DNA of 45,658 nucleotides from Enterovibrio norvegicus DSM 15893. Lineage in GTDB: Bacteria > Pseudomonadota > Gammaproteobacteria > Enterobacterales > Vibrionaceae. A model generated the notes under the pieces. It saw only the letters and a program-made list of their open reading frames with translations, searched no databases and was not told where the DNA came from. Positions 1-45,658 of this stretch are shown here, in pieces (within the stretch, counting starts at the first letter, position 1; every line of letters begins with the position of its first letter). The position numbers were made by a program, and so were the translations under genes. Where the stretch lies: positions 1 through 45,658 of the forward strand of contig NZ_FOWR01000001.1 in the NCBI RefSeq assembly GCF_900115495.1. The letters are read 5' to 3'.

Positions 1-244
1 TCTTACCTGGAAGTAATATATCGAGCTGAGAGACCACCTTACTCATCGATAGATGCCGATAAAGTGACATTCCCACGACGCTCCACACCATCAGTTCCAT
101 GGGGAGCCTACGCTTTCGAATCGTCGTGACGCCTGTGTCTTCAAGGCATTGATTAATGAGAGCGGGGCACAGGAGATCTGATAGGCCATTGAGTTGGTCA
201 GCAGAAAATTGGTGTATTCGGTCGAGGGCTTGTCTTAAGAACAT
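1..244 (-). CDS. IS4-family transposase, N-terminal part (runs off window)
   Basis: Minus-strand reading from ATG at 242-244 is open to the window edge (81 codons). It contains INQCLEDTG and TIRKRRLPMELMVW followed by VSQLDILLPGK, the conserved N-terminal domain of IS4-type transposases (Nterm_IS4; E. coli IS4 has TLRKRRLPLEMMVW and LDIMLPG at the same place). The catalytic DDE domain would lie beyond base 1, so activity cannot be judged. No Shine-Dalgarno sequence is seen: the start codon directly follows a terminator-like hairpin and a run of seven T, consistent with strongly damped expression. Confidence 0.85.
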   Translation of the reverse strand, partial: MFLRQALDRIHQFSADQLNGLSDLLCPALINQCLEDTGVTTIRKRRLPMELMVWSVVGMSLYRHLSMSKVVSQLDILLPGK

Positions 245-277
245 AAAAAAATCCGAGTGTAGAAATACACTCGGATT
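245..277 (-). terminator. Hairpin plus T-tract just upstream of transposase start
   Basis: Perfect 12-bp stem (250-261 with 266-277) closed by a GAAA loop. On the minus strand it is followed by seven T and then the transposase ATG. On the plus strand it is also followed by a short T run. Such hairpins inside IS ends are known to stop transcription entering from flanking DNA and to hide the transposase start. Confidence 0.75.
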
Positions 278-373
278 TTGCCAGCCTCTCAGGATCGTTC
301 AACCGATCATTTTTTGCTTAACTGATCGGCATTACCTTTAAGGGCGTTTTTCTTTTCTAACCATGATCTTGGG

Positions 374-1258
374 TTATCGCTGAGAAGGGAACAGAGAGAA
401 CAGCGTAGTATCTAGCCATGTCATGACTTTGTCCCAGCCGCGCGCTTTACGTTTGATAACGCTCAGCGTGTATATGGGTGGGCTGGACAGTTCTTGTGTA
501 GAGATGATTTTCACTTGGCCATGGTGCCATTCATACTTTGCAATGTGCTCAGGTACAAATGCCCAGCCGACGCCTCGCATGACCAAGTTAATGATGTAAA
601 AGTAGCTATCAACGTGCCAATAACGCGGTGAAATGGGTTGTTCTTGTGAATACCCTAAACGGTCTCTGATGGCGAGCTGCCGATAGGTGATTAAATCATC
701 TTCTTGAGGGTGTTCAATTTTGCTCAGCGGATGATCGCATGGCGCGATCATGACTTGTTTGAGCGTTGCTAAATCATACCAGTCTAACGATTCTGATAGC
801 GGCTTCATGCGGAATATAAACCCAATGTCAGCACGGCCTTCGTTCACCCAAGTTGCAATGTCGTCTTGTGAACCATTGAGTATGGTGAGCTTCAAGTTCG
901 GGAAATTATCAGCCAGCATTTCGAATAAGGTTTCGAACGTCTGAATAGGGACTGCTTCATCCATGGCGACGTTGAAAGAGACCGGGTCTCCTTCGGTGAC
1001 AGCCATCGCACGAGAATTCATGCGTTGGCATTGGTGCAAGATGGCTTTTGCATCCACCAACATTTCTTTTCCCGCCTCTGTCAGCACGGGTAATTTGGCG
1101 CTGCGGTCGAACAATTCAAACCCTAAATCCACTTCAAGGTTCGAGATGGCAGTACTGATCCGAGACTGCGCTTTGCCCAAGCGTCTTGCTGCAGCAGAAA
1201 AAGATCCACTTTCAGCCGCTTCAACGAAGGCCTTTAATTGATCGAGTGTCCAGTTCAT
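374..1258 (-). CDS. LysR family transcriptional regulator
   Basis: 294 aa, the usual LysR length. Residues 1-65 form the winged helix-turn-helix (LDQLKAFVEAAESGSFSAAARRLGKAQSRIS, split over the recognition helix), followed by a linker helix. Residues about 90-290 form the periplasmic-binding-protein-like effector domain. It is divergent from a MATE exporter with 126 bp between starts, the classic layout for a LysR protein controlling its neighbour and itself. The spacer holds a T-N11-A type palindrome at 1302-1320. The inducer cannot be inferred. No clear terminator is seen downstream, where the IS4 end begins about 40 bp away. Confidence 0.9.
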   Translation of the reverse strand: MNWTLDQLKAFVEAAESGSFSAAARRLGKAQSRISTAISNLEVDLGFELFDRSAKLPVLTEAGKEMLVDAKAILHQCQRMNSRAMAVTEGDPVSFNVAMDEAVPIQTFETLFEMLADNFPNLKLTILNGSQDDIATWVNEGRADIGFIFRMKPLSESLDWYDLATLKQVMIAPCDHPLSKIEHPQEDDLITYRQLAIRDRLGYSQEQPISPRYWHVDSYFYIINLVMRGVGWAFVPEHIAKYEWHHGQVKIISTQELSSPPIYTLSVIKRKARGWDKVMTWLDTTLFSLFPSQR

Positions 1259-1301
1259 AACGGTAACCGAAGGAGTAATCCTAATAAGACAATGACTTAA
1301 T

Positions 1302-1320
1302 CTATCTGATTTTCGGATAG
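1302..1320. promoter_or_regulatory. Candidate LysR operator
   Basis: CTATC (1302-1306), nine bases, GATAG (1316-1320): an interrupted palindrome of the LysR T-N11-A type in the divergent promoter region. A second CTATC at 1335-1339 with GATA at 1351-1354 may be the activation half-site. Seen by eye; function inferred from position. Confidence 0.5.
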
Positions 1321-1384
1321 TTTGTAACTTTATTCTATCAGTTTAGAAGAGATAATAGCCGCCTCCTTTTTTGATGAAACTTTT

Positions 1385-2761
1385 ATGCATACTTCTTCTT
1401 TAGAACACAACGGTTCGATCAGTGGTACATTCTGGCGATATACCATTCCAGCGATTGCAGCAATGATCGTGAATGGCCTCTACCAATTGGTCGATGGGGT
1501 TTTTGTTGGCCACTACATTGGTTCAGAGGGATTGGCCGCGATCAATATCGCGTGGCCAGTGATTGCGCTAGTGAGCGGATTTGGCCTTCTGATTGGCATG
1601 GGTTCAGGCAGCCTTGTTTCCATTTATCGTGGTGAGGGAAAGATCCCTGCCGCTAGAACCGCCATGTTTACCGGCCTCATGCTGATCATCGTATTTGGTG
1701 TATTGGCATCCTTGTACCTGACATACCTTGGCAACCCCTTGATCGGTTTGCAAGGCGCGCAAGGCATGACTCAAGCCTATGCTGAGGATTACATCGGTGT
1801 GTTTTCTTTGTGTGCGGTTGCAACGGTAGCGTCGGGTGCATTGCCGTTTCTTATCCGAAATGATGATAGCCCAATTGTGGCAACGACCATGATGGTGGTG
1901 GGTGCGCTGACCAATATTGTTCTCGATTATCTGTTTATTGGCATACTGAATTGGGGACTAGCTGGGGCTGCCTGGGCAACCGTGATTGCCCAGTTAACAA
2001 CGGTTGCCATGGCGTTTGTCTACTTGTTGTCGCGCCACTCTTACTTATCCGTCTTTTCTCATCCTCTGCAATTTAGCGTGAGTGATGCAAGAAAAAGTGT
2101 GGTAATGGGGGTGTCTTCGCTTGTTATGTACCTGTATTACGGTGTGCTGGTGGCATTCCATAACCGCTTATTTGTGGAATATGGCTCGCCAATCAGCATC
2201 GCGTCGTTCGCCATTGTCGGCTATTTGATGACGCTGTATTACGTGGTTGCAGAAGGCATCGCTGAAGGTATGCAACCGCAAGTGAGCTTCTATCACGGTG
2301 CTCGACAGTTCTCGAACATCGCTAAGGTTGCGAAACTTGCCACTGTGGTGTCTTTGGGGGCGGGATTGTTGTGGTTAGGTGTGTTGAATGCCTTCCCTGA
2401 ACACGTCATTGGCTGGTTTACCACGGGTGATCCTGCGCTTGTGAGCGAAGCCACCCTAGGTATTCGTTTGCACCTTTCTGCAATGTATCTCGACGGGCTC
2501 ATTATTTTGGCGTCGATGTATTTCCTGTCCGTTGGAAAGGGTGGAACGTCGCTCAGTATTTCCGTTGCAAATATGTTGGTTCAGTTTCCATTCCTTGCGA
2601 TTATGCCAAAACTGTTCGGATTGCAGGGTGTGTGGATGGCGATGCCGTTATCAAACATTGTGCTGGCATCCGTTGTCATCCCATTGATGTGGCGTCATAT
2701 CCAGCGTCAGCGTCGGGTTGAAACGCATACCGTGACGGCGTCACTTGCCACCGTTGGCTAG
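1385..2761 (+). CDS. MATE family multidrug/metabolite exporter
   Basis: 458 aa with about 12 hydrophobic segments in two similar halves, the MATE fold. The N-terminal TIPAIAAMIVNGLYQLVDGVFVGHYIG contains the PxxxxxxxxxLYxLVDxxFVG signature of MepA/DinF-like members. The family exports cations, drugs or metabolites using H+ or Na+ gradients in the inner membrane. It is divergent from the LysR gene, which probably regulates it. The ribosome site is weak; the ATG is preceded by GATGAAAC and no purine-rich core. Ends at a strong bidirectional terminator. Substrate unknown. Confidence 0.9.
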   Translation: MHTSSLEHNGSISGTFWRYTIPAIAAMIVNGLYQLVDGVFVGHYIGSEGLAAINIAWPVIALVSGFGLLIGMGSGSLVSIYRGEGKIPAARTAMFTGLMLIIVFGVLASLYLTYLGNPLIGLQGAQGMTQAYAEDYIGVFSLCAVATVASGALPFLIRNDDSPIVATTMMVVGALTNIVLDYLFIGILNWGLAGAAWATVIAQLTTVAMAFVYLLSRHSYLSVFSHPLQFSVSDARKSVVMGVSSLVMYLYYGVLVAFHNRLFVEYGSPISIASFAIVGYLMTLYYVVAEGIAEGMQPQVSFYHGARQFSNIAKVAKLATVVSLGAGLLWLGVLNAFPEHVIGWFTTGDPALVSEATLGIRLHLSAMYLDGLIILASMYFLSVGKGGTSLSISVANMLVQFPFLAIMPKLFGLQGVWMAMPLSNIVLASVVIPLMWRHIQRQRRVETHTVTASLATVG

Positions 2762-2808
2762 TGATTCAATAAATTAGCCAGTAAGTCGTCAATCAGTGAT
2801 TCAATAAA

Positions 2809-2835
2809 AAAGAGGGAGCATTACGCTCCCTCTTT
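2809..2835. terminator. Bidirectional intrinsic terminator
   Basis: 11-bp stem (AAAGAGGGAGC, 2809-2819, with 2825-2835) and five-base loop, flanked by A-run and T-run. It sits between the convergent MATE (+) and chemoreceptor (-) genes and can serve both. Confidence 0.85.
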
Positions 2836-2851
2836 GGTATAAATTCATCGT

Positions 2852-5749
2852 TTAAAATTCATCCCACTCAACGTCGTCATCTTCAACACTCGGTCTTGTT
2901 CGTGTGACCGGTTTTCTCTGCGGTTTGGTTTTTTTCTTAAAGATCGGCGTTTTGATTTCTTCATCAATTTGAGTGACGGTAAAGAATTCCATCATCACAT
3001 TCATGTCTTGCGCTTGTGAGAGCATGCTTTCGCCTGCGGTTGCAGCTTGTTCAACCAAGGCCGAGTTTTGCTGCGTCATGGTGTCCATTCTGGCTATGGC
3101 GATGTTCACCTGTTCTATGCCTGAGCTTTGATCTTGTGCTGCTTCGCTGATCTCGGCCATTTTGATGCCGACTTCTTCCACCATATTGACGATTTCTTGC
3201 AAGGTATCACCGGATTCGATGACCAATTCCGCGCCGTCTTCAACCTTTTTGTTGGTATCGCGGATCAGCTCTTTGATTTGCTTGGCGGCTTCTGCAGAGC
3301 GTTGAGCAAGGTTTCTAACTTCACCTGCCACCACCGCAAAGCCTCGGCCTTGCTCTCCTGCACGAGCCGCTTCTACGGCTGCATTGAGTGCCAGTAGATT
3401 GGTTTGGAATGCGATTTCGTCGATCACGCCAATGATGTCTGAAATCTTGTTGCTCGCTCCGCTGATTTGATCCATCGCCGTGATGGTGCGCATCACGACA
3501 TTGCCGCCTTCACGCGCTTTTACGCGGGCCTCTTCACTCAGTTTGTTGGCTAGCATGGCGTTGTCCGCGCTTTGCTTCACGATCTCCGTCATGTTCTCCA
3601 TGCTGGCTGCTGTTTCTTGCAGGGATGTTGCTTGATCTTCCGTTCGCTGGCTAAGGTCGCGGTTGCCAGATGCAATTTCGTTCGATGAACTTGAAATGGT
3701 GCTCGATGCTTGCCTGATATTGCTGATGACTTGGGTCAGTTTTTCGATGGTGGAATTGGTATCGATCTTTAACTGACCAAACCGACCTGTATAGCTCTTT
3801 TCAATGCGTTCGGTGAGGTTTCCGCTTGCAACAGAACCAAGGATTCGCTGCATGTCTGCCAAGGCTGTGTCTGTGTTTGATGTGAGGTTATTCAAACCTT
3901 GTGCGAGGTTAAGGAAGAAACCCTGCTTGTCTTGCAAAGAGAGTTGTTTGGTGAAATCGCCACGGCTTGCAGCGTCGACCATGCCATCGATTTCATGCTC
4001 GATTGCCACTTCTGCTGTGCGGTCTGTCCACTCAATCACCGTACCGATACGTTGGCCATCATCGTCAATGATCGCATTGGCAGCAATGGCCATTGTGCGC
4101 GTGCCTACGGGCAACTCGATATGATGTGTGCCATCTAGTTGGTCTAACATATTACGCTGATGCGCTGGGTTTTTATGGAAGAAGTCGATGTTTTGCCCAA
4201 GGATCTTGTCTGGATTAAAACGAGGCACCAGCGTGGCGAAATCGGCTTTGGCACTTTCCATTAACTCATGGGCTGTGCGGTTTAAGTATATGATATTGTA
4301 GTCTTTATCTGCAATCATGGTGTTAGTGGATACGTTATCGAGTGCCTGTCGAACACGCACGTTTTCCTCTGCCCGTATTTTGACGGTTTGTTCCATTTCT
4401 GCACGCAGGTTTTCAGAATGTTCAACGTTAGCCAGAGACGTGTTCGTCGCTTCTTTTATTGACAATAAATCCCCCTGGAAATCTGCTTCAATACGGTTGC
4501 TAAAGTCACCTTTCGCAAGGCCTTCCATGACTTTGTTGATTTCAGATAATGCTTGCTGTGTGCTTTGCATAAAACTATTGAATGCATCTGCAGATTGCCC
4601 TATTTCGTCTCGGCTTTTCACTTCCACGCGCGCAGAAAAATCGCCACTTACGGCAACAGTTTCGAGGTTTTTAGTCAGCTCGATAATCGGACGGGTAACC
4701 GATCGCGTAAAGACTGTGGCGATCACTGTGATGATCACGACACCGCTGAGTAGAATAAACCCAAGCAGCCATTTTAGGGCGATGATGGTACCGAAGGCTT
4801 CGGATTCATCTATCTCTGCTATCAATGCCCACGATGTATCCCCAAACGAAATGGAGGTGTATGCCGACAACACAGGAATATTTCGGTAGTCGAAAACCAC
4901 TTCGTAGGCAGAGAGGCCGGCCAACGCATTGTGGGTCGCAACGGTTTTAATATTGCCACTTTCCGGATTGGCAAAAGAGGACATCACCGAGTGAGTGCTC
5001 TCTGCAAGGTAGGAGTCTGAACGCATCAAATAATCAGGGCCGACCAAATAGGTTTCGCCGGATTCTCCCATTCCGGTGCGTTGAAGCATGATCTTGTTTA
5101 TTTCATCGACAGAGAGTTGAAGCACGGCGACGGCCAGTGTGTTTCCGCTTAAATCAACGATAGGACGACCGATGAAGGCGGTGGGGGCGTCGTTTTGTGG
5201 CGCGTAGCGCTGGTAATCTTGAACATGTGTTTCTTTTGACGCGATTACTTTTCGAAATAAAGAGGCGAGAGGGCTGTCTTTCAGTTCACCCGTTTTGAGG
5301 TTAGCGCCGAGGTCGCGGTTTCTGTTTGCTGAGAAAACCACATGCCCGCTGTTAGCTTGAATAATGAACACATCGGAATAACCATACACATTCACGTAAT
5401 CACTCAGGGTGCTGCCTTGTGAACTCCATATTTCATCGTACTCATAGGTATCAGTAATGAAGGGGTCATTGTCGCTGATCTCTTCATCAACGGCGTAAAA
5501 CTGGAGCAGCTTTTGAATTTTTTTGGTGTCTTCACTGCCCGCCAGAATTTGAATGTCGTCATAAGCGCGTTCAATAAAGGATTCAATTTGTGTTTTCTTG
5601 ACTTCTCGCATGCTGACGAGCTGTGCAAAGGCTTGGCTTTGCATGGCTTCACTGGATTTAGTGAGTGCAGCATAACCGACAACCATGATCGGTACGCCCC
5701 CGATGAAAAGGAAGATAAGCAGCAGTTTTGTTCTTAACTTTCCAAACAT
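2852..5749 (-). CDS. Methyl-accepting chemotaxis protein: Cache-TM-HAMP-HAMP-PAS-HAMP-HAMP-signalling
   Basis: 965 aa inner-membrane chemoreceptor, much longer than a typical MCP (about 550 aa). TM1 is residues 9-29, a periplasmic double-Cache-like sensor 30-320, TM2 323-347. HAMP-like modules follow at about 348-450, a PAS domain at 466-580, further HAMP-like modules at 582-680, then the signalling coiled coil at 690-920 with the hairpin tip near 775-806 ([20 protein letters not shown]). The PAS has [14 protein letters not shown] (518-531) and EWTDRT (573-578), resembling the haem-PAS of Aer2. A basic linker leads to the C-terminal EWDEF (961-965), which fits the x-W-x-x-F receptor tail bound by CheR/CheB. 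SD AAGGG precedes the ATG. It lies 89 bp downstream of a solute-binding-protein gene on the same strand. Confidence 0.93.
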
Positions 5750-5775
5750 GGTTAACCCTTCTTTCTCATCAAGCA

Positions 5776-5793
5776 GGGAGCGGATGCGCTCCC
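5776..5793 (-). promoter_or_regulatory. Intergenic hairpin between binding protein and chemoreceptor
   Basis: 7-bp GC-rich stem GGGAGCG/CGCTCCC with GATG loop and no T-tract. On the minus strand it lies just after the binding-protein stop. It may stabilise the upstream message or reduce read-through, as often seen after binding-protein genes. Not a convincing terminator. Confidence 0.45.
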
Positions 5794-5838
5794 AGACATG
5801 GTTTTATCGTGGTGACTGAACGAATGTCTGCGTTCTTT

Positions 5839-7401
5839 CTAGCGAACCGACCAGTGATCATCTGACACTTCTATTTCCCAAAGCGGCATGTTTGCCATGC
5901 GGTACGGGGAGTACGTCACCTGTTTGTTGACGGCTAACACCTTGTTAGGCGTGGGCACGAACAACATGTATCCGTTGTCATAGACGTGGTACATGATCTT
6001 TTCTGAAACGTTGTCGAAAGCAGGAGAACCCACTGATTCACGGAACATCTCTTCCACGTAGTTATTAAGTTGCGGATCCGGTGAGATGGTGCTCCAGTAG
6101 TTGTGGGTGCGATAGACGAGGAACGCTGACCAAGGGTGGTTGTAGTACCAATCATCATCCCCCCAAGCGAGTAAGTCCCATTTTTTGGTGTTTTTACCCG
6201 CATTGGTACTGAGCAACTGCCCGAACACATCTTTTTCGCTGGTCGTAATGTCGAACTTGAGCTTTACGCCTACCTTACGCAGATCGCGATCGATACCTTT
6301 CCATATGTGCATGTACCTGTCTTGGGTATAAACGTTCAGCACTAAACCATCGAGGGTGCGCTTGAGTTGATCGCGAATGGCCTTTGGGTCTTCAACCTCT
6401 GAATAGGCTTTGAGTTTTTTGACGACTTTATCAACGCCGGGGTAGAGCGGGGCGGCGAGAGTCGGTTTGATTTGTCCTTCGCCATCGTAATATTTGCTAA
6501 GTAAACGACGTTGGTCGATGGCTTTATTCAGGGCGACACGCACAGCTCTGTCTTGCAGGCGTTTGTTGCCTGTAATCATGTTGATGTGAATAGCGATATT
6601 GTCGGTAGACGGCGCAGTCACCAACTTCGCGTAAAGTGATTCATTGACGCGGCGTTTCTCCGACACCGGGATTGGCATGATATCTAGTTCGCCGTCTCTG
6701 TCGATGGCCCTTTCTAGCGCGACTTTACTGTCAAGCTCAGTGTAGACGGTGACCTTTTCAATTTTTGGATACTCAGGGTTCCAATAGTTTGGATTGGCTT
6801 CAAGCACTGCGTTCGGCGTTTGTCGATCGCCTTCAATGTAACCCTCTTTTAAGATGTAAGGGCCAAGGCCATATGGGCCAGGCTCAGCCAAATTTGGGCA
6901 CGTTGCTTTGCCGTTCCAGCCGAATTTTTCTAAGTACGTTCGGGTATAGAATTGAATCCAAATGGCATCATTTAAAAATTGACCGTATTTCTGCGTTAAA
7001 TGAAAACGCACGGTGTAGTCATCAATCTTCTCTGCGCGATCAAATACCGTGTCTATTTTGGTGAAGAGAAAAGGGGCTTTTTTGAAATGTTCCATATTTA
7101 ACAGCACGGCATCTGCATTAAATGGTGTTCCATTTTGGAACTTAACGCCCTTTCTTAATGTGAACTCGTAAGTGCGTTCGTCAATGACTTTATGGCTGGT
7201 TGCCATGTCATATTCCCAGCCCTGCTCGTTGTTTGCGGGGCGAAGAAGTGCGGCATTGATGGAGTGTGAAATATAGATATAAGGCAAGCTGGGAATAAAG
7301 ACTTTTAAGTGCGACCCAGACACAGGCTTTGCCCAAACGATGCTAGGAGCAAAGACGAAAAGAAAAAAGATGGCGCTGACAAACCTGAGCAATATTTTCA
7401 T
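5839..7401 (-). CDS. Periplasmic peptide-type ABC solute-binding protein (SBP_bac_5)
   Basis: About 520 aa. A signal peptide (MKILLRFVSAIFFLFVFAPSIVWA) favours the ATG at 7401; the frame extends to 7461 but that longer start has no ribosome site and would bury the signal. The body has features of the DppA/OppA family: YEFTLRKGVKFQNGTPFNADAVLLNMEH near residues 70-100, PYGLGPYILKEG, and RVALNKAIDQRRL. The family binds peptides, opines or other solutes for ABC import. No permease or ATPase genes are adjacent; instead the next gene is a chemoreceptor, so it may deliver ligand to chemotaxis or to transporters elsewhere. Confidence 0.88.
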   Translation of the reverse strand: MKILLRFVSAIFFLFVFAPSIVWAKPVSGSHLKVFIPSLPYIYISHSINAALLRPANNEQGWEYDMATSHKVIDERTYEFTLRKGVKFQNGTPFNADAVLLNMEHFKKAPFLFTKIDTVFDRAEKIDDYTVRFHLTQKYGQFLNDAIWIQFYTRTYLEKFGWNGKATCPNLAEPGPYGLGPYILKEGYIEGDRQTPNAVLEANPNYWNPEYPKIEKVTVYTELDSKVALERAIDRDGELDIMPIPVSEKRRVNESLYAKLVTAPSTDNIAIHINMITGNKRLQDRAVRVALNKAIDQRRLLSKYYDGEGQIKPTLAAPLYPGVDKVVKKLKAYSEVEDPKAIRDQLKRTLDGLVLNVYTQDRYMHIWKGIDRDLRKVGVKLKFDITTSEKDVFGQLLSTNAGKNTKKWDLLAWGDDDWYYNHPWSAFLVYRTHNYWSTISPDPQLNNYVEEMFRESVGSPAFDNVSEKIMYHVYDNGYMLFVPTPNKVLAVNKQVTYSPYRMANMPLWEIEVSDDHWSVR

Positions 7402-7726
7402 AACGACAACCGTGTTCCTTGATTGTGAGTTCGAATTATTAGGAAGTTGCTGTTTAGTCATTGAAAAGTGTAGTTAAGTATTGACTCACTAATGAGACGT
7501 TTATTTCCAAAGTGAGGATGTGTACGGTTATATCTTTATAAACAAAGACTTTTTATTTTCTGAAGGCCGTTTTAATTTAAAACACGCAAAACAAAAATCG
7601 GTATTTTGTTAATAAAAATGCCACAAAAACAACCGACTGAGCAGCGGTACTGGCATGGGGCGATGGGAGTGGTATGCTGGCAGGGATATTGGTGAGGCAT
7701 CACCTTTAAACCTTCAAGGAGAGAAA
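7402..7726. other. Intergenic region, divergent promoters
   Basis: 325 bp between divergent genes. It is AT-rich around 7500-7630, fitting promoters in both directions. No clear operator or RNA structure was found. The reading frame upstream of 7727 (from 7655) lacks a ribosome site and is not counted as coding. Confidence 0.5.
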
Positions 7727-8254
7727 ATGAAAGTATTGGCGTTTGCAGCTTCGAACAGCACCGAATCCATCAATAAACAATTGGTGACGTATGCAGCCAG
7801 TCTGGTTGATGGCGCAGAAACGGAAGTGCTCGACCTGAATGATTATGAATTACCGCTGTTCAGCGTTGATCAGGAAAAGGCGCTGGGTCAGCCTGATAAA
7901 GCAAAAGCATTTTTCGAGAAAATTGGTCAGTCTGATGCGTTAGTGATTTCTTTTGCTGAGCACAATGGCTCTTATTCTGCGGCTTACAAGAACCTTTTTG
8001 ATTGGGCATCGCGCATTAACCAAAAAGTGTTCCAAGGCAAAAAAACGGTCTTGTTGTCAACGTCTCCGGGTCCAGGTGGTGCGCGTAACGTGTTGGCTGC
8101 TGCGACCACCTCTGCACCGCATTTTGCCGCGGACGTAACGGCCAGTCTTTCTGTCCCTTCTTTCTATGACAATTTCGATATGGAAACGGGGTCGTTGAAA
8201 GACGAAACGTTGAACAATGCATTGAAAACTGCCATGGCATCGCTGGCGTCGTAA
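7727..8254 (+). CDS. NAD(P)H-dependent FMN reductase / flavodoxin-like reductase
   Basis: 175 aa from the ATG preceded by AAGGAGAG at optimal distance. The flavodoxin-like fold is shown by the N-terminal strand MKVLAFAASNSTESINKQL (phosphate-binding loop SNSTESINKQL), the AEHNGSYSAAYKNLFDW segment, typical of the FMN_red family (usually xxEYNxSxPxxLKNxxDW), and SPGPGGARN. Such cytosolic enzymes reduce FMN, azo compounds or quinones with NAD(P)H. Single gene with its own terminator. Substrate unknown. Confidence 0.88.
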   Translation: MKVLAFAASNSTESINKQLVTYAASLVDGAETEVLDLNDYELPLFSVDQEKALGQPDKAKAFFEKIGQSDALVISFAEHNGSYSAAYKNLFDWASRINQKVFQGKKTVLLSTSPGPGGARNVLAAATTSAPHFAADVTASLSVPSFYDNFDMETGSLKDETLNNALKTAMASLAS

Positions 8255-8270
8255 AACACTACCTTTTCAA

Positions 8271-8304
8271 CATGGCGGCAGAGAGGTCGCCATGCTTCTC
8301 TTTT
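8271..8304 (+). terminator. Probable terminator of the FMN reductase gene
   Basis: 7-bp stem CATGGCG/CGCCATG (8271-8277 and 8288-8294), ten-base loop, then CTTCTCTTTT. Confidence 0.65.
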
Positions 8305-8609
8305 AGACACATTTCGTCACACTTCTTCCTCACTTGTTACTGATTCTTTGCGTTTTTTGTTTGGCTGTACAGCTAACAGAAAGGATCGCTTGTCATACTT
8401 CTGCTGTCATGGCCGTATTTTCCAACATTCCTTATTTGTTTGTTATCAGTATGTGCAATCATGTGCATTTTTAGGCCACAAAGAATGTCGGCTAAACAAT
8501 GACTTGAAGCACATTAAACGGCCTCAAGTGAAATGCGTTTTTATAAAGTAATCAGTAAACCTTGGTATTCATCCCATTAAGGGAGAGTGTTAAGGAAAAG
8601 GAGAGAAAA
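8305..8609 (+). other. Upstream region of the RND efflux operon
   Basis: About 300 bp, holding the presumed promoter of the efflux operon. There are direct repeats of ATGTGCA near 8450-8475 and an ACTTGA/TCAAGT inverted pair near 8503-8530. An open frame at 8348-8551 has no ribosome site or coding character and is left out. No local regulator gene is present. Confidence 0.4.
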
Positions 8610-9731
8610 ATGGTCAACCGGAAGTTACTGCTTCCTGCGCTGATTAGCGCAACACTATTGGTTGGTTGCGGCGGTAAAGAAGCACAACAAGGCGGCGGGT
8701 TTGTTCCTCTGGTGTCGGTCGAAGCTGCACAAGTGATTGATTATCAAGCGCGTCAAACCTTCGTTGGGCGAACGCAGGCCGTTGAAGATGTCAGCATTGT
8801 TCCGCAAGTGTCTGGTTACCTGAAAGAACGTTTTTTCAAAGAAGGTGAGTTGGTTTTTCAAGGTCAAAAACTCTATCAAATCGATCCTTCTTTGTATGAA
8901 GCCAAAGTGGCGAGCGCGGATGCCGCGATTGCGCAGGCAAAGGCAGGCGTAACCAATACTTCTTTGGATTGGGAACGCGGAAAAGATCTTTTGCCTAAAG
9001 GTGGCATTAGCCAGTCTGAATTTGATCGATTAACCGCGGTGAAACTGCAGGCAGAAGCGGCGCTAAAATCTGCGGAAGCGCAGTTGAAAGGCGCTGAAGT
9101 TGATATGGCCCATACCGAAATAGTTGCTCCTTTTACCGGCCGTATCAGTGAAAGTAATGCCAGTATTGGCGACTTGGTTTCACCATCAACGGGTGTGCTG
9201 ACAACCATCGTCAGCCTTGACCCTATGCAAGCGGCTTTCTCCATGAGCGAGAAGCAGCGTCTAAACATGGGTGCAGATTTGATCTCGGGCAGTGGCGAAG
9301 GGCGCAGTGGAAATGCAGAAGTCTTCCTGAACCTTGGCAAAGGGCATGACTATAAACACGCAGGTCACATTGACTACATTGGTAACCGTATTGATCTAAA
9401 AACGGGCACCATTGCCCTACGCGCGAGCTTCCCAAACCCTGAATTTCGCTTGTTGCCTGGCCAATATGTGGAAGTCGAAGTGCGCGATAAGAAAGCCACC
9501 CCTAGCATTGTGATCCCACGTCTGTCGGTACAAACCGATCTGGAAGGGGATTACGTCATGGTGCTGAAAGAAGCGAACATTGTTGAACGTCGTAACGTGG
9601 TGTTAGGTGTGCAAACTGACGATGGCGTTATCGTCAAAGACGGCTTGCAGACTGAAGAGCAAGTGTTGGTGAAAGGTCTGCAACGTGTTCGTAACGGCAT
9701 GACTGTACGTCTCCAAGATCAGGGAGCGTAA
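8610..9731 (+). CDS. RND efflux periplasmic adaptor (AcrA/MexA family lipoprotein)
   Basis: 373 aa from the ATG after AAAAGGAGAG; an upstream in-frame start at 8562 is rejected because it would destroy the lipoprotein signal. MVNRKLLLPALISATLLVGC carries a lipobox (LLVG-C20). Residues about 55-90 and 180-215 are the split lipoyl domain (VSGYLKERFFKEGELV; VAPFTGRISESNASIGDLV), with a coiled-coil hairpin 95-165 between and a beta-barrel and membrane-proximal domain after. It links the inner-membrane pump to a TolC-type channel. Six bases separate it from the pump gene, so they form one operon. Confidence 0.93.
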   Translation: MVNRKLLLPALISATLLVGCGGKEAQQGGGFVPLVSVEAAQVIDYQARQTFVGRTQAVEDVSIVPQVSGYLKERFFKEGELVFQGQKLYQIDPSLYEAKVASADAAIAQAKAGVTNTSLDWERGKDLLPKGGISQSEFDRLTAVKLQAEAALKSAEAQLKGAEVDMAHTEIVAPFTGRISESNASIGDLVSPSTGVLTTIVSLDPMQAAFSMSEKQRLNMGADLISGSGEGRSGNAEVFLNLGKGHDYKHAGHIDYIGNRIDLKTGTIALRASFPNPEFRLLPGQYVEVEVRDKKATPSIVIPRLSVQTDLEGDYVMVLKEANIVERRNVVLGVQTDDGVIVKDGLQTEEQVLVKGLQRVRNGMTVRLQDQGA

Positions 9732-9737
9732 TCGACG

Positions 9738-12700
9738 ATGTTGAGCCGCTTTTTTATTCAGCGTCCAAAATTTGCGCTGGTTATTTCGATTATTCTGACG
9801 CTGGCGGGGGCAATCGCATTGCTCAATCTGCCCGTCGCAGAATACCCAAGAATCAGCCCGCCTTCCGTTAACGTGTCTGCGATTTATTCAGGTGCAAGTG
9901 CTGAAGTGGTAGAGCAGGCCATTGCCGATCCGATTGAAACCTCGGTCAACGGCGTAGAGAACATGATTTACATGTCCTCAAAAAGCGCCAATGACGGCTC
10001 ATACAGCTTGAACGTGACGTTCGACATCGGCACTGACCCTGACATGGCACAGGTGAACGTGCAAAACCGCGTGGCGCAGATTGAATCTAAACTGCCGCCA
10101 GAGGTGCGCCAGGTTGGCGTGACGGTGAAGAAACGTTCTCCTGACTTGTTGATGGTGTTGAACTTCTATTCTCCTGAAGGGAAGTATGACGACCAATTTC
10201 TGGTTAACTACATCAATCTCAACGTGAAAGACCAACTGGCGCGTGTAAAAGGCATCAGTGAAGTGAACGTTGTGGGCGGTGGTGAATACGCCATGCGCGT
10301 ATGGTTGAACCCAGAGAAAATGGCCAACCTTGGCATTACCACGTCTGACATTCGTTCCGTGCTTGCGGAACAGAACGTGCAAGTGGCTGCGGGTGATATT
10401 GGTGCTCCGCCATTTAACGACGCACAGGAAATGACCTTTAAACTCGTGACACAGGGCCGCCTTGGCTCCGTGGAAGAGTTTGAACAAGTGGTTGTGCGTG
10501 CTAACACCGATGGCAGCATGGTGTATTTGAAAGACGTTGCTGATATCTCTCTTGGCCGCAAGTTCTATTCGGGTAACGGTAAATACCGAGATCGCCCAGC
10601 ATCTATCGTGATTTTGAACCTCCAGTCTGACGCGAATGCGCTGGAAAGTGGTGGTCTCATCATGGAGCGCTTGGACGATCTTTCAGAGAACTTCCCTGAA
10701 GGCATGGCGTATGAAGCCAGCTATGACACGACCTTGTTCGTTGCGGAATCCATCAAAGGCGTGGTCAAAACACTGATTGAAGCCGTGCTCTTGGTTATCG
10801 CCGTGACTTACCTGTTCTTGGGCAGTTTCCGTTCGACCTTGATTCCTGTCATTGCGATCCCCGTATCACTGGTGGGCACGTTTGCCATCATGTTGGCGGC
10901 GGGTTTTACCATCAATACCGTGACTTTGTTTGGTTTGATATTGGCCATCGGTATCGTTGTGGATGACGCCATCTTGGTTATCGAGAACGTTGATACCAAC
11001 ATGGCGAAAGACCCGAGTCTGACACCGCGACAAGCCACGTTGATCGCGATGAAGGAAGTGACGGGCCCGATCATTACCTCCACCTTGGTATTGTTGGCGG
11101 TGTTCTTGCCTGTGGCGATGCTACCGGGTATCACAGGTATCATGTATCGTCAGTTCGCACTGACTATCTGTATTTCAGTACTGATTTCTTCTATCAATGC
11201 GTTAACGCTGTCACCAGCACTGTGTTCTCTTGTCTTGAAACAAGGCGAAGACAACCATGCGCGTTGGTTTAAGAAGTTCAACCGTGGGTTAGAAAAAGTC
11301 ACAAACAAATACGGCTCGGTCGCGGGTTTCCTCGTTCGAAAAACCGTGGTGCTAGGTACCTTGTTTGTTGTTGCTGTTGGAGCCGCGGGTTATTTCGCGA
11401 AAACCACATCAACTGGCTTTGTACCGCAAGAAGACAAAGGCGTGCTATTGGTCAACATTCAGTTGCCAGATGCTGCCTCTTTGTCGCGCACGGAAGAAGT
11501 GACACGCAAGCTGACGCAAATCGTGAAGAACGAGCCGGGCGTCGATGGTGCAACCGTCGCGAACGGCTTTGCGTTCTTAACGGGTGCTGCGGCATCGAAC
11601 GGAGCTTCCATGTTCATCAAGCTAAAAGACTGGGAAACCCGTCAGGCGCTTGAGTGTGAGCATGATGCGTTCTCTATCACCAATCGCATTAACGGCGCAG
11701 CGGCAATGTATTTGCCTGAAGCGATCGTGTTTGCGATGGGGCCGCCAGCTGTTCCAGGAATGGGGGCCGCATCGGGTTTTGAGTTTGTGTTGGAAGACAC
11801 GTTAGGCCGCAGCCGAAGTGACCTTGCCATGTTGATGCAGCAGTTGATGGTAAAAGCGAATGAGCAGCCTGAGATTGCGCGTACCTTCAGTACATTCCGC
11901 GCAAATGTGCCGCACTTTTATGTGGATATTGACCGAGAGAAAGCCAAGCAGTTAGGTATTCCACTTTCTGAAATCTTTACCACGCTTCAAGGTAACTTGG
12001 CGTCGATGTATGTGAACGATTTCAGCATGTACGGTAAGAACTACCGTGTCACGATTCAAGCAGACTCGGATTACCGTAACGACCTTGATTCCTTGGGTCG
12101 ATTCCACGTGCGTTCAAACTCGGGGGATATGATCCCTCTCAGCACCTTGATTGATGTTGAGCAAGTGTTTGAGCCTGATGTGGCATGGCGTTACAACATG
12201 TACCGTTCAGCTGTCATTCAAGGCTCACCCGCTCCGGGTTATTCATCGGGTGATGCGATTGCTGCGATGGAGCGTGTTGCGGCTGAAATGCTGCCACAAG
12301 GCTACCAGTACGAATGGACTGGCATGGCTTATCAAGAAGTTCAGGCCGGTAACCTTGCTATCTATGCTTTCATTCTGGCACTGATCTTCATTTACTTGTT
12401 CATGGTGGCGCAGTATGAAAGCTGGAGTATTCCGTTAGCGATCATTCTCGTTGTGCCCGTCGCGACGCTGGGTTCCTTCCTTGCGCTTGCAATGACAGGC
12501 ACACCGCTGAATTTGTATGCGCAGATTGGTTTGGTTCTCTTGATTGCACTGGCTGCGAAGAACGCGATTCTTATCGTGGAATTCGGTAAGTATGAGCGTG
12601 AAGAGAAAGAGATGTCGATTGCAGATGCGGCAGTGGAAGGCGGTAAGCTTCGTTTCCGCGCGGTGAACATGACGTCTTGGTCATTTATCCTCGGTATTAT

Positions 12701-12887
12701 GCCGTTGATTTTTGCAAGCGGTGCGGGACATATCAGTCAGAACTCCTTGGGTATTTCTCTAACGGGCGGCCTGTTGTGCGTCTTGTTGGCCGGTACATTC
12801 CTGATTCCTGGCTTCTTTGCTTTGATTCAGCGCTTACGTGAAAAGCACCACGGCGGTTCGACGAAATTGGTAGAGTTAGACGACTAA
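9738..12887 (+). CDS. RND multidrug efflux permease (AcrB/HAE1 family)
   Basis: 1049 aa, the usual AcrB length. It starts [17 protein letters not shown], with TM1, then the large porter loop (FxNPxxP-like [15 protein letters not shown]), TM2-6, a second periplasmic loop and TM8-12. The proton-relay aspartate pair is in [14 protein letters not shown] and the relay lysine in [13 protein letters not shown]. It exports drugs, bile salts or other amphiphiles from periplasm or membrane using the proton gradient. No outer-membrane channel or TetR-type repressor gene is adjacent, so it probably uses a shared TolC. Ends at a strong UUCG-loop terminator. Confidence 0.95.
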
Positions 12888-12914
12888 TCTCGTCAAAACG
12901 AAACAACATTGAAA

Positions 12915-12938
12915 AGCACCTTCGGGTGCTTTTTTTTG
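12915..12938 (+). terminator. Intrinsic terminator of the RND operon
   Basis: AGCACC/GGTGCT stem (12915-12920, 12925-12930) closed by the stable C(TTCG)G tetraloop, followed by eight T. Confidence 0.9.
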
Positions 12939-13366
12939 TACCCAGTTCGGTAGTTACAGAAAAAGGGCGTGTTCAGAGGGGTGTTAATGGCTTGTGGTTT
13001 AGTGCCAACGTGTGGAGAAACTGAAAGGTTGAGAAGGCGTTTGATGTGATTTTCTTCCAAATCTGGATTGATAATTTGGAATGGGACCTCAAAGAGTTAA
13101 GCGATGAACATCTCAGGTATACCCCATATCAATCTTCTAGCCGAGCGTGCTCACCAAAATGATGTTCATTGGCAACATACTGTCTTTATGTTCTCTCCGT
13201 CCAAGAACAAAATTATAAAAATCACAAAACGGCATGTTGCGGAACGTGTTTGTTTTTGATGCGAAATCATCTCATTGATACGATCAATAGATTCATCAAT
13301 GGCTGATTTATTCATCAAGTTGAAAATCATTGTGTGTACTTTGGGGGACTGCTAGATATCTGCTTC
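12939..13366. other. Long intergenic stretch upstream of the dcuC-like gene
   Basis: About 430 bp without a convincing gene. A 51-codon open frame at 13104-13259 has no good ribosome site. At 13274-13288 ATTGAT-ACG-ATCAAT is a palindrome that resembles an FNR box, but the spacer is three bases instead of four. Confidence 0.4.
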
Positions 13367-13456
13367 TCTTTGATTCTTTGTGTGAATCAAAGAAGGAAAT
13401 GACACGTTATGGACTGAATCTTTCCACGGTGTCCATAAGCCTTCGTGTCAATTTTT
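13367..13456 (+). promoter_or_regulatory. Structured leader with terminator-like hairpin before the dcuC-like gene
   Basis: Hairpin 1: CTTTGATTC/GAATCAAAG (13368-13376, 13384-13392). Hairpin 2: GACACG-TTATGGAC (13401-13414) pairs with GTCCATAA (13431-13438) and, after a five-base bulge, CGTGTC (13444-13449), followed by AATTTTTG. The second hairpin ends about 14 bases before the SD of the next gene, so it could act as an attenuator. The inverted repeats are directly visible; the regulatory role is inferred. Confidence 0.5.
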
Positions 13457-13474
13457 GTTTATGGAGAAGCATGA

Positions 13475-14827
13475 ATGACAACGCTCTTTAGCTTGATAGT
13501 GATCTTTGCTGTCGGCTACCTCATCGTAAAACGTTACAACCCACAAACGACACTGTTTATCGGCGGTATGATCCTCATGGTCGCCGGCATTTTCTTCGAA
13601 ACAGGCATGCCGTTACCTGAATCAGCATCAAGCGGCTCTGTTGCCCTCGATATATTCACCTTTGTAAAACAGACCACGAGTAAAACGGTTGCAGGTCTTG
13701 GCCTCATCATCATGGCCGTGGGTGGTTTCGCGCACTACATGGATCATATCGGGGCTTCCCGCGCGCTGGTGAGCATTGCGATTAAACCGCTGGAGTACTT
13801 CAAAGCACCCTATTTAGTGATGGCTTTGGGTTACTTGATAGGTCAATTCCTCAATATCTTCATACCGAGTGCATCTGGGCTTGGTTTGTTGCTGATGGTG
13901 ACTTTGTATCCAATCTTGGTTCGCTTGGGCGTGAGCAAAATGTCGGCGACCGCAGTGATTGCGACTGCGGCCTGTTTGGACTTGGGGCCAGCTTCAGGGA
14001 ACGCAAACCTTGCCGCTCGCACGGCAGACATGCCTGTGACGGAATACTTCATTTCTTATCAACTTCCCGTCGCGCTAATCACCATGGTCACGATTGCAAT
14101 ACTGCATTTGTTTGTTCAACGCTGGTTCGATAGACGAGAAGTGGAGAATAACGACACTGAAATCAGCGCAAGCGAAAGCGAGTGTAACCCTCCGATTTGG
14201 TATGCTTTGCTGCCCGTTATTCCTTTGGCGTTGTTGCTGATTTTCAGCCCGATGGCGATTGAGTCCGTGAAGATCGATGTGGTGACAGCAATGTTCGTCT
14301 CGATTGCAGTTGCGATGTTGTGTGAAACCTTCCGTCGTAAACCAAAATCTGTTTTCAGCGATATTTTGGTGTACTTCGATAGTATGGGTCGCCAGTTCGC
14401 TCGCGTTGTTACCCTTGTTGTTGCGGGTCAAACGTTCGCACACGGCCTGAAAACCACAGGTTTGTTGAACACCGTCATTGATGGTGCGTTGGCGGCAAGT
14501 GTTTCTCCTGCACTGATGGTTATCTTGATGGTACTGATCATTGCACTGGCTGCCATCATCATGGGATCGGGCAATGCGCCATTTTTCTCCTTTGCTGCTA
14601 TCGTGCCTGACATCGCGGGTAAAGTGGGAATTCCTGCCGTGGCGATGTTAATGCCGATGCAGCTTGCGTCTGGTATTGCGCGCTCAATGTCGCCGATTAC
14701 GGGTGCTGTTGTCGCGGTGGCGGGAGTGGCAGGTGTATCACCGTTTGAACTGGTAAAACGTACTGCCATTCCAATGGTGGGCGCGTTGATCGTCTCAACG
14801 GCAGCGTCACTTGTCATTGGCGTATAA
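13475..14827 (+). CDS. DcuC-type C4-dicarboxylate (or related) anion transporter
   Basis: 450 aa with about 12 hydrophobic segments. The sequence resembles the DcuC family, with LGYLIGQFLNIFIPSASGLGLLLM and NANLAARTADMPVTEYFISYQ, and the C-terminal GSGNAPFFSF and GIARSMSPITGA. DcuC proteins exchange or export succinate, fumarate and other C4 acids across the inner membrane, mainly during anaerobic growth. Start chosen at ATG 13475, eight bases after GGAG; an overlapping out-of-frame ATG lies at 13471. Preceded by a structured leader and followed by its own terminator, so it is monocistronic. The exact substrate is not certain. Confidence 0.85.
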   Translation: MTTLFSLIVIFAVGYLIVKRYNPQTTLFIGGMILMVAGIFFETGMPLPESASSGSVALDIFTFVKQTTSKTVAGLGLIIMAVGGFAHYMDHIGASRALVSIAIKPLEYFKAPYLVMALGYLIGQFLNIFIPSASGLGLLLMVTLYPILVRLGVSKMSATAVIATAACLDLGPASGNANLAARTADMPVTEYFISYQLPVALITMVTIAILHLFVQRWFDRREVENNDTEISASESECNPPIWYALLPVIPLALLLIFSPMAIESVKIDVVTAMFVSIAVAMLCETFRRKPKSVFSDILVYFDSMGRQFARVVTLVVAGQTFAHGLKTTGLLNTVIDGALAASVSPALMVILMVLIIALAAIIMGSGNAPFFSFAAIVPDIAGKVGIPAVAMLMPMQLASGIARSMSPITGAVVAVAGVAGVSPFELVKRTAIPMVGALIVSTAASLVIGV

Positions 14828-14861
14828 TGTGATGTAGCGATTACAGATAAAACGGAGAAGC

Positions 14862-14890
14862 CCAGTGGTAGTTCACTGGTTTTTTTTTCG
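14862..14890 (+). terminator. Intrinsic terminator
   Basis: CCAGTG/CACTGG stem (14862-14867, 14874-14879) followed by a long T-tract. Confidence 0.85.
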
Positions 14891-15333
14891 TCTTTTTTCT
14901 GTGAGTAGTTCAAGAACAAAAAACGTGTGGTTTTTTGTTTATTTCTCTAAAGAGTTAATTCAACTGTAACGATAATGAGCCGGAATTCTGTATTTACTAA
15001 GAAACAGTAAAAATTATAGACGTGTAATTTTCGGTGTATGTGTGATTCTTTTAATTTTTCACGTTTTAATTTTCTTTAATTTAATTGCTAATGGTTGTTT
15101 AATTAAACCATTTTTAAATATATTTTCATTCTTTAATAATGTTTCTTTTATAATTTTTTGGGTGTGTGGGTAGGGGGTGTGTTTGTTTTTAATAATTCTC
15201 GTAAAGTGGACATGAGGCAATGGTAAGTTTACGTTTACCATGTGCGGGTGAAAATAAAGGTCTGAATGAAGAGGTGTGTTTATTCCTTCCGGGATTGTGC
15301 TCTTTTTTTTGAGAATGATAATGGGAGAGGTGC
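14891..15333 (+). other. AT-rich promoter region of the EIIC-EAL gene
   Basis: About 440 bp, strongly AT-rich at 15030-15160, with T-rich runs. An interrupted palindrome ATGGTAA/TTACCAT lies at 15220-15226 and 15235-15241, with GTTTAC repeated inside; it sits about 95 bp upstream of the next start and is a candidate operator. No gene is seen. Confidence 0.5.
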
Positions 15334-17319
15334 ATGTTACGCGCAGTCAATGTCCTATCTGTACCTAAAATATTTTTAGACTCTCTTAGAGAAGCAGTGC
15401 TCGCTCTTCTTCCTTTTATGTTTTTGCGCTCCGTTTGGATATTGTTCAATATTATCAATGCGCATTTTTTGTTTATGGAACCCAGCATGGCTGGCTTGTT
15501 GTCACAGCTATTTGGGCTTGTTTTCCCTCTGTTGTTGACGATATCACTGGCTTATCACCTTGCGCTCGGTTTTTCTTATGAACGGATCCACGCCACTATT
15601 TTAACCTTGCTGTTGTTTCTCAAGTTCTCTGGGTACATTCAATTTTCAGAAGACGGTATCGCGCTTTCCAGTGACTTCGTTTTGCCACAAGCGATTGCTA
15701 TTCCCGTCTTTGTGAGTGTGTTTTATGTCGTTCTACGTCGTGTTTTCACTTTTACTATCGATCGAAAAGGGGTCTTGAATCGGTCTTTAAAACGGCATAT
15801 CGATGCGACGTTGCCGTACATCGTTATCTACCTCATTGCTTTGTTAATAGCGCCTATCATGCACCACTTTTCGCTTACGCCATTTGTCAGTTGGGTCGCT
15901 GAACTCTCTATGCAGTGGCAAAGTGTGTTGTGTAACTTCTTCATTCATTTGTTCTGGTTGGCGGGTATTCACGGGGCTGCCGCATACTACACCTTCTTTG
16001 ACGCCCAATTTGTCACAGACATTTACGTTTCGAATATTCCGTTCACTCAGTTTTTTGATTTGTTTGCCGTACCAGGCGGTGCGGGTGGTACTTGGTCTTT
16101 GATCTTGGCGTTACTTCTCTTTTCACGTAATCAACATGGCCGTGCTATCGCAAAAATATCGCTGCCTTTTGCACTGTTGAACATCAATGAAATTTTGCTG
16201 TTTGGGCTGCCTGTCATTTATAACCCCATGCTTGCCATCCCTTTCATTTTAGTGCCGCTTGTTAATCAATTCCTGGCATTCATGCTGTTTTCTGTGTTCC
16301 CCATTAGCGTTGTGAATCTCGACCTTAGTTGGATTACGCCAGTGTTTGCGAATGTGTGGTTGGCGACGGATGGCAATGCCATGGCGGTGTTGGTGCAAGG
16401 TTGTCTTATTGCAATTGGCGCACTGATATATCGGCCTTTCATTCGGCGTTTTGAGGTGGACAGCAATGAAATGCTCGGCGATAAGCTTGCGCGGCGGTTG
16501 CGTCTTAATGGCAGAGTGTTGGCACACGGCGACATGCTGCTGAACAAAGCACAGAACGAATTGGGCGAGCAAGTTGCAACGGTGAATGATCACATGAAGC
16601 AACTCTTAGAAGGGGATTTGAAAGTCTACTATCAACCGCAATACAACGTGAAAACGGGCGCGTTGTCAGGGCTAGAAGCCTTGTTGCGAATTGAAAAAGA
16701 TGGCGTGGTAAGTAGTCCCGCTTTTTTGAAAGACTTCATTTCTGCAGGTATGGCCAGTTCCATTGATGTGTGGGTCTTGGAGCAAGTGGCGTTGGATATG
16801 AAAGATTGGAAACAACGCGGCCTTCTCCATACCAAAGTCAGCATGAACCTGACGGTGGAATCGTTGTTGGATTCAGAGCATATCGACAATATTAAGGCGA
16901 TGTTAGGTGGCCTTCCCTTAGTGGTTGAAATTACCGAATCGGGCTACATCCAAAACCAAGTTGAAGCACAATCAGTGATCTTACAGCTTCAAAAGCAAGG
17001 TTTTCATGTGGCCATTGATGATTTTGGTTCCGGCTATGCCAGTCTCTCTATGTTGGCAAAACTGAAGGCTGATTTCGTTAAACTCGATCGTCAGTTCTTA
17101 GAAAACGCCTCATCACCTGAAGGTAAGATTTTGTATCACCACATAAGTAGCGCACTGAATGAAATGGGATACACCGTGATTGCAGAAGGCGTGGAAAGTG
17201 AAGAAGAAAGGGCGTTCATTCGAGAGTGTGATATTGAGTTTGTACAAGGGTATTTTTACCAGCCTGCGCTAAGTAAACAGCACATTGAAGAAGTGCTTGA
17301 AGGTGCGGGTAAGGGGTGA
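15334..17319 (+). CDS. PTS EIIC-like membrane domain fused to EAL c-di-GMP phosphodiesterase
   Basis: 661 aa. Residues 15-375 form a multi-span domain like the lactose/diacetylchitobiose PTS EIIC family: LFWLAGIHGAA (H213) and LLNINEILLFGLPVIYNPMLAIPF (E286) match the segments that hold the sugar-binding His and Glu in ChbC. EIIA, EIIB and any phosphorylation cysteine are absent. A short helical linker (376-425) leads to an EAL domain with every catalytic residue: E448 of EALLR, N505, E532, D562-D563 in IDDFGSGY, K583, E618 and Q638. The cytoplasmic part should therefore hydrolyse c-di-GMP to pGpG. The membrane part probably senses or transports a sugar. The start is preceded by GGGAGAGG; single gene. 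Confidence 0.9.
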   Translation: MLRAVNVLSVPKIFLDSLREAVLALLPFMFLRSVWILFNIINAHFLFMEPSMAGLLSQLFGLVFPLLLTISLAYHLALGFSYERIHATILTLLLFLKFSGYIQFSEDGIALSSDFVLPQAIAIPVFVSVFYVVLRRVFTFTIDRKGVLNRSLKRHIDATLPYIVIYLIALLIAPIMHHFSLTPFVSWVAELSMQWQSVLCNFFIHLFWLAGIHGAAAYYTFFDAQFVTDIYVSNIPFTQFFDLFAVPGGAGGTWSLILALLLFSRNQHGRAIAKISLPFALLNINEILLFGLPVIYNPMLAIPFILVPLVNQFLAFMLFSVFPISVVNLDLSWITPVFANVWLATDGNAMAVLVQGCLIAIGALIYRPFIRRFEVDSNEMLGDKLARRLRLNGRVLAHGDMLLNKAQNELGEQVATVNDHMKQLLEGDLKVYYQPQYNVKTGALSGLEALLRIEKDGVVSSPAFLKDFISAGMASSIDVWVLEQVALDMKDWKQRGLLHTKVSMNLTVESLLDSEHIDNIKAMLGGLPLVVEITESGYIQNQVEAQSVILQLQKQGFHVAIDDFGSGYASLSMLAKLKADFVKLDRQFLENASSPEGKILYHHISSALNEMGYTVIAEGVESEEERAFIRECDIEFVQGYFYQPALSKQHIEEVLEGAGKG

Positions 17320-17433
17320 AAGTAGCGCGAGGCCTGAACGTGGATTGGAGTGCGAAAGTGTAGCGGAAACATTGATATAGCGCAGAGACCAAGAAGCTCG
17401 ACCTCAAGCGCTTATCGATGTTGATTATTCATG

Positions 17434-18333
17434 TTAATGCTGGGGTAAATCTGGTTTCGGCCTTACTGTCACAAGACCCTCGATAATGGTGATCGCCAGA
17501 CCAAACCAAATCAGGCCAAAACTCACGGTTTTTATGCTATCAAACGCTTCGCCAAACAGAACCACTGCCAATACAAATTGCAGACTGGGTTCAATGTATT
17601 GCATGAGACCAACCATCGACATTTTGGCGTGTTTCACGGCTTCAGAGAAGAAGAACAAAGGCAAAAGCGTGATAGGCGCAGCCCCTAAATACAGCAAAAG
17701 TGTCGAGAAATCCCCAGATACCGCAACACTGGTGCCAGCGCCGATTTTGTAAGCCATATATATGGCGGCAATCGGGAACAGCACGATGCATTCAACGAAC
17801 AAAGACGTGATCGCATCATAATTCACGTAGCGTTTGCACCAACCATACATCGCAAAAAATATCGCCATTAGCATGGCTGCAATAGGTACTTCACCGTACT
17901 GGACAATCTGATAGCTCAAACCGAGTGCGCCAAAAACCACGGCGGCTTTTTGACCGAGTGTCAGTGTTTCTTTGAATGCGAGCACACCGAGAGCAATCAC
18001 TAAGAGTGGATTAATGAAAAAACCCAAACTTGCGTCTAACACGCGATCGTTGGTCATTGCCCATGTAAATGCACTCCATGAGATACACATCATCAAAGAA
18101 GCAATCGCAGAGAAGCTAAAAGAACGTTTGTCTGCAGTAAGCGTTTTCCAATTCGGCGTTTTGCCTTTCCGACACTGCAGCATTAACAAGAGGAAAGGCA
18201 CCGATGCAGCGATTCTTAGGGCAAGCAGCTCATCCATAGCGGCGTTAGGCATAAATTGGTAGTAAAGCGGCATGGCTCCCCATAAAAGAAACGCTATCGC
18301 TGCCATCACGTTACCAAAACGTGTCGGATTCAT
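17434..18333 (-). CDS. rarD: EamA/RarD family permease
   Basis: 299 aa with ten transmembrane helices in two EamA repeats. The N-terminal GNVMAAIAFLLWGAMPLYYQFMP and the later ISWSAFTWAMTNDRVLDASLGFFINPL fit the RarD group of drug/metabolite transporters (usually NWLxFIWAVNxxRxLEASLGYFINPL). The physiological substrate of RarD is unknown. It converges with the EIIC-EAL gene across 114 bp without a clear terminator. Confidence 0.88.
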   Translation of the reverse strand: MNPTRFGNVMAAIAFLLWGAMPLYYQFMPNAAMDELLALRIAASVPFLLLMLQCRKGKTPNWKTLTADKRSFSFSAIASLMMCISWSAFTWAMTNDRVLDASLGFFINPLLVIALGVLAFKETLTLGQKAAVVFGALGLSYQIVQYGEVPIAAMLMAIFFAMYGWCKRYVNYDAITSLFVECIVLFPIAAIYMAYKIGAGTSVAVSGDFSTLLLYLGAAPITLLPLFFFSEAVKHAKMSMVGLMQYIEPSLQFVLAVVLFGEAFDSIKTVSFGLIWFGLAITIIEGLVTVRPKPDLPQH

Positions 18334-18634
18334 TGAAGTACCTGAATGGAAAATAGTCAGAAGATGCGGGATTCTATAACCAGAACGGCATTTGTAAAGC
18401 GATAAGGGTAGAATAAAAACGCTGCCATGCTCATTGTTTTTTCAAGTGATTGAAAAAACACCTTATTGTGAGTGCTTTAAATGTATTTATTGCATTAATA
18501 CAAGGTTTTAATAGCATTTATTTAACATTTATTCCGGGCGGAAAGTGACAGTTTTATTTGGCGGATACGGCAAGACTTTACAAATTAACAATGAGAAATT
18601 GGCCACGCTTTATCTTAACGTGACCAAGTGGTGG
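18334..18634. other. Intergenic region with weak terminator
   Basis: 301 bp. The promoter of rarD is expected near 18340-18420. At 18600-18630 the minus strand forms GGTCACG/CGTGGCC (one G-U pair), a weak terminator for the hydrolase gene. A terminator-like TTTTTTC/GAAAAAAC pairing lies near 18435-18460. Nothing else is supported. Confidence 0.4.
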
Positions 18635-19927
18635 TTATGGCAAGTTTTTAATATTGTCAGCCATACTGATTAGGCGGTCTAAAATTCTCTCGCCATCTGC
18701 ACGAAGACCATTGTGTTCATACTCATTGGTGATCCATGCGCGGCTCTTCGGAATGCCTTTGAGTGTCTCGCACGAGTAATCCATTTCTACATACATATCA
18801 TCTGCATACACCGCACAAACGACAGGTACGGTGTTGCTGGCCAAAGCATCAACGTCATACAGTGCTGGCCAATCTGCTTTTGATGCCAATCGATCTGCAG
18901 CGCCTTTCAATGATGTTAGGTTCTCCATCTGATCAAACATCCACGGATACACCATCTCACCGGTAAACAAGAAGGGTTTGCCTTGTTCATAGTTGAACTC
19001 TGGGAAAGCGTGGTGACGAACGCGGTGTGCAGACCAATTTGACGCATCGCCTTGGTTATAAATAGGCTCATGCAAAAAGGCATAGATAGGATTGGTTTGA
19101 TAGCTTTGCTCGGCAAGCATGGCGTGCAAGAAGGTATCGCTTAGTATCTTGCCCTGCGCGGTCTCAACAAATGCCTCTTCAAGCAAATAGTACATGGGCA
19201 GGTTGGCGCCGCTGCGACCCAGATTAATCCCGATCTGCTGGAATTGCTCCACGGTAAAGCGTTGCCCATTGGCAAGCGTGACATGATTATCCATCAGGTA
19301 ATCCGCGATTTCCGCGCAGCGCACTTGTGCAGATGGGAATTGCGCAAACAAGGCGTGGTTTTTATCGAGTACTCGCTGATAGGTGGCACGATATACATCG
19401 TCAGCAGGGCGCGTTAGAGAGGGAACACCCCCCGTGATATAGGCACAGGTAAGGCTTTTGGGATAGAACGATAGGTACGTCAACGAGCAAAAGCCGCCAA
19501 AGCTTTGCCCAAGGGTTGACCACTGTTTCACGCCGAAGGCTTCACGGATCGTTTCTGCATCATGGACAATGTTATCTGCGCGGAAATGCGAAATATAATT
19601 CGCTTGTTCTTCGTCCGTCATATGAGCAAGGGTCTGATGGGTCAGTGGTGAGCTCAACCCTGTGCCACGTTGGTCTAGTAGAAGAACGCGATACTGTTGT
19701 AATGCGCGTTTTAGCCAACCGCTTCGTGCATCAGGGCGTGGAGAAGGAAACCCCGGACCGCCCTGGAAATAGACTAACCAAGGGAGTGTGTCTCCCTCAC
19801 GATCGAGATCGACCACTTCACGCGCGAACACAGAAAGCGTGGCACCATTTGGCTGTGTGTAATCAAGGGGAAGATCGAAAGTATGTTGGCGAAAAAGCAA
19901 ATCACCGTCGATAAATGTTTTCTGCAT
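18635..19927 (-). CDS. Alpha/beta hydrolase, proline iminopeptidase family
   Basis: 430 aa, close to the larger (about 420-430 aa) prolyl aminopeptidases. Oxyanion-hole segment QGGPGF (55-60), DQRGTGLSSP (85-94), nucleophile elbow GQSFGG with S142, a helical cap at about 175-320, then probable catalytic Asp in VYADDMYVEMDYS and His in NEYEHNGLRADGERI. Members release N-terminal proline or other residues from small peptides. No signal peptide, so cytosolic. The start ATG has only a weak ribosome site. Confidence 0.87.
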   Translation of the reverse strand: MQKTFIDGDLLFRQHTFDLPLDYTQPNGATLSVFAREVVDLDREGDTLPWLVYFQGGPGFPSPRPDARSGWLKRALQQYRVLLLDQRGTGLSSPLTHQTLAHMTDEEQANYISHFRADNIVHDAETIREAFGVKQWSTLGQSFGGFCSLTYLSFYPKSLTCAYITGGVPSLTRPADDVYRATYQRVLDKNHALFAQFPSAQVRCAEIADYLMDNHVTLANGQRFTVEQFQQIGINLGRSGANLPMYYLLEEAFVETAQGKILSDTFLHAMLAEQSYQTNPIYAFLHEPIYNQGDASNWSAHRVRHHAFPEFNYEQGKPFLFTGEMVYPWMFDQMENLTSLKGAADRLASKADWPALYDVDALASNTVPVVCAVYADDMYVEMDYSCETLKGIPKSRAWITNEYEHNGLRADGERILDRLISMADNIKNLP

Positions 19928-19998
19928 GAGGGTCTTACTGCCATTTGTGAATATGACACCACGTTAGCAGATCATGACGTGGATTTACCGAAAAAACA

Positions 19999-20697
19999 TC
20001 ATGCGACGGTGCTTTCAAGCTGGTCGTAGATATCGGTCAACTCTGCCTGTGCCAGTAAATGCGCGATGGCTTCGCGAATGCGGTGAGGCGGCTTTTCACT
20101 GAAACACACGCCAAGTTGAAGGCCTTCCCCGCTGTTTTGTAAGTTAGCGATCTCACCGGAAAACGCGAGAGGCGAATCAAACAGCTTGTTGAACACCACA
20201 CGAATGGCTTGGCCTTTTTCGACGAACAAACTGCTGGTGACTCTAATGCCACAGCCTGTGAGCGAAATATCGGATAGCTTTGCAATCGTCATGCGATCAT
20301 CCAATTCAATCTGAACGATGCGAGAAATCGAAAAACGTGGATTCTTCCGCATTCTATGTATGCCAATAGATGGTGGGATCGCAATCGCGAGCATTTTCTC
20401 GGGGCGATGCATAACGCTCAGAATATGACTTTGGAATGCGAATATATCGCCAAACTTAGATGCTGATAATCCGCGAACCACGACATGAAACATCGAAGGA
20501 TCTTCCAGCAGTTTCCCCAGCTCGCGATCGGCAGGCATTTCAATCAATACATATTTCTTGTCACGATAACCAATCACACGCGACGCACCGCCAAAGGCCT
20601 TGGATTGGTCTTTGTATCGAAGCTCAAGCGTCAATGGCGTGCCAACAGGGAGCATGGGCAGGAATTGTGAAGGGGTCAGGGTATCGGTCGTTTTCAT
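19999..20697 (-). CDS. PilZ-domain c-di-GMP effector with YcgR-like N-terminal domain
   Basis: 232 aa. The N-terminal 100 residues form a YcgR/PilZN-like domain; the C-terminal half is a PilZ domain. The full c-di-GMP motif is present: R117-x-x-x-R121 (RKNPR) and D143-x-S-x-x-G148 (DISLTG). It should therefore bind c-di-GMP, as YcgR and Vibrio PlzD-type proteins do to slow swimming. Its partner is unknown. No flagellar gene is nearby. The 119-bp palindromic segment 20713-20831 begins 16 bases upstream of the start codon and includes the likely promoter. Confidence 0.9.
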   Translation of the reverse strand: MKTTDTLTPSQFLPMLPVGTPLTLELRYKDQSKAFGGASRVIGYRDKKYVLIEMPADRELGKLLEDPSMFHVVVRGLSASKFGDIFAFQSHILSVMHRPEKMLAIAIPPSIGIHRMRKNPRFSISRIVQIELDDRMTIAKLSDISLTGCGIRVTSSLFVEKGQAIRVVFNKLFDSPLAFSGEIANLQNSGEGLQLGVCFSEKPPHRIREAIAHLLAQAELTDIYDQLESTVA

Positions 20698-20712
20698 GTC
20701 TATTGCAAACGG

Positions 20713-20831
20713 TAATTATTGATGGTCGCCGTCTTACGCTTTTCGTTGATCGTGTTATAACGCGATTGATAAATGACAAAGCAATGCGGCGGGATTCGCT
20801 AAACAAGGATGGTGCGACTAATCAATAATTA
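20713..20831. repeat. 119-bp segment with 11-bp terminal inverted repeats
   Basis: Ends TAATTATTGAT (20713-20723) and ATCAATAATTA (20821-20831) are perfect inverted copies; just inside, GTCGC (20725-20729) pairs with GCGAC (20814-20818). The inner arms continue with weaker complementarity. It resembles a small MITE-like or foldback element, or a long promoter palindrome. Confidence 0.55.
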
Positions 20832-20909
20832 AGTCAATAATTTAAGCCATAACAGCGTGTTAACTGAATACCCATTAATCAAATCAGGTTAAAATCCTCG
20901 TCAATTTGG

Positions 20910-21344
20910 TCATTTCGACGAAGAGCGAGGAAGGTCACACGCACCTTTGGTGCAAGGCTCACAGCGAGATTTTCCTGTGAATAGGAAAGAAATGCGGTAG
21001 CGATTGCGCGCAAAGAACAAATACGCGTGATCAGCAAACCAGCGAATAAAGGGCCAGCGTAACACGCCAATCCAACGCTTTTTACCCACCAAAGCCCATG
21101 CCTTGTGCGTGACGTCTAAACCCAACAGCAATCGTTCGTTTTCGTTGGGAGTATTACTTTCACTAAGAATGCCATGAAGGACATTACTCGCTGCCACAGG
21201 GTCGATAGTTGGATAACGCGATGGAAAGTCAGGCGCGAGAATGTCTTCAAACCGCAGATGATTGTCAGTGTTCAGGGCGCGAAGCTGATCCATTTCTGCC
21301 ACGCAAAGAGGGCAGCTACCATCGTAGAAAACTGTGAGCGTCAT
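20910..21344 (-). CDS. DCC-family thiol-disulfide oxidoreductase-like protein (DUF393)
   Basis: 144 aa. The N-terminus TVFYDGSCPLCVAEMDQL carries the DxxCPLC motif that defines the family, followed by LRFEDI and the HGILS and GLDVTHKAWALVGKKRW segments typical of DUF393. It is predicted to be thioredoxin-like with a CxxC redox pair; substrates are unknown. The C-terminal tail adds three more cysteines (CEPCTKGAC), which could bind metal or form a second redox pair. The start has AGGAA at good distance. It diverges from the LysE-type exporter. Confidence 0.85.
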   Translation of the reverse strand: MTLTVFYDGSCPLCVAEMDQLRALNTDNHLRFEDILAPDFPSRYPTIDPVAASNVLHGILSESNTPNENERLLLGLDVTHKAWALVGKKRWIGVLRWPFIRWFADHAYLFFARNRYRISFLFTGKSRCEPCTKGACDLPRSSSK

Positions 21345-21452
21345 TCAACAAGTTCCTGTAACGTTATTTATTCACTAATACGTGGTTGAATTCATTTCAG
21401 ATCGGCAGAATATCACTCGTTGAACAAGAAACAATCAGAAGGGAGTGAAAGT

Positions 21453-22085
21453 ATGGAATTTTATCAGGCGTTTTTAACCTTAACGCTGGTGCATTTGCTA
21501 GGCGCAGCTTCGCCGGGGCCAGATTTCGTGATGGTGTCACAGCAGTCTTTGGTGCATGGCCGCCGGGCAGGGCTACTTGTTAGCCTCGGTATTGCACTTG
21601 GTCTCTCTGTACACATTGTTTACTCCTCTATTGGCTTGGCGACGGTGATCAGCGAATCGTCTGCGATTTTGACCGTCATGAAATATCTGGCGGCTGCTTA
21701 TTTGATTTACCTAGGATGGAAGGGCATTCGTAGCAAAGCCTCGGTCGGTGATGACGAGCAACAAGCCGATATCAAACCGCGTTCTGCGGGCAAACTTATC
21801 TCGATGGGATTTGTGTGTAACGCACTCAACCCTAAAGCGCCACTTTACTTCCTTTCTGTGTTTACCCTTGTACTTTCTCCTGATATGCCGATTATCGAAC
21901 TGGCATTATTGGGCGCATGGATGATGTTTATACAAATGGTGTGGTTTGGGTCTGTGGCCTTGGTGCTTTCGAAGCCATCAGTGCAAGCGAAGTTCAAGAA
22001 AGTCGGCCACTGGGTTGATAGGGTGTTGGGTTCAGTGATGTTGGTGTTTGGCTTGAAACTGCTTTTCACAAGCACAACAAAATAG
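21453..22085 (+). CDS. RhtB/LysE family amino-acid exporter
   Basis: 210 aa from the ATG preceded by GGGAG; the frame extends upstream to a TTG at 21420 that has no ribosome site. N-terminal LTLVHLLGAASPGPDFVMVSQQSLVHGRRAG is the RhtB signature (PGPxxxxV). About six transmembrane helices. The family exports threonine, homoserine lactone, lysine or other amino acids. Single gene with a terminator. Substrate unknown. Confidence 0.9.
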   Translation: MEFYQAFLTLTLVHLLGAASPGPDFVMVSQQSLVHGRRAGLLVSLGIALGLSVHIVYSSIGLATVISESSAILTVMKYLAAAYLIYLGWKGIRSKASVGDDEQQADIKPRSAGKLISMGFVCNALNPKAPLYFLSVFTLVLSPDMPIIELALLGAWMMFIQMVWFGSVALVLSKPSVQAKFKKVGHWVDRVLGSVMLVFGLKLLFTSTTK

Positions 22086-22132
22086 AGTGACAAAGACGTT
22101 CACTCACACACTGGCACAAGCAAAAACGAAAG

Positions 22133-22161
22133 AAAAAGGGAACATCACAGCGCCCTTTTTT
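22133..22161. terminator. Bidirectional terminator between exporter and peroxiredoxin genes
   Basis: AAAAAGGG (22133-22140) pairs with CCCTTTTT (22153-22160), loop of 12, flanked by A and T runs, between convergent genes. Confidence 0.7.
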
Positions 22162-22185
22162 GCGTCCAAAATGCAGTGATGCGTC

Positions 22186-22725
22186 TTAATAAGGCGCAGT
22201 ACCACGGATGGGGTAGTTGTTGTCTGGGTTGCGTATCCACGTCAAACCGTTTACTAAGGTCTGTAAGTCTGGTCGGGAGAACGGGTTATTGGCGATATCG
22301 ACCACTTGCACTGTGCCTTGTTCATTGATGACAAAGAGACCAGGTTCCGCGAAGTGATGGTCTGTTTCCTGCTCTGAACGCGGCAGCGACACATACAAGC
22401 CTAACTCACGCATTTGTACTTCGGTTAGGCCATAGACAAACGGAAACGATACCTCCATGCGAGACAGGTGTTCTTCAAGCTGTGCTTGACTGTCGCCAGA
22501 AACGGCCAGAATGTCCACCCCAATGTCGGCAAGGGCCGACTTGAAGGTTTCGAGCTGATTAAGGTATTTGGTACATAAGGGACAATGGCGACCTCGGTAG
22601 ACCACCACCATCTGCCATGTTGCGCCTTCGCGCGGCTTTCCTAAGGTGTGCGCATTGCCATCCAGATCTGACAGTGTGATGGCCGGGAATGCGCCACCCG
22701 CTTGAAGTTTGTTGGTATAGCTCAT
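22186..22725 (-). CDS. Peroxiredoxin-like AhpC/TSA family protein
   Basis: 179 aa from the ATG after GAGGAG; a longer frame reaches 22800 without support. Thioredoxin fold: ITLSDLDGNAHTL, then VVVYRGRHCPLCTKYLNQLETF with a CxxC pair, VDILAVSGDSQ, and LFVINEQGTVQVVDIANNPF. The RGxxCPxC arrangement is typical of the redoxin-like AhpC/TSA subgroup rather than classical two-Cys peroxiredoxin. It probably reduces peroxides or disulfides in the cytosol. It diverges from an HxlR regulator, and both promoters carry the same operator-like element, so it is a likely target. Confidence 0.87.
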   Translation of the reverse strand: MSYTNKLQAGGAFPAITLSDLDGNAHTLGKPREGATWQMVVVYRGRHCPLCTKYLNQLETFKSALADIGVDILAVSGDSQAQLEEHLSRMEVSFPFVYGLTEVQMRELGLYVSLPRSEQETDHHFAEPGLFVINEQGTVQVVDIANNPFSRPDLQTLVNGLTWIRNPDNNYPIRGTAPY

Positions 22726-22846
22726 TATCAGGCTCCTCGTGTAATTGTTATCGCTGTTTTTGATTTTCTTGCGAGCTTGGGTTTCACCTCTTTTCCCCAC
22801 CTACTTTGTTGTTGAACTGCTAGGCTGTCAATCAGTGTACTTTTTG

Positions 22847-22862
22847 TAACCTAGTTACTTTT
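22847..22862. promoter_or_regulatory. Candidate HxlR operator, peroxiredoxin side
   Basis: TAACCTAGTTACTTTT, containing the palindrome GTAAC-CTA-GTTAC (22846-22858). It matches the element at 23126-23141 in 14 of 16 positions. It lies 122 bp upstream of the peroxiredoxin start. Confidence 0.55.
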
Positions 22863-23104
22863 TTCGCAAGCCGACAACATAGGCTTCTCCAGAGTTATGT
22901 CTGCGATTGAATATGTCTTTATCTCGCCAAGTATCAAAGAGAACCCTAAATTAGCTCTTTTTTTAGTAGTCCCATTTTTGCGACGACATACTTTTCAAAA
23001 AACCGATATAAATCTCTGACTTTACTCGTTCTATTTGTTTTCAGTGATTACCTAACTTAACACTGAGTACCAATGTGTGTGGTTGAAAATTGAGCGGCCC
23101 CTTT
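22863..23104. other. Divergent promoter region between peroxiredoxin and HxlR genes
   Basis: About 240 bp without a gene. A weak AAAGAG/CTCTTTTTTT hairpin lies at 22937-22962. The rest shows no clear structure. Confidence 0.4.
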
Positions 23105-23125
23105 GTTACCATTGGTTACATATGT

Positions 23126-23141
23126 TAACCAGGTTACTTTT
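23126..23141. promoter_or_regulatory. Candidate HxlR operator, hxlR side
   Basis: TAACCAGGTTACTTTT, with perfect palindrome TAACC-A-GGTTA; further GGTTAC and GTCACC half-sites flank it (23105-23148). It lies just upstream of the HxlR start, consistent with autoregulation. Confidence 0.6.
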
Positions 23142-23177
23142 AGTCACCTGTTGGTTGAGCAAGGTGTAAAGGTAACG

Positions 23178-23558
23178 ATGACGGGTAGGCATGAAAAAAT
23201 GGGAAATACGAAAAAAGTGCATGCTGAAATAGCGGCAAAAGCGAAACCTGCCGTTTGCTTAGAACCCTGCCCCATAGAGCGGGGTATGCGGATTATTGGC
23301 GGAAAATGGAAGGCGTCTATCTTATGGCATTTAAAAGATGAGCCTGTGAGGTTTAACGACCTTTGTCGCCAATTGGGGGGTGCGAGCAAAAAAATGGTCG
23401 ACCAACGGCTCAAGGAAATGGAGCAATATGGATTGGTCAATCGCAACGTACTGAGTACTCGCCCAATCGCAGTGAGTTATGAAATTACGGATTTTGGCCG
23501 CTCTGCACTGTGTGTGTTGGAAAAGCTGAGAGACTGGACGGAAGAATATGGGGTCTAG
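23178..23558 (+). CDS. HxlR family winged-helix regulator
   Basis: 126 aa from the ATG at 23178 (AAAGG six bases upstream). The frame is open from 23103, but that start would place the operator inside the gene; ATG 23199 is an alternative. The HxlR signature is clear: CPIERGMRIIGGKWKASILWHL, RFNDLCRQLGGASKKMVDQRLKEMEQYGLVNR, then the wing VSYEITDFGRSAL. Cysteines C27 and C31 lie in front of helix 1, where redox-sensing relatives such as YodB and HypR have their reactive cysteine. It is therefore a plausible thiol or electrophile sensor controlling the peroxiredoxin and the downstream Kef genes. Confidence 0.9.
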   Translation: MTGRHEKMGNTKKVHAEIAAKAKPAVCLEPCPIERGMRIIGGKWKASILWHLKDEPVRFNDLCRQLGGASKKMVDQRLKEMEQYGLVNRNVLSTRPIAVSYEITDFGRSALCVLEKLRDWTEEYGV

Positions 23559-23650
23559 TTAACCCCTGTCACAGCCATGTTTTTTATGCGCCTGCCTTGC
23601 GGGGTAGACAGAGTAAAAAGACATCTAGCGTGATGTAAAAAGGACAAACC

Positions 23651-24304
23651 ATGGAAAACGATAAAAATAATGACCTCGGCACGACACCTAAGAAGGTGTT
23701 GGTGCTATTTGCACATCCCTCGCTGCGCCGCTCTGAAGTAAATGCACCTTTATTTAAGGTGGCTCAACAAGCAGAGGGTGTCACCGCTGTCGATCTTTAT
23801 GCAGAATACCCGACGTTACACATTGATATTGATCGCGAGCAGAAGCGTTTGTTGGCGAACGATATCGTGATCTTCCAATTTCCCCTCTACTGGTATTCGA
23901 CACCTTCTATTTTGAAAGAGTGGCAGGATTTGGTACTGGAATATGGGTTTGCGTATGGCTCTCAAGGAACCGCGCTTCACGGCAAAACCTTTATGTGCGC
24001 GATTTCTGCCGGTGGTAAAGAAGAGTTTTATAAAGCTGATGGGTATAACCACTTTAAAATTCGTGAGCTTTTGCATCCGCTAGAACAGATGTCGAATCTC
24101 GTGGGTATGCGTTATATGGCACCGTTTTCTTTATTCGGGTCTCGCACTGCGCTAGAGGATGGAAAAGTTGCCAGCCATACCGAAGGCTATCGCCAGCTGT
24201 TATCGGCCTTAGTGAGTGACACGCTGGATCTTGATGTTGTCGCGAAACGTGAAAAAGTGACGGCAGCCAACCTCAGCACCATGATGAAAGGAGCGACATC
24301 ATGA
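23651..24304 (+). CDS. NAD(P)H-dependent flavodoxin-like oxidoreductase, Kef ancillary (KefG/KefF-like)
   Basis: 217 aa. Flavodoxin_2 fold: KVLVLFAHPSLRRSEVNAPL (FMN phosphate loop), then DIVIFQFPLYWYSTPSILKEWQDLVLEYGFAYG, a hallmark of the KefF/KefG/MdaB group, and TFMCAISAGGKEEFY. In E. coli such proteins are quinone reductases that bind and activate KefB or KefC. Its stop overlaps the start of the Kef-type antiporter (ATGA), implying translational coupling and partnership. It is about 30 residues longer than KefG. Ribosome site AGGA. Confidence 0.9.
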   Translation: MENDKNNDLGTTPKKVLVLFAHPSLRRSEVNAPLFKVAQQAEGVTAVDLYAEYPTLHIDIDREQKRLLANDIVIFQFPLYWYSTPSILKEWQDLVLEYGFAYGSQGTALHGKTFMCAISAGGKEEFYKADGYNHFKIRELLHPLEQMSNLVGMRYMAPFSLFGSRTALEDGKVASHTEGYRQLLSALVSDTLDLDVVAKREKVTAANLSTMMKGATS

Positions 24305-26289
24305 CGGGTATTTTTCTGCAAGCGTTCATCTATTTGGTCGCAGCTGTTATCGCAGTACCAATCGCAAAACGCTTGGGCTTAGGCTCGGTACTGGGCTATC
24401 TCATCGCAGGCGTGGTGATTGGCCCTGTTGTGGGTCTTGTGGGGGATGAAACCACCACCATTCAGCATTTCGCAGAATTCGGTGTGGTGATGATGCTGTT
24501 TTTGGTCGGCTTGGAGCTTGAACCAAAAATGCTGTGGGCGATGCGTAATCGCTTAATGGGATTGGGTGGCCTGCAAGTCGGTTTAACGACGGTAGCGGTC
24601 ATGGCCATTGCGCTTAGCTTTGGTTTACAGTGGAGTATCTCTCTGGCAATTGGTTTGATCTTCGCGCTGTCTTCAACAGCGATTGTCCTTCAAACGTTTA
24701 ATGAGAAAGGGCTGACCAAGACAGAAGGCGGACGCAATGCGTTTTCTGTTCTCTTGTTCCAAGATATTGCCGTGATCCCAATGCTGGCGTTTATACCGCT
24801 ACTCGCGCTGCCTGAGCTGGTGGCTGCGGCGCAAACGGCAGCAGCAAACGCAGCAGAACACCATGAAGAAATGAGTTTGGTTGCGGGCCTACCGGGTTGG
24901 GCGATGGGCTTAGTGATCACAGGCACCATTGCGGGGGTTGTGGTCGGTGGACATTTCTTGAGCCTCCCATTGTTCCGCTTTGTAGCAAGCTCCGGCCTTC
25001 GGGAAATATTCACGGCAACCGCATTGATGCTGGTCATTGGCATCGCGGCTTTAATGAGCCTTGTGGGGTTGTCGCCAGCTCTAGGTACATTCCTTGCGGG
25101 TGTTATCTTGGCGAACAGCGAATTCCGTCATGAATTGGAATCTAACATCGAGCCGTTTAAAGGGCTGTTGCTAGGGCTCTTCTTCATCACGGTAGGTGCG
25201 GGCATCAACTTTGGTATTTTGTTCGAAGATTTCTTCTTGATCATTGGCCTCACCATTGGGTTGATGGTGTTGAAAGCCCTCATTTTGTTGCTACTGAGCT
25301 TTATTTTCAAAATCAAAGGGAGCAGCCGTTGGTTGTTTGCATTGAGCCTTGCGCAAGCGGGTGAGTTTGGTTTTGTTCTTTTGAGCTTCACTACACAAAA
25401 CCATGTGTTGCCGATGGACATCGCTCAGTTGCTATCGCTGGTGGTCGCAATCTCTATGTTCCTAACACCTGGGTTGTTCATCTTGTATGACAAAGTCATC
25501 TTGCCACGCTATGAAAAAGCGTCGAATAATCGGGAAGCGGATGAAATTGACGAGCAAGGCACTGCCATCATTGCAGGTGTCGGTCGTTTCGGTCAGGTGG
25601 TTAACCGCTTGCTGACGGCAAATGGCGTAAAAACGGTTGTTCTTGATTACGAAGCCACCCAAGTGGAAAACCTTCGTCAAATTAACATTAAGAGCTTCTT
25701 CGGTGATGCGACACGTCCTGATCTGCTGCACACCGCGGGCATTGAAGAAGCGTCGTTGTTGGTGGTGTCTATGGATAATCAAGAAACCACGACCGAGCTG
25801 GTGAGATATGTGAAGCATACGTATCCACATGTGAAGATCATTGCGCGCGCGTTTGACCGTGGGCATTCCTACATGTTGAGAGCGGCGGGGGCAGATCATG
25901 TCGAGAAGGAAACATTCCACTCCGCGATTGAAGTCGGTGCAACGTCACTGCGCTGCTTGGGTGTGCACCCGTTTTTGGTCGAGCAGCAAAAAGCCAAGTA
26001 CCTTCGCTTAGAAAATAGCAGCTCTGAAATGTTGTATGAAACTTGGATGGGCGGCGAAGAAACAGAATCGTACGATAACCACTATCAACATTTGTTTATC
26101 CAATTGGAAGAAACCATTCGTGATGCCATGGATGAAGATCGTATGGATCGACACGGGTTGACGGAACGTGAGTGGACGCCACCGCCGAAAGATTACCTTG
26201 ATGATTTTACCGATCACCCATTGGACAAAGTGATAGATGATGCCGTGGATGATGAGGATGATATTTCCGGTAGTGAGAAGCCAGCATAA
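24301..26289 (+). CDS. CPA2 K+/H+ antiporter with RCK domain (KefB/KefC-like)
   Basis: 662 aa. Residues 1-390 form a Na+/H+ exchanger-like membrane domain (SVLGYLIAGVVIGP, SSTAIVLQ, FQDIAVIP, SPALGTFLAGVILANSEFRHELESNIEPFKGLLLGLFF). The HELESNIEPF loop is the Kef regulatory loop. Residues about 415-540 are a Rossmann RCK_N domain (IIAGVGRFGQVVNRLL). In E. coli, glutathione adducts open KefB/C, releasing K+ and acidifying the cytoplasm to protect against electrophiles such as methylglyoxal. The C-terminus (about 600-662) is acidic and longer than in E. coli KefB (601 aa). Starts inside the KefG-like stop and overlaps the GNAT gene by one base. Confidence 0.92.
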   Translation: MTGIFLQAFIYLVAAVIAVPIAKRLGLGSVLGYLIAGVVIGPVVGLVGDETTTIQHFAEFGVVMMLFLVGLELEPKMLWAMRNRLMGLGGLQVGLTTVAVMAIALSFGLQWSISLAIGLIFALSSTAIVLQTFNEKGLTKTEGGRNAFSVLLFQDIAVIPMLAFIPLLALPELVAAAQTAAANAAEHHEEMSLVAGLPGWAMGLVITGTIAGVVVGGHFLSLPLFRFVASSGLREIFTATALMLVIGIAALMSLVGLSPALGTFLAGVILANSEFRHELESNIEPFKGLLLGLFFITVGAGINFGILFEDFFLIIGLTIGLMVLKALILLLLSFIFKIKGSSRWLFALSLAQAGEFGFVLLSFTTQNHVLPMDIAQLLSLVVAISMFLTPGLFILYDKVILPRYEKASNNREADEIDEQGTAIIAGVGRFGQVVNRLLTANGVKTVVLDYEATQVENLRQINIKSFFGDATRPDLLHTAGIEEASLLVVSMDNQETTTELVRYVKHTYPHVKIIARAFDRGHSYMLRAAGADHVEKETFHSAIEVGATSLRCLGVHPFLVEQQKAKYLRLENSSSEMLYETWMGGEETESYDNHYQHLFIQLEETIRDAMDEDRMDRHGLTEREWTPPPKDYLDDFTDHPLDKVIDDAVDDEDDISGSEKPA

Positions 26290-26768
26290 TGGAGCTTGTG
26301 CCCTTCAGTGAAAATGATGCGGCGCAGCTTTGCGCTTGGATCCCTGATGCCAAGGCAAATTTTCAGTGGGGTGGGCCAGCGTTTTCTTTCCCACTGACGC
26401 CTGCTCAGATCTGTACGCACATTGCGCGTGAAGAAGTAGCAGCGTATTTGGTAAAGCATCATCAAGAAGCGGTGGGCTACATCGAGCTGTTTCGTGTGTC
26501 GGACAATGAGTACCGTTTGTGTCGTGTGCTCATTGCTTCACCGACGCAAAGAGGTAAAGGTTTAGGGCACCAATTGGTTGCGCTGGCGTTGGAAAAAGCG
26601 CGGGTGATTCCGAACGTGTATAAAGTCTCCTTGGCGGTGTTTGCGCATAATACAGCGGCGATTTCCTGCTATTCCTCTTTGGGGTTTGTCGTATTGCCTG
26701 ATCACACCAAGACACGTTTCTTTAACGGAGAATCGTGGACGTTACTCCGTATGGAACGTTGGCTGTAG
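26289..26768 (+). CDS. GNAT family N-acetyltransferase
   Basis: 159 aa. GNAT fold with acetyl-CoA loop SPTQRGKGLGHQLVALALEKA (Q/RxxGxG/A motif) and AVFAHNTAAISCYSSLGFV, the typical RimI-like end motif. The start overlaps the Kef stop (TAATG), so it is the last gene of the KefG-Kef operon. It may acetylate a small molecule or protein. A role in detoxifying electrophile adducts would fit the operon but is only inferred. Confidence 0.88.
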   Translation: MELVPFSENDAAQLCAWIPDAKANFQWGGPAFSFPLTPAQICTHIAREEVAAYLVKHHQEAVGYIELFRVSDNEYRLCRVLIASPTQRGKGLGHQLVALALEKARVIPNVYKVSLAVFAHNTAAISCYSSLGFVVLPDHTKTRFFNGESWTLLRMERWL

Positions 26769-26841
26769 TCGGCACCTATACAAACCAGTAGGTAGACAGT
26801 CGCCATTAACAGATGGTGTTGAAATCAAGGCTAAGTGAAAG

Positions 26842-26877
26842 AAAAGCCAGACATGCTGTCCAGTATGTCTGGCTTTT
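26842..26877 (+). terminator. Strong intrinsic terminator of the Kef operon
   Basis: 13-bp stem AAAAGCCAGACAT (26842-26854) with ATGTCTGGCTTTT (26865-26877), ten-base loop, T-rich right arm. Confidence 0.9.
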
Positions 26878-26958
26878 TCATGTGTAATCAATAGAGTATG
26901 AAATATCGCCACACTGCTTGATATGTCATCAATGCAGATTGCGCACACCTTGAGTTAG

Positions 26959-26974
26959 TGTGATTTAAATCACA
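26959..26974 (+). promoter_or_regulatory. CRP (cAMP receptor protein) binding site of gbpA
   Basis: TGTGATTTAAATCACA is a perfect TGTGA-N6-TCACA palindrome, embedded in flanks close to the full CRP consensus. A possible -10 (TATGCA, 26998-27003) lies about 31 bp from its centre, which would place CRP near -42 as a class II activator. The site is direct; the promoter position is inferred. Confidence 0.8.
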
Positions 26975-27054
26975 TTTATGGATCTGTGTGCTGTTTGTAT
27001 GCAGTAAATGTTTGTCTCGACGCGTTTTCTGAATACTCTGGCGACCTTTCCACA

Positions 27055-27151
27055 ATCATCGGCAAACTGCTTGAAAAAGCAGGACGCAAAGCTTCCGGTC
27101 TAAGGGCAATTACCCAATAAGAGGTAACAGCTTACGACAGCGGGGCCGCCA
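27055..27151 (+). promoter_or_regulatory. Cyclic di-GMP-I riboswitch (GEMM) upstream of gbpA
   Basis: GGCAAAC, then stem CTGCTT/AAGCAG closed by a GAAA tetraloop, then GGACGCAAAGC and TTCCGGTCTAA, a second arm (GGGCAATTACCC onward), and a closing AGCGGGGCC. These are the conserved blocks of the GEMM-I aptamer (tetraloop, GACGCAAAGCC, CCGGnCUAA receptor, AGCGGGG). CGGC (27060-27063) can pair with GCCG (27145-27148) as a short P1. In V. cholerae the Vc1 riboswitch precedes gbpA, the same context. A hairpin GGTTC/GAACC follows at 27159-27173, and about 145 bases separate the aptamer from the start codon; no intrinsic terminator is obvious, so control may be translational. Confidence 0.92.
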
Positions 27152-27295
27152 TTTTCTGGGTTCACGAAGAACCTGCTCGTTAAGACGCGTTTTCGTAGAA
27201 AGCGATGTTCCACAACACGAGTCTCCGAGAAAATGTTCCGTTGCGACATTTGTCAGTGCTGTGGGTGAATTTATAAACACTCAGGAAGTACAAAC

Positions 27296-28867
27296 ATGCT
27301 CAAACTACGATCGACACTTCTTCCCCTTTCGGCTGCATTGTTTAGTGCGGGCGCGATGTCTCATGGTTATATCAGTGCGTATGATGGCGGCGTGGCTGCG
27401 GGTCGTGCTGCTTTGTGTAAAGCGGCAACCGCTGATACAGGCGAACAAAACGCGAATTGTGGACAAGTACAATGGGAGCCTCAAAGTGTTGAAGGCCCTG
27501 AAGGATTCCCGGAATTTGGCCCAGAAGATGGCAAGCTTGCAAGTGCTGGCCTGATCCAATTTTCTCCGCTGGATGAGCAGACGGCATCACGCTGGGTTAA
27601 GCGTCCTATTACTGCGGGCATGAATGACTTCGAGTGGACGTTCACCGCGAATCACGTGACCCGTAGCTGGAAATATTACATCACCAAGCCAGACTGGAAC
27701 GTCAATCAGCCGCTTTCCCGCAACCAACTCGACTTAACGCCTTTCTGTGTGGTTGAAGGCAACATGCAAAAGCCACCTAAGCAGGTCCTTCACGCGTGTG
27801 ATGTGCCTGTACGTGAGGGTTACCACGTTATTTTGGCCGTATGGGATGTGGGCGATACTGCAGCCGCGTTCTATAACGCGATCGACGTACAGTTCGATGG
27901 CGACCAACCTGTATTACCTGAGTGGTCAGTGGCGGGACAAATTTTCCCTGGCATGAATTTGGCGAAAGGTGACAAAGTGTTCACCCGGGTGTTTGACAAC
28001 GAAGGCGAGCGCCCTGAATTGACCACACGCCTTGAAATCAACTCTGAAAAAGCGGGCATTGCGAACAATTGGTCGCACGATCTTGCCGCTAAAATTAACG
28101 ATTCAAACAATGACGCGATCAAAGCAGGTCAGCCTGATGGCAAAGGTAAATTTGTCCCTGTTTACGGTGCAAACCCGATTTACCTGAACGCTGACAGTGG
28201 GCTAGCGCGCGTTGAAGTGGGCTACGAGATTGCCTCACCAGAGCCTGACTACAACATCACGATTGAGGGCCTGAAAAACGAATACATGATAGGCAGCAAG
28301 CCCGTTATGCTAGATCTTGCAGTGACAGCATCCGGTGATCTAACGGTTGAAATGACCGTGTATAACCATGCTCAAGAAGCACTAGCAAACGAGCGTTTGG
28401 CATTGAAAGATGGCGCAACCGCCTACGTTGATATGGTGCTAAAGAACCCGACAGCGGGTCATCACATGCTGGTATCTCGCCTGAAAGATAAAGACGGTAA
28501 CCTGGTTGATCAACAGTTATTGGATTTTCATTTGATTGAGCAGAGTGATCAATGTGGTAGTGATCCTGATGCGGTTAACTTCCCTGTGTGGAATACGGCC
28601 AGCATTTATACAGGTGGCGACAAAGTCAGCTACAACGGCTTGGTATGGCAGGCGAACTACTGGGTAACAGGTGCAGAACCTGACAACAGTGATGCGTGGT
28701 CGCTTGTGAGCAACATGCCTGTGCCATGGACACAAGGCAAAGCCTACAACGGCGGCGAGCAAGTGATTTTCGATGGTGAGCTGTATCAAGCAAAATGGTG
28801 GGTGAACAGTAGCCCTGCATCTTCCCCAGAAGCGTGGGAGCACAAAGGTGCGTTTGTTTGTGAATAA
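27296..28867 (+). CDS. gbpA: GbpA-like chitin-binding protein / AA10 lytic polysaccharide monooxygenase
   Basis: 523 aa, secreted. Signal peptide 1-22 is followed by H23 (HGYI), the N-terminal copper-brace histidine; the second histidine is H120 in FTANH. Residues 23-205 form the AA10 domain, with YNAIDVQF near its end. Two middle domains follow (about 215-310 and 320-415, GbpA_2/GbpA_3-like), which in V. cholerae bind the bacterial surface. The C-terminus has two chitin-binding modules in tandem (about 433-477 and 479-521), each with W-x(5)-YxxGxxVxxxGxxxxAxxW. V. cholerae GbpA is 485 aa with one such module. Ribosome site AGGAAG. CRP and c-di-GMP control are suggested upstream. Confidence 0.95.
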   Translation: MLKLRSTLLPLSAALFSAGAMSHGYISAYDGGVAAGRAALCKAATADTGEQNANCGQVQWEPQSVEGPEGFPEFGPEDGKLASAGLIQFSPLDEQTASRWVKRPITAGMNDFEWTFTANHVTRSWKYYITKPDWNVNQPLSRNQLDLTPFCVVEGNMQKPPKQVLHACDVPVREGYHVILAVWDVGDTAAAFYNAIDVQFDGDQPVLPEWSVAGQIFPGMNLAKGDKVFTRVFDNEGERPELTTRLEINSEKAGIANNWSHDLAAKINDSNNDAIKAGQPDGKGKFVPVYGANPIYLNADSGLARVEVGYEIASPEPDYNITIEGLKNEYMIGSKPVMLDLAVTASGDLTVEMTVYNHAQEALANERLALKDGATAYVDMVLKNPTAGHHMLVSRLKDKDGNLVDQQLLDFHLIEQSDQCGSDPDAVNFPVWNTASIYTGGDKVSYNGLVWQANYWVTGAEPDNSDAWSLVSNMPVPWTQGKAYNGGEQVIFDGELYQAKWWVNSSPASSPEAWEHKGAFVCE

Positions 28868-28940
28868 TCGCGATTTGCTGTGAAGATGCAGAGTGTAGAA
28901 CTCTGAATACCATCGTAAAAACCACACGCTAAAAGAATGA

Positions 28941-28979
28941 AAAAAGCCCGACACGGGGATGTGTGCATCGGGCTTTTTT
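28941..28979. terminator. Bidirectional intrinsic terminator after gbpA
   Basis: AAAAAGCCCGA (28941-28951) pairs with TCGGGCTTTTT (28969-28979), with a partly paired inner CAC/GTG arm. It serves gbpA and the convergent small gene. Confidence 0.88.
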
Positions 28980-29024
28980 GTTTTGCTCTTTCTCGTGTCG
29001 ATTGACCACTATTTTGTGACGTAC

Positions 29025-29303
29025 TTAGTGATGCATTTTGTTGTGCATTTTTTCAACCAATGCCTTTAGTTCGCTGGCAGCGAGCTTGGCAAAGGTTTGT
29101 AGATTTGTTGCGTTGTGTTCAGTGTCTTCGTAAACCGCTTCAAGGTTATCGATCATTAAATGTTGCTCACGTTCGATTTCCGCTGCGACTTCGACTTTCT
29201 TTTCTTTGTTCTTTTTTGCCGCTGCTTCGAGTTCAGAAAGCAGCTTGCGCGCACGACTGATTTCTTCCATTAACTCGTCATACGATAATTTTGAATCTGG
29301 CAT
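29025..29303 (-). CDS. Small coiled-coil protein, nptA partner
   Basis: 92 aa, not recognised. It is almost entirely helical with heptad character (LMEEISRARKLLSELEAAAKKNKEKKVEVAAEIEREQHLM), charged, and ends with a His/Met-rich tail (MHNKMHH). No signal peptide. An AGGAGG site precedes the start; only nine bases separate it from the NptA stop, so it is the second gene of that operon. It may be a regulatory or PhoU-like helper of the symporter, by position only. Confidence 0.75.
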   Translation of the reverse strand: MPDSKLSYDELMEEISRARKLLSELEAAAKKNKEKKVEVAAEIEREQHLMIDNLEAVYEDTEHNATNLQTFAKLAASELKALVEKMHNKMHH

Positions 29304-29312
29304 CTTGGCCTC

Positions 29313-30455
29313 CTAGCTAAGCAAGATTAGGAATAATGGGACAACGAAGAACACAAACACGATGTAGGCCAAAGGATATAGCTTGCTTCTTGCTGCGAGA
29401 TCGCCCATGTAGGCGGCGCCTTTGAGTGGTATTTCCCGTAAGAACGGAATACCAAATATGACGGCCACGGCTAATACATTATAGACAAGGTGTACCAGTG
29501 ATATTTGGAGTGCAGCATCCGCGAGCTCACCACTCACCGCGGTAGCAGCCAGCAATGCGGTCACACAGGTACCGATGTTTGCGCCCAAGGTGAAAGGATA
29601 AATCTCACGTACCTTGAATACCCCAGAACCTACCAATGGAATCGCAAGGCTGGTCGTGGTCGAGCTAGATTGCACAAGAATCGTCATCAATGTACCGGAG
29701 AAAATGCCTGAAATGGGGCCTTTACCGATGGCATTGTGAAGCAGCTGCTTCGCTCGTCCTACCATCGCGACCTTCAGCAATTTTCCGATGATGGTGATGG
29801 AAATGAAGATGCACGTGATGCCCAACAAAATCATGATGATGCCACCTGTTGGCTCACCCAAAGATTCCAATGCGCCTTTCACTGAATTGATCACAGGTTT
29901 GGTGATGGCTTTCATGAAGTTGAAGCTGCTCAAACTCATGCCGTCAGAACCTGATAGTGGTGACACCATCCATGCACTAACCTTCTGCAAGAAGCCTGTC
30001 GCGATTTCTAATGGCAGGAAGATAACAACCGCCATTAAGTTAAAGAAATCGTGAATGGTGGCTGCTGAGAATGCACGTTTGAATTCTTCTTTGTCACGCA
30101 CGTGGCCCAAGCTCACTAAAGTGTTAGTGATGGTTGTACCGATGTTGGCACCCATGACCATCGGGATTGCAGTTGCGAGAGGCAAACCGCCTGCAACCAT
30201 GCCCACGATGATGGAGGTTACAGTGCTCGAACTTTGAATGAGGGCAGTACATACCGTACCAATAATGAGGGCAGTAAAAGGGTTTGAAGCAAATTCAAAA
30301 AGTTCTTTAGCTTGTCCGCCTGTGGCCCACTTAAATCCTGAACCAATCATGCCGACGGCTAAAAGTAACAAATAAACCAGACCTACGATCTTAATCCAGA
30401 CCATAAAGTCAGCGCGTTTACCTGTTTGTTTATTTTCGGCTTCTAACTGTGCCAT
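29313..30455 (-). CDS. nptA: Na+/phosphate symporter (NptA, PF02690 family)
   Basis: 380 aa, with the two inverted Na_Pi_cotrans repeats each carrying the QSSS motif: ALIQSSSTVTSIIVG and TILVQSSSTTTSLAIPLVG. Both repeats also have GANIGT. It imports inorganic phosphate with Na+ across the inner membrane; V. cholerae NptA is the characterised relative. The length fits NptA; the PhoU-like tail of larger NptA-like proteins is absent. A Pho box lies 76-105 bp upstream. Ribosome site AAGGAAAGG. Confidence 0.92.
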   Translation of the reverse strand: MAQLEAENKQTGKRADFMVWIKIVGLVYLLLLAVGMIGSGFKWATGGQAKELFEFASNPFTALIIGTVCTALIQSSSTVTSIIVGMVAGGLPLATAIPMVMGANIGTTITNTLVSLGHVRDKEEFKRAFSAATIHDFFNLMAVVIFLPLEIATGFLQKVSAWMVSPLSGSDGMSLSSFNFMKAITKPVINSVKGALESLGEPTGGIIMILLGITCIFISITIIGKLLKVAMVGRAKQLLHNAIGKGPISGIFSGTLMTILVQSSSTTTSLAIPLVGSGVFKVREIYPFTLGANIGTCVTALLAATAVSGELADAALQISLVHLVYNVLAVAVIFGIPFLREIPLKGAAYMGDLAARSKLYPLAYIVFVFFVVPLFLILLS

Positions 30456-30531
30456 ATCCTTTCCTTGTGATGGAAACCAACATATTTATCGTTGTGGTTT
30501 TCTGTACGCACGCAGAAGGTAGGATCGAAAT

Positions 30532-30560
30532 ATGACATTTATCTTACAGCCAGATGACAG
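30532..30560 (-). promoter_or_regulatory. Pho box (PhoB site) upstream of nptA
   Basis: On the minus strand three heptamers follow at exact 11-bp spacing: CTGTCAT (30560-30554), CTGTAAG (30549-30543), ATGTCAT (30538-30532). Two such heptamers make one PhoB box; three give an extended one. Phosphate-starvation control fits the gene. Confidence 0.8.
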
Positions 30561-30896
30561 TCACTACTGATGGGGTGCAATATCAAAATTGAGACGAATT
30601 TGTAACTGTTGCACTTTTGTTGCGCTAAATTCTGAGGTGGGGCGTCAGTAAATATAATCATCCAGTCTGGGAATGTGTGCATCTTGTGTTCAGTGAAAAC
30701 AAGTGAGTATCCGCGGGTTTTGCCGAGCACAAAGGGGAAGTCGTAGAGGAAATTTCGGGGTAAACGGTTAGGAGAATAGGGACTATGAATTGCGGCCTGA
30801 ACAGAGGCAGAGAACGAGAGTGAATAAAGAGTGACTAAATGAAGGCGTGACTATAGAGGGCAAGGCCCTGCACCTACCAGAGGCGCAGAGGCTACA
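30561..30896. other. Intergenic region between nptA promoter and L,D-transpeptidase gene
   Basis: About 335 bp without a gene. A short AGGGC/GCCCT hairpin (30857-30869) may end the L,D-transpeptidase message on the minus strand. No other structure stands out. Confidence 0.4.
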
Positions 30897-31694
30897 CTAC
30901 CATTCTATTTCAATGGGGGTTCCTATGTTGACCAATGCCAAGAACTCATCCATCTCTTTGTTTGAAATTGCAACGCAGCCGTCAGTCCAATCTTTGCCTC
31001 GGTTCAGGCTTGGGTGCGGGCCGTTACCGTTCTTTTGCCCGTGTATCATGATTTGACCTCCCGGCGGAAAGCCCAGTAACTCCGCGCGCGCGAGATCATC
31101 TTTACTCGGGTAGTTGATGCGAATTGAACGGTAAAAGCGCGATCGCTCGTTAATCAAATCCAACGTGTAGCGGCCTTCAGGTGTGCGCTTGTCACCTTCC
31201 CGTAATTTATGGCCTTTAGGGTTCGCGCCTAGTGCAATGCCATAGGAAGCTACCACTTCTTCCCCTTTGAGCAGAAACATCTTTCGCTTTGATTTGTCTA
31301 TTTTGACCAAATCGACTTTTGTCGATGCTATCGGTTCGGGTGGCTTTTCAGGCACCGTGTGCTTGTTGTCGGTTGTGGCGGTGTTTGTGTCAGCGCGTTG
31401 GCTTTTTCCCAAAATCTCATCGATGGAAGAGCGGGAATAACGCGCGGCAGATGATGACGTGGAAATGATGCGGCGCACGGCATCAATGGACGACGTATCG
31501 CTGGCTTGCGATACCGACGGAAGTGCGGTTGCGTCTGTCTGATCATCGCTAAACGGTGCGATAGTGTTTTTCGAGGAGGTAGACGCGGTCAGTATCCCCG
31601 TCTGCGCTGAAAGTAAGTTTGCAGAGGCTGTGCTTGTTTGCGGTAGCGCCCACAACATGGTTGCGGCTATCGCAATCCCAAAAAACGTTTTCAT
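30897..31694 (-). CDS. L,D-transpeptidase family protein (YkuD domain)
   Basis: 265 aa from the ATG at 31694 (AGGA six bases upstream); the longer frame to 31763 would hide the signal sequence MKTFFGIAIAATMLWALPQTSTASA. A Ser/Thr/Ala-rich spacer (about 26-120) precedes the YkuD domain (about 125-265): VDLVKIDKSKRKMFLLK, GDKRTPEGRYTLD, IMIHGQKNG and the catalytic DWTDGCVAIS cysteine motif. Such periplasmic enzymes cross-link peptidoglycan or attach proteins to it, or act as L,D-carboxypeptidases. This short single-domain form with no LysM resembles the YafK/ErfK-type proteins. Confidence 0.9.
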   Translation of the reverse strand: MKTFFGIAIAATMLWALPQTSTASANLLSAQTGILTASTSSKNTIAPFSDDQTDATALPSVSQASDTSSIDAVRRIISTSSSAARYSRSSIDEILGKSQRADTNTATTDNKHTVPEKPPEPIASTKVDLVKIDKSKRKMFLLKGEEVVASYGIALGANPKGHKLREGDKRTPEGRYTLDLINERSRFYRSIRINYPSKDDLARAELLGFPPGGQIMIHGQKNGNGPHPSLNRGKDWTDGCVAISNKEMDEFLALVNIGTPIEIEW

Positions 31695-32204
31695 GAATGT
31701 CCTGCTTTGTTTCTGGTGTCCATACCGTTTGTCTTTCAATCTTGTGTTTATTCTGCCCGACACGTTTCTTCGACGCGTCTACTTCATCCCTCTCAATCGA
31801 TGTCGCCCCCTCGATATGCGCTCGCTATTCTGAATTGCAATGCTTTTTCTGAGTGAACAAGTCGGCGGAGATATAAGTAAGTATTGGCGATGAACACTAG
31901 TAGAACGGGATTTTTCAGGAATTTTTGTTTCATAACTGAAAATTCAATTGATTAGCGCTTCTGGATTCTCAATTTTCCACGAATTTGACACCAACCCCGA
32001 TTTTACAAGGGTTTCCGAAGATCTATGCGCGTGGAAACAACGACATAACAAATTAAAATAATATATCACTTCGACAAGAAAACTTGCTCTTTGTCGCAAA
32101 AATCTCTGATTGGAGGTGATTTAGGGGCTTCCGTATACTCGGGTCATCTTTGAATTTTTAGTCACTGATAACACGTAAAATTACAGATCGTGTAGAGAGC
32201 CCTT
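31695..32204. other. Divergent promoter region of L,D-transpeptidase and DUF969 genes
   Basis: 510 bp, AT-rich from 31900 to 32060. GAAAATT near 31940 and AATTTTC near 31970 can pair. No gene, operator or RNA motif is recognised. Confidence 0.4.
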
Positions 32205-32918
32205 ATGATTGATTTTTGGCCATTGATTGGCATTGTGATAATAACGGTGGGCTTAGCATTAAAGCTAAACACCTTGTTGGTAATTTTGGTTGCGGGTGTT
32301 GCGACTGGCCTGGTCGCAGACATCGCGGTAATGGATATTCTGTCTACCTTAGGCCAATCCTTTACGCAGAACCGCTACATGTCCCTGTTCATCCTTATCC
32401 TTCCTATGATCGGTATTCTTGAGCGTTATGGCCTGCGCCAACGTGCAGAAGCCTTGATCGGTGCAATGAAAAAAGCCTCTGTTAGCAAGATCTTGATGAC
32501 ATATTTGCTACTTCGCAAAGTGACCAATGGCATGGGGTTGAGCATTGGTGGTCACCCATCCATGATCCGTCCTCTGATTGCGCCTATGGCGGAAGCGGCT
32601 GCAGAGAAAGCCTCGCCAAATCTATCTGATGAAAAACGCCAAGGCATTCGTGCGTTATCCGCAGCCAGTGAAAACTTCGCCAATTTCTTTAGTCAACTGC
32701 TGTTTATTGGTACAGGCGGCATCTTGCTGATTAAAGGTGTAATGACCGATAACCAATTGGATGTAAAACTCGAAACCATGGCACTGTGGGCACTGCCGAC
32801 CGCGATTGCTTCTTTTGTTGTTTTCGTGATTTTCAGCAAAATCATGGAAACCCGTTTGTTGAAAGCGGGTGCATCGTCTGCTGCTGTAACAGCAAACGTT
32901 CAAAAAGAAGGGCAGTAA
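32205..32918 (+). CDS. DUF969 family membrane protein, probable 5-oxoproline permease subunit
   Basis: 237 aa with about six hydrophobic segments. FWPLIGIVIITVGLALKLNTLLVILVAG and RQRAEALIGAMKKAS, TNGMGLSIGGHPSMIRPLIAPM are characteristic of DUF969. Three bases separate it from a DUF979 gene and that from pcp. DUF969/DUF979 pairs recur beside pyroglutamyl-peptidase or 5-oxoprolinase genes, so the pair is inferred to move 5-oxoproline or pyroglutamyl compounds. The biochemical function is not seen in the sequence itself. Confidence 0.85.
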   Translation: MIDFWPLIGIVIITVGLALKLNTLLVILVAGVATGLVADIAVMDILSTLGQSFTQNRYMSLFILILPMIGILERYGLRQRAEALIGAMKKASVSKILMTYLLLRKVTNGMGLSIGGHPSMIRPLIAPMAEAAAEKASPNLSDEKRQGIRALSAASENFANFFSQLLFIGTGGILLIKGVMTDNQLDVKLETMALWALPTAIASFVVFVIFSKIMETRLLKAGASSAAVTANVQKEGQ

Positions 32919-32921
32919 GCG

Positions 32922-33827
32922 ATGCTAGAATACATTTACCAAACCACAGGCTTGCTGTTGCTGGCATTCTCCCTGCAAAGCTTCCTTGATAAAGACAACC
33001 CAAAACGCATCGGTTCCGGCTTGTTTTGGATGATCTACGGCATCACCTTTATCTTTGGGTCAATGATCCCGAACTGGGTAACCGGTGTGATGGTGCTAGC
33101 GCTAACGGCGTTAGCTGCTGGCGGCTTCATGGGCGTGGGCAACTATGGCACTACCTCTGAAGAAGAGCGTCATAAAACAGCCTCTGTGCTAAAAAACAAA
33201 CTCTTCATTCCTGCGGCCATTGTACCTGTGGGTACGGTTGCGATTAGCCAATTCACCTCACTCGGTGCGCTGGTGGGTCTAGGTTTAAGCTCCATTGCAT
33301 CCATCGTCGTGGCATTGCTACTGACCAAAAGCAAGCCAATGCACAGCTTGAACGAAGGCCGTCGCTTGATTGACTCCATCGGTTGGGCTGCCATTCTTTC
33401 GCAATTCCTTGCTGCACTGGGCTTCTTGTTCAATCAAGCGGGCGTGGGCGATACCGTGGCGCAAATCGTAAAAATGATGATCCCTGAAAACATGCTGCTG
33501 GTGAACGTGATTGCTTACTGCGTGGGCATGATGATCTTCACCGTGGTAATGGGCAACGCATTCGCCGCCTTTGCGGTGATCACGACGGGTATCGGTATTC
33601 CACTGTTGGTGATGGAATACAGCGGAAATGCAGCAATCATCGGTGTAGTGGGTATGCTTTCTGGCTACTGCGGTACGCTTATGACGCCAATGGCAGCCAA
33701 CTTTAACGTTGTACCTGCGGCCTTGCTTGAATTAAAAAACAAACACCATGTTATTTTGATGCAAGTTGCCCCCGCGATGATCATTCTCGCGTTTAACATC
33801 TTCATTATGTACAGCTTTGCTTTCTGA
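32922..33827 (+). CDS. DUF979 family membrane protein, partner of DUF969
   Basis: 301 aa with about nine hydrophobic segments. [25 protein letters not shown] and [20 protein letters not shown] and [23 protein letters not shown] fit DUF979. Translationally close to both neighbours (3 and 8 bp). Probably the larger half of a two-part permease with DUF969. Confidence 0.86.
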
Positions 33828-33835
33828 GAATCCCA

Positions 33836-34474
33836 ATGAAAAAAGTACTGATTACTGGTTTTGAACCTTTTGGTGGCGCTGCCATTAACCCTGCACTAGA
33901 AGCCGTAAAAAAGCTGGATGGCGTGAAGCTAGATGGCGGAGAAATCATCATTTGTGACGTGCCAGTAACACGTTATGAAGCCATTGATGCGGTTATAGCA
34001 GCGATTGAAACGCACAAGCCAGATTACGTTATTACGGTGGGCCAAGCGGGTGGACGTTTCGCCATCACGCCAGAGCGTGTCGCGATCAACATGGATGATT
34101 TTCGCATTCCAGATAACGGCGGCAACCAGCCTATCGACGAGCCAATCTATGAAGATGGCCCAGATGCGTACTTCTCTACCTTGCCAATCAAAGCCATTAC
34201 TGCGGCGCTGCAGGCGAAAGGCATTCCTTGCCAAGTGTCTAACACTGCCGGTACGTTCGTGTGCAACCATCTGGCTTACGGTGTTCAGCATTATCTGCGC
34301 GATACAAACATTGGTCATGGTTTTATTCACATTCCATTGCTGCCAGAACAAGCTGCAACGGGTGATCAAGCATCTATGGCGTTGGACGTGATTGCAGAAG
34401 GCTTGCGACTTGCAGCCCAAGCCACCCTTGATAACCAAACCGACATTGCAGTCGGTGCAGGTAAAATCTGCTGA
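33836..34474 (+). CDS. pcp: Pyroglutamyl-peptidase I
   Basis: 212 aa, the family's normal length. It opens [13 protein letters not shown] and holds the catalytic triad context: [18 protein letters not shown] (Glu), [15 protein letters not shown] (Cys near 144) and [11 protein letters not shown] (His near 168). The cytosolic cysteine peptidase removes N-terminal pyroglutamate from peptides, giving 5-oxoproline. Last gene of the DUF969-DUF979-pcp operon, ending at a strong terminator. Confidence 0.95.
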
Positions 34475-34493
34475 TTGCATGGTTAACGCAATG

Positions 34494-34522
34494 AAAAGCG
34501 CCGAGCATTGCTCGGCGCTTTT
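34494..34522 (+). terminator. Strong intrinsic terminator after pcp
   Basis: 13-bp stem AAAAGCGCCGAGC (34494-34506) with 34510-34522 and a three-base loop, T-tract. Confidence 0.92.
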
Positions 34523-34548
34523 TTACATCCATTTATTTTTTGCTTTTA

Positions 34549-34597
34549 TACCCAAGTAACCTGAAATCGAGCATCTTCAGGCTACTTGGGTATATCG
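34549..34597. repeat. REP-like palindrome (TATACCCAAGTA type)
   Basis: TATACCCAAGTAACCTGAA and its near-perfect inverted copy (18 of 19 positions) flank a ten-base spacer. Palindromes ending in TATACCCAAG are, to my knowledge, frequent in vibrios. On the minus strand it directly follows the DUF2185 gene and may end its transcription. A related half-copy is at 34993-35015. Confidence 0.75.
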
Positions 34598-34602
34598 TTT
34601 TA

Positions 34603-34929
34603 TTACGCTTCTTCAACGAGCACATAGTCATCTTCATACCATTCCAGTTCTACAGGAGCATTCAGGCCTAAGAATGGCAAAATGGCCGGATGAAGTGCTG
34701 CTAATTTTGACGCGCTATACAACACGAAGTTTTCTGCATTATCAACAAACTCTTGGGTTTCTTCACCAGTGAAAAATCGCCATCCACTGTCTTCGCTACT
34801 GTCAGGTGTTTCACGATAGAAATAACCAATGGATTTGCCGTCATCAATGAGTTTTTTATTCACAATGACATAGCCAAGTAGGATAGGGGAATGGCTACTA
34901 TTTCCATTCAATTCTGTGTGTTGCGTCAT
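34603..34929 (-). CDS. DUF2185 / Imm33-like protein
   Basis: 108 aa, cytosolic. GYVIVNKKLIDDGKSIGYFYRETPDSSEDSGWRFFTGEETQEFVDNAENF matches the DUF2185 pattern (DSGWRFFxGxExxEY). DUF2185 includes the predicted immunity protein Imm33 of polymorphic toxin systems, but most chromosomal members are uncharacterised. No toxin gene is adjacent. It is bracketed by TATACCCAAG repeat copies on both sides. Confidence 0.8.
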   Translation of the reverse strand: MTQHTELNGNSSHSPILLGYVIVNKKLIDDGKSIGYFYRETPDSSEDSGWRFFTGEETQEFVDNAENFVLYSASKLAALHPAILPFLGLNAPVELEWYEDDYVLVEEA

Positions 34930-34992
34930 TTCTACGTCCTGTTGAAATCGTATGCCGATGATTCAATATCAACGGCTTAGTTTTTCTTTGAG

Positions 34993-35015
34993 TATACCCA
35001 AGCAGCGTCAAATTA
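34993..35015. repeat. Half copy of the TATACCCAAG repeat
   Basis: TATACCCAAGCAGCGTCAAA shares the first ten bases with the palindrome at 34549. Only one arm is present. Confidence 0.55.
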
Positions 35016-35181
35016 CAGGGTGAACTCGCCATATTCGCACTCATAGAGCCAATGTCTTATATCAATGAATTTGTGTTAGAAAATAGCAAATCCAACGCTT
35101 GAAAAACCACGTCGTTGTTACTTTGAACGATAGTAAGGTAAGTCGCGCCAACTGAGGGCGTATTTACGTGGAGGGATAGCC

Positions 35182-35667
35182 ATGGAGACGCGTATTCACA
35201 GCGCTTATAAAGGTGAAGTATACGGCATTTCTTTCTTCACCTACTTTGCTGATCATTATTCAGATTCCTCTGCTAATGTCGCAACAGAAAATGCACGAGA
35301 AGCGCTTTGGGAAGCGCTCGTTCTTGTCGAGGCACTCACGGCCGATTTACTGGAAGAAACGCTCAAAGCGCGCGGTGTGAGCTTTGATCGAAATGATGAA
35401 GAGATGCGGCGAAAAGGTGAGGAAGATGCCCATGCATGGGTAGTGTTACCCTGGAGTGAATTGGTAAAAACATTGATACATTGGGTTGCTCCTTGGGAGC
35501 TGAAATATCGCGAATGGCTAGACGATGCTCCCGCCGATTGTCATGCCGTATTTTTATTGATTGCTGAGCATGAAACGGCAATTTATCAATGCTGGGAAGC
35601 AGAGCAACGTGGTGAAACTGGCGTAGACATTCTTAATGACTTTATTCGGAAATACACCGCTATTTAG
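35182..35667 (+). CDS. Uncharacterised helical protein
   Basis: 161 aa, no recognised family. Predicted all-helical and acidic, without signal peptide or membrane span: an N-terminal GEVYGISFFTYFADHY, then EALVLVEALTADLLEETL, LPWSELVKTLIHWV and AEHETAIYQCWEAEQRGETG. The spacing of acidic residues and histidines is faintly ferritin-like, but no ExxH pair set can be assigned. Strong ribosome site GGAGGG. Stands alone. Confidence 0.7.
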   Translation: METRIHSAYKGEVYGISFFTYFADHYSDSSANVATENAREALWEALVLVEALTADLLEETLKARGVSFDRNDEEMRRKGEEDAHAWVVLPWSELVKTLIHWVAPWELKYREWLDDAPADCHAVFLLIAEHETAIYQCWEAEQRGETGVDILNDFIRKYTAI

Positions 35668-35772
35668 CCAATATTTTTTACAGCCTGTCTCATTATGAAT
35701 TCAGATTCAAAGGTGTGAGCCTCGGTAGAATTGCAGAAGAAAAGGGATGTTTTGCAGTCTTTCGAGGTGAGT

Positions 35773-36492
35773 ATGAAAAGGTCTTTCTTTTGCGTGGCGT
35801 TAGTGTTGTTGAATGGTTGCGGTGGCAGCGGAAGCGATACCAATAGCAACAATAGTGGAAACAGCACAAGTGCCACAGCATGTTTTAATGCAGATCTTAA
35901 TGCGATTGGTGCGGATGTAACGGTGGTTAATACTCGGGTGGTCAATGGACAAAGCGAACCGAATTACACGGAGCGAGACGTGGTCAGCGGTCAAGTCACG
36001 TACGAAGGTTATACTAACGCACGTGAAGTCTTGTTGTATGAAGATTCGGTGGTGAATAAAGCCTACATTGTGTCCGACGAGAGCCAACAACAGGTTATCA
36101 CTCTTGGGCAGATTATTGATGGCGAAGAGATTATCTACAAGCCCAATGGTATCCAATTAGATTACAACTTGCGTGCAGGAGAAACGCGAGAGTATCCGAC
36201 GGTATCAGTGCTTACCAATGGCACGCAAACGGCAACTTACGATATTTCCTTTACGTTTGAAAAGAATGAAACCATTACCGTTCCAGCAGGTGAATTTAAT
36301 ACCTGTTTAATGACATTAACCTTTGATGTTGTCGAAAACGGTGTATCAACAAACGCGGTGTTTACTCAAAATATTGGGGTAAGCAACGGGTTAATGATTC
36401 GAGAGGAAACGAACTCGACAGCAGGCAATAGTACTTTCACAGAGGTCAACGAGTTGGTGTCCGCAACGATCAATGGCGAAATTGTCCAGTGA
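35773..36492 (+). CDS. Uncharacterised lipoprotein
   Basis: 239 aa from the ATG after GAGGTGA; a frame from 35731 is not supported. MKRSFFCVALVLLNGC carries a lipobox (LLNG-C16), followed by a Gly/Ser/Asn-rich tether and a beta-rich body with threonine-rich strands (EVLLYEDSVVNKAYIV, TYDISFTFEKNETITVPAGEFNTCLMTLTF). Two cysteines (one after the tether, one in NTCLM) may form a disulfide. Probably outer-membrane anchored. The PAGEFxT-xLxxT segment recalls Vibrio and Shewanella lipoproteins of unknown role. Function unknown. Confidence 0.8.
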   Translation: MKRSFFCVALVLLNGCGGSGSDTNSNNSGNSTSATACFNADLNAIGADVTVVNTRVVNGQSEPNYTERDVVSGQVTYEGYTNAREVLLYEDSVVNKAYIVSDESQQQVITLGQIIDGEEIIYKPNGIQLDYNLRAGETREYPTVSVLTNGTQTATYDISFTFEKNETITVPAGEFNTCLMTLTFDVVENGVSTNAVFTQNIGVSNGLMIREETNSTAGNSTFTEVNELVSATINGEIVQ

Positions 36493-36551
36493 TTCTATTT
36501 CCATAAAGAAATACTCACTCGCAGTATTCAACTGCTGGATGTTAGAAAATG

Positions 36552-36574
36552 CGCCAAGTTTTAGTTACTTGGCG
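36552..36574. promoter_or_regulatory. Hairpin between lipoprotein and kinase genes
   Basis: 8-bp stem CGCCAAGT/ACTTGGCG with a seven-base loop, no T-tract afterwards. It sits 14 bases before the APH start codon and could limit translation or act as a weak terminator. Confidence 0.45.
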
Positions 36575-36588
36575 ATAATCGAGCAAAA

Positions 36589-37359
36589 ATGGAAATACTA
36601 AATGGCGGGCGTGATAACGCCATCTTCAAACAAGGCAACCATGTGTTGAGGCCATTAAATCCATGGTCGCCTTCTGTTCATCAACTGCTCACGTTCCTTT
36701 ATAACAATGGATTTCATGCCTGCCCAGAGGTTATCGGCATTGAAGGCGGACAAGAGATACTGCGCTTTGTCGAGGGTGATACCTCGAATTATCCGTTAGC
36801 TGGTCCGATTGCCACTGATACAGCCTTGATGTCGGCAGGTGCTTTGCTGCGTGATTTTCATGATGTGTCGGCACAATTTCTCGTGTCTGAATCCGCACAA
36901 CACCTACCTTGGATGCTGACACCTAGACCACCTTTTGAAGTGATCTGCCACGGTGATTATGCGCCTTATAACGTGGCGTTAGACGGTGAGCATGTCGTGG
37001 GAGTCTTTGACTTTGATACCGCACACCCTGCGCCAAGACTTTGGGATGTGGCGTATGCGGTATATTGCTGGGCACCGTTCAAAACCAACGAATACGACAA
37101 GTTGGGTGATATAAATACTCAGGCCAAGCGCGCTGCATTGTTCTGTGACGCCTACGGATTATCGGCACCGGAAAAGGCGGGCTTGGTTGATGCCATGATT
37201 GAGCGCCTGCAAGCGCTGGTTGATTTCATGATGGGGGAAGCCGAGAAGGGCAATGCCGCTTTTGCAGACAACATCGCGGATGGACACCATCTCAGTTATT
37301 TGGATGACATCGCGTATCTCAACACGCATCGAGAGCAGATTGAGGCTGCACTGAAGTAA
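36589..37359 (+). CDS. Aminoglycoside-phosphotransferase-fold kinase
   Basis: 256 aa. Protein-kinase-like fold with the Brenner-type motif HGDYAPYNVAL and DFDTAHPAPRLWDVAYAVY, as in APH and choline/homoserine kinases. N-terminal lobe GGRDNAIFKQGNHVLRP is shortened compared with typical APH enzymes. The substrate is unknown; such chromosomal members usually act on small metabolites rather than drugs. No strong ribosome site is seen before the ATG. Ends at a bidirectional terminator. Confidence 0.87.
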   Translation: MEILNGGRDNAIFKQGNHVLRPLNPWSPSVHQLLTFLYNNGFHACPEVIGIEGGQEILRFVEGDTSNYPLAGPIATDTALMSAGALLRDFHDVSAQFLVSESAQHLPWMLTPRPPFEVICHGDYAPYNVALDGEHVVGVFDFDTAHPAPRLWDVAYAVYCWAPFKTNEYDKLGDINTQAKRAALFCDAYGLSAPEKAGLVDAMIERLQALVDFMMGEAEKGNAAFADNIADGHHLSYLDDIAYLNTHREQIEAALK

Positions 37360-37393
37360 CAAGGCGTGAGTAGAATAGAATGCCGTAGACAAT

Positions 37394-37421
37394 AAAAAAC
37401 CGCTCAATTGAGCGGTTTTTT
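37394..37421. terminator. Bidirectional terminator between kinase and potD
   Basis: Perfect 14-bp palindrome half AAAAAACCGCTCAA (37394-37407) with TTGAGCGGTTTTTT (37408-37421). Confidence 0.9.
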
Positions 37422-37438
37422 TAGTTTACAGCGCGGGC

Positions 37439-38470
37439 TTATTCGCCAGTCTTCAAACGTAGGAAGTAGTTTTCGTACTTCTCAGTCAGCTCGCCAACGG
37501 CATCTTGCCACTCACCACGATCAAGGTCATCTTGTGGTGGGAACAGAGCTGGGTTGTCTTTGTACGCGGAGTTTGATTTCTCAACGGCAGTTAGGTAACC
37601 CGTGTCAGCACTGATTTTCGCTGCCACTTCAGGACGCAGAAGGAAGTCGATCATCTTGTGTGCCGCTTCGACGTTCTTCGCGTTCTTTGGAATAGACAGG
37701 CTATCTACCCAGAAAATGCCGCCTTCTTTTGGCCATACCAATTCAATTGGTAGACCTTCTCGTTGTGCCGCTGCCGCAGAACCGTTCCACAGCATCCCTA
37801 GGCCAACTTCGCCAGACATGTATGGGTTGGCTGGGTTATCAGAGTTAAATACCAGTACGTTTGGCATCAGTTTTTTCAACTCTTCGTAGGCTTCATCGAT
37901 CTGCTTAGGATCGGTCGAGTTACCCGAGTATCCCAGCTTACGCAATGCAATGTGGAAGACTTCGCGGGTGTCGTCCATCAGCATGATTTGACCTTCCAAC
38001 TCTGGGTTCCACAGATCAGCCCAGCTGGTGAAATCGTCAGGGTTGTACATGTCAGTGTTAACGGCCAAGCCCGTCATCGCAATAACGTGAGGGATTGAGT
38101 AGTCATTGTTTGGGTCGAACGGCTTGTCGAGGTAGTTTTTGTCTAGCTCGTTAAAGTTGTTCAACTTAGAAAGGTCAAGCTTCTGCAACATACCTTCATC
38201 GCGCATTTTGGCAACGAAGTACGTTGATGGCACCACAAGATCATACCCTTCAGGGTGCGTCTTCATTTTTGCATACAGGGTTTCGTTTGACTCATAGGTT
38301 GAGTAAATAACCTTGATGCCCGTTTCACGGGTGAATTGCTCAAGCAGTTCGGTGGAGAGGTAAGGTCCCCAGTTCGCGAAAATAAGTTGATCGTTTTCTG
38401 CTTTCGCAGGTGTGGTGAACATAGCAACTGCACATGCAGCGCTGGCCAGAATTGCAGACCATTTCTTCAT
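37439..38470 (-). CDS. potD: Spermidine/putrescine-type periplasmic binding protein (PotD)
   Basis: About 342 aa after choosing ATG 38470, which gives the signal peptide MKKWSAILASAACAVAMFTTPAKA; the frame reaches 38512. Mature body: LIFANWGPYLSTELLEQFTRETGIKVIYSTYESNETLYAKM, YDLVVPSTYFVAKM, FHIALRKLGYS and NPYMSGEVGLGMLWNGSA are PotD signatures. It binds polyamines for the PotABC importer. No potABC genes are near, so it is a lone copy. Vibrios often carry several PotD-like proteins, including NspS, which acts in signalling rather than transport. Confidence 0.92.
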   Translation of the reverse strand: MKKWSAILASAACAVAMFTTPAKAENDQLIFANWGPYLSTELLEQFTRETGIKVIYSTYESNETLYAKMKTHPEGYDLVVPSTYFVAKMRDEGMLQKLDLSKLNNFNELDKNYLDKPFDPNNDYSIPHVIAMTGLAVNTDMYNPDDFTSWADLWNPELEGQIMLMDDTREVFHIALRKLGYSGNSTDPKQIDEAYEELKKLMPNVLVFNSDNPANPYMSGEVGLGMLWNGSAAAAQREGLPIELVWPKEGGIFWVDSLSIPKNAKNVEAAHKMIDFLLRPEVAAKISADTGYLTAVEKSNSAYKDNPALFPPQDDLDRGEWQDAVGELTEKYENYFLRLKTGE

Positions 38471-38541
38471 TGGTGTTATCCACTCCAAGTCCCGTGTGTC
38501 GGGAGCATTCATACAGCGAAAGGAGATCGTTCTCTTTCGCT
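38471..38541 (-). promoter_or_regulatory. Structured leader of potD
   Basis: Two inverted repeats: CCCG/CGGG (38491-38503) and AGCGAAAG/CTTTCGCT (38515-38522 and 38534-38541). Both lie between the presumed promoter and the ATG at 38470, so the transcript may have a folded leader. Confidence 0.45.
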
Positions 38542-38818
38542 TAGTGTTTGAAAATGACAGCCATTTTCGTTAGTTGTTTGGGCATAAAACCCTTCGCATC
38601 GCGTACCAGTTGGGCGCTGTGGGCGAAAAGTCGCGGGATATTACCCATGAAATTCTGTTCAGGCAATACAAAAGCAACACGGTAAAGAACAAATTTAAGG
38701 GAAATGAAAAAGGGAGACGGATTATTACCAATGAGTAAGGGTGATTTATCAGAATTGGCGATTATCTCGCCGATGAAAAAGACTACAATTTGACCACCAA
38801 ATGAGGGAGGTATCGCTG
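38542..38818. other. Intergenic region
   Basis: About 280 bp between divergent potD and the small orphan. It should hold both promoters. No motif is recognised beyond AT-rich stretches. Confidence 0.35.
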
Positions 38819-39061
38819 ATGAATCAAGACCGCGCAGAGAACCTTTACTACTTCCTGCGAGAACAAAACACGCCCCAAGCCGAAATCAACACGGTGATTG
38901 AACGCTTATTCGACACCCACGGCATTGATTTGAGAAAACTGGATCTGCATTACCGCATGAGCCGTGGCTATTCCCCAAACCGCTTCGATATCAACACCTA
39001 TGGTGGCGCAGGGTCGCGCACCATGAATCAAACCAGACAGATGCAACGGACTGAACGTTAA
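38819..39061 (+). CDS. Small uncharacterised protein
   Basis: 80 aa starting at the ATG behind GGGAGG; a frame from 38801 is less likely. It is charged and rich in N, R and Q: ENLYYFLREQNTPQAEINTVIERLFDTHGIDLRKLDLHYRMSRG, then a flexible Gly/Thr/Arg tail. No signal peptide. Not recognised. Ends at a terminator. Confidence 0.6.
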   Translation: MNQDRAENLYYFLREQNTPQAEINTVIERLFDTHGIDLRKLDLHYRMSRGYSPNRFDINTYGGAGSRTMNQTRQMQRTER

Positions 39062-39116
39062 GTCATCGTCATGTAGGTTGTGTACCGAAGACACAGAAAA
39101 CGCCGAACACAAAAAC

Positions 39117-39153
39117 AAAAAGAGGATCACGGTTTACCCTGAGCCTCTTTTTT
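39117..39153 (+). terminator. Intrinsic terminator
   Basis: AAAAAGAGG (39117-39125) pairs with CCTCTTTTT (39144-39152), with an inner TCA/TGA pair, followed by T. Confidence 0.75.
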
Positions 39154-39177
39154 TTGGAGCGTCCGCTTTAAACAGCG

Positions 39178-39551
39178 CTAGTGATCCAAATAGAGGTAGT
39201 TCTGCCAGCTCTTCATTCTCAGCAACACTTTTCGCATGATAGCCAAATGTTCAATACTGTCGGAATACACAGCGATTTCGGCATATGCACCATCGGGTAG
39301 GGCGTATTGGCGCATGTCTTCGTTGATTTTGAGGGTCACGAGTGCGCGACCTTGCTTATCAAGCAATCGGCTGCCGTACAGGGTGCCCTGTGCCTGACTT
39401 TCACCAATAGCATGCAGTACTTCAACGATTTCACCTTGGAATACTCTGCCAGGAATGGCTTTGCTGTTTCATAAGCCGCGTTCAGTTCTAGAGATGATTG
39501 CTTCGCCGACTGGAGCGCTGCTTTACCTTCTTTGCCATGGGGGTCAATCAT
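39178..39551 (-). pseudogene. HlyD-family membrane fusion protein, truncated and frameshifted
   Basis: The C-terminal part IPGRVFQGEIVEVLHAIGES, then LLDKQGRALVTLKINEDMRQYALPDGAYAEIAVYSDSIEHLAIMRKVLLRMKSWQNYLYLDH, reads in one frame but begins out of frame with the preceding coiled-coil part (MIDPHGKEGKAALQSAKQSSLELNAAYETAK); the shift lies near 39455. The N-terminal half and the first lipoyl segment of a normal HlyD/YibH-like protein (about 350-380 aa) are missing. The remnant resembles the terminal domain of the YibH/AaeA-like adaptors. Confidence 0.8.
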
Positions 39552-39773
39552 GCATCGGTTTTCAAAAATCCAATTAACCCTTCACTCAATACCTGTCATC
39601 AACCTCGTTACATCTTGGTTTTGTTTCGGCTACGAAGTGTCGAAATTGTGTGCTGAAAATCTGATTCAGAGACATCGCTTTTTTTGAAAAGAAGGAGTGT
39701 GAGATGTTGTTTAGAAAATATTGAAAGATAAGCGGAAAATACAAATAGCCATAAATTTTAAGAGGTTATTGGT
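39552..39773 (+). promoter_or_regulatory. dcuB leader with possible six-codon leader peptide
   Basis: A strong ribosome site AAGGAG (39692-39697) precedes ATG 39704 and a six-codon frame MLFRKY with stop at 39722-39724; the main gene starts 50 bases later. It could act as a leader peptide or be chance. FNR- or CRP-like sites are not convincing. Confidence 0.35.
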
Positions 39774-41102
39774 ATGTTGTACTTGGAATTTTTATTCCTG
39801 CTGTTAATGCTTTACATCGGTTCACGGTATGGTGGTATTGGCCTAGGTGTGGTCTCGGGCATTGGTCTGGTGATTGAAGTCTTCATCTTCAAAATGCCGC
39901 CAACATCGCCACCTGTTACCGTTATGCTTATCATCCTTGCGGTGGTCACTTGTGCGTCGATTCTTGAAGCCGCTGGTGGCTTAAAATACATGTTGCAAGT
40001 TGCTGAGCGTGTACTGCGCAAGAACCCAAAACGCGTCACCTTGATTGCGCCATTCGTGACCTATGCAATGACGTTCCTGCTTGGTACTGGTCATGCTGTG
40101 TATTCCATTATGCCAATCATTGGCGACGTGGCGTTGAAAAACGGCATTCGCCCAGAGCGCCCAATGGCGGCATCGTCTGTCGCATCTCAAATCGCGATCA
40201 CTGCATCACCGTTGTCTGCGGCCGTGGTGTATTACTTAACGCAGCTTTCTGGCATTCAAGCTGACATTACCTTGCTTTCAATCTTGCTCGTTACCGTGCC
40301 TGCAACCTTGTTCGGTACGTTACTGATGTCTCTATACAGCATGAAGCGTGGTAAAGAGCTGGATGACGATCCTGAATATCAAGCCCGATTGAAAGACCCA
40401 GAATGGCGAGAGCGTATTCTCAACACCACAGCAACGTCGCTGGATGAAGTGCTTCCTAAATCAGCACGTAATGCTGTGCTTATCTTCCTTGCTTCTATCG
40501 TTACTATCGTTGTGATTGCGATGGTGCCTGAAGTGCGCACCATTACTGAAGGTTCAAAGCCTATCAGCATGTCTGTCATCATCCAGATGATGATGCTGTG
40601 TTTCGGTGGTGTGATTCTGTTAGCGACCAAAACTGACCCGCGTGACGTGCCAAACGGCGTGGTATTTAAGTCAGGTATGGTGGCAGCGATTGCGATTTTC
40701 GGTATTGCATGGATGTCAGACACCTACTTCCAATATGCCATGCCGCAGTTCAAATCGGGCATTGTTGGCATGGTGACAGACTACCCTTGGACATTCGCAC
40801 TCGCGCTGTTCATTGTTTCTGTGGTGGTGAACTCTCAAGCAGCAACCGCACGTATGATGCTGCCTGTTGGCCTGGGTTTGGGCTTAGACCCTGCATTGCT
40901 GATCGGTATTATGCCGGCGGTATACGGTTACTTCTTCATTCCTAACTATCCATCAGACATCGCGACTGTGAACTTCGATACGTCGGGTACAACCAAAATT
41001 GGTAAGTGGTACTTCAACCACTCATTCATGTCTGTTGGCCTGATCGGTGTTGTCGGTGCATGTTTGCTGGGTTATGTGCTTGGTCAGATGATCATCGCAT
41101 AA
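39774..41102 (+). CDS. dcuB: Anaerobic C4-dicarboxylate transporter (DcuB-like)
   Basis: 442 aa, like DcuA/DcuB. GTGHAVYSIMPIIGDVALKNGIRPERPMAASSVASQIAITASPLSAAVV and the C-terminal PSDIATVNFDTSGTTKIGKWYFNHSFMSVGLIG match the DcuB branch. It exchanges fumarate or malate for succinate in anaerobic fumarate respiration; E. coli DcuB also takes part in DcuS sensing. Ribosome site AGAGG. Ends with its own terminator. Confidence 0.92.
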   Translation: MLYLEFLFLLLMLYIGSRYGGIGLGVVSGIGLVIEVFIFKMPPTSPPVTVMLIILAVVTCASILEAAGGLKYMLQVAERVLRKNPKRVTLIAPFVTYAMTFLLGTGHAVYSIMPIIGDVALKNGIRPERPMAASSVASQIAITASPLSAAVVYYLTQLSGIQADITLLSILLVTVPATLFGTLLMSLYSMKRGKELDDDPEYQARLKDPEWRERILNTTATSLDEVLPKSARNAVLIFLASIVTIVVIAMVPEVRTITEGSKPISMSVIIQMMMLCFGGVILLATKTDPRDVPNGVVFKSGMVAAIAIFGIAWMSDTYFQYAMPQFKSGIVGMVTDYPWTFALALFIVSVVVNSQAATARMMLPVGLGLGLDPALLIGIMPAVYGYFFIPNYPSDIATVNFDTSGTTKIGKWYFNHSFMSVGLIGVVGACLLGYVLGQMIIA

Positions 41103-41128
41103 TCACTTTCGGCATAAGTCAGACTTTG

Positions 41129-41152
41129 AAGCCCTCTTTTAGAGGGCTTTTT
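41129..41152 (+). terminator. Intrinsic terminator after dcuB
   Basis: AAGCCCTCT (41129-41137) with AGAGGGCTT (41141-41149), TTT loop, T-tract. Confidence 0.9.
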
Positions 41153-41477
41153 GGTGCGAGTTGAATATAGAGTAAAAGAATGAGGATTTTTCCTTGGATT
41201 TTTCTTTACCTACCCATCTTTATCGTTTTAACCATTTATTTTATAAATAATCATTTAATATCACATGGATACAACGGTATCTGAGGTTTTTTTGCGTGTT
41301 GGATAAAGTAACGTAATTACTCTAAACACATTGTTTCTGTAAAATTAAACGACACATGTGTTTTGTATGTGAGTCGTTAATTCTTTAAAGAACACATTTG
41401 TACTTTTAAAAAATCACATTCTGGTCAAAGCTAAAAGCGTAGAAAGAAAACGCGATTATTTAATAGGGGAAATAATC
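41153..41477. other. AT-rich intergenic region
   Basis: About 325 bp, very AT-rich, no gene or clear RNA structure. Probably the promoter of the small membrane orphan. Confidence 0.35.
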
Positions 41478-41669
41478 GTGTTTTATAAGAACATTGGGTT
41501 TCCACTCCTTTTCCTGATGTTCTTTATATTTGACGGCAATTGGCTAGGTTGTCTTTCTGCGGGGAATGGCTCTTTTTATTTAGATTCAAGCTTCATATTA
41601 AAAGAAAAAAATAAAAGACCAGTAATACTGGTCGACAATAGGACAAATGAAAAACAAACGATTGCTTAA
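41478..41669 (+). CDS. Small membrane or secreted protein
   Basis: 63 aa from GTG 41478, which follows AGGGGA at a workable distance. The first 30 residues (FYKNIGFPLLFLMFFIFDGNWLGCLSAGNGS) are hydrophobic with one cysteine, followed by a charged tail. It could be a signal-anchored peptide. It lies 29 bp from the next gene on the same strand. Weak coding evidence. Confidence 0.4.
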   Translation: MFYKNIGFPLLFLMFFIFDGNWLGCLSAGNGSFYLDSSFILKEKNKRPVILVDNRTNEKQTIA

Positions 41670-41698
41670 ATATCATCGTTCACTGGGGAGTGTTTCCC

Positions 41699-42139
41699 AT
41701 GCAAATGATAAAGTGTGTAATAGTACCATTGTTAGGGTTAGCAATTTCTGCATGTGTTAATCAGGATGGCGTTAAAGAAGACAAACTGAACGCGACATTG
41801 AAAATTGACGGGTATTACCATTCAGAGTTTGACCAAGATTCAACACTGGCGAAGGAAACGCTGCGGTTTGTTGATAAGGTTAATCGAAGGGTTGTTGTAT
41901 CCAAAGTGTTGATGATACCAGGCGCGGGGGAGTCCGGGCTGCATGTTACAAAGACACAAGAATCTGGTAACTATCACATAGATTGTCGGCAAGGTCGTCA
42001 GTTTTGTTTCTTAACCATTGATGGCGAGCTGGATGGAGACGAATTTAAATACACTTATCGACTCAGTTATAGCGGTGCATTGGTTAGGGGAAATGGTATC
42101 AGGAAAAGGTTTATCTCTGACACGTTAGATAATATTTAA
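41699..42139 (+). CDS. Uncharacterised lipoprotein
   Basis: 146 aa from ATG 41699, eight bases after GGGGAG. MQMIKCVIVPLLGLAISAC contains a lipobox (AISAC). The mature part is small, beta-rich and has a CRQGRQFC pair that could form a disulfide. Not recognised; base composition is AT-rich like its neighbour. The pair may be an accessory envelope operon. Confidence 0.7.
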   Translation: MQMIKCVIVPLLGLAISACVNQDGVKEDKLNATLKIDGYYHSEFDQDSTLAKETLRFVDKVNRRVVVSKVLMIPGAGESGLHVTKTQESGNYHIDCRQGRQFCFLTIDGELDGDEFKYTYRLSYSGALVRGNGIRKRFISDTLDNI

Positions 42140-42230
42140 TGTATGTAGACAGAAAATAGTTACGTATTCAGTTTTGGACAGGCATATAACAGCAACAGCA
42201 CGACTCCATTTTGTCTGTCCATTTTTATTC

Positions 42231-42253
42231 ATTAAACGCACAGTGCGTTTAAT
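42231..42253. promoter_or_regulatory. 23-bp perfect palindrome, candidate operator
   Basis: Arms ATTAAACGCAC (42231-42241) and GTGCGTTTAAT (42243-42253) are perfect inverted copies around a single base. It lies 14 bp upstream of a possible -35 (TTGACA, 42268-42273). Confidence 0.55.
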
Positions 42254-42302
42254 CTACAGAGTTCTCGTTGACACGGATAGTCAGAATGTGTGTGTTCTCA
42301 AG

Positions 42303-42421
42303 ACACATTTGAAATAGGTTTTTCTGAGTGATGCAGTGTAGTGTTTACCTATTTCATCTTTTATATAGAATTGTGCTTGTCGGCAGCGAGCAATATAGCC
42401 CTCTTTATGAGGGCTTTTTTT
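42303..42421 (+). ncRNA. Candidate small RNA
   Basis: No gene occupies this segment. TTGACA at 42268-42273 is a good -35; a -10 seventeen bases on is weak. The transcript would carry TGAAATAGGT/ACCTATTTCA (42310-42319 and 42347-42356), a small stem near 42375-42391, and the terminator AGCCCTC/GAGGGCT (42397-42403 and 42409-42415) with nine T. It could instead be the trailer of the upstream gene or serve fumC from the other strand. Confidence 0.35.
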
Positions 42422-42422
42422 T
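42397..42422. terminator. Intrinsic terminator (probably bidirectional)
   Basis: AGCCCTC/GAGGGCT with TTTAT loop and a long T-tract on the plus strand. On the minus strand it follows the fumC stop by about 25 bases. Confidence 0.85.
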
Positions 42423-42444
42423 CATTTGATGATTATTTTCTGCG

Positions 42445-43830
42445 TTAGTTTGCGACGCCACCTTTCGTGAGTGCTGTTGGGTCAAGCAGGCGCTCAAGTG
42501 TCGCTCTGTCTAATTCCGTCTCTTCTTCAGCCACATCAATGATCGCACGCCCTTCTTTATAAGCTTTCTTCGCGATTTCAGCGGCTTTCAAGTACCCGAT
42601 CACAGGGTTGAGTGCCGTGACTAAAATCGGATTTTTTGCCAATGCGATGTTGAGGTTGTCCTCTCGCACGGTAAACGTCTTGATGGCTTTGTCAGCCAAT
42701 GCGTTTGCGCTATTTGCCAGTAATTCAATACTTTCCAGAATGTTATGCGCAATAACAGGCAGCATAACATTGAGCTGGAAATTACCTGATTGCCCAGCAA
42801 CGGTAATGGTTGCATCATTACCAATCACTTGTGCAGAGGCCATGGCTGCTGCTTCCGGTATGACAGGATTCACTTTCCCTGGCATGATCGACGAACCAGG
42901 CTGCAAAGCTTGGAGTTCAATTTCCCCCAGACCTGCCAGCGGGCCTGAGTTCATCCAACGTAAATCATTGGCGATCTTCATGATGGCGACAGCGGCGGTT
43001 TTTAATTGCCCTGAAAGTGCCACAATGGCGTCTTGGCTGCTGAGATTAAAGAAGAAATTCACGCTCGGTGTGAAAGATGCCTTCGTCAGTTGCGACAAGT
43101 TGTCTGCGAATGTTGCTGCAAAACGAGGGTCTGCATTGATCCCTGTACCGACGGCAGTACCACCTTGGGCAAGGGCGCGAACCGCAGACAAGCTCTGTTC
43201 AATGGCACATTTTGCATGGTCAATTTGGTATTGCCATCCTGCCAGTTCTTGGTCGAACGTCACGGGCATTGCATCCATTAAATGGGTGCGACCTGTTTTT
43301 ACGGCATCGCCAACTTCAATGCGCTTTTCACTTAAGGTTGAAATCAAATGTTCTAGGGCTGGCAGTAGCTGTTTTTCAACGCTCAATACGCTGCTGATTT
43401 GAATCGCCGTTGGAATGACGTCGTTACTGCTTTGGCCCATGTTGACGTGATCATTCGGGGAAACATCGCCACCCAAGGCTTTGCTCGCAAGGGTAGCGAT
43501 CACTTCGTTGGCGTTCATGTTCGAGCTCGTACCAGAGCCGGTTTGGAACACATCAATCGGAAATTGATCCAAATGCTGGCCGTTGATGATGTCTTGCGAT
43601 GCTTCCGCGATCACTTGTGCAATATCACCTTCCAGCAGACCAAGCTGCGCATTGGTCAGTGCCGCCGTTTGTTTGATGTAGGCGAGTGCTTGAATAAATG
43701 AAGCTGGCATTGTGTGCTTACTGAACGCGAAATTGTCTACAGCACGTTGAGTTTGTGCCTGATAAAGCGCATTTTCTGGGACTTTTACATCGCCCATGCT
43801 GTCTGTTTCTGTGCGGAATGTTTGCGTCAT
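42445..43830 (-). CDS. fumC: Class II fumarate hydratase
   Basis: 461 aa, with TGSGTSSNMNANEVIA, the family signature GSSIMPGKVNP and the NHM-type VNMGQSSND. Converts fumarate to malate in the TCA cycle without an iron-sulfur cluster. It lies 17 bp after the FagA-like gene and shares its Fur-box promoter, so it should be induced when iron is scarce. Strong ribosome site AAGGAAAGGA. Confidence 0.96.
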   Translation of the reverse strand: MTQTFRTETDSMGDVKVPENALYQAQTQRAVDNFAFSKHTMPASFIQALAYIKQTAALTNAQLGLLEGDIAQVIAEASQDIINGQHLDQFPIDVFQTGSGTSSNMNANEVIATLASKALGGDVSPNDHVNMGQSSNDVIPTAIQISSVLSVEKQLLPALEHLISTLSEKRIEVGDAVKTGRTHLMDAMPVTFDQELAGWQYQIDHAKCAIEQSLSAVRALAQGGTAVGTGINADPRFAATFADNLSQLTKASFTPSVNFFFNLSSQDAIVALSGQLKTAAVAIMKIANDLRWMNSGPLAGLGEIELQALQPGSSIMPGKVNPVIPEAAAMASAQVIGNDATITVAGQSGNFQLNVMLPVIAHNILESIELLANSANALADKAIKTFTVREDNLNIALAKNPILVTALNPVIGYLKAAEIAKKAYKEGRAIIDVAEEETELDRATLERLLDPTALTKGGVAN

Positions 43831-43846
43831 GTCCTTTCCTTTTGAA

Positions 43847-44227
43847 TCAATCTAGCGGTGCTTGAAGGCGTTGTAGCATCAGCTGAAGTTGGGCAAATTT
43901 TCTCTCGCCGTCCGGTACTTGTACGTAATGACGTTGCAATGCGTAGAGCGGGCTATGCACCCCATCTAGGCAGACTCGACGAAAACTGTGGGTTCTGTAA
44001 GGGCTTTGAATCGCATCAAGTAGCTTAAAATACACCTGACGAAGAAAAAGTTCGTTCAGCAACACGCTTTCGTTCTCGGCACCAAGCTCGTGGTAAGACG
44101 CCAGCATTAATCCTGTTTGCACAAATCCCTGCACGATATCAGGCTCGTAACCAAATGCACTTCTGTCCTCATCGAACTTATCTTTCGCTTTGAAATAGGC
44201 ATTATAGATGTGTCGTCTGGAATCCAT
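43847..44227 (-). CDS. FagA-like Fur-associated small protein
   Basis: 126 aa from ATG 44227, six bases after AGGGG; the frame reaches a TTG at 44233. Helical, with HSFRRVCLDGVHSPLYALQRHY near the C-terminus. In Pseudomonas, fagA precedes fumC in an iron-regulated fagA-fumC-orfX-sodA operon; the layout and size here are the same and a segment RRVCLDxxxxPLxxLxR recalls it. The assignment is mainly positional. Function of FagA is unknown. Confidence 0.55.
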   Translation of the reverse strand: MDSRRHIYNAYFKAKDKFDEDRSAFGYEPDIVQGFVQTGLMLASYHELGAENESVLLNELFLRQVYFKLLDAIQSPYRTHSFRRVCLDGVHSPLYALQRHYVQVPDGERKFAQLQLMLQRLQAPLD

Positions 44228-44259
44228 AGCCAACCCCTTGTATGTATGATTCGCCGTGT

Positions 44260-44278
44260 AATGATAATTATTACCATT
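44260..44278 (-). promoter_or_regulatory. Fur box of the fagA-fumC operon
   Basis: TGATAAT-T-ATTACCA (44262-44276) matches the 7-1-7 Fur consensus TGATAAT-N-ATTATCA in 13 of 14 arm bases, 33 bp upstream of the FagA-like start. It implies iron-dependent repression. Confidence 0.8.
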
Positions 44279-44345
44279 TAGTGCGTTCTATAACAACCCT
44301 GAGTTTGCTATGCCTACTGGTTTGCATACGTAAGCGTTAGAAAAT

Positions 44346-44372
44346 AATAAAGGGCACATGATGCCCTTTATT
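44346..44372. terminator. Intrinsic terminator after trxC
   Basis: AATAAAGGGCA (44346-44356) pairs with TGCCCTTTATT (44362-44372). Located about 40 bp after the trxC stop on the minus strand. Confidence 0.75.
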
Positions 44373-44413
44373 GGTTTGTGTTTTTCAAGGGTATAACAAC
44401 CCTCACGGAACAT

Positions 44414-44842
44414 TTACACAGCTTCATCTAACCATGCCGTGAATTCTGACAGTGGCAGTGCACCGTTGATCTGCTTCACCATTTTTCCTTCGTTAAACAC
44501 CATGATGGTTGGAATGCTGCGAATGCGGTATTTCGCCGCCAGCGTTTGCTCTTCCTCGGTGTTTATTTTTACAAAGATCACATCATCAGCTTTGCTCGAA
44601 GCAGTCGCTTCAAAGACGGGTGCAAATCCTTGGCACGGGCCACACCACGGTGCCCAGAAATCGACAACAACAGGCTTTCCTGACGACAACAGCGCATCCA
44701 TATTCGCTGCAGTGCCTTCAACTGGTTTGCCATTCACTAACGGTGACTTACACGCGCCACACTTCGGCTGATCATCAAGGCGTTCAACCGGAAATTGGTT
44801 GTTTTTATGGCAACTTGGGCAACGAACAGTAATTGAACTCAT
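44414..44842 (-). CDS. trxC: Thioredoxin 2
   Basis: 142 aa, the TrxC length. N-terminal zinc site C8-x2-C11 and C28-x2-C31 (CPSC, CGAC), then the thioredoxin fold with active site WAPWCGPC (C67, C70), and the cis-proline segment IRSIPTIM. Reduces protein disulfides and supports peroxide defence; in E. coli it is OxyR-controlled, though no OxyR site was identified here. Ribosome site AAAGGGAAG. Confidence 0.96.
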   Translation of the reverse strand: MSSITVRCPSCHKNNQFPVERLDDQPKCGACKSPLVNGKPVEGTAANMDALLSSGKPVVVDFWAPWCGPCQGFAPVFEATASSKADDVIFVKINTEEEQTLAAKYRIRSIPTIMVFNEGKMVKQINGALPLSEFTAWLDEAV

Positions 44843-45029
44843 AATCTTCCCTTTGTTTTTTTATTCTGTTTTTCTTTGTTGATTGAACAGTATTACGGAT
44901 GAAGGGAAAAGGCTATGTGGTTCTGGCTATTGGTGTGATTGGTAGGTGCGATGGAAAGGAAGGAAGGGCAGGAAGAGCAGGGGCGAGATAAGAGAAAGAG
45001 CAGACTTGCTTATACCCTCACCTAGAAAG

Positions 45030-45058
45030 CCCGCCCTTAAACCCATTAACAGGGCGGG
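45030..45058. terminator. Intrinsic terminator after PepSY gene
   Basis: CCCGCCCT (45030-45037) with AGGGCGGG (45051-45058); on the minus strand followed by CTTTCT. Confidence 0.7.
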
Positions 45059-45066
45059 TGATCTGA

Positions 45067-45402
45067 TTACTTATCAACGTCGCCAATCACGCCTTCATGA
45101 GAAAGGTCGCCAGAAAGCTCCGCTTTAATTTCTGCAAGGCTTTCTTCTTCAGCCGCAACGATTTTGCCGCTTGCGGCGTCGACTTCCACTTCATACGCTT
45201 TTTCGCCTGACTTAACGAATACATCCCACTGCGAGTCTGGCTCGTCAAAACGGATACCAAGCACTTCTACGCCGACTTCTGCCAGTGCTGCTTTGATCGC
45301 GTCTTGCTCGCTGATGATGTTGGCGTCTTTTACTGCGAAACTTGGAACACTGAATGCACTCAACGTCGTCAATACAACACCACTTAAGATCATTTTTTTC
45401 AT
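45067..45402 (-). CDS. PepSY-domain periplasmic protein
   Basis: 111 aa. Signal peptide MKKMILSGVVLTTLSAFSVPSFA, then a single PepSY-like domain: ISEQDAIKAALAEVGVEVLGIRFDEPDSQWDVFVKSGEKAYEVEVDAASGKIVAAE. Such small PepSY proteins often adjoin two-component systems and may inhibit periplasmic proteases or modulate sensors. None is visible here because the window ends. Ribosome site AAGGAAAG. Confidence 0.88.
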   Translation of the reverse strand: MKKMILSGVVLTTLSAFSVPSFAVKDANIISEQDAIKAALAEVGVEVLGIRFDEPDSQWDVFVKSGEKAYEVEVDAASGKIVAAEEESLAEIKAELSGDLSHEGVIGDVDK

Positions 45403-45438
45403 TTGTCTTTCCTTAACATCAGAGTAAATGTGTACCTG

Positions 45439-45657
45439 TCACCCTTTCAGCCTTGTCATTGTTGAGTCTGAAAGAGCCGTCGATCTCAGGCTGATAGCGT
45501 AAGGACTGTGATGTCGAAAAAATGTGAACGCGAAATGTGATGTGCTGTTTACGTCTTTTTGGGTGTCATTGTCATTGAATTTTTCCTTGAAAGCATCGAC
45601 AAGAAGACCACCATGTTTTGCTTTGTCTGCTTTGTCTGCTTTGTCTGCTTTGTCTGC
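45439..45657 (-). CDS. Possible C-terminal fragment of an upstream gene
   Basis: A 72-codon frame is open to the window edge on the minus strand, beginning with repeated ADK followed by AKHGGLLVDAFKEKFND. It has no visible start. Stop at 45439-45441, 36 bp upstream of the PepSY start. The first part looks coding; the last 30 codons do not look convincing. It may be real or chance. Confidence 0.3.
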   Translation of the reverse strand, partial: ADKADKADKADKAKHGGLLVDAFKEKFNDNDTQKDVNSTSHFAFTFFRHHSPYAISLRSTALSDSTMTRLKG

Positions 45658-45658
45658 T
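45620..45658. repeat. Tandem repeat of 9-bp unit GCTTTGTCT
   Basis: Four perfect copies (45620-45655) plus three bases, cut by the window end. In a plus frame from ATG 45613 it would read Phe-Val-Cys repeats; in a minus frame Ala-Asp-Lys repeats. Confidence 0.9.

Follow-up and report, generated by a model that had tools for sequence, protein, structure and literature searches.

The DNA analysed here, a window of 45,658 nucleotides from the marine bacterium Enterovibrio norvegicus DSM 15893, carries a gene in which a sugar-permease-like membrane domain (EIIC) of the phosphotransferase system (PTS) is joined to an EAL domain, the domain of c-di-GMP phosphodiesterases. This raises the question of what a permease domain does on such an enzyme, and in particular whether it still transports or has taken up another role. 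The gene and its parts are as follows.

15334..17319, + strand: EIIC-EAL fusion protein, 661 aa, a single open reading frame with an ATG start
15334..16458, + strand: EIIC-like membrane domain, aa 1-375, divergent lactose/cellobiose/chitobiose family (PF02378, TIGR00410)
15970..15972, + strand: codon of H213, equivalent to H250 of 3qnq in the alignment
16189..16191, + strand: codon of E286, in the motif NINE, equivalent to E334 of 3qnq in the alignment
16459..16596, + strand: EIIC-to-EAL linker, aa 376-421
16597..17265, + strand: EAL domain, aa 422-644, with the checked catalytic residues present (Pfam)

In the Pfam scan both domains score above the gathering cut-off, first PTS_EIIC at aa 48-308 (E 1.5e-11, 44.4 bits against a cut-off of 30.7) and then EAL at aa 422-644 (E 2.8e-53). 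The NCBIfam family TIGR00410 (lactose/cellobiose IIC) covers aa 14-374 with an E-value of 7.9e-32, and its score of 110.8 bits is less than half of the family cut-off of 236 bits. Profile-profile comparison also gives homology to this family over the whole EIIC. Among solved structures the EIIC part has a single credible match, 3qnq, the ChbC of Bacillus cereus (E 1.3e-23); the other row, at E 0.72, is unrelated. In the pairwise alignment, with the numbering rechecked, H213 and E286 correspond to H250 and E334 of 3qnq, which we take to be part of the sugar site. The second half of ChbC presumably binds the substrate, while the first half forms the dimer scaffold. A preliminary description of this DNA had proposed a ChbC/lactose-type EIIC that keeps both residues and has neither EIIA nor EIIB, and all of this is borne out; the Pfam and NCBIfam scans of the 661 residues found no EIIA or EIIB domain. 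According to a hydropathy scan, hydrophobic segments extend up to about residue 371, followed by the polar linker and finally the EAL domain. A structure model built from two sequences has a mean pLDDT of 37.3, too low to be informative about the fold.

The EAL domain had been described as intact, and the alignment agrees with this. The target has the metal- and substrate-binding residues of catalytic EAL phosphodiesterases: E448, N505, E532, E535, D562, D563, K583, E618 and Q638, whose catalytic role we assume from RocR-type EAL enzymes. All nine are identical in 53 of 53 full-length rows, which all come from the host's family, include the target itself and contain one species' gene twice. 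Compared with the homolog of Enterovibrio baiacu, dN/dS is 0.078 for the EIIC, 0.036 for the linker and 0.041 for the EAL domain, at a dS of about 1.1. Judged by these ratios, purifying selection acts on the EIIC, the linker and the EAL domain alike.

The target is one of five EIIC-EAL paralogs in the host genome. The other four are full-length, with 26-31% identity in the alignment. At least one match is present in 15 of the 18 genomes of the genus (E <= 1e-40) and in 137 of the 329 genomes of the host's family (E <= 1e-45, scoring the best three candidates per genome). The latter threshold should pick the fusion, as the EAL-only matches of the host reach 2e-29 at best; the architecture itself is confirmed just in those family members that were read out. 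Close homologs (39-86% identity) occur in six Enterovibrio genomes, the host among them, and in seven further genomes of the family, in two of these as split copies. The homolog of E. baiacu, at 86% identity, is the sole named relative from the genome contigs. In a sample of the phylum 17 of 398 genomes match at E <= 1e-40, all 17 in the host's class. A profile search at the level of the order matched 287 of 394 genomes, with many of the printed matches spanning the EAL end alone, which makes this figure unsuitable as a count of fusions.

Nine plasmid records match as well, including Pseudoalteromonas, Tritonibacter (three), Clostridioides difficile and Acetoanaerobium. Both domains were confirmed by Pfam in the three plasmid relatives that were scanned, from Clostridioides, Pseudoalteromonas and Tritonibacter, all annotated merely as "EAL domain-containing protein". 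The match in a Roseburia plasmid record is confined to the EAL part, and the matches in Vibrio and Photobacterium plasmid records span 70% and 64% of the query, respectively. In viral contigs, a profile of the whole family retained 80 of 140 relatives, with matches at the EAL end, the longest extending back to residue 338; a profile of the EIIC only found no relatives there. Several unusual copies were seen. In L192 and L214 two EIIC-EAL genes are adjacent, suggesting tandem duplication. A 49% relative at G036:C4:63244-64470, in an open frame of 426 aa, matches residues 15-424 (EIIC and linker) with one stop within the matched part; it may be an EIIC from which the EAL has been lost. Two homologs of the target clade (L036/L087 and L042/L088) each appear as two overlapping open reading frames, by frameshift, assembly error or decay.

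Can the host still use such a permease for uptake? The cognate EIIA and EIIB that accompany TIGR00410 transporters were not found in its genome. The lactose-type EIIA profile PF02255 has no match in the host, while in a control it was positive in 3 of 14 genomes (E. coli, B. subtilis, L. lactis). The EIIB profile PF02302 has eight matches in seven host proteins; six were scanned, and all of them exceed the cut-off of the fructose IIB model TIGR00829; the seventh, judged by eye, also looks like a fructose EIIB. The lacE-family matches in the host are exactly the five EIIC-EAL proteins, none above the cut-off, and a stand-alone EIIC of the lactose/cellobiose/chitobiose family was not found in the genome. 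This repertoire, in which neither a stand-alone EIIC of that family nor a lactose-type EIIA was detected and every EIIB is fructose-type or fructose-like, makes it unlikely that the genome encodes a classical lactose-type PTS. The preliminary description had offered either uptake or sensing as the process coupled to c-di-GMP breakdown. Sensing is plausible, but uptake through a lactose-type PTS is judged unlikely in the host given that neither lactose-type EIIA nor EIIB was found.

Within the genus, 13 of the 15 genomes with an EIIC-EAL have no detected EIIA. Among the 329 genomes of the family, 79 have both EIIC-EAL and EIIA, 58 only EIIC-EAL, 67 only EIIA and 125 neither. We considered whether the two exclude each other across the family and rejected this, as they co-occur more often than expected by chance (odds ratio 2.5, p 4.9e-5, uncorrected for kinship). 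The EIIC-EAL family neither needs nor avoids an EIIA, and the 79 genomes with both mean that an EIIA partner in trans is possible in many species.

To compare the fused domains with transporters, we used 12 other genomes that were selected for having both EIIA and EIIC-EAL. Here, 23 matches exceed the TIGR00410 cut-off of 236, with scores of 281-454 bits, while 25 matches below it score 93-178 and lie in EIIC-EAL-type frames or fragments. The two groups are clearly homologous: a profile of ten fused EIICs aligns nearly end to end with a profile built from four stand-alone ones (probability 100, E 1.3e-47). A tree was made from 68 fused and 21 stand-alone sequences, and a single branch in it separates the groups (99/99, in 100% of 200 bootstrap trees). 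The tree is midpoint-rooted, so that each group is one side of a branch and no rooted clade, and it has several long branches. Two fused rows (L256, L260) and three stand-alone ones are left out of it; the stand-alone rows use 20 of the 23 above-cut-off matches, two having no locus and L280 no suitable open reading frame.

At 53 positions the residue is conserved in at least 19 of the 21 stand-alone EIICs, in a row set that includes near-copies. The 31 positions of the C-terminal half (from residue 245 of 3qnq onward, with H250 and E334) are kept in the fused EIICs with a mean of 0.66, compared with 0.28 for the 22 positions of the N-terminal half (Mann-Whitney p 2.6e-4). The target itself retains 20 of 31 against 7 of 22 (Fisher p 0.027). 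Four N-terminal positions found in all 21 stand-alone EIICs, E158, P173, F184 and P223 in 3qnq numbering, are kept in at most 10% of the fused ones. E286, on the other hand, is identical in all 68 fused and all 21 stand-alone EIICs aligned, and together with N283, G248, G249, G251, P293, N297, P303 and P336 it is invariant among the fused ones. The position of H213 is H in 41 of the 68 fused EIICs and N in 27. Loss of this histidine was rejected as a mark of lost transport, as N is also found in 2 of the 21 stand-alone EIICs, both from Enterovibrio. There is good sequence evidence that the permease half has left ordinary transport, and it may have a sensor role.

Our favoured reading, which we hold with moderate confidence, is that the EIIC-EAL protein is a membrane receptor derived from a former PTS permease and controlling c-di-GMP breakdown. 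In the mechanism that we infer, the EIIC no longer supplies a phosphorylating transport system but probably still binds a ligand resembling a sugar, with a beta-linked disaccharide or something related as the likeliest candidate. According to the alignment, the predicted pocket would have the GIHG, GGxG and NxNE motifs at its core. Binding of the ligand, or movement permitted by it, would be relayed through the short cytoplasmic linker to the EAL domain. There it would shift the dimer state and alter, in one direction or the other, the rate of cleavage of c-di-GMP to pGpG.

The best surviving alternative, which we still regard as unlikely, is that the EIIC receives a phosphorylation status. 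PTS proteins of EIIB or EIIA type would dock to it in trans, and the EAL activity would depend on whether these are phosphorylated and not on a ligand. This is how EIIA-Glc acts on PdeS of Vibrio cholerae: in the accessible portion of PMC8846402, PTS_EIIC is termed a phosphoreceiver domain and phosphorylation of EIIA-Glc is described as activating the phosphodiesterase PdeS. The host does have fructose-type PTS proteins, and a lactose-type EIIA is present in 79 of the 137 EIIC-EAL genomes of the family. However, cognate phosphoryl donors, lactose-type EIIA or EIIB, were not found in the host, which makes this explanation less likely there. The pattern of conservation also speaks against it, with the best-kept positions in the half that holds H250 and E334, and the four N-terminal residues named above mostly lost. 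Moreover, EIIC domains themselves are not known to be phosphorylated in the classical PTS.

Slightly less probable again is that the EIIC is a mere membrane anchor and dimerizer, with an EAL domain that is constitutive or regulated by expression. Many EAL proteins carry membrane domains of no known ligand, and the variable H213 position, with N in 27 of 68, fits this as well. A bare anchor would, however, hardly need nine residues invariant in 68 of 68 fused proteins, or an EIIC with a dN/dS as low as that found here. It is improbable that the EIIC is still a transporter, either a facilitator without phosphorylation or one served by an EIIB of another class, with the EAL reporting flux: the core with H213 and E286 is retained and some EIICs leak sugar through facilitated diffusion, but the genome has no detected lactose-type EIIB or EIIA, many transporter-conserved positions of the N-terminal half are lost, and the EIIC-EAL matches stay under the curated TIGR00410 cut-off in the host and in the 12 other genomes.

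The reading of the protein as a receptor can be widened. A class of PTS permeases, in Proteobacteria and Clostridia, may have quit transport and become direct sugar receptors on c-di-GMP phosphodiesterases, independent of phosphoryl flow, also where import by a lactose-type PTS is impossible, with paralogs tuned to different ligands. We put this forward as a tentative proposal, with somewhat less confidence than the reading of the single protein.

Which sugar might be sensed? A beta-linked disaccharide would be the default choice, taken from homology alone. The preliminary description had gone further, to diacetylchitobiose and to a chitin-binding gene in the window, gbpA. The features that bear on this are listed here.

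13475..14827, + strand: DcuC-type C4-dicarboxylate carrier, upstream neighbour, about 500 bp before the EIIC-EAL gene (Pfam, NCBIfam)
14862-14879: terminator-like hairpin between the dcuC-type and EIIC-EAL genes (terminator-like matches are about as frequent in shuffles)
17434..18333, - strand: drug/metabolite-transporter-like membrane protein, convergent downstream neighbour, named by eye from the sequence
19999-20697, - strand: PilZ protein, YcgR-like
27051-27153, + strand: c-di-GMP-I riboswitch upstream of gbpA, 65.8 bits
27296-28867: gbpA

The PilZ effector and the c-di-GMP riboswitch on gbpA, both named before, are real. The EIIC-EAL gene probably stands alone, as there is a gap of about 500 bp with the hairpin upstream and a convergent gene downstream. 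Its further neighbours include a hydrolase among others, and no CRP-like site was found between the dcuC-type and EIIC-EAL genes, allowing up to two mismatches. Of the stretches fetched, only that of E. baiacu has the same order of genes near the target, and it ends before gbpA. Four of the five other Enterovibrio homologs (61-86% identity) are located elsewhere, adjoining and downstream of an MCP-type cluster gene. The loci are L078:7673-9307, L079, L080 and L081, and a single-Cache sensor domain was found in the scanned copy, that of L078. In flanks of about 8-10 kb around 12 target-clade loci neither a GH18 nor a GbpA-like gene was found, and in the window gbpA lies about 10 kb from the EIIC-EAL gene. 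The specific link of the target gene to diacetylchitobiose or gbpA is accordingly not upheld: the gbpA link is weak, and the neighbourhood of the target clade holds no sugar clue. Chitobiose itself seems a doubtful ligand to us.

The gbpA region has some features of its own. A perfect CRP-type palindrome, TGTGATTTAAATCACA, lies at 26959-26974 on the + strand, 76 bases before the riboswitch. It is the sole exact match; with two mismatches allowed there are 14 in the window against a shuffle mean of 27. According to the accessible part of PMC4545359, V. cholerae gbpA is controlled by CRP and c-di-GMP, and its induction at low c-di-GMP does not depend on the Vc1 riboswitch; the position of TGTGATTTAAATCACA fits such dual control by cAMP and c-di-GMP. 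Further upstream, at 23651-26768 on the + strand, a KefF/KefG-like gene, a KefC/KefB-like gene and a GNAT acetyltransferase gene follow each other, perhaps as one operon.

For two of the sister paralogs the neighbourhood is more informative. In the host, two of the five EIIC-EAL paralogs have a GH18 gene at a distance of about 1.4-1.5 kb.

L076:11996-14338 and L077:4913-7477: GH18 chitinase genes near paralogs, on host contigs C6 and C81

A rough binomial estimate, made post hoc, gives p 0.0025 to 0.0032 for this proximity. With loci assigned to paralog groups by eye, the L004-like paralog has the same chitinase at 9 of 13 loci (9 of 10 within the genus, 0 of 3 outside), and the L005-like paralog has a chitinase at 7 of 7, all within the genus. 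The synteny is confined to one genus and therefore amounts to about two events, not sixteen. At the other 37 fetched loci (12 of the target clade, two mixed sets of 5 and 13 drawn mainly from one other genus, 3 L003-like and 4 L002-like) and at the two remaining host paralogs no chitinase was found, apart from one weak match (280 aa, 27%). As a control, 1 of 20 arbitrary stretches had a weak chitinase match, of 106 aa. The adjacency is suggestive, hinting at a chitin link for those two paralogs. Near another EIIC-EAL paralog we observed an open reading frame that combines an RpiR-type HTH with a DcuC-like C-terminal piece (L075:3111-3854) and a gene for a response regulator with an EAL domain (L075:6972-8192).

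To our knowledge, the signal sensed by most c-di-GMP enzymes is not known. If the EIIC is a direct sugar receptor, it would give a widespread family a defined class of ligands, provide an example of a transporter turned receptor, and call for a revision of the view that EIIC acts as a phosphoreceiver in such proteins. With its five EIIC-EALs and no lactose-type PTS detected, the Enterovibrio genome offers a clean test ground for this. The family probably links the detection of sugars to whether cells attach or swim.

The architecture of the target gene is already catalogued. In the accessible portion of PMC8846402, a Pfam census lists PTS_EIIC among the domains found with GGDEF, EAL and/or HD, where it is rare; the target is of the same kind, a PTS_EIIC joined to a c-di-GMP domain. 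The census counts these combinations together, and it is EIIC that is termed a phosphoreceiver there; the lack of detected lactose-type phosphoryl donors in the host points instead to sensing of a ligand. In the open-licence literature, with subscription journals outside this scope, no paper was recognised as reporting experiments on an EIIC-EAL protein, and the accessible parts of PMC11878068, PMC10513181, PMC10100716, PMC6123363, PMC9371280 and PMC7526171 do not describe the fusion.

Compared with ChbC (3qnq) and the TIGR00410 family, the target shares homology over the whole EIIC and the equivalents of H250 and E334, but it scores less than half of the cut-off, its N-terminal half is eroded, its EIIA and EIIB partners were not found, and it has an EAL domain attached. 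A transporter fold as the sensory input of a signalling enzyme is also seen in the CbrA-type histidine kinases, which differ from the target in using the sodium/solute symporter family and a kinase output. A further related system is PdeS with EIIA-Glc in V. cholerae, where, as described in the accessible portion of PMC8846402, a PTS component likewise governs a c-di-GMP phosphodiesterase according to the sugar supply. There, a separate EIIA acts through phosphorylation, while in the target an EIIC-type membrane domain is built into the enzyme itself.
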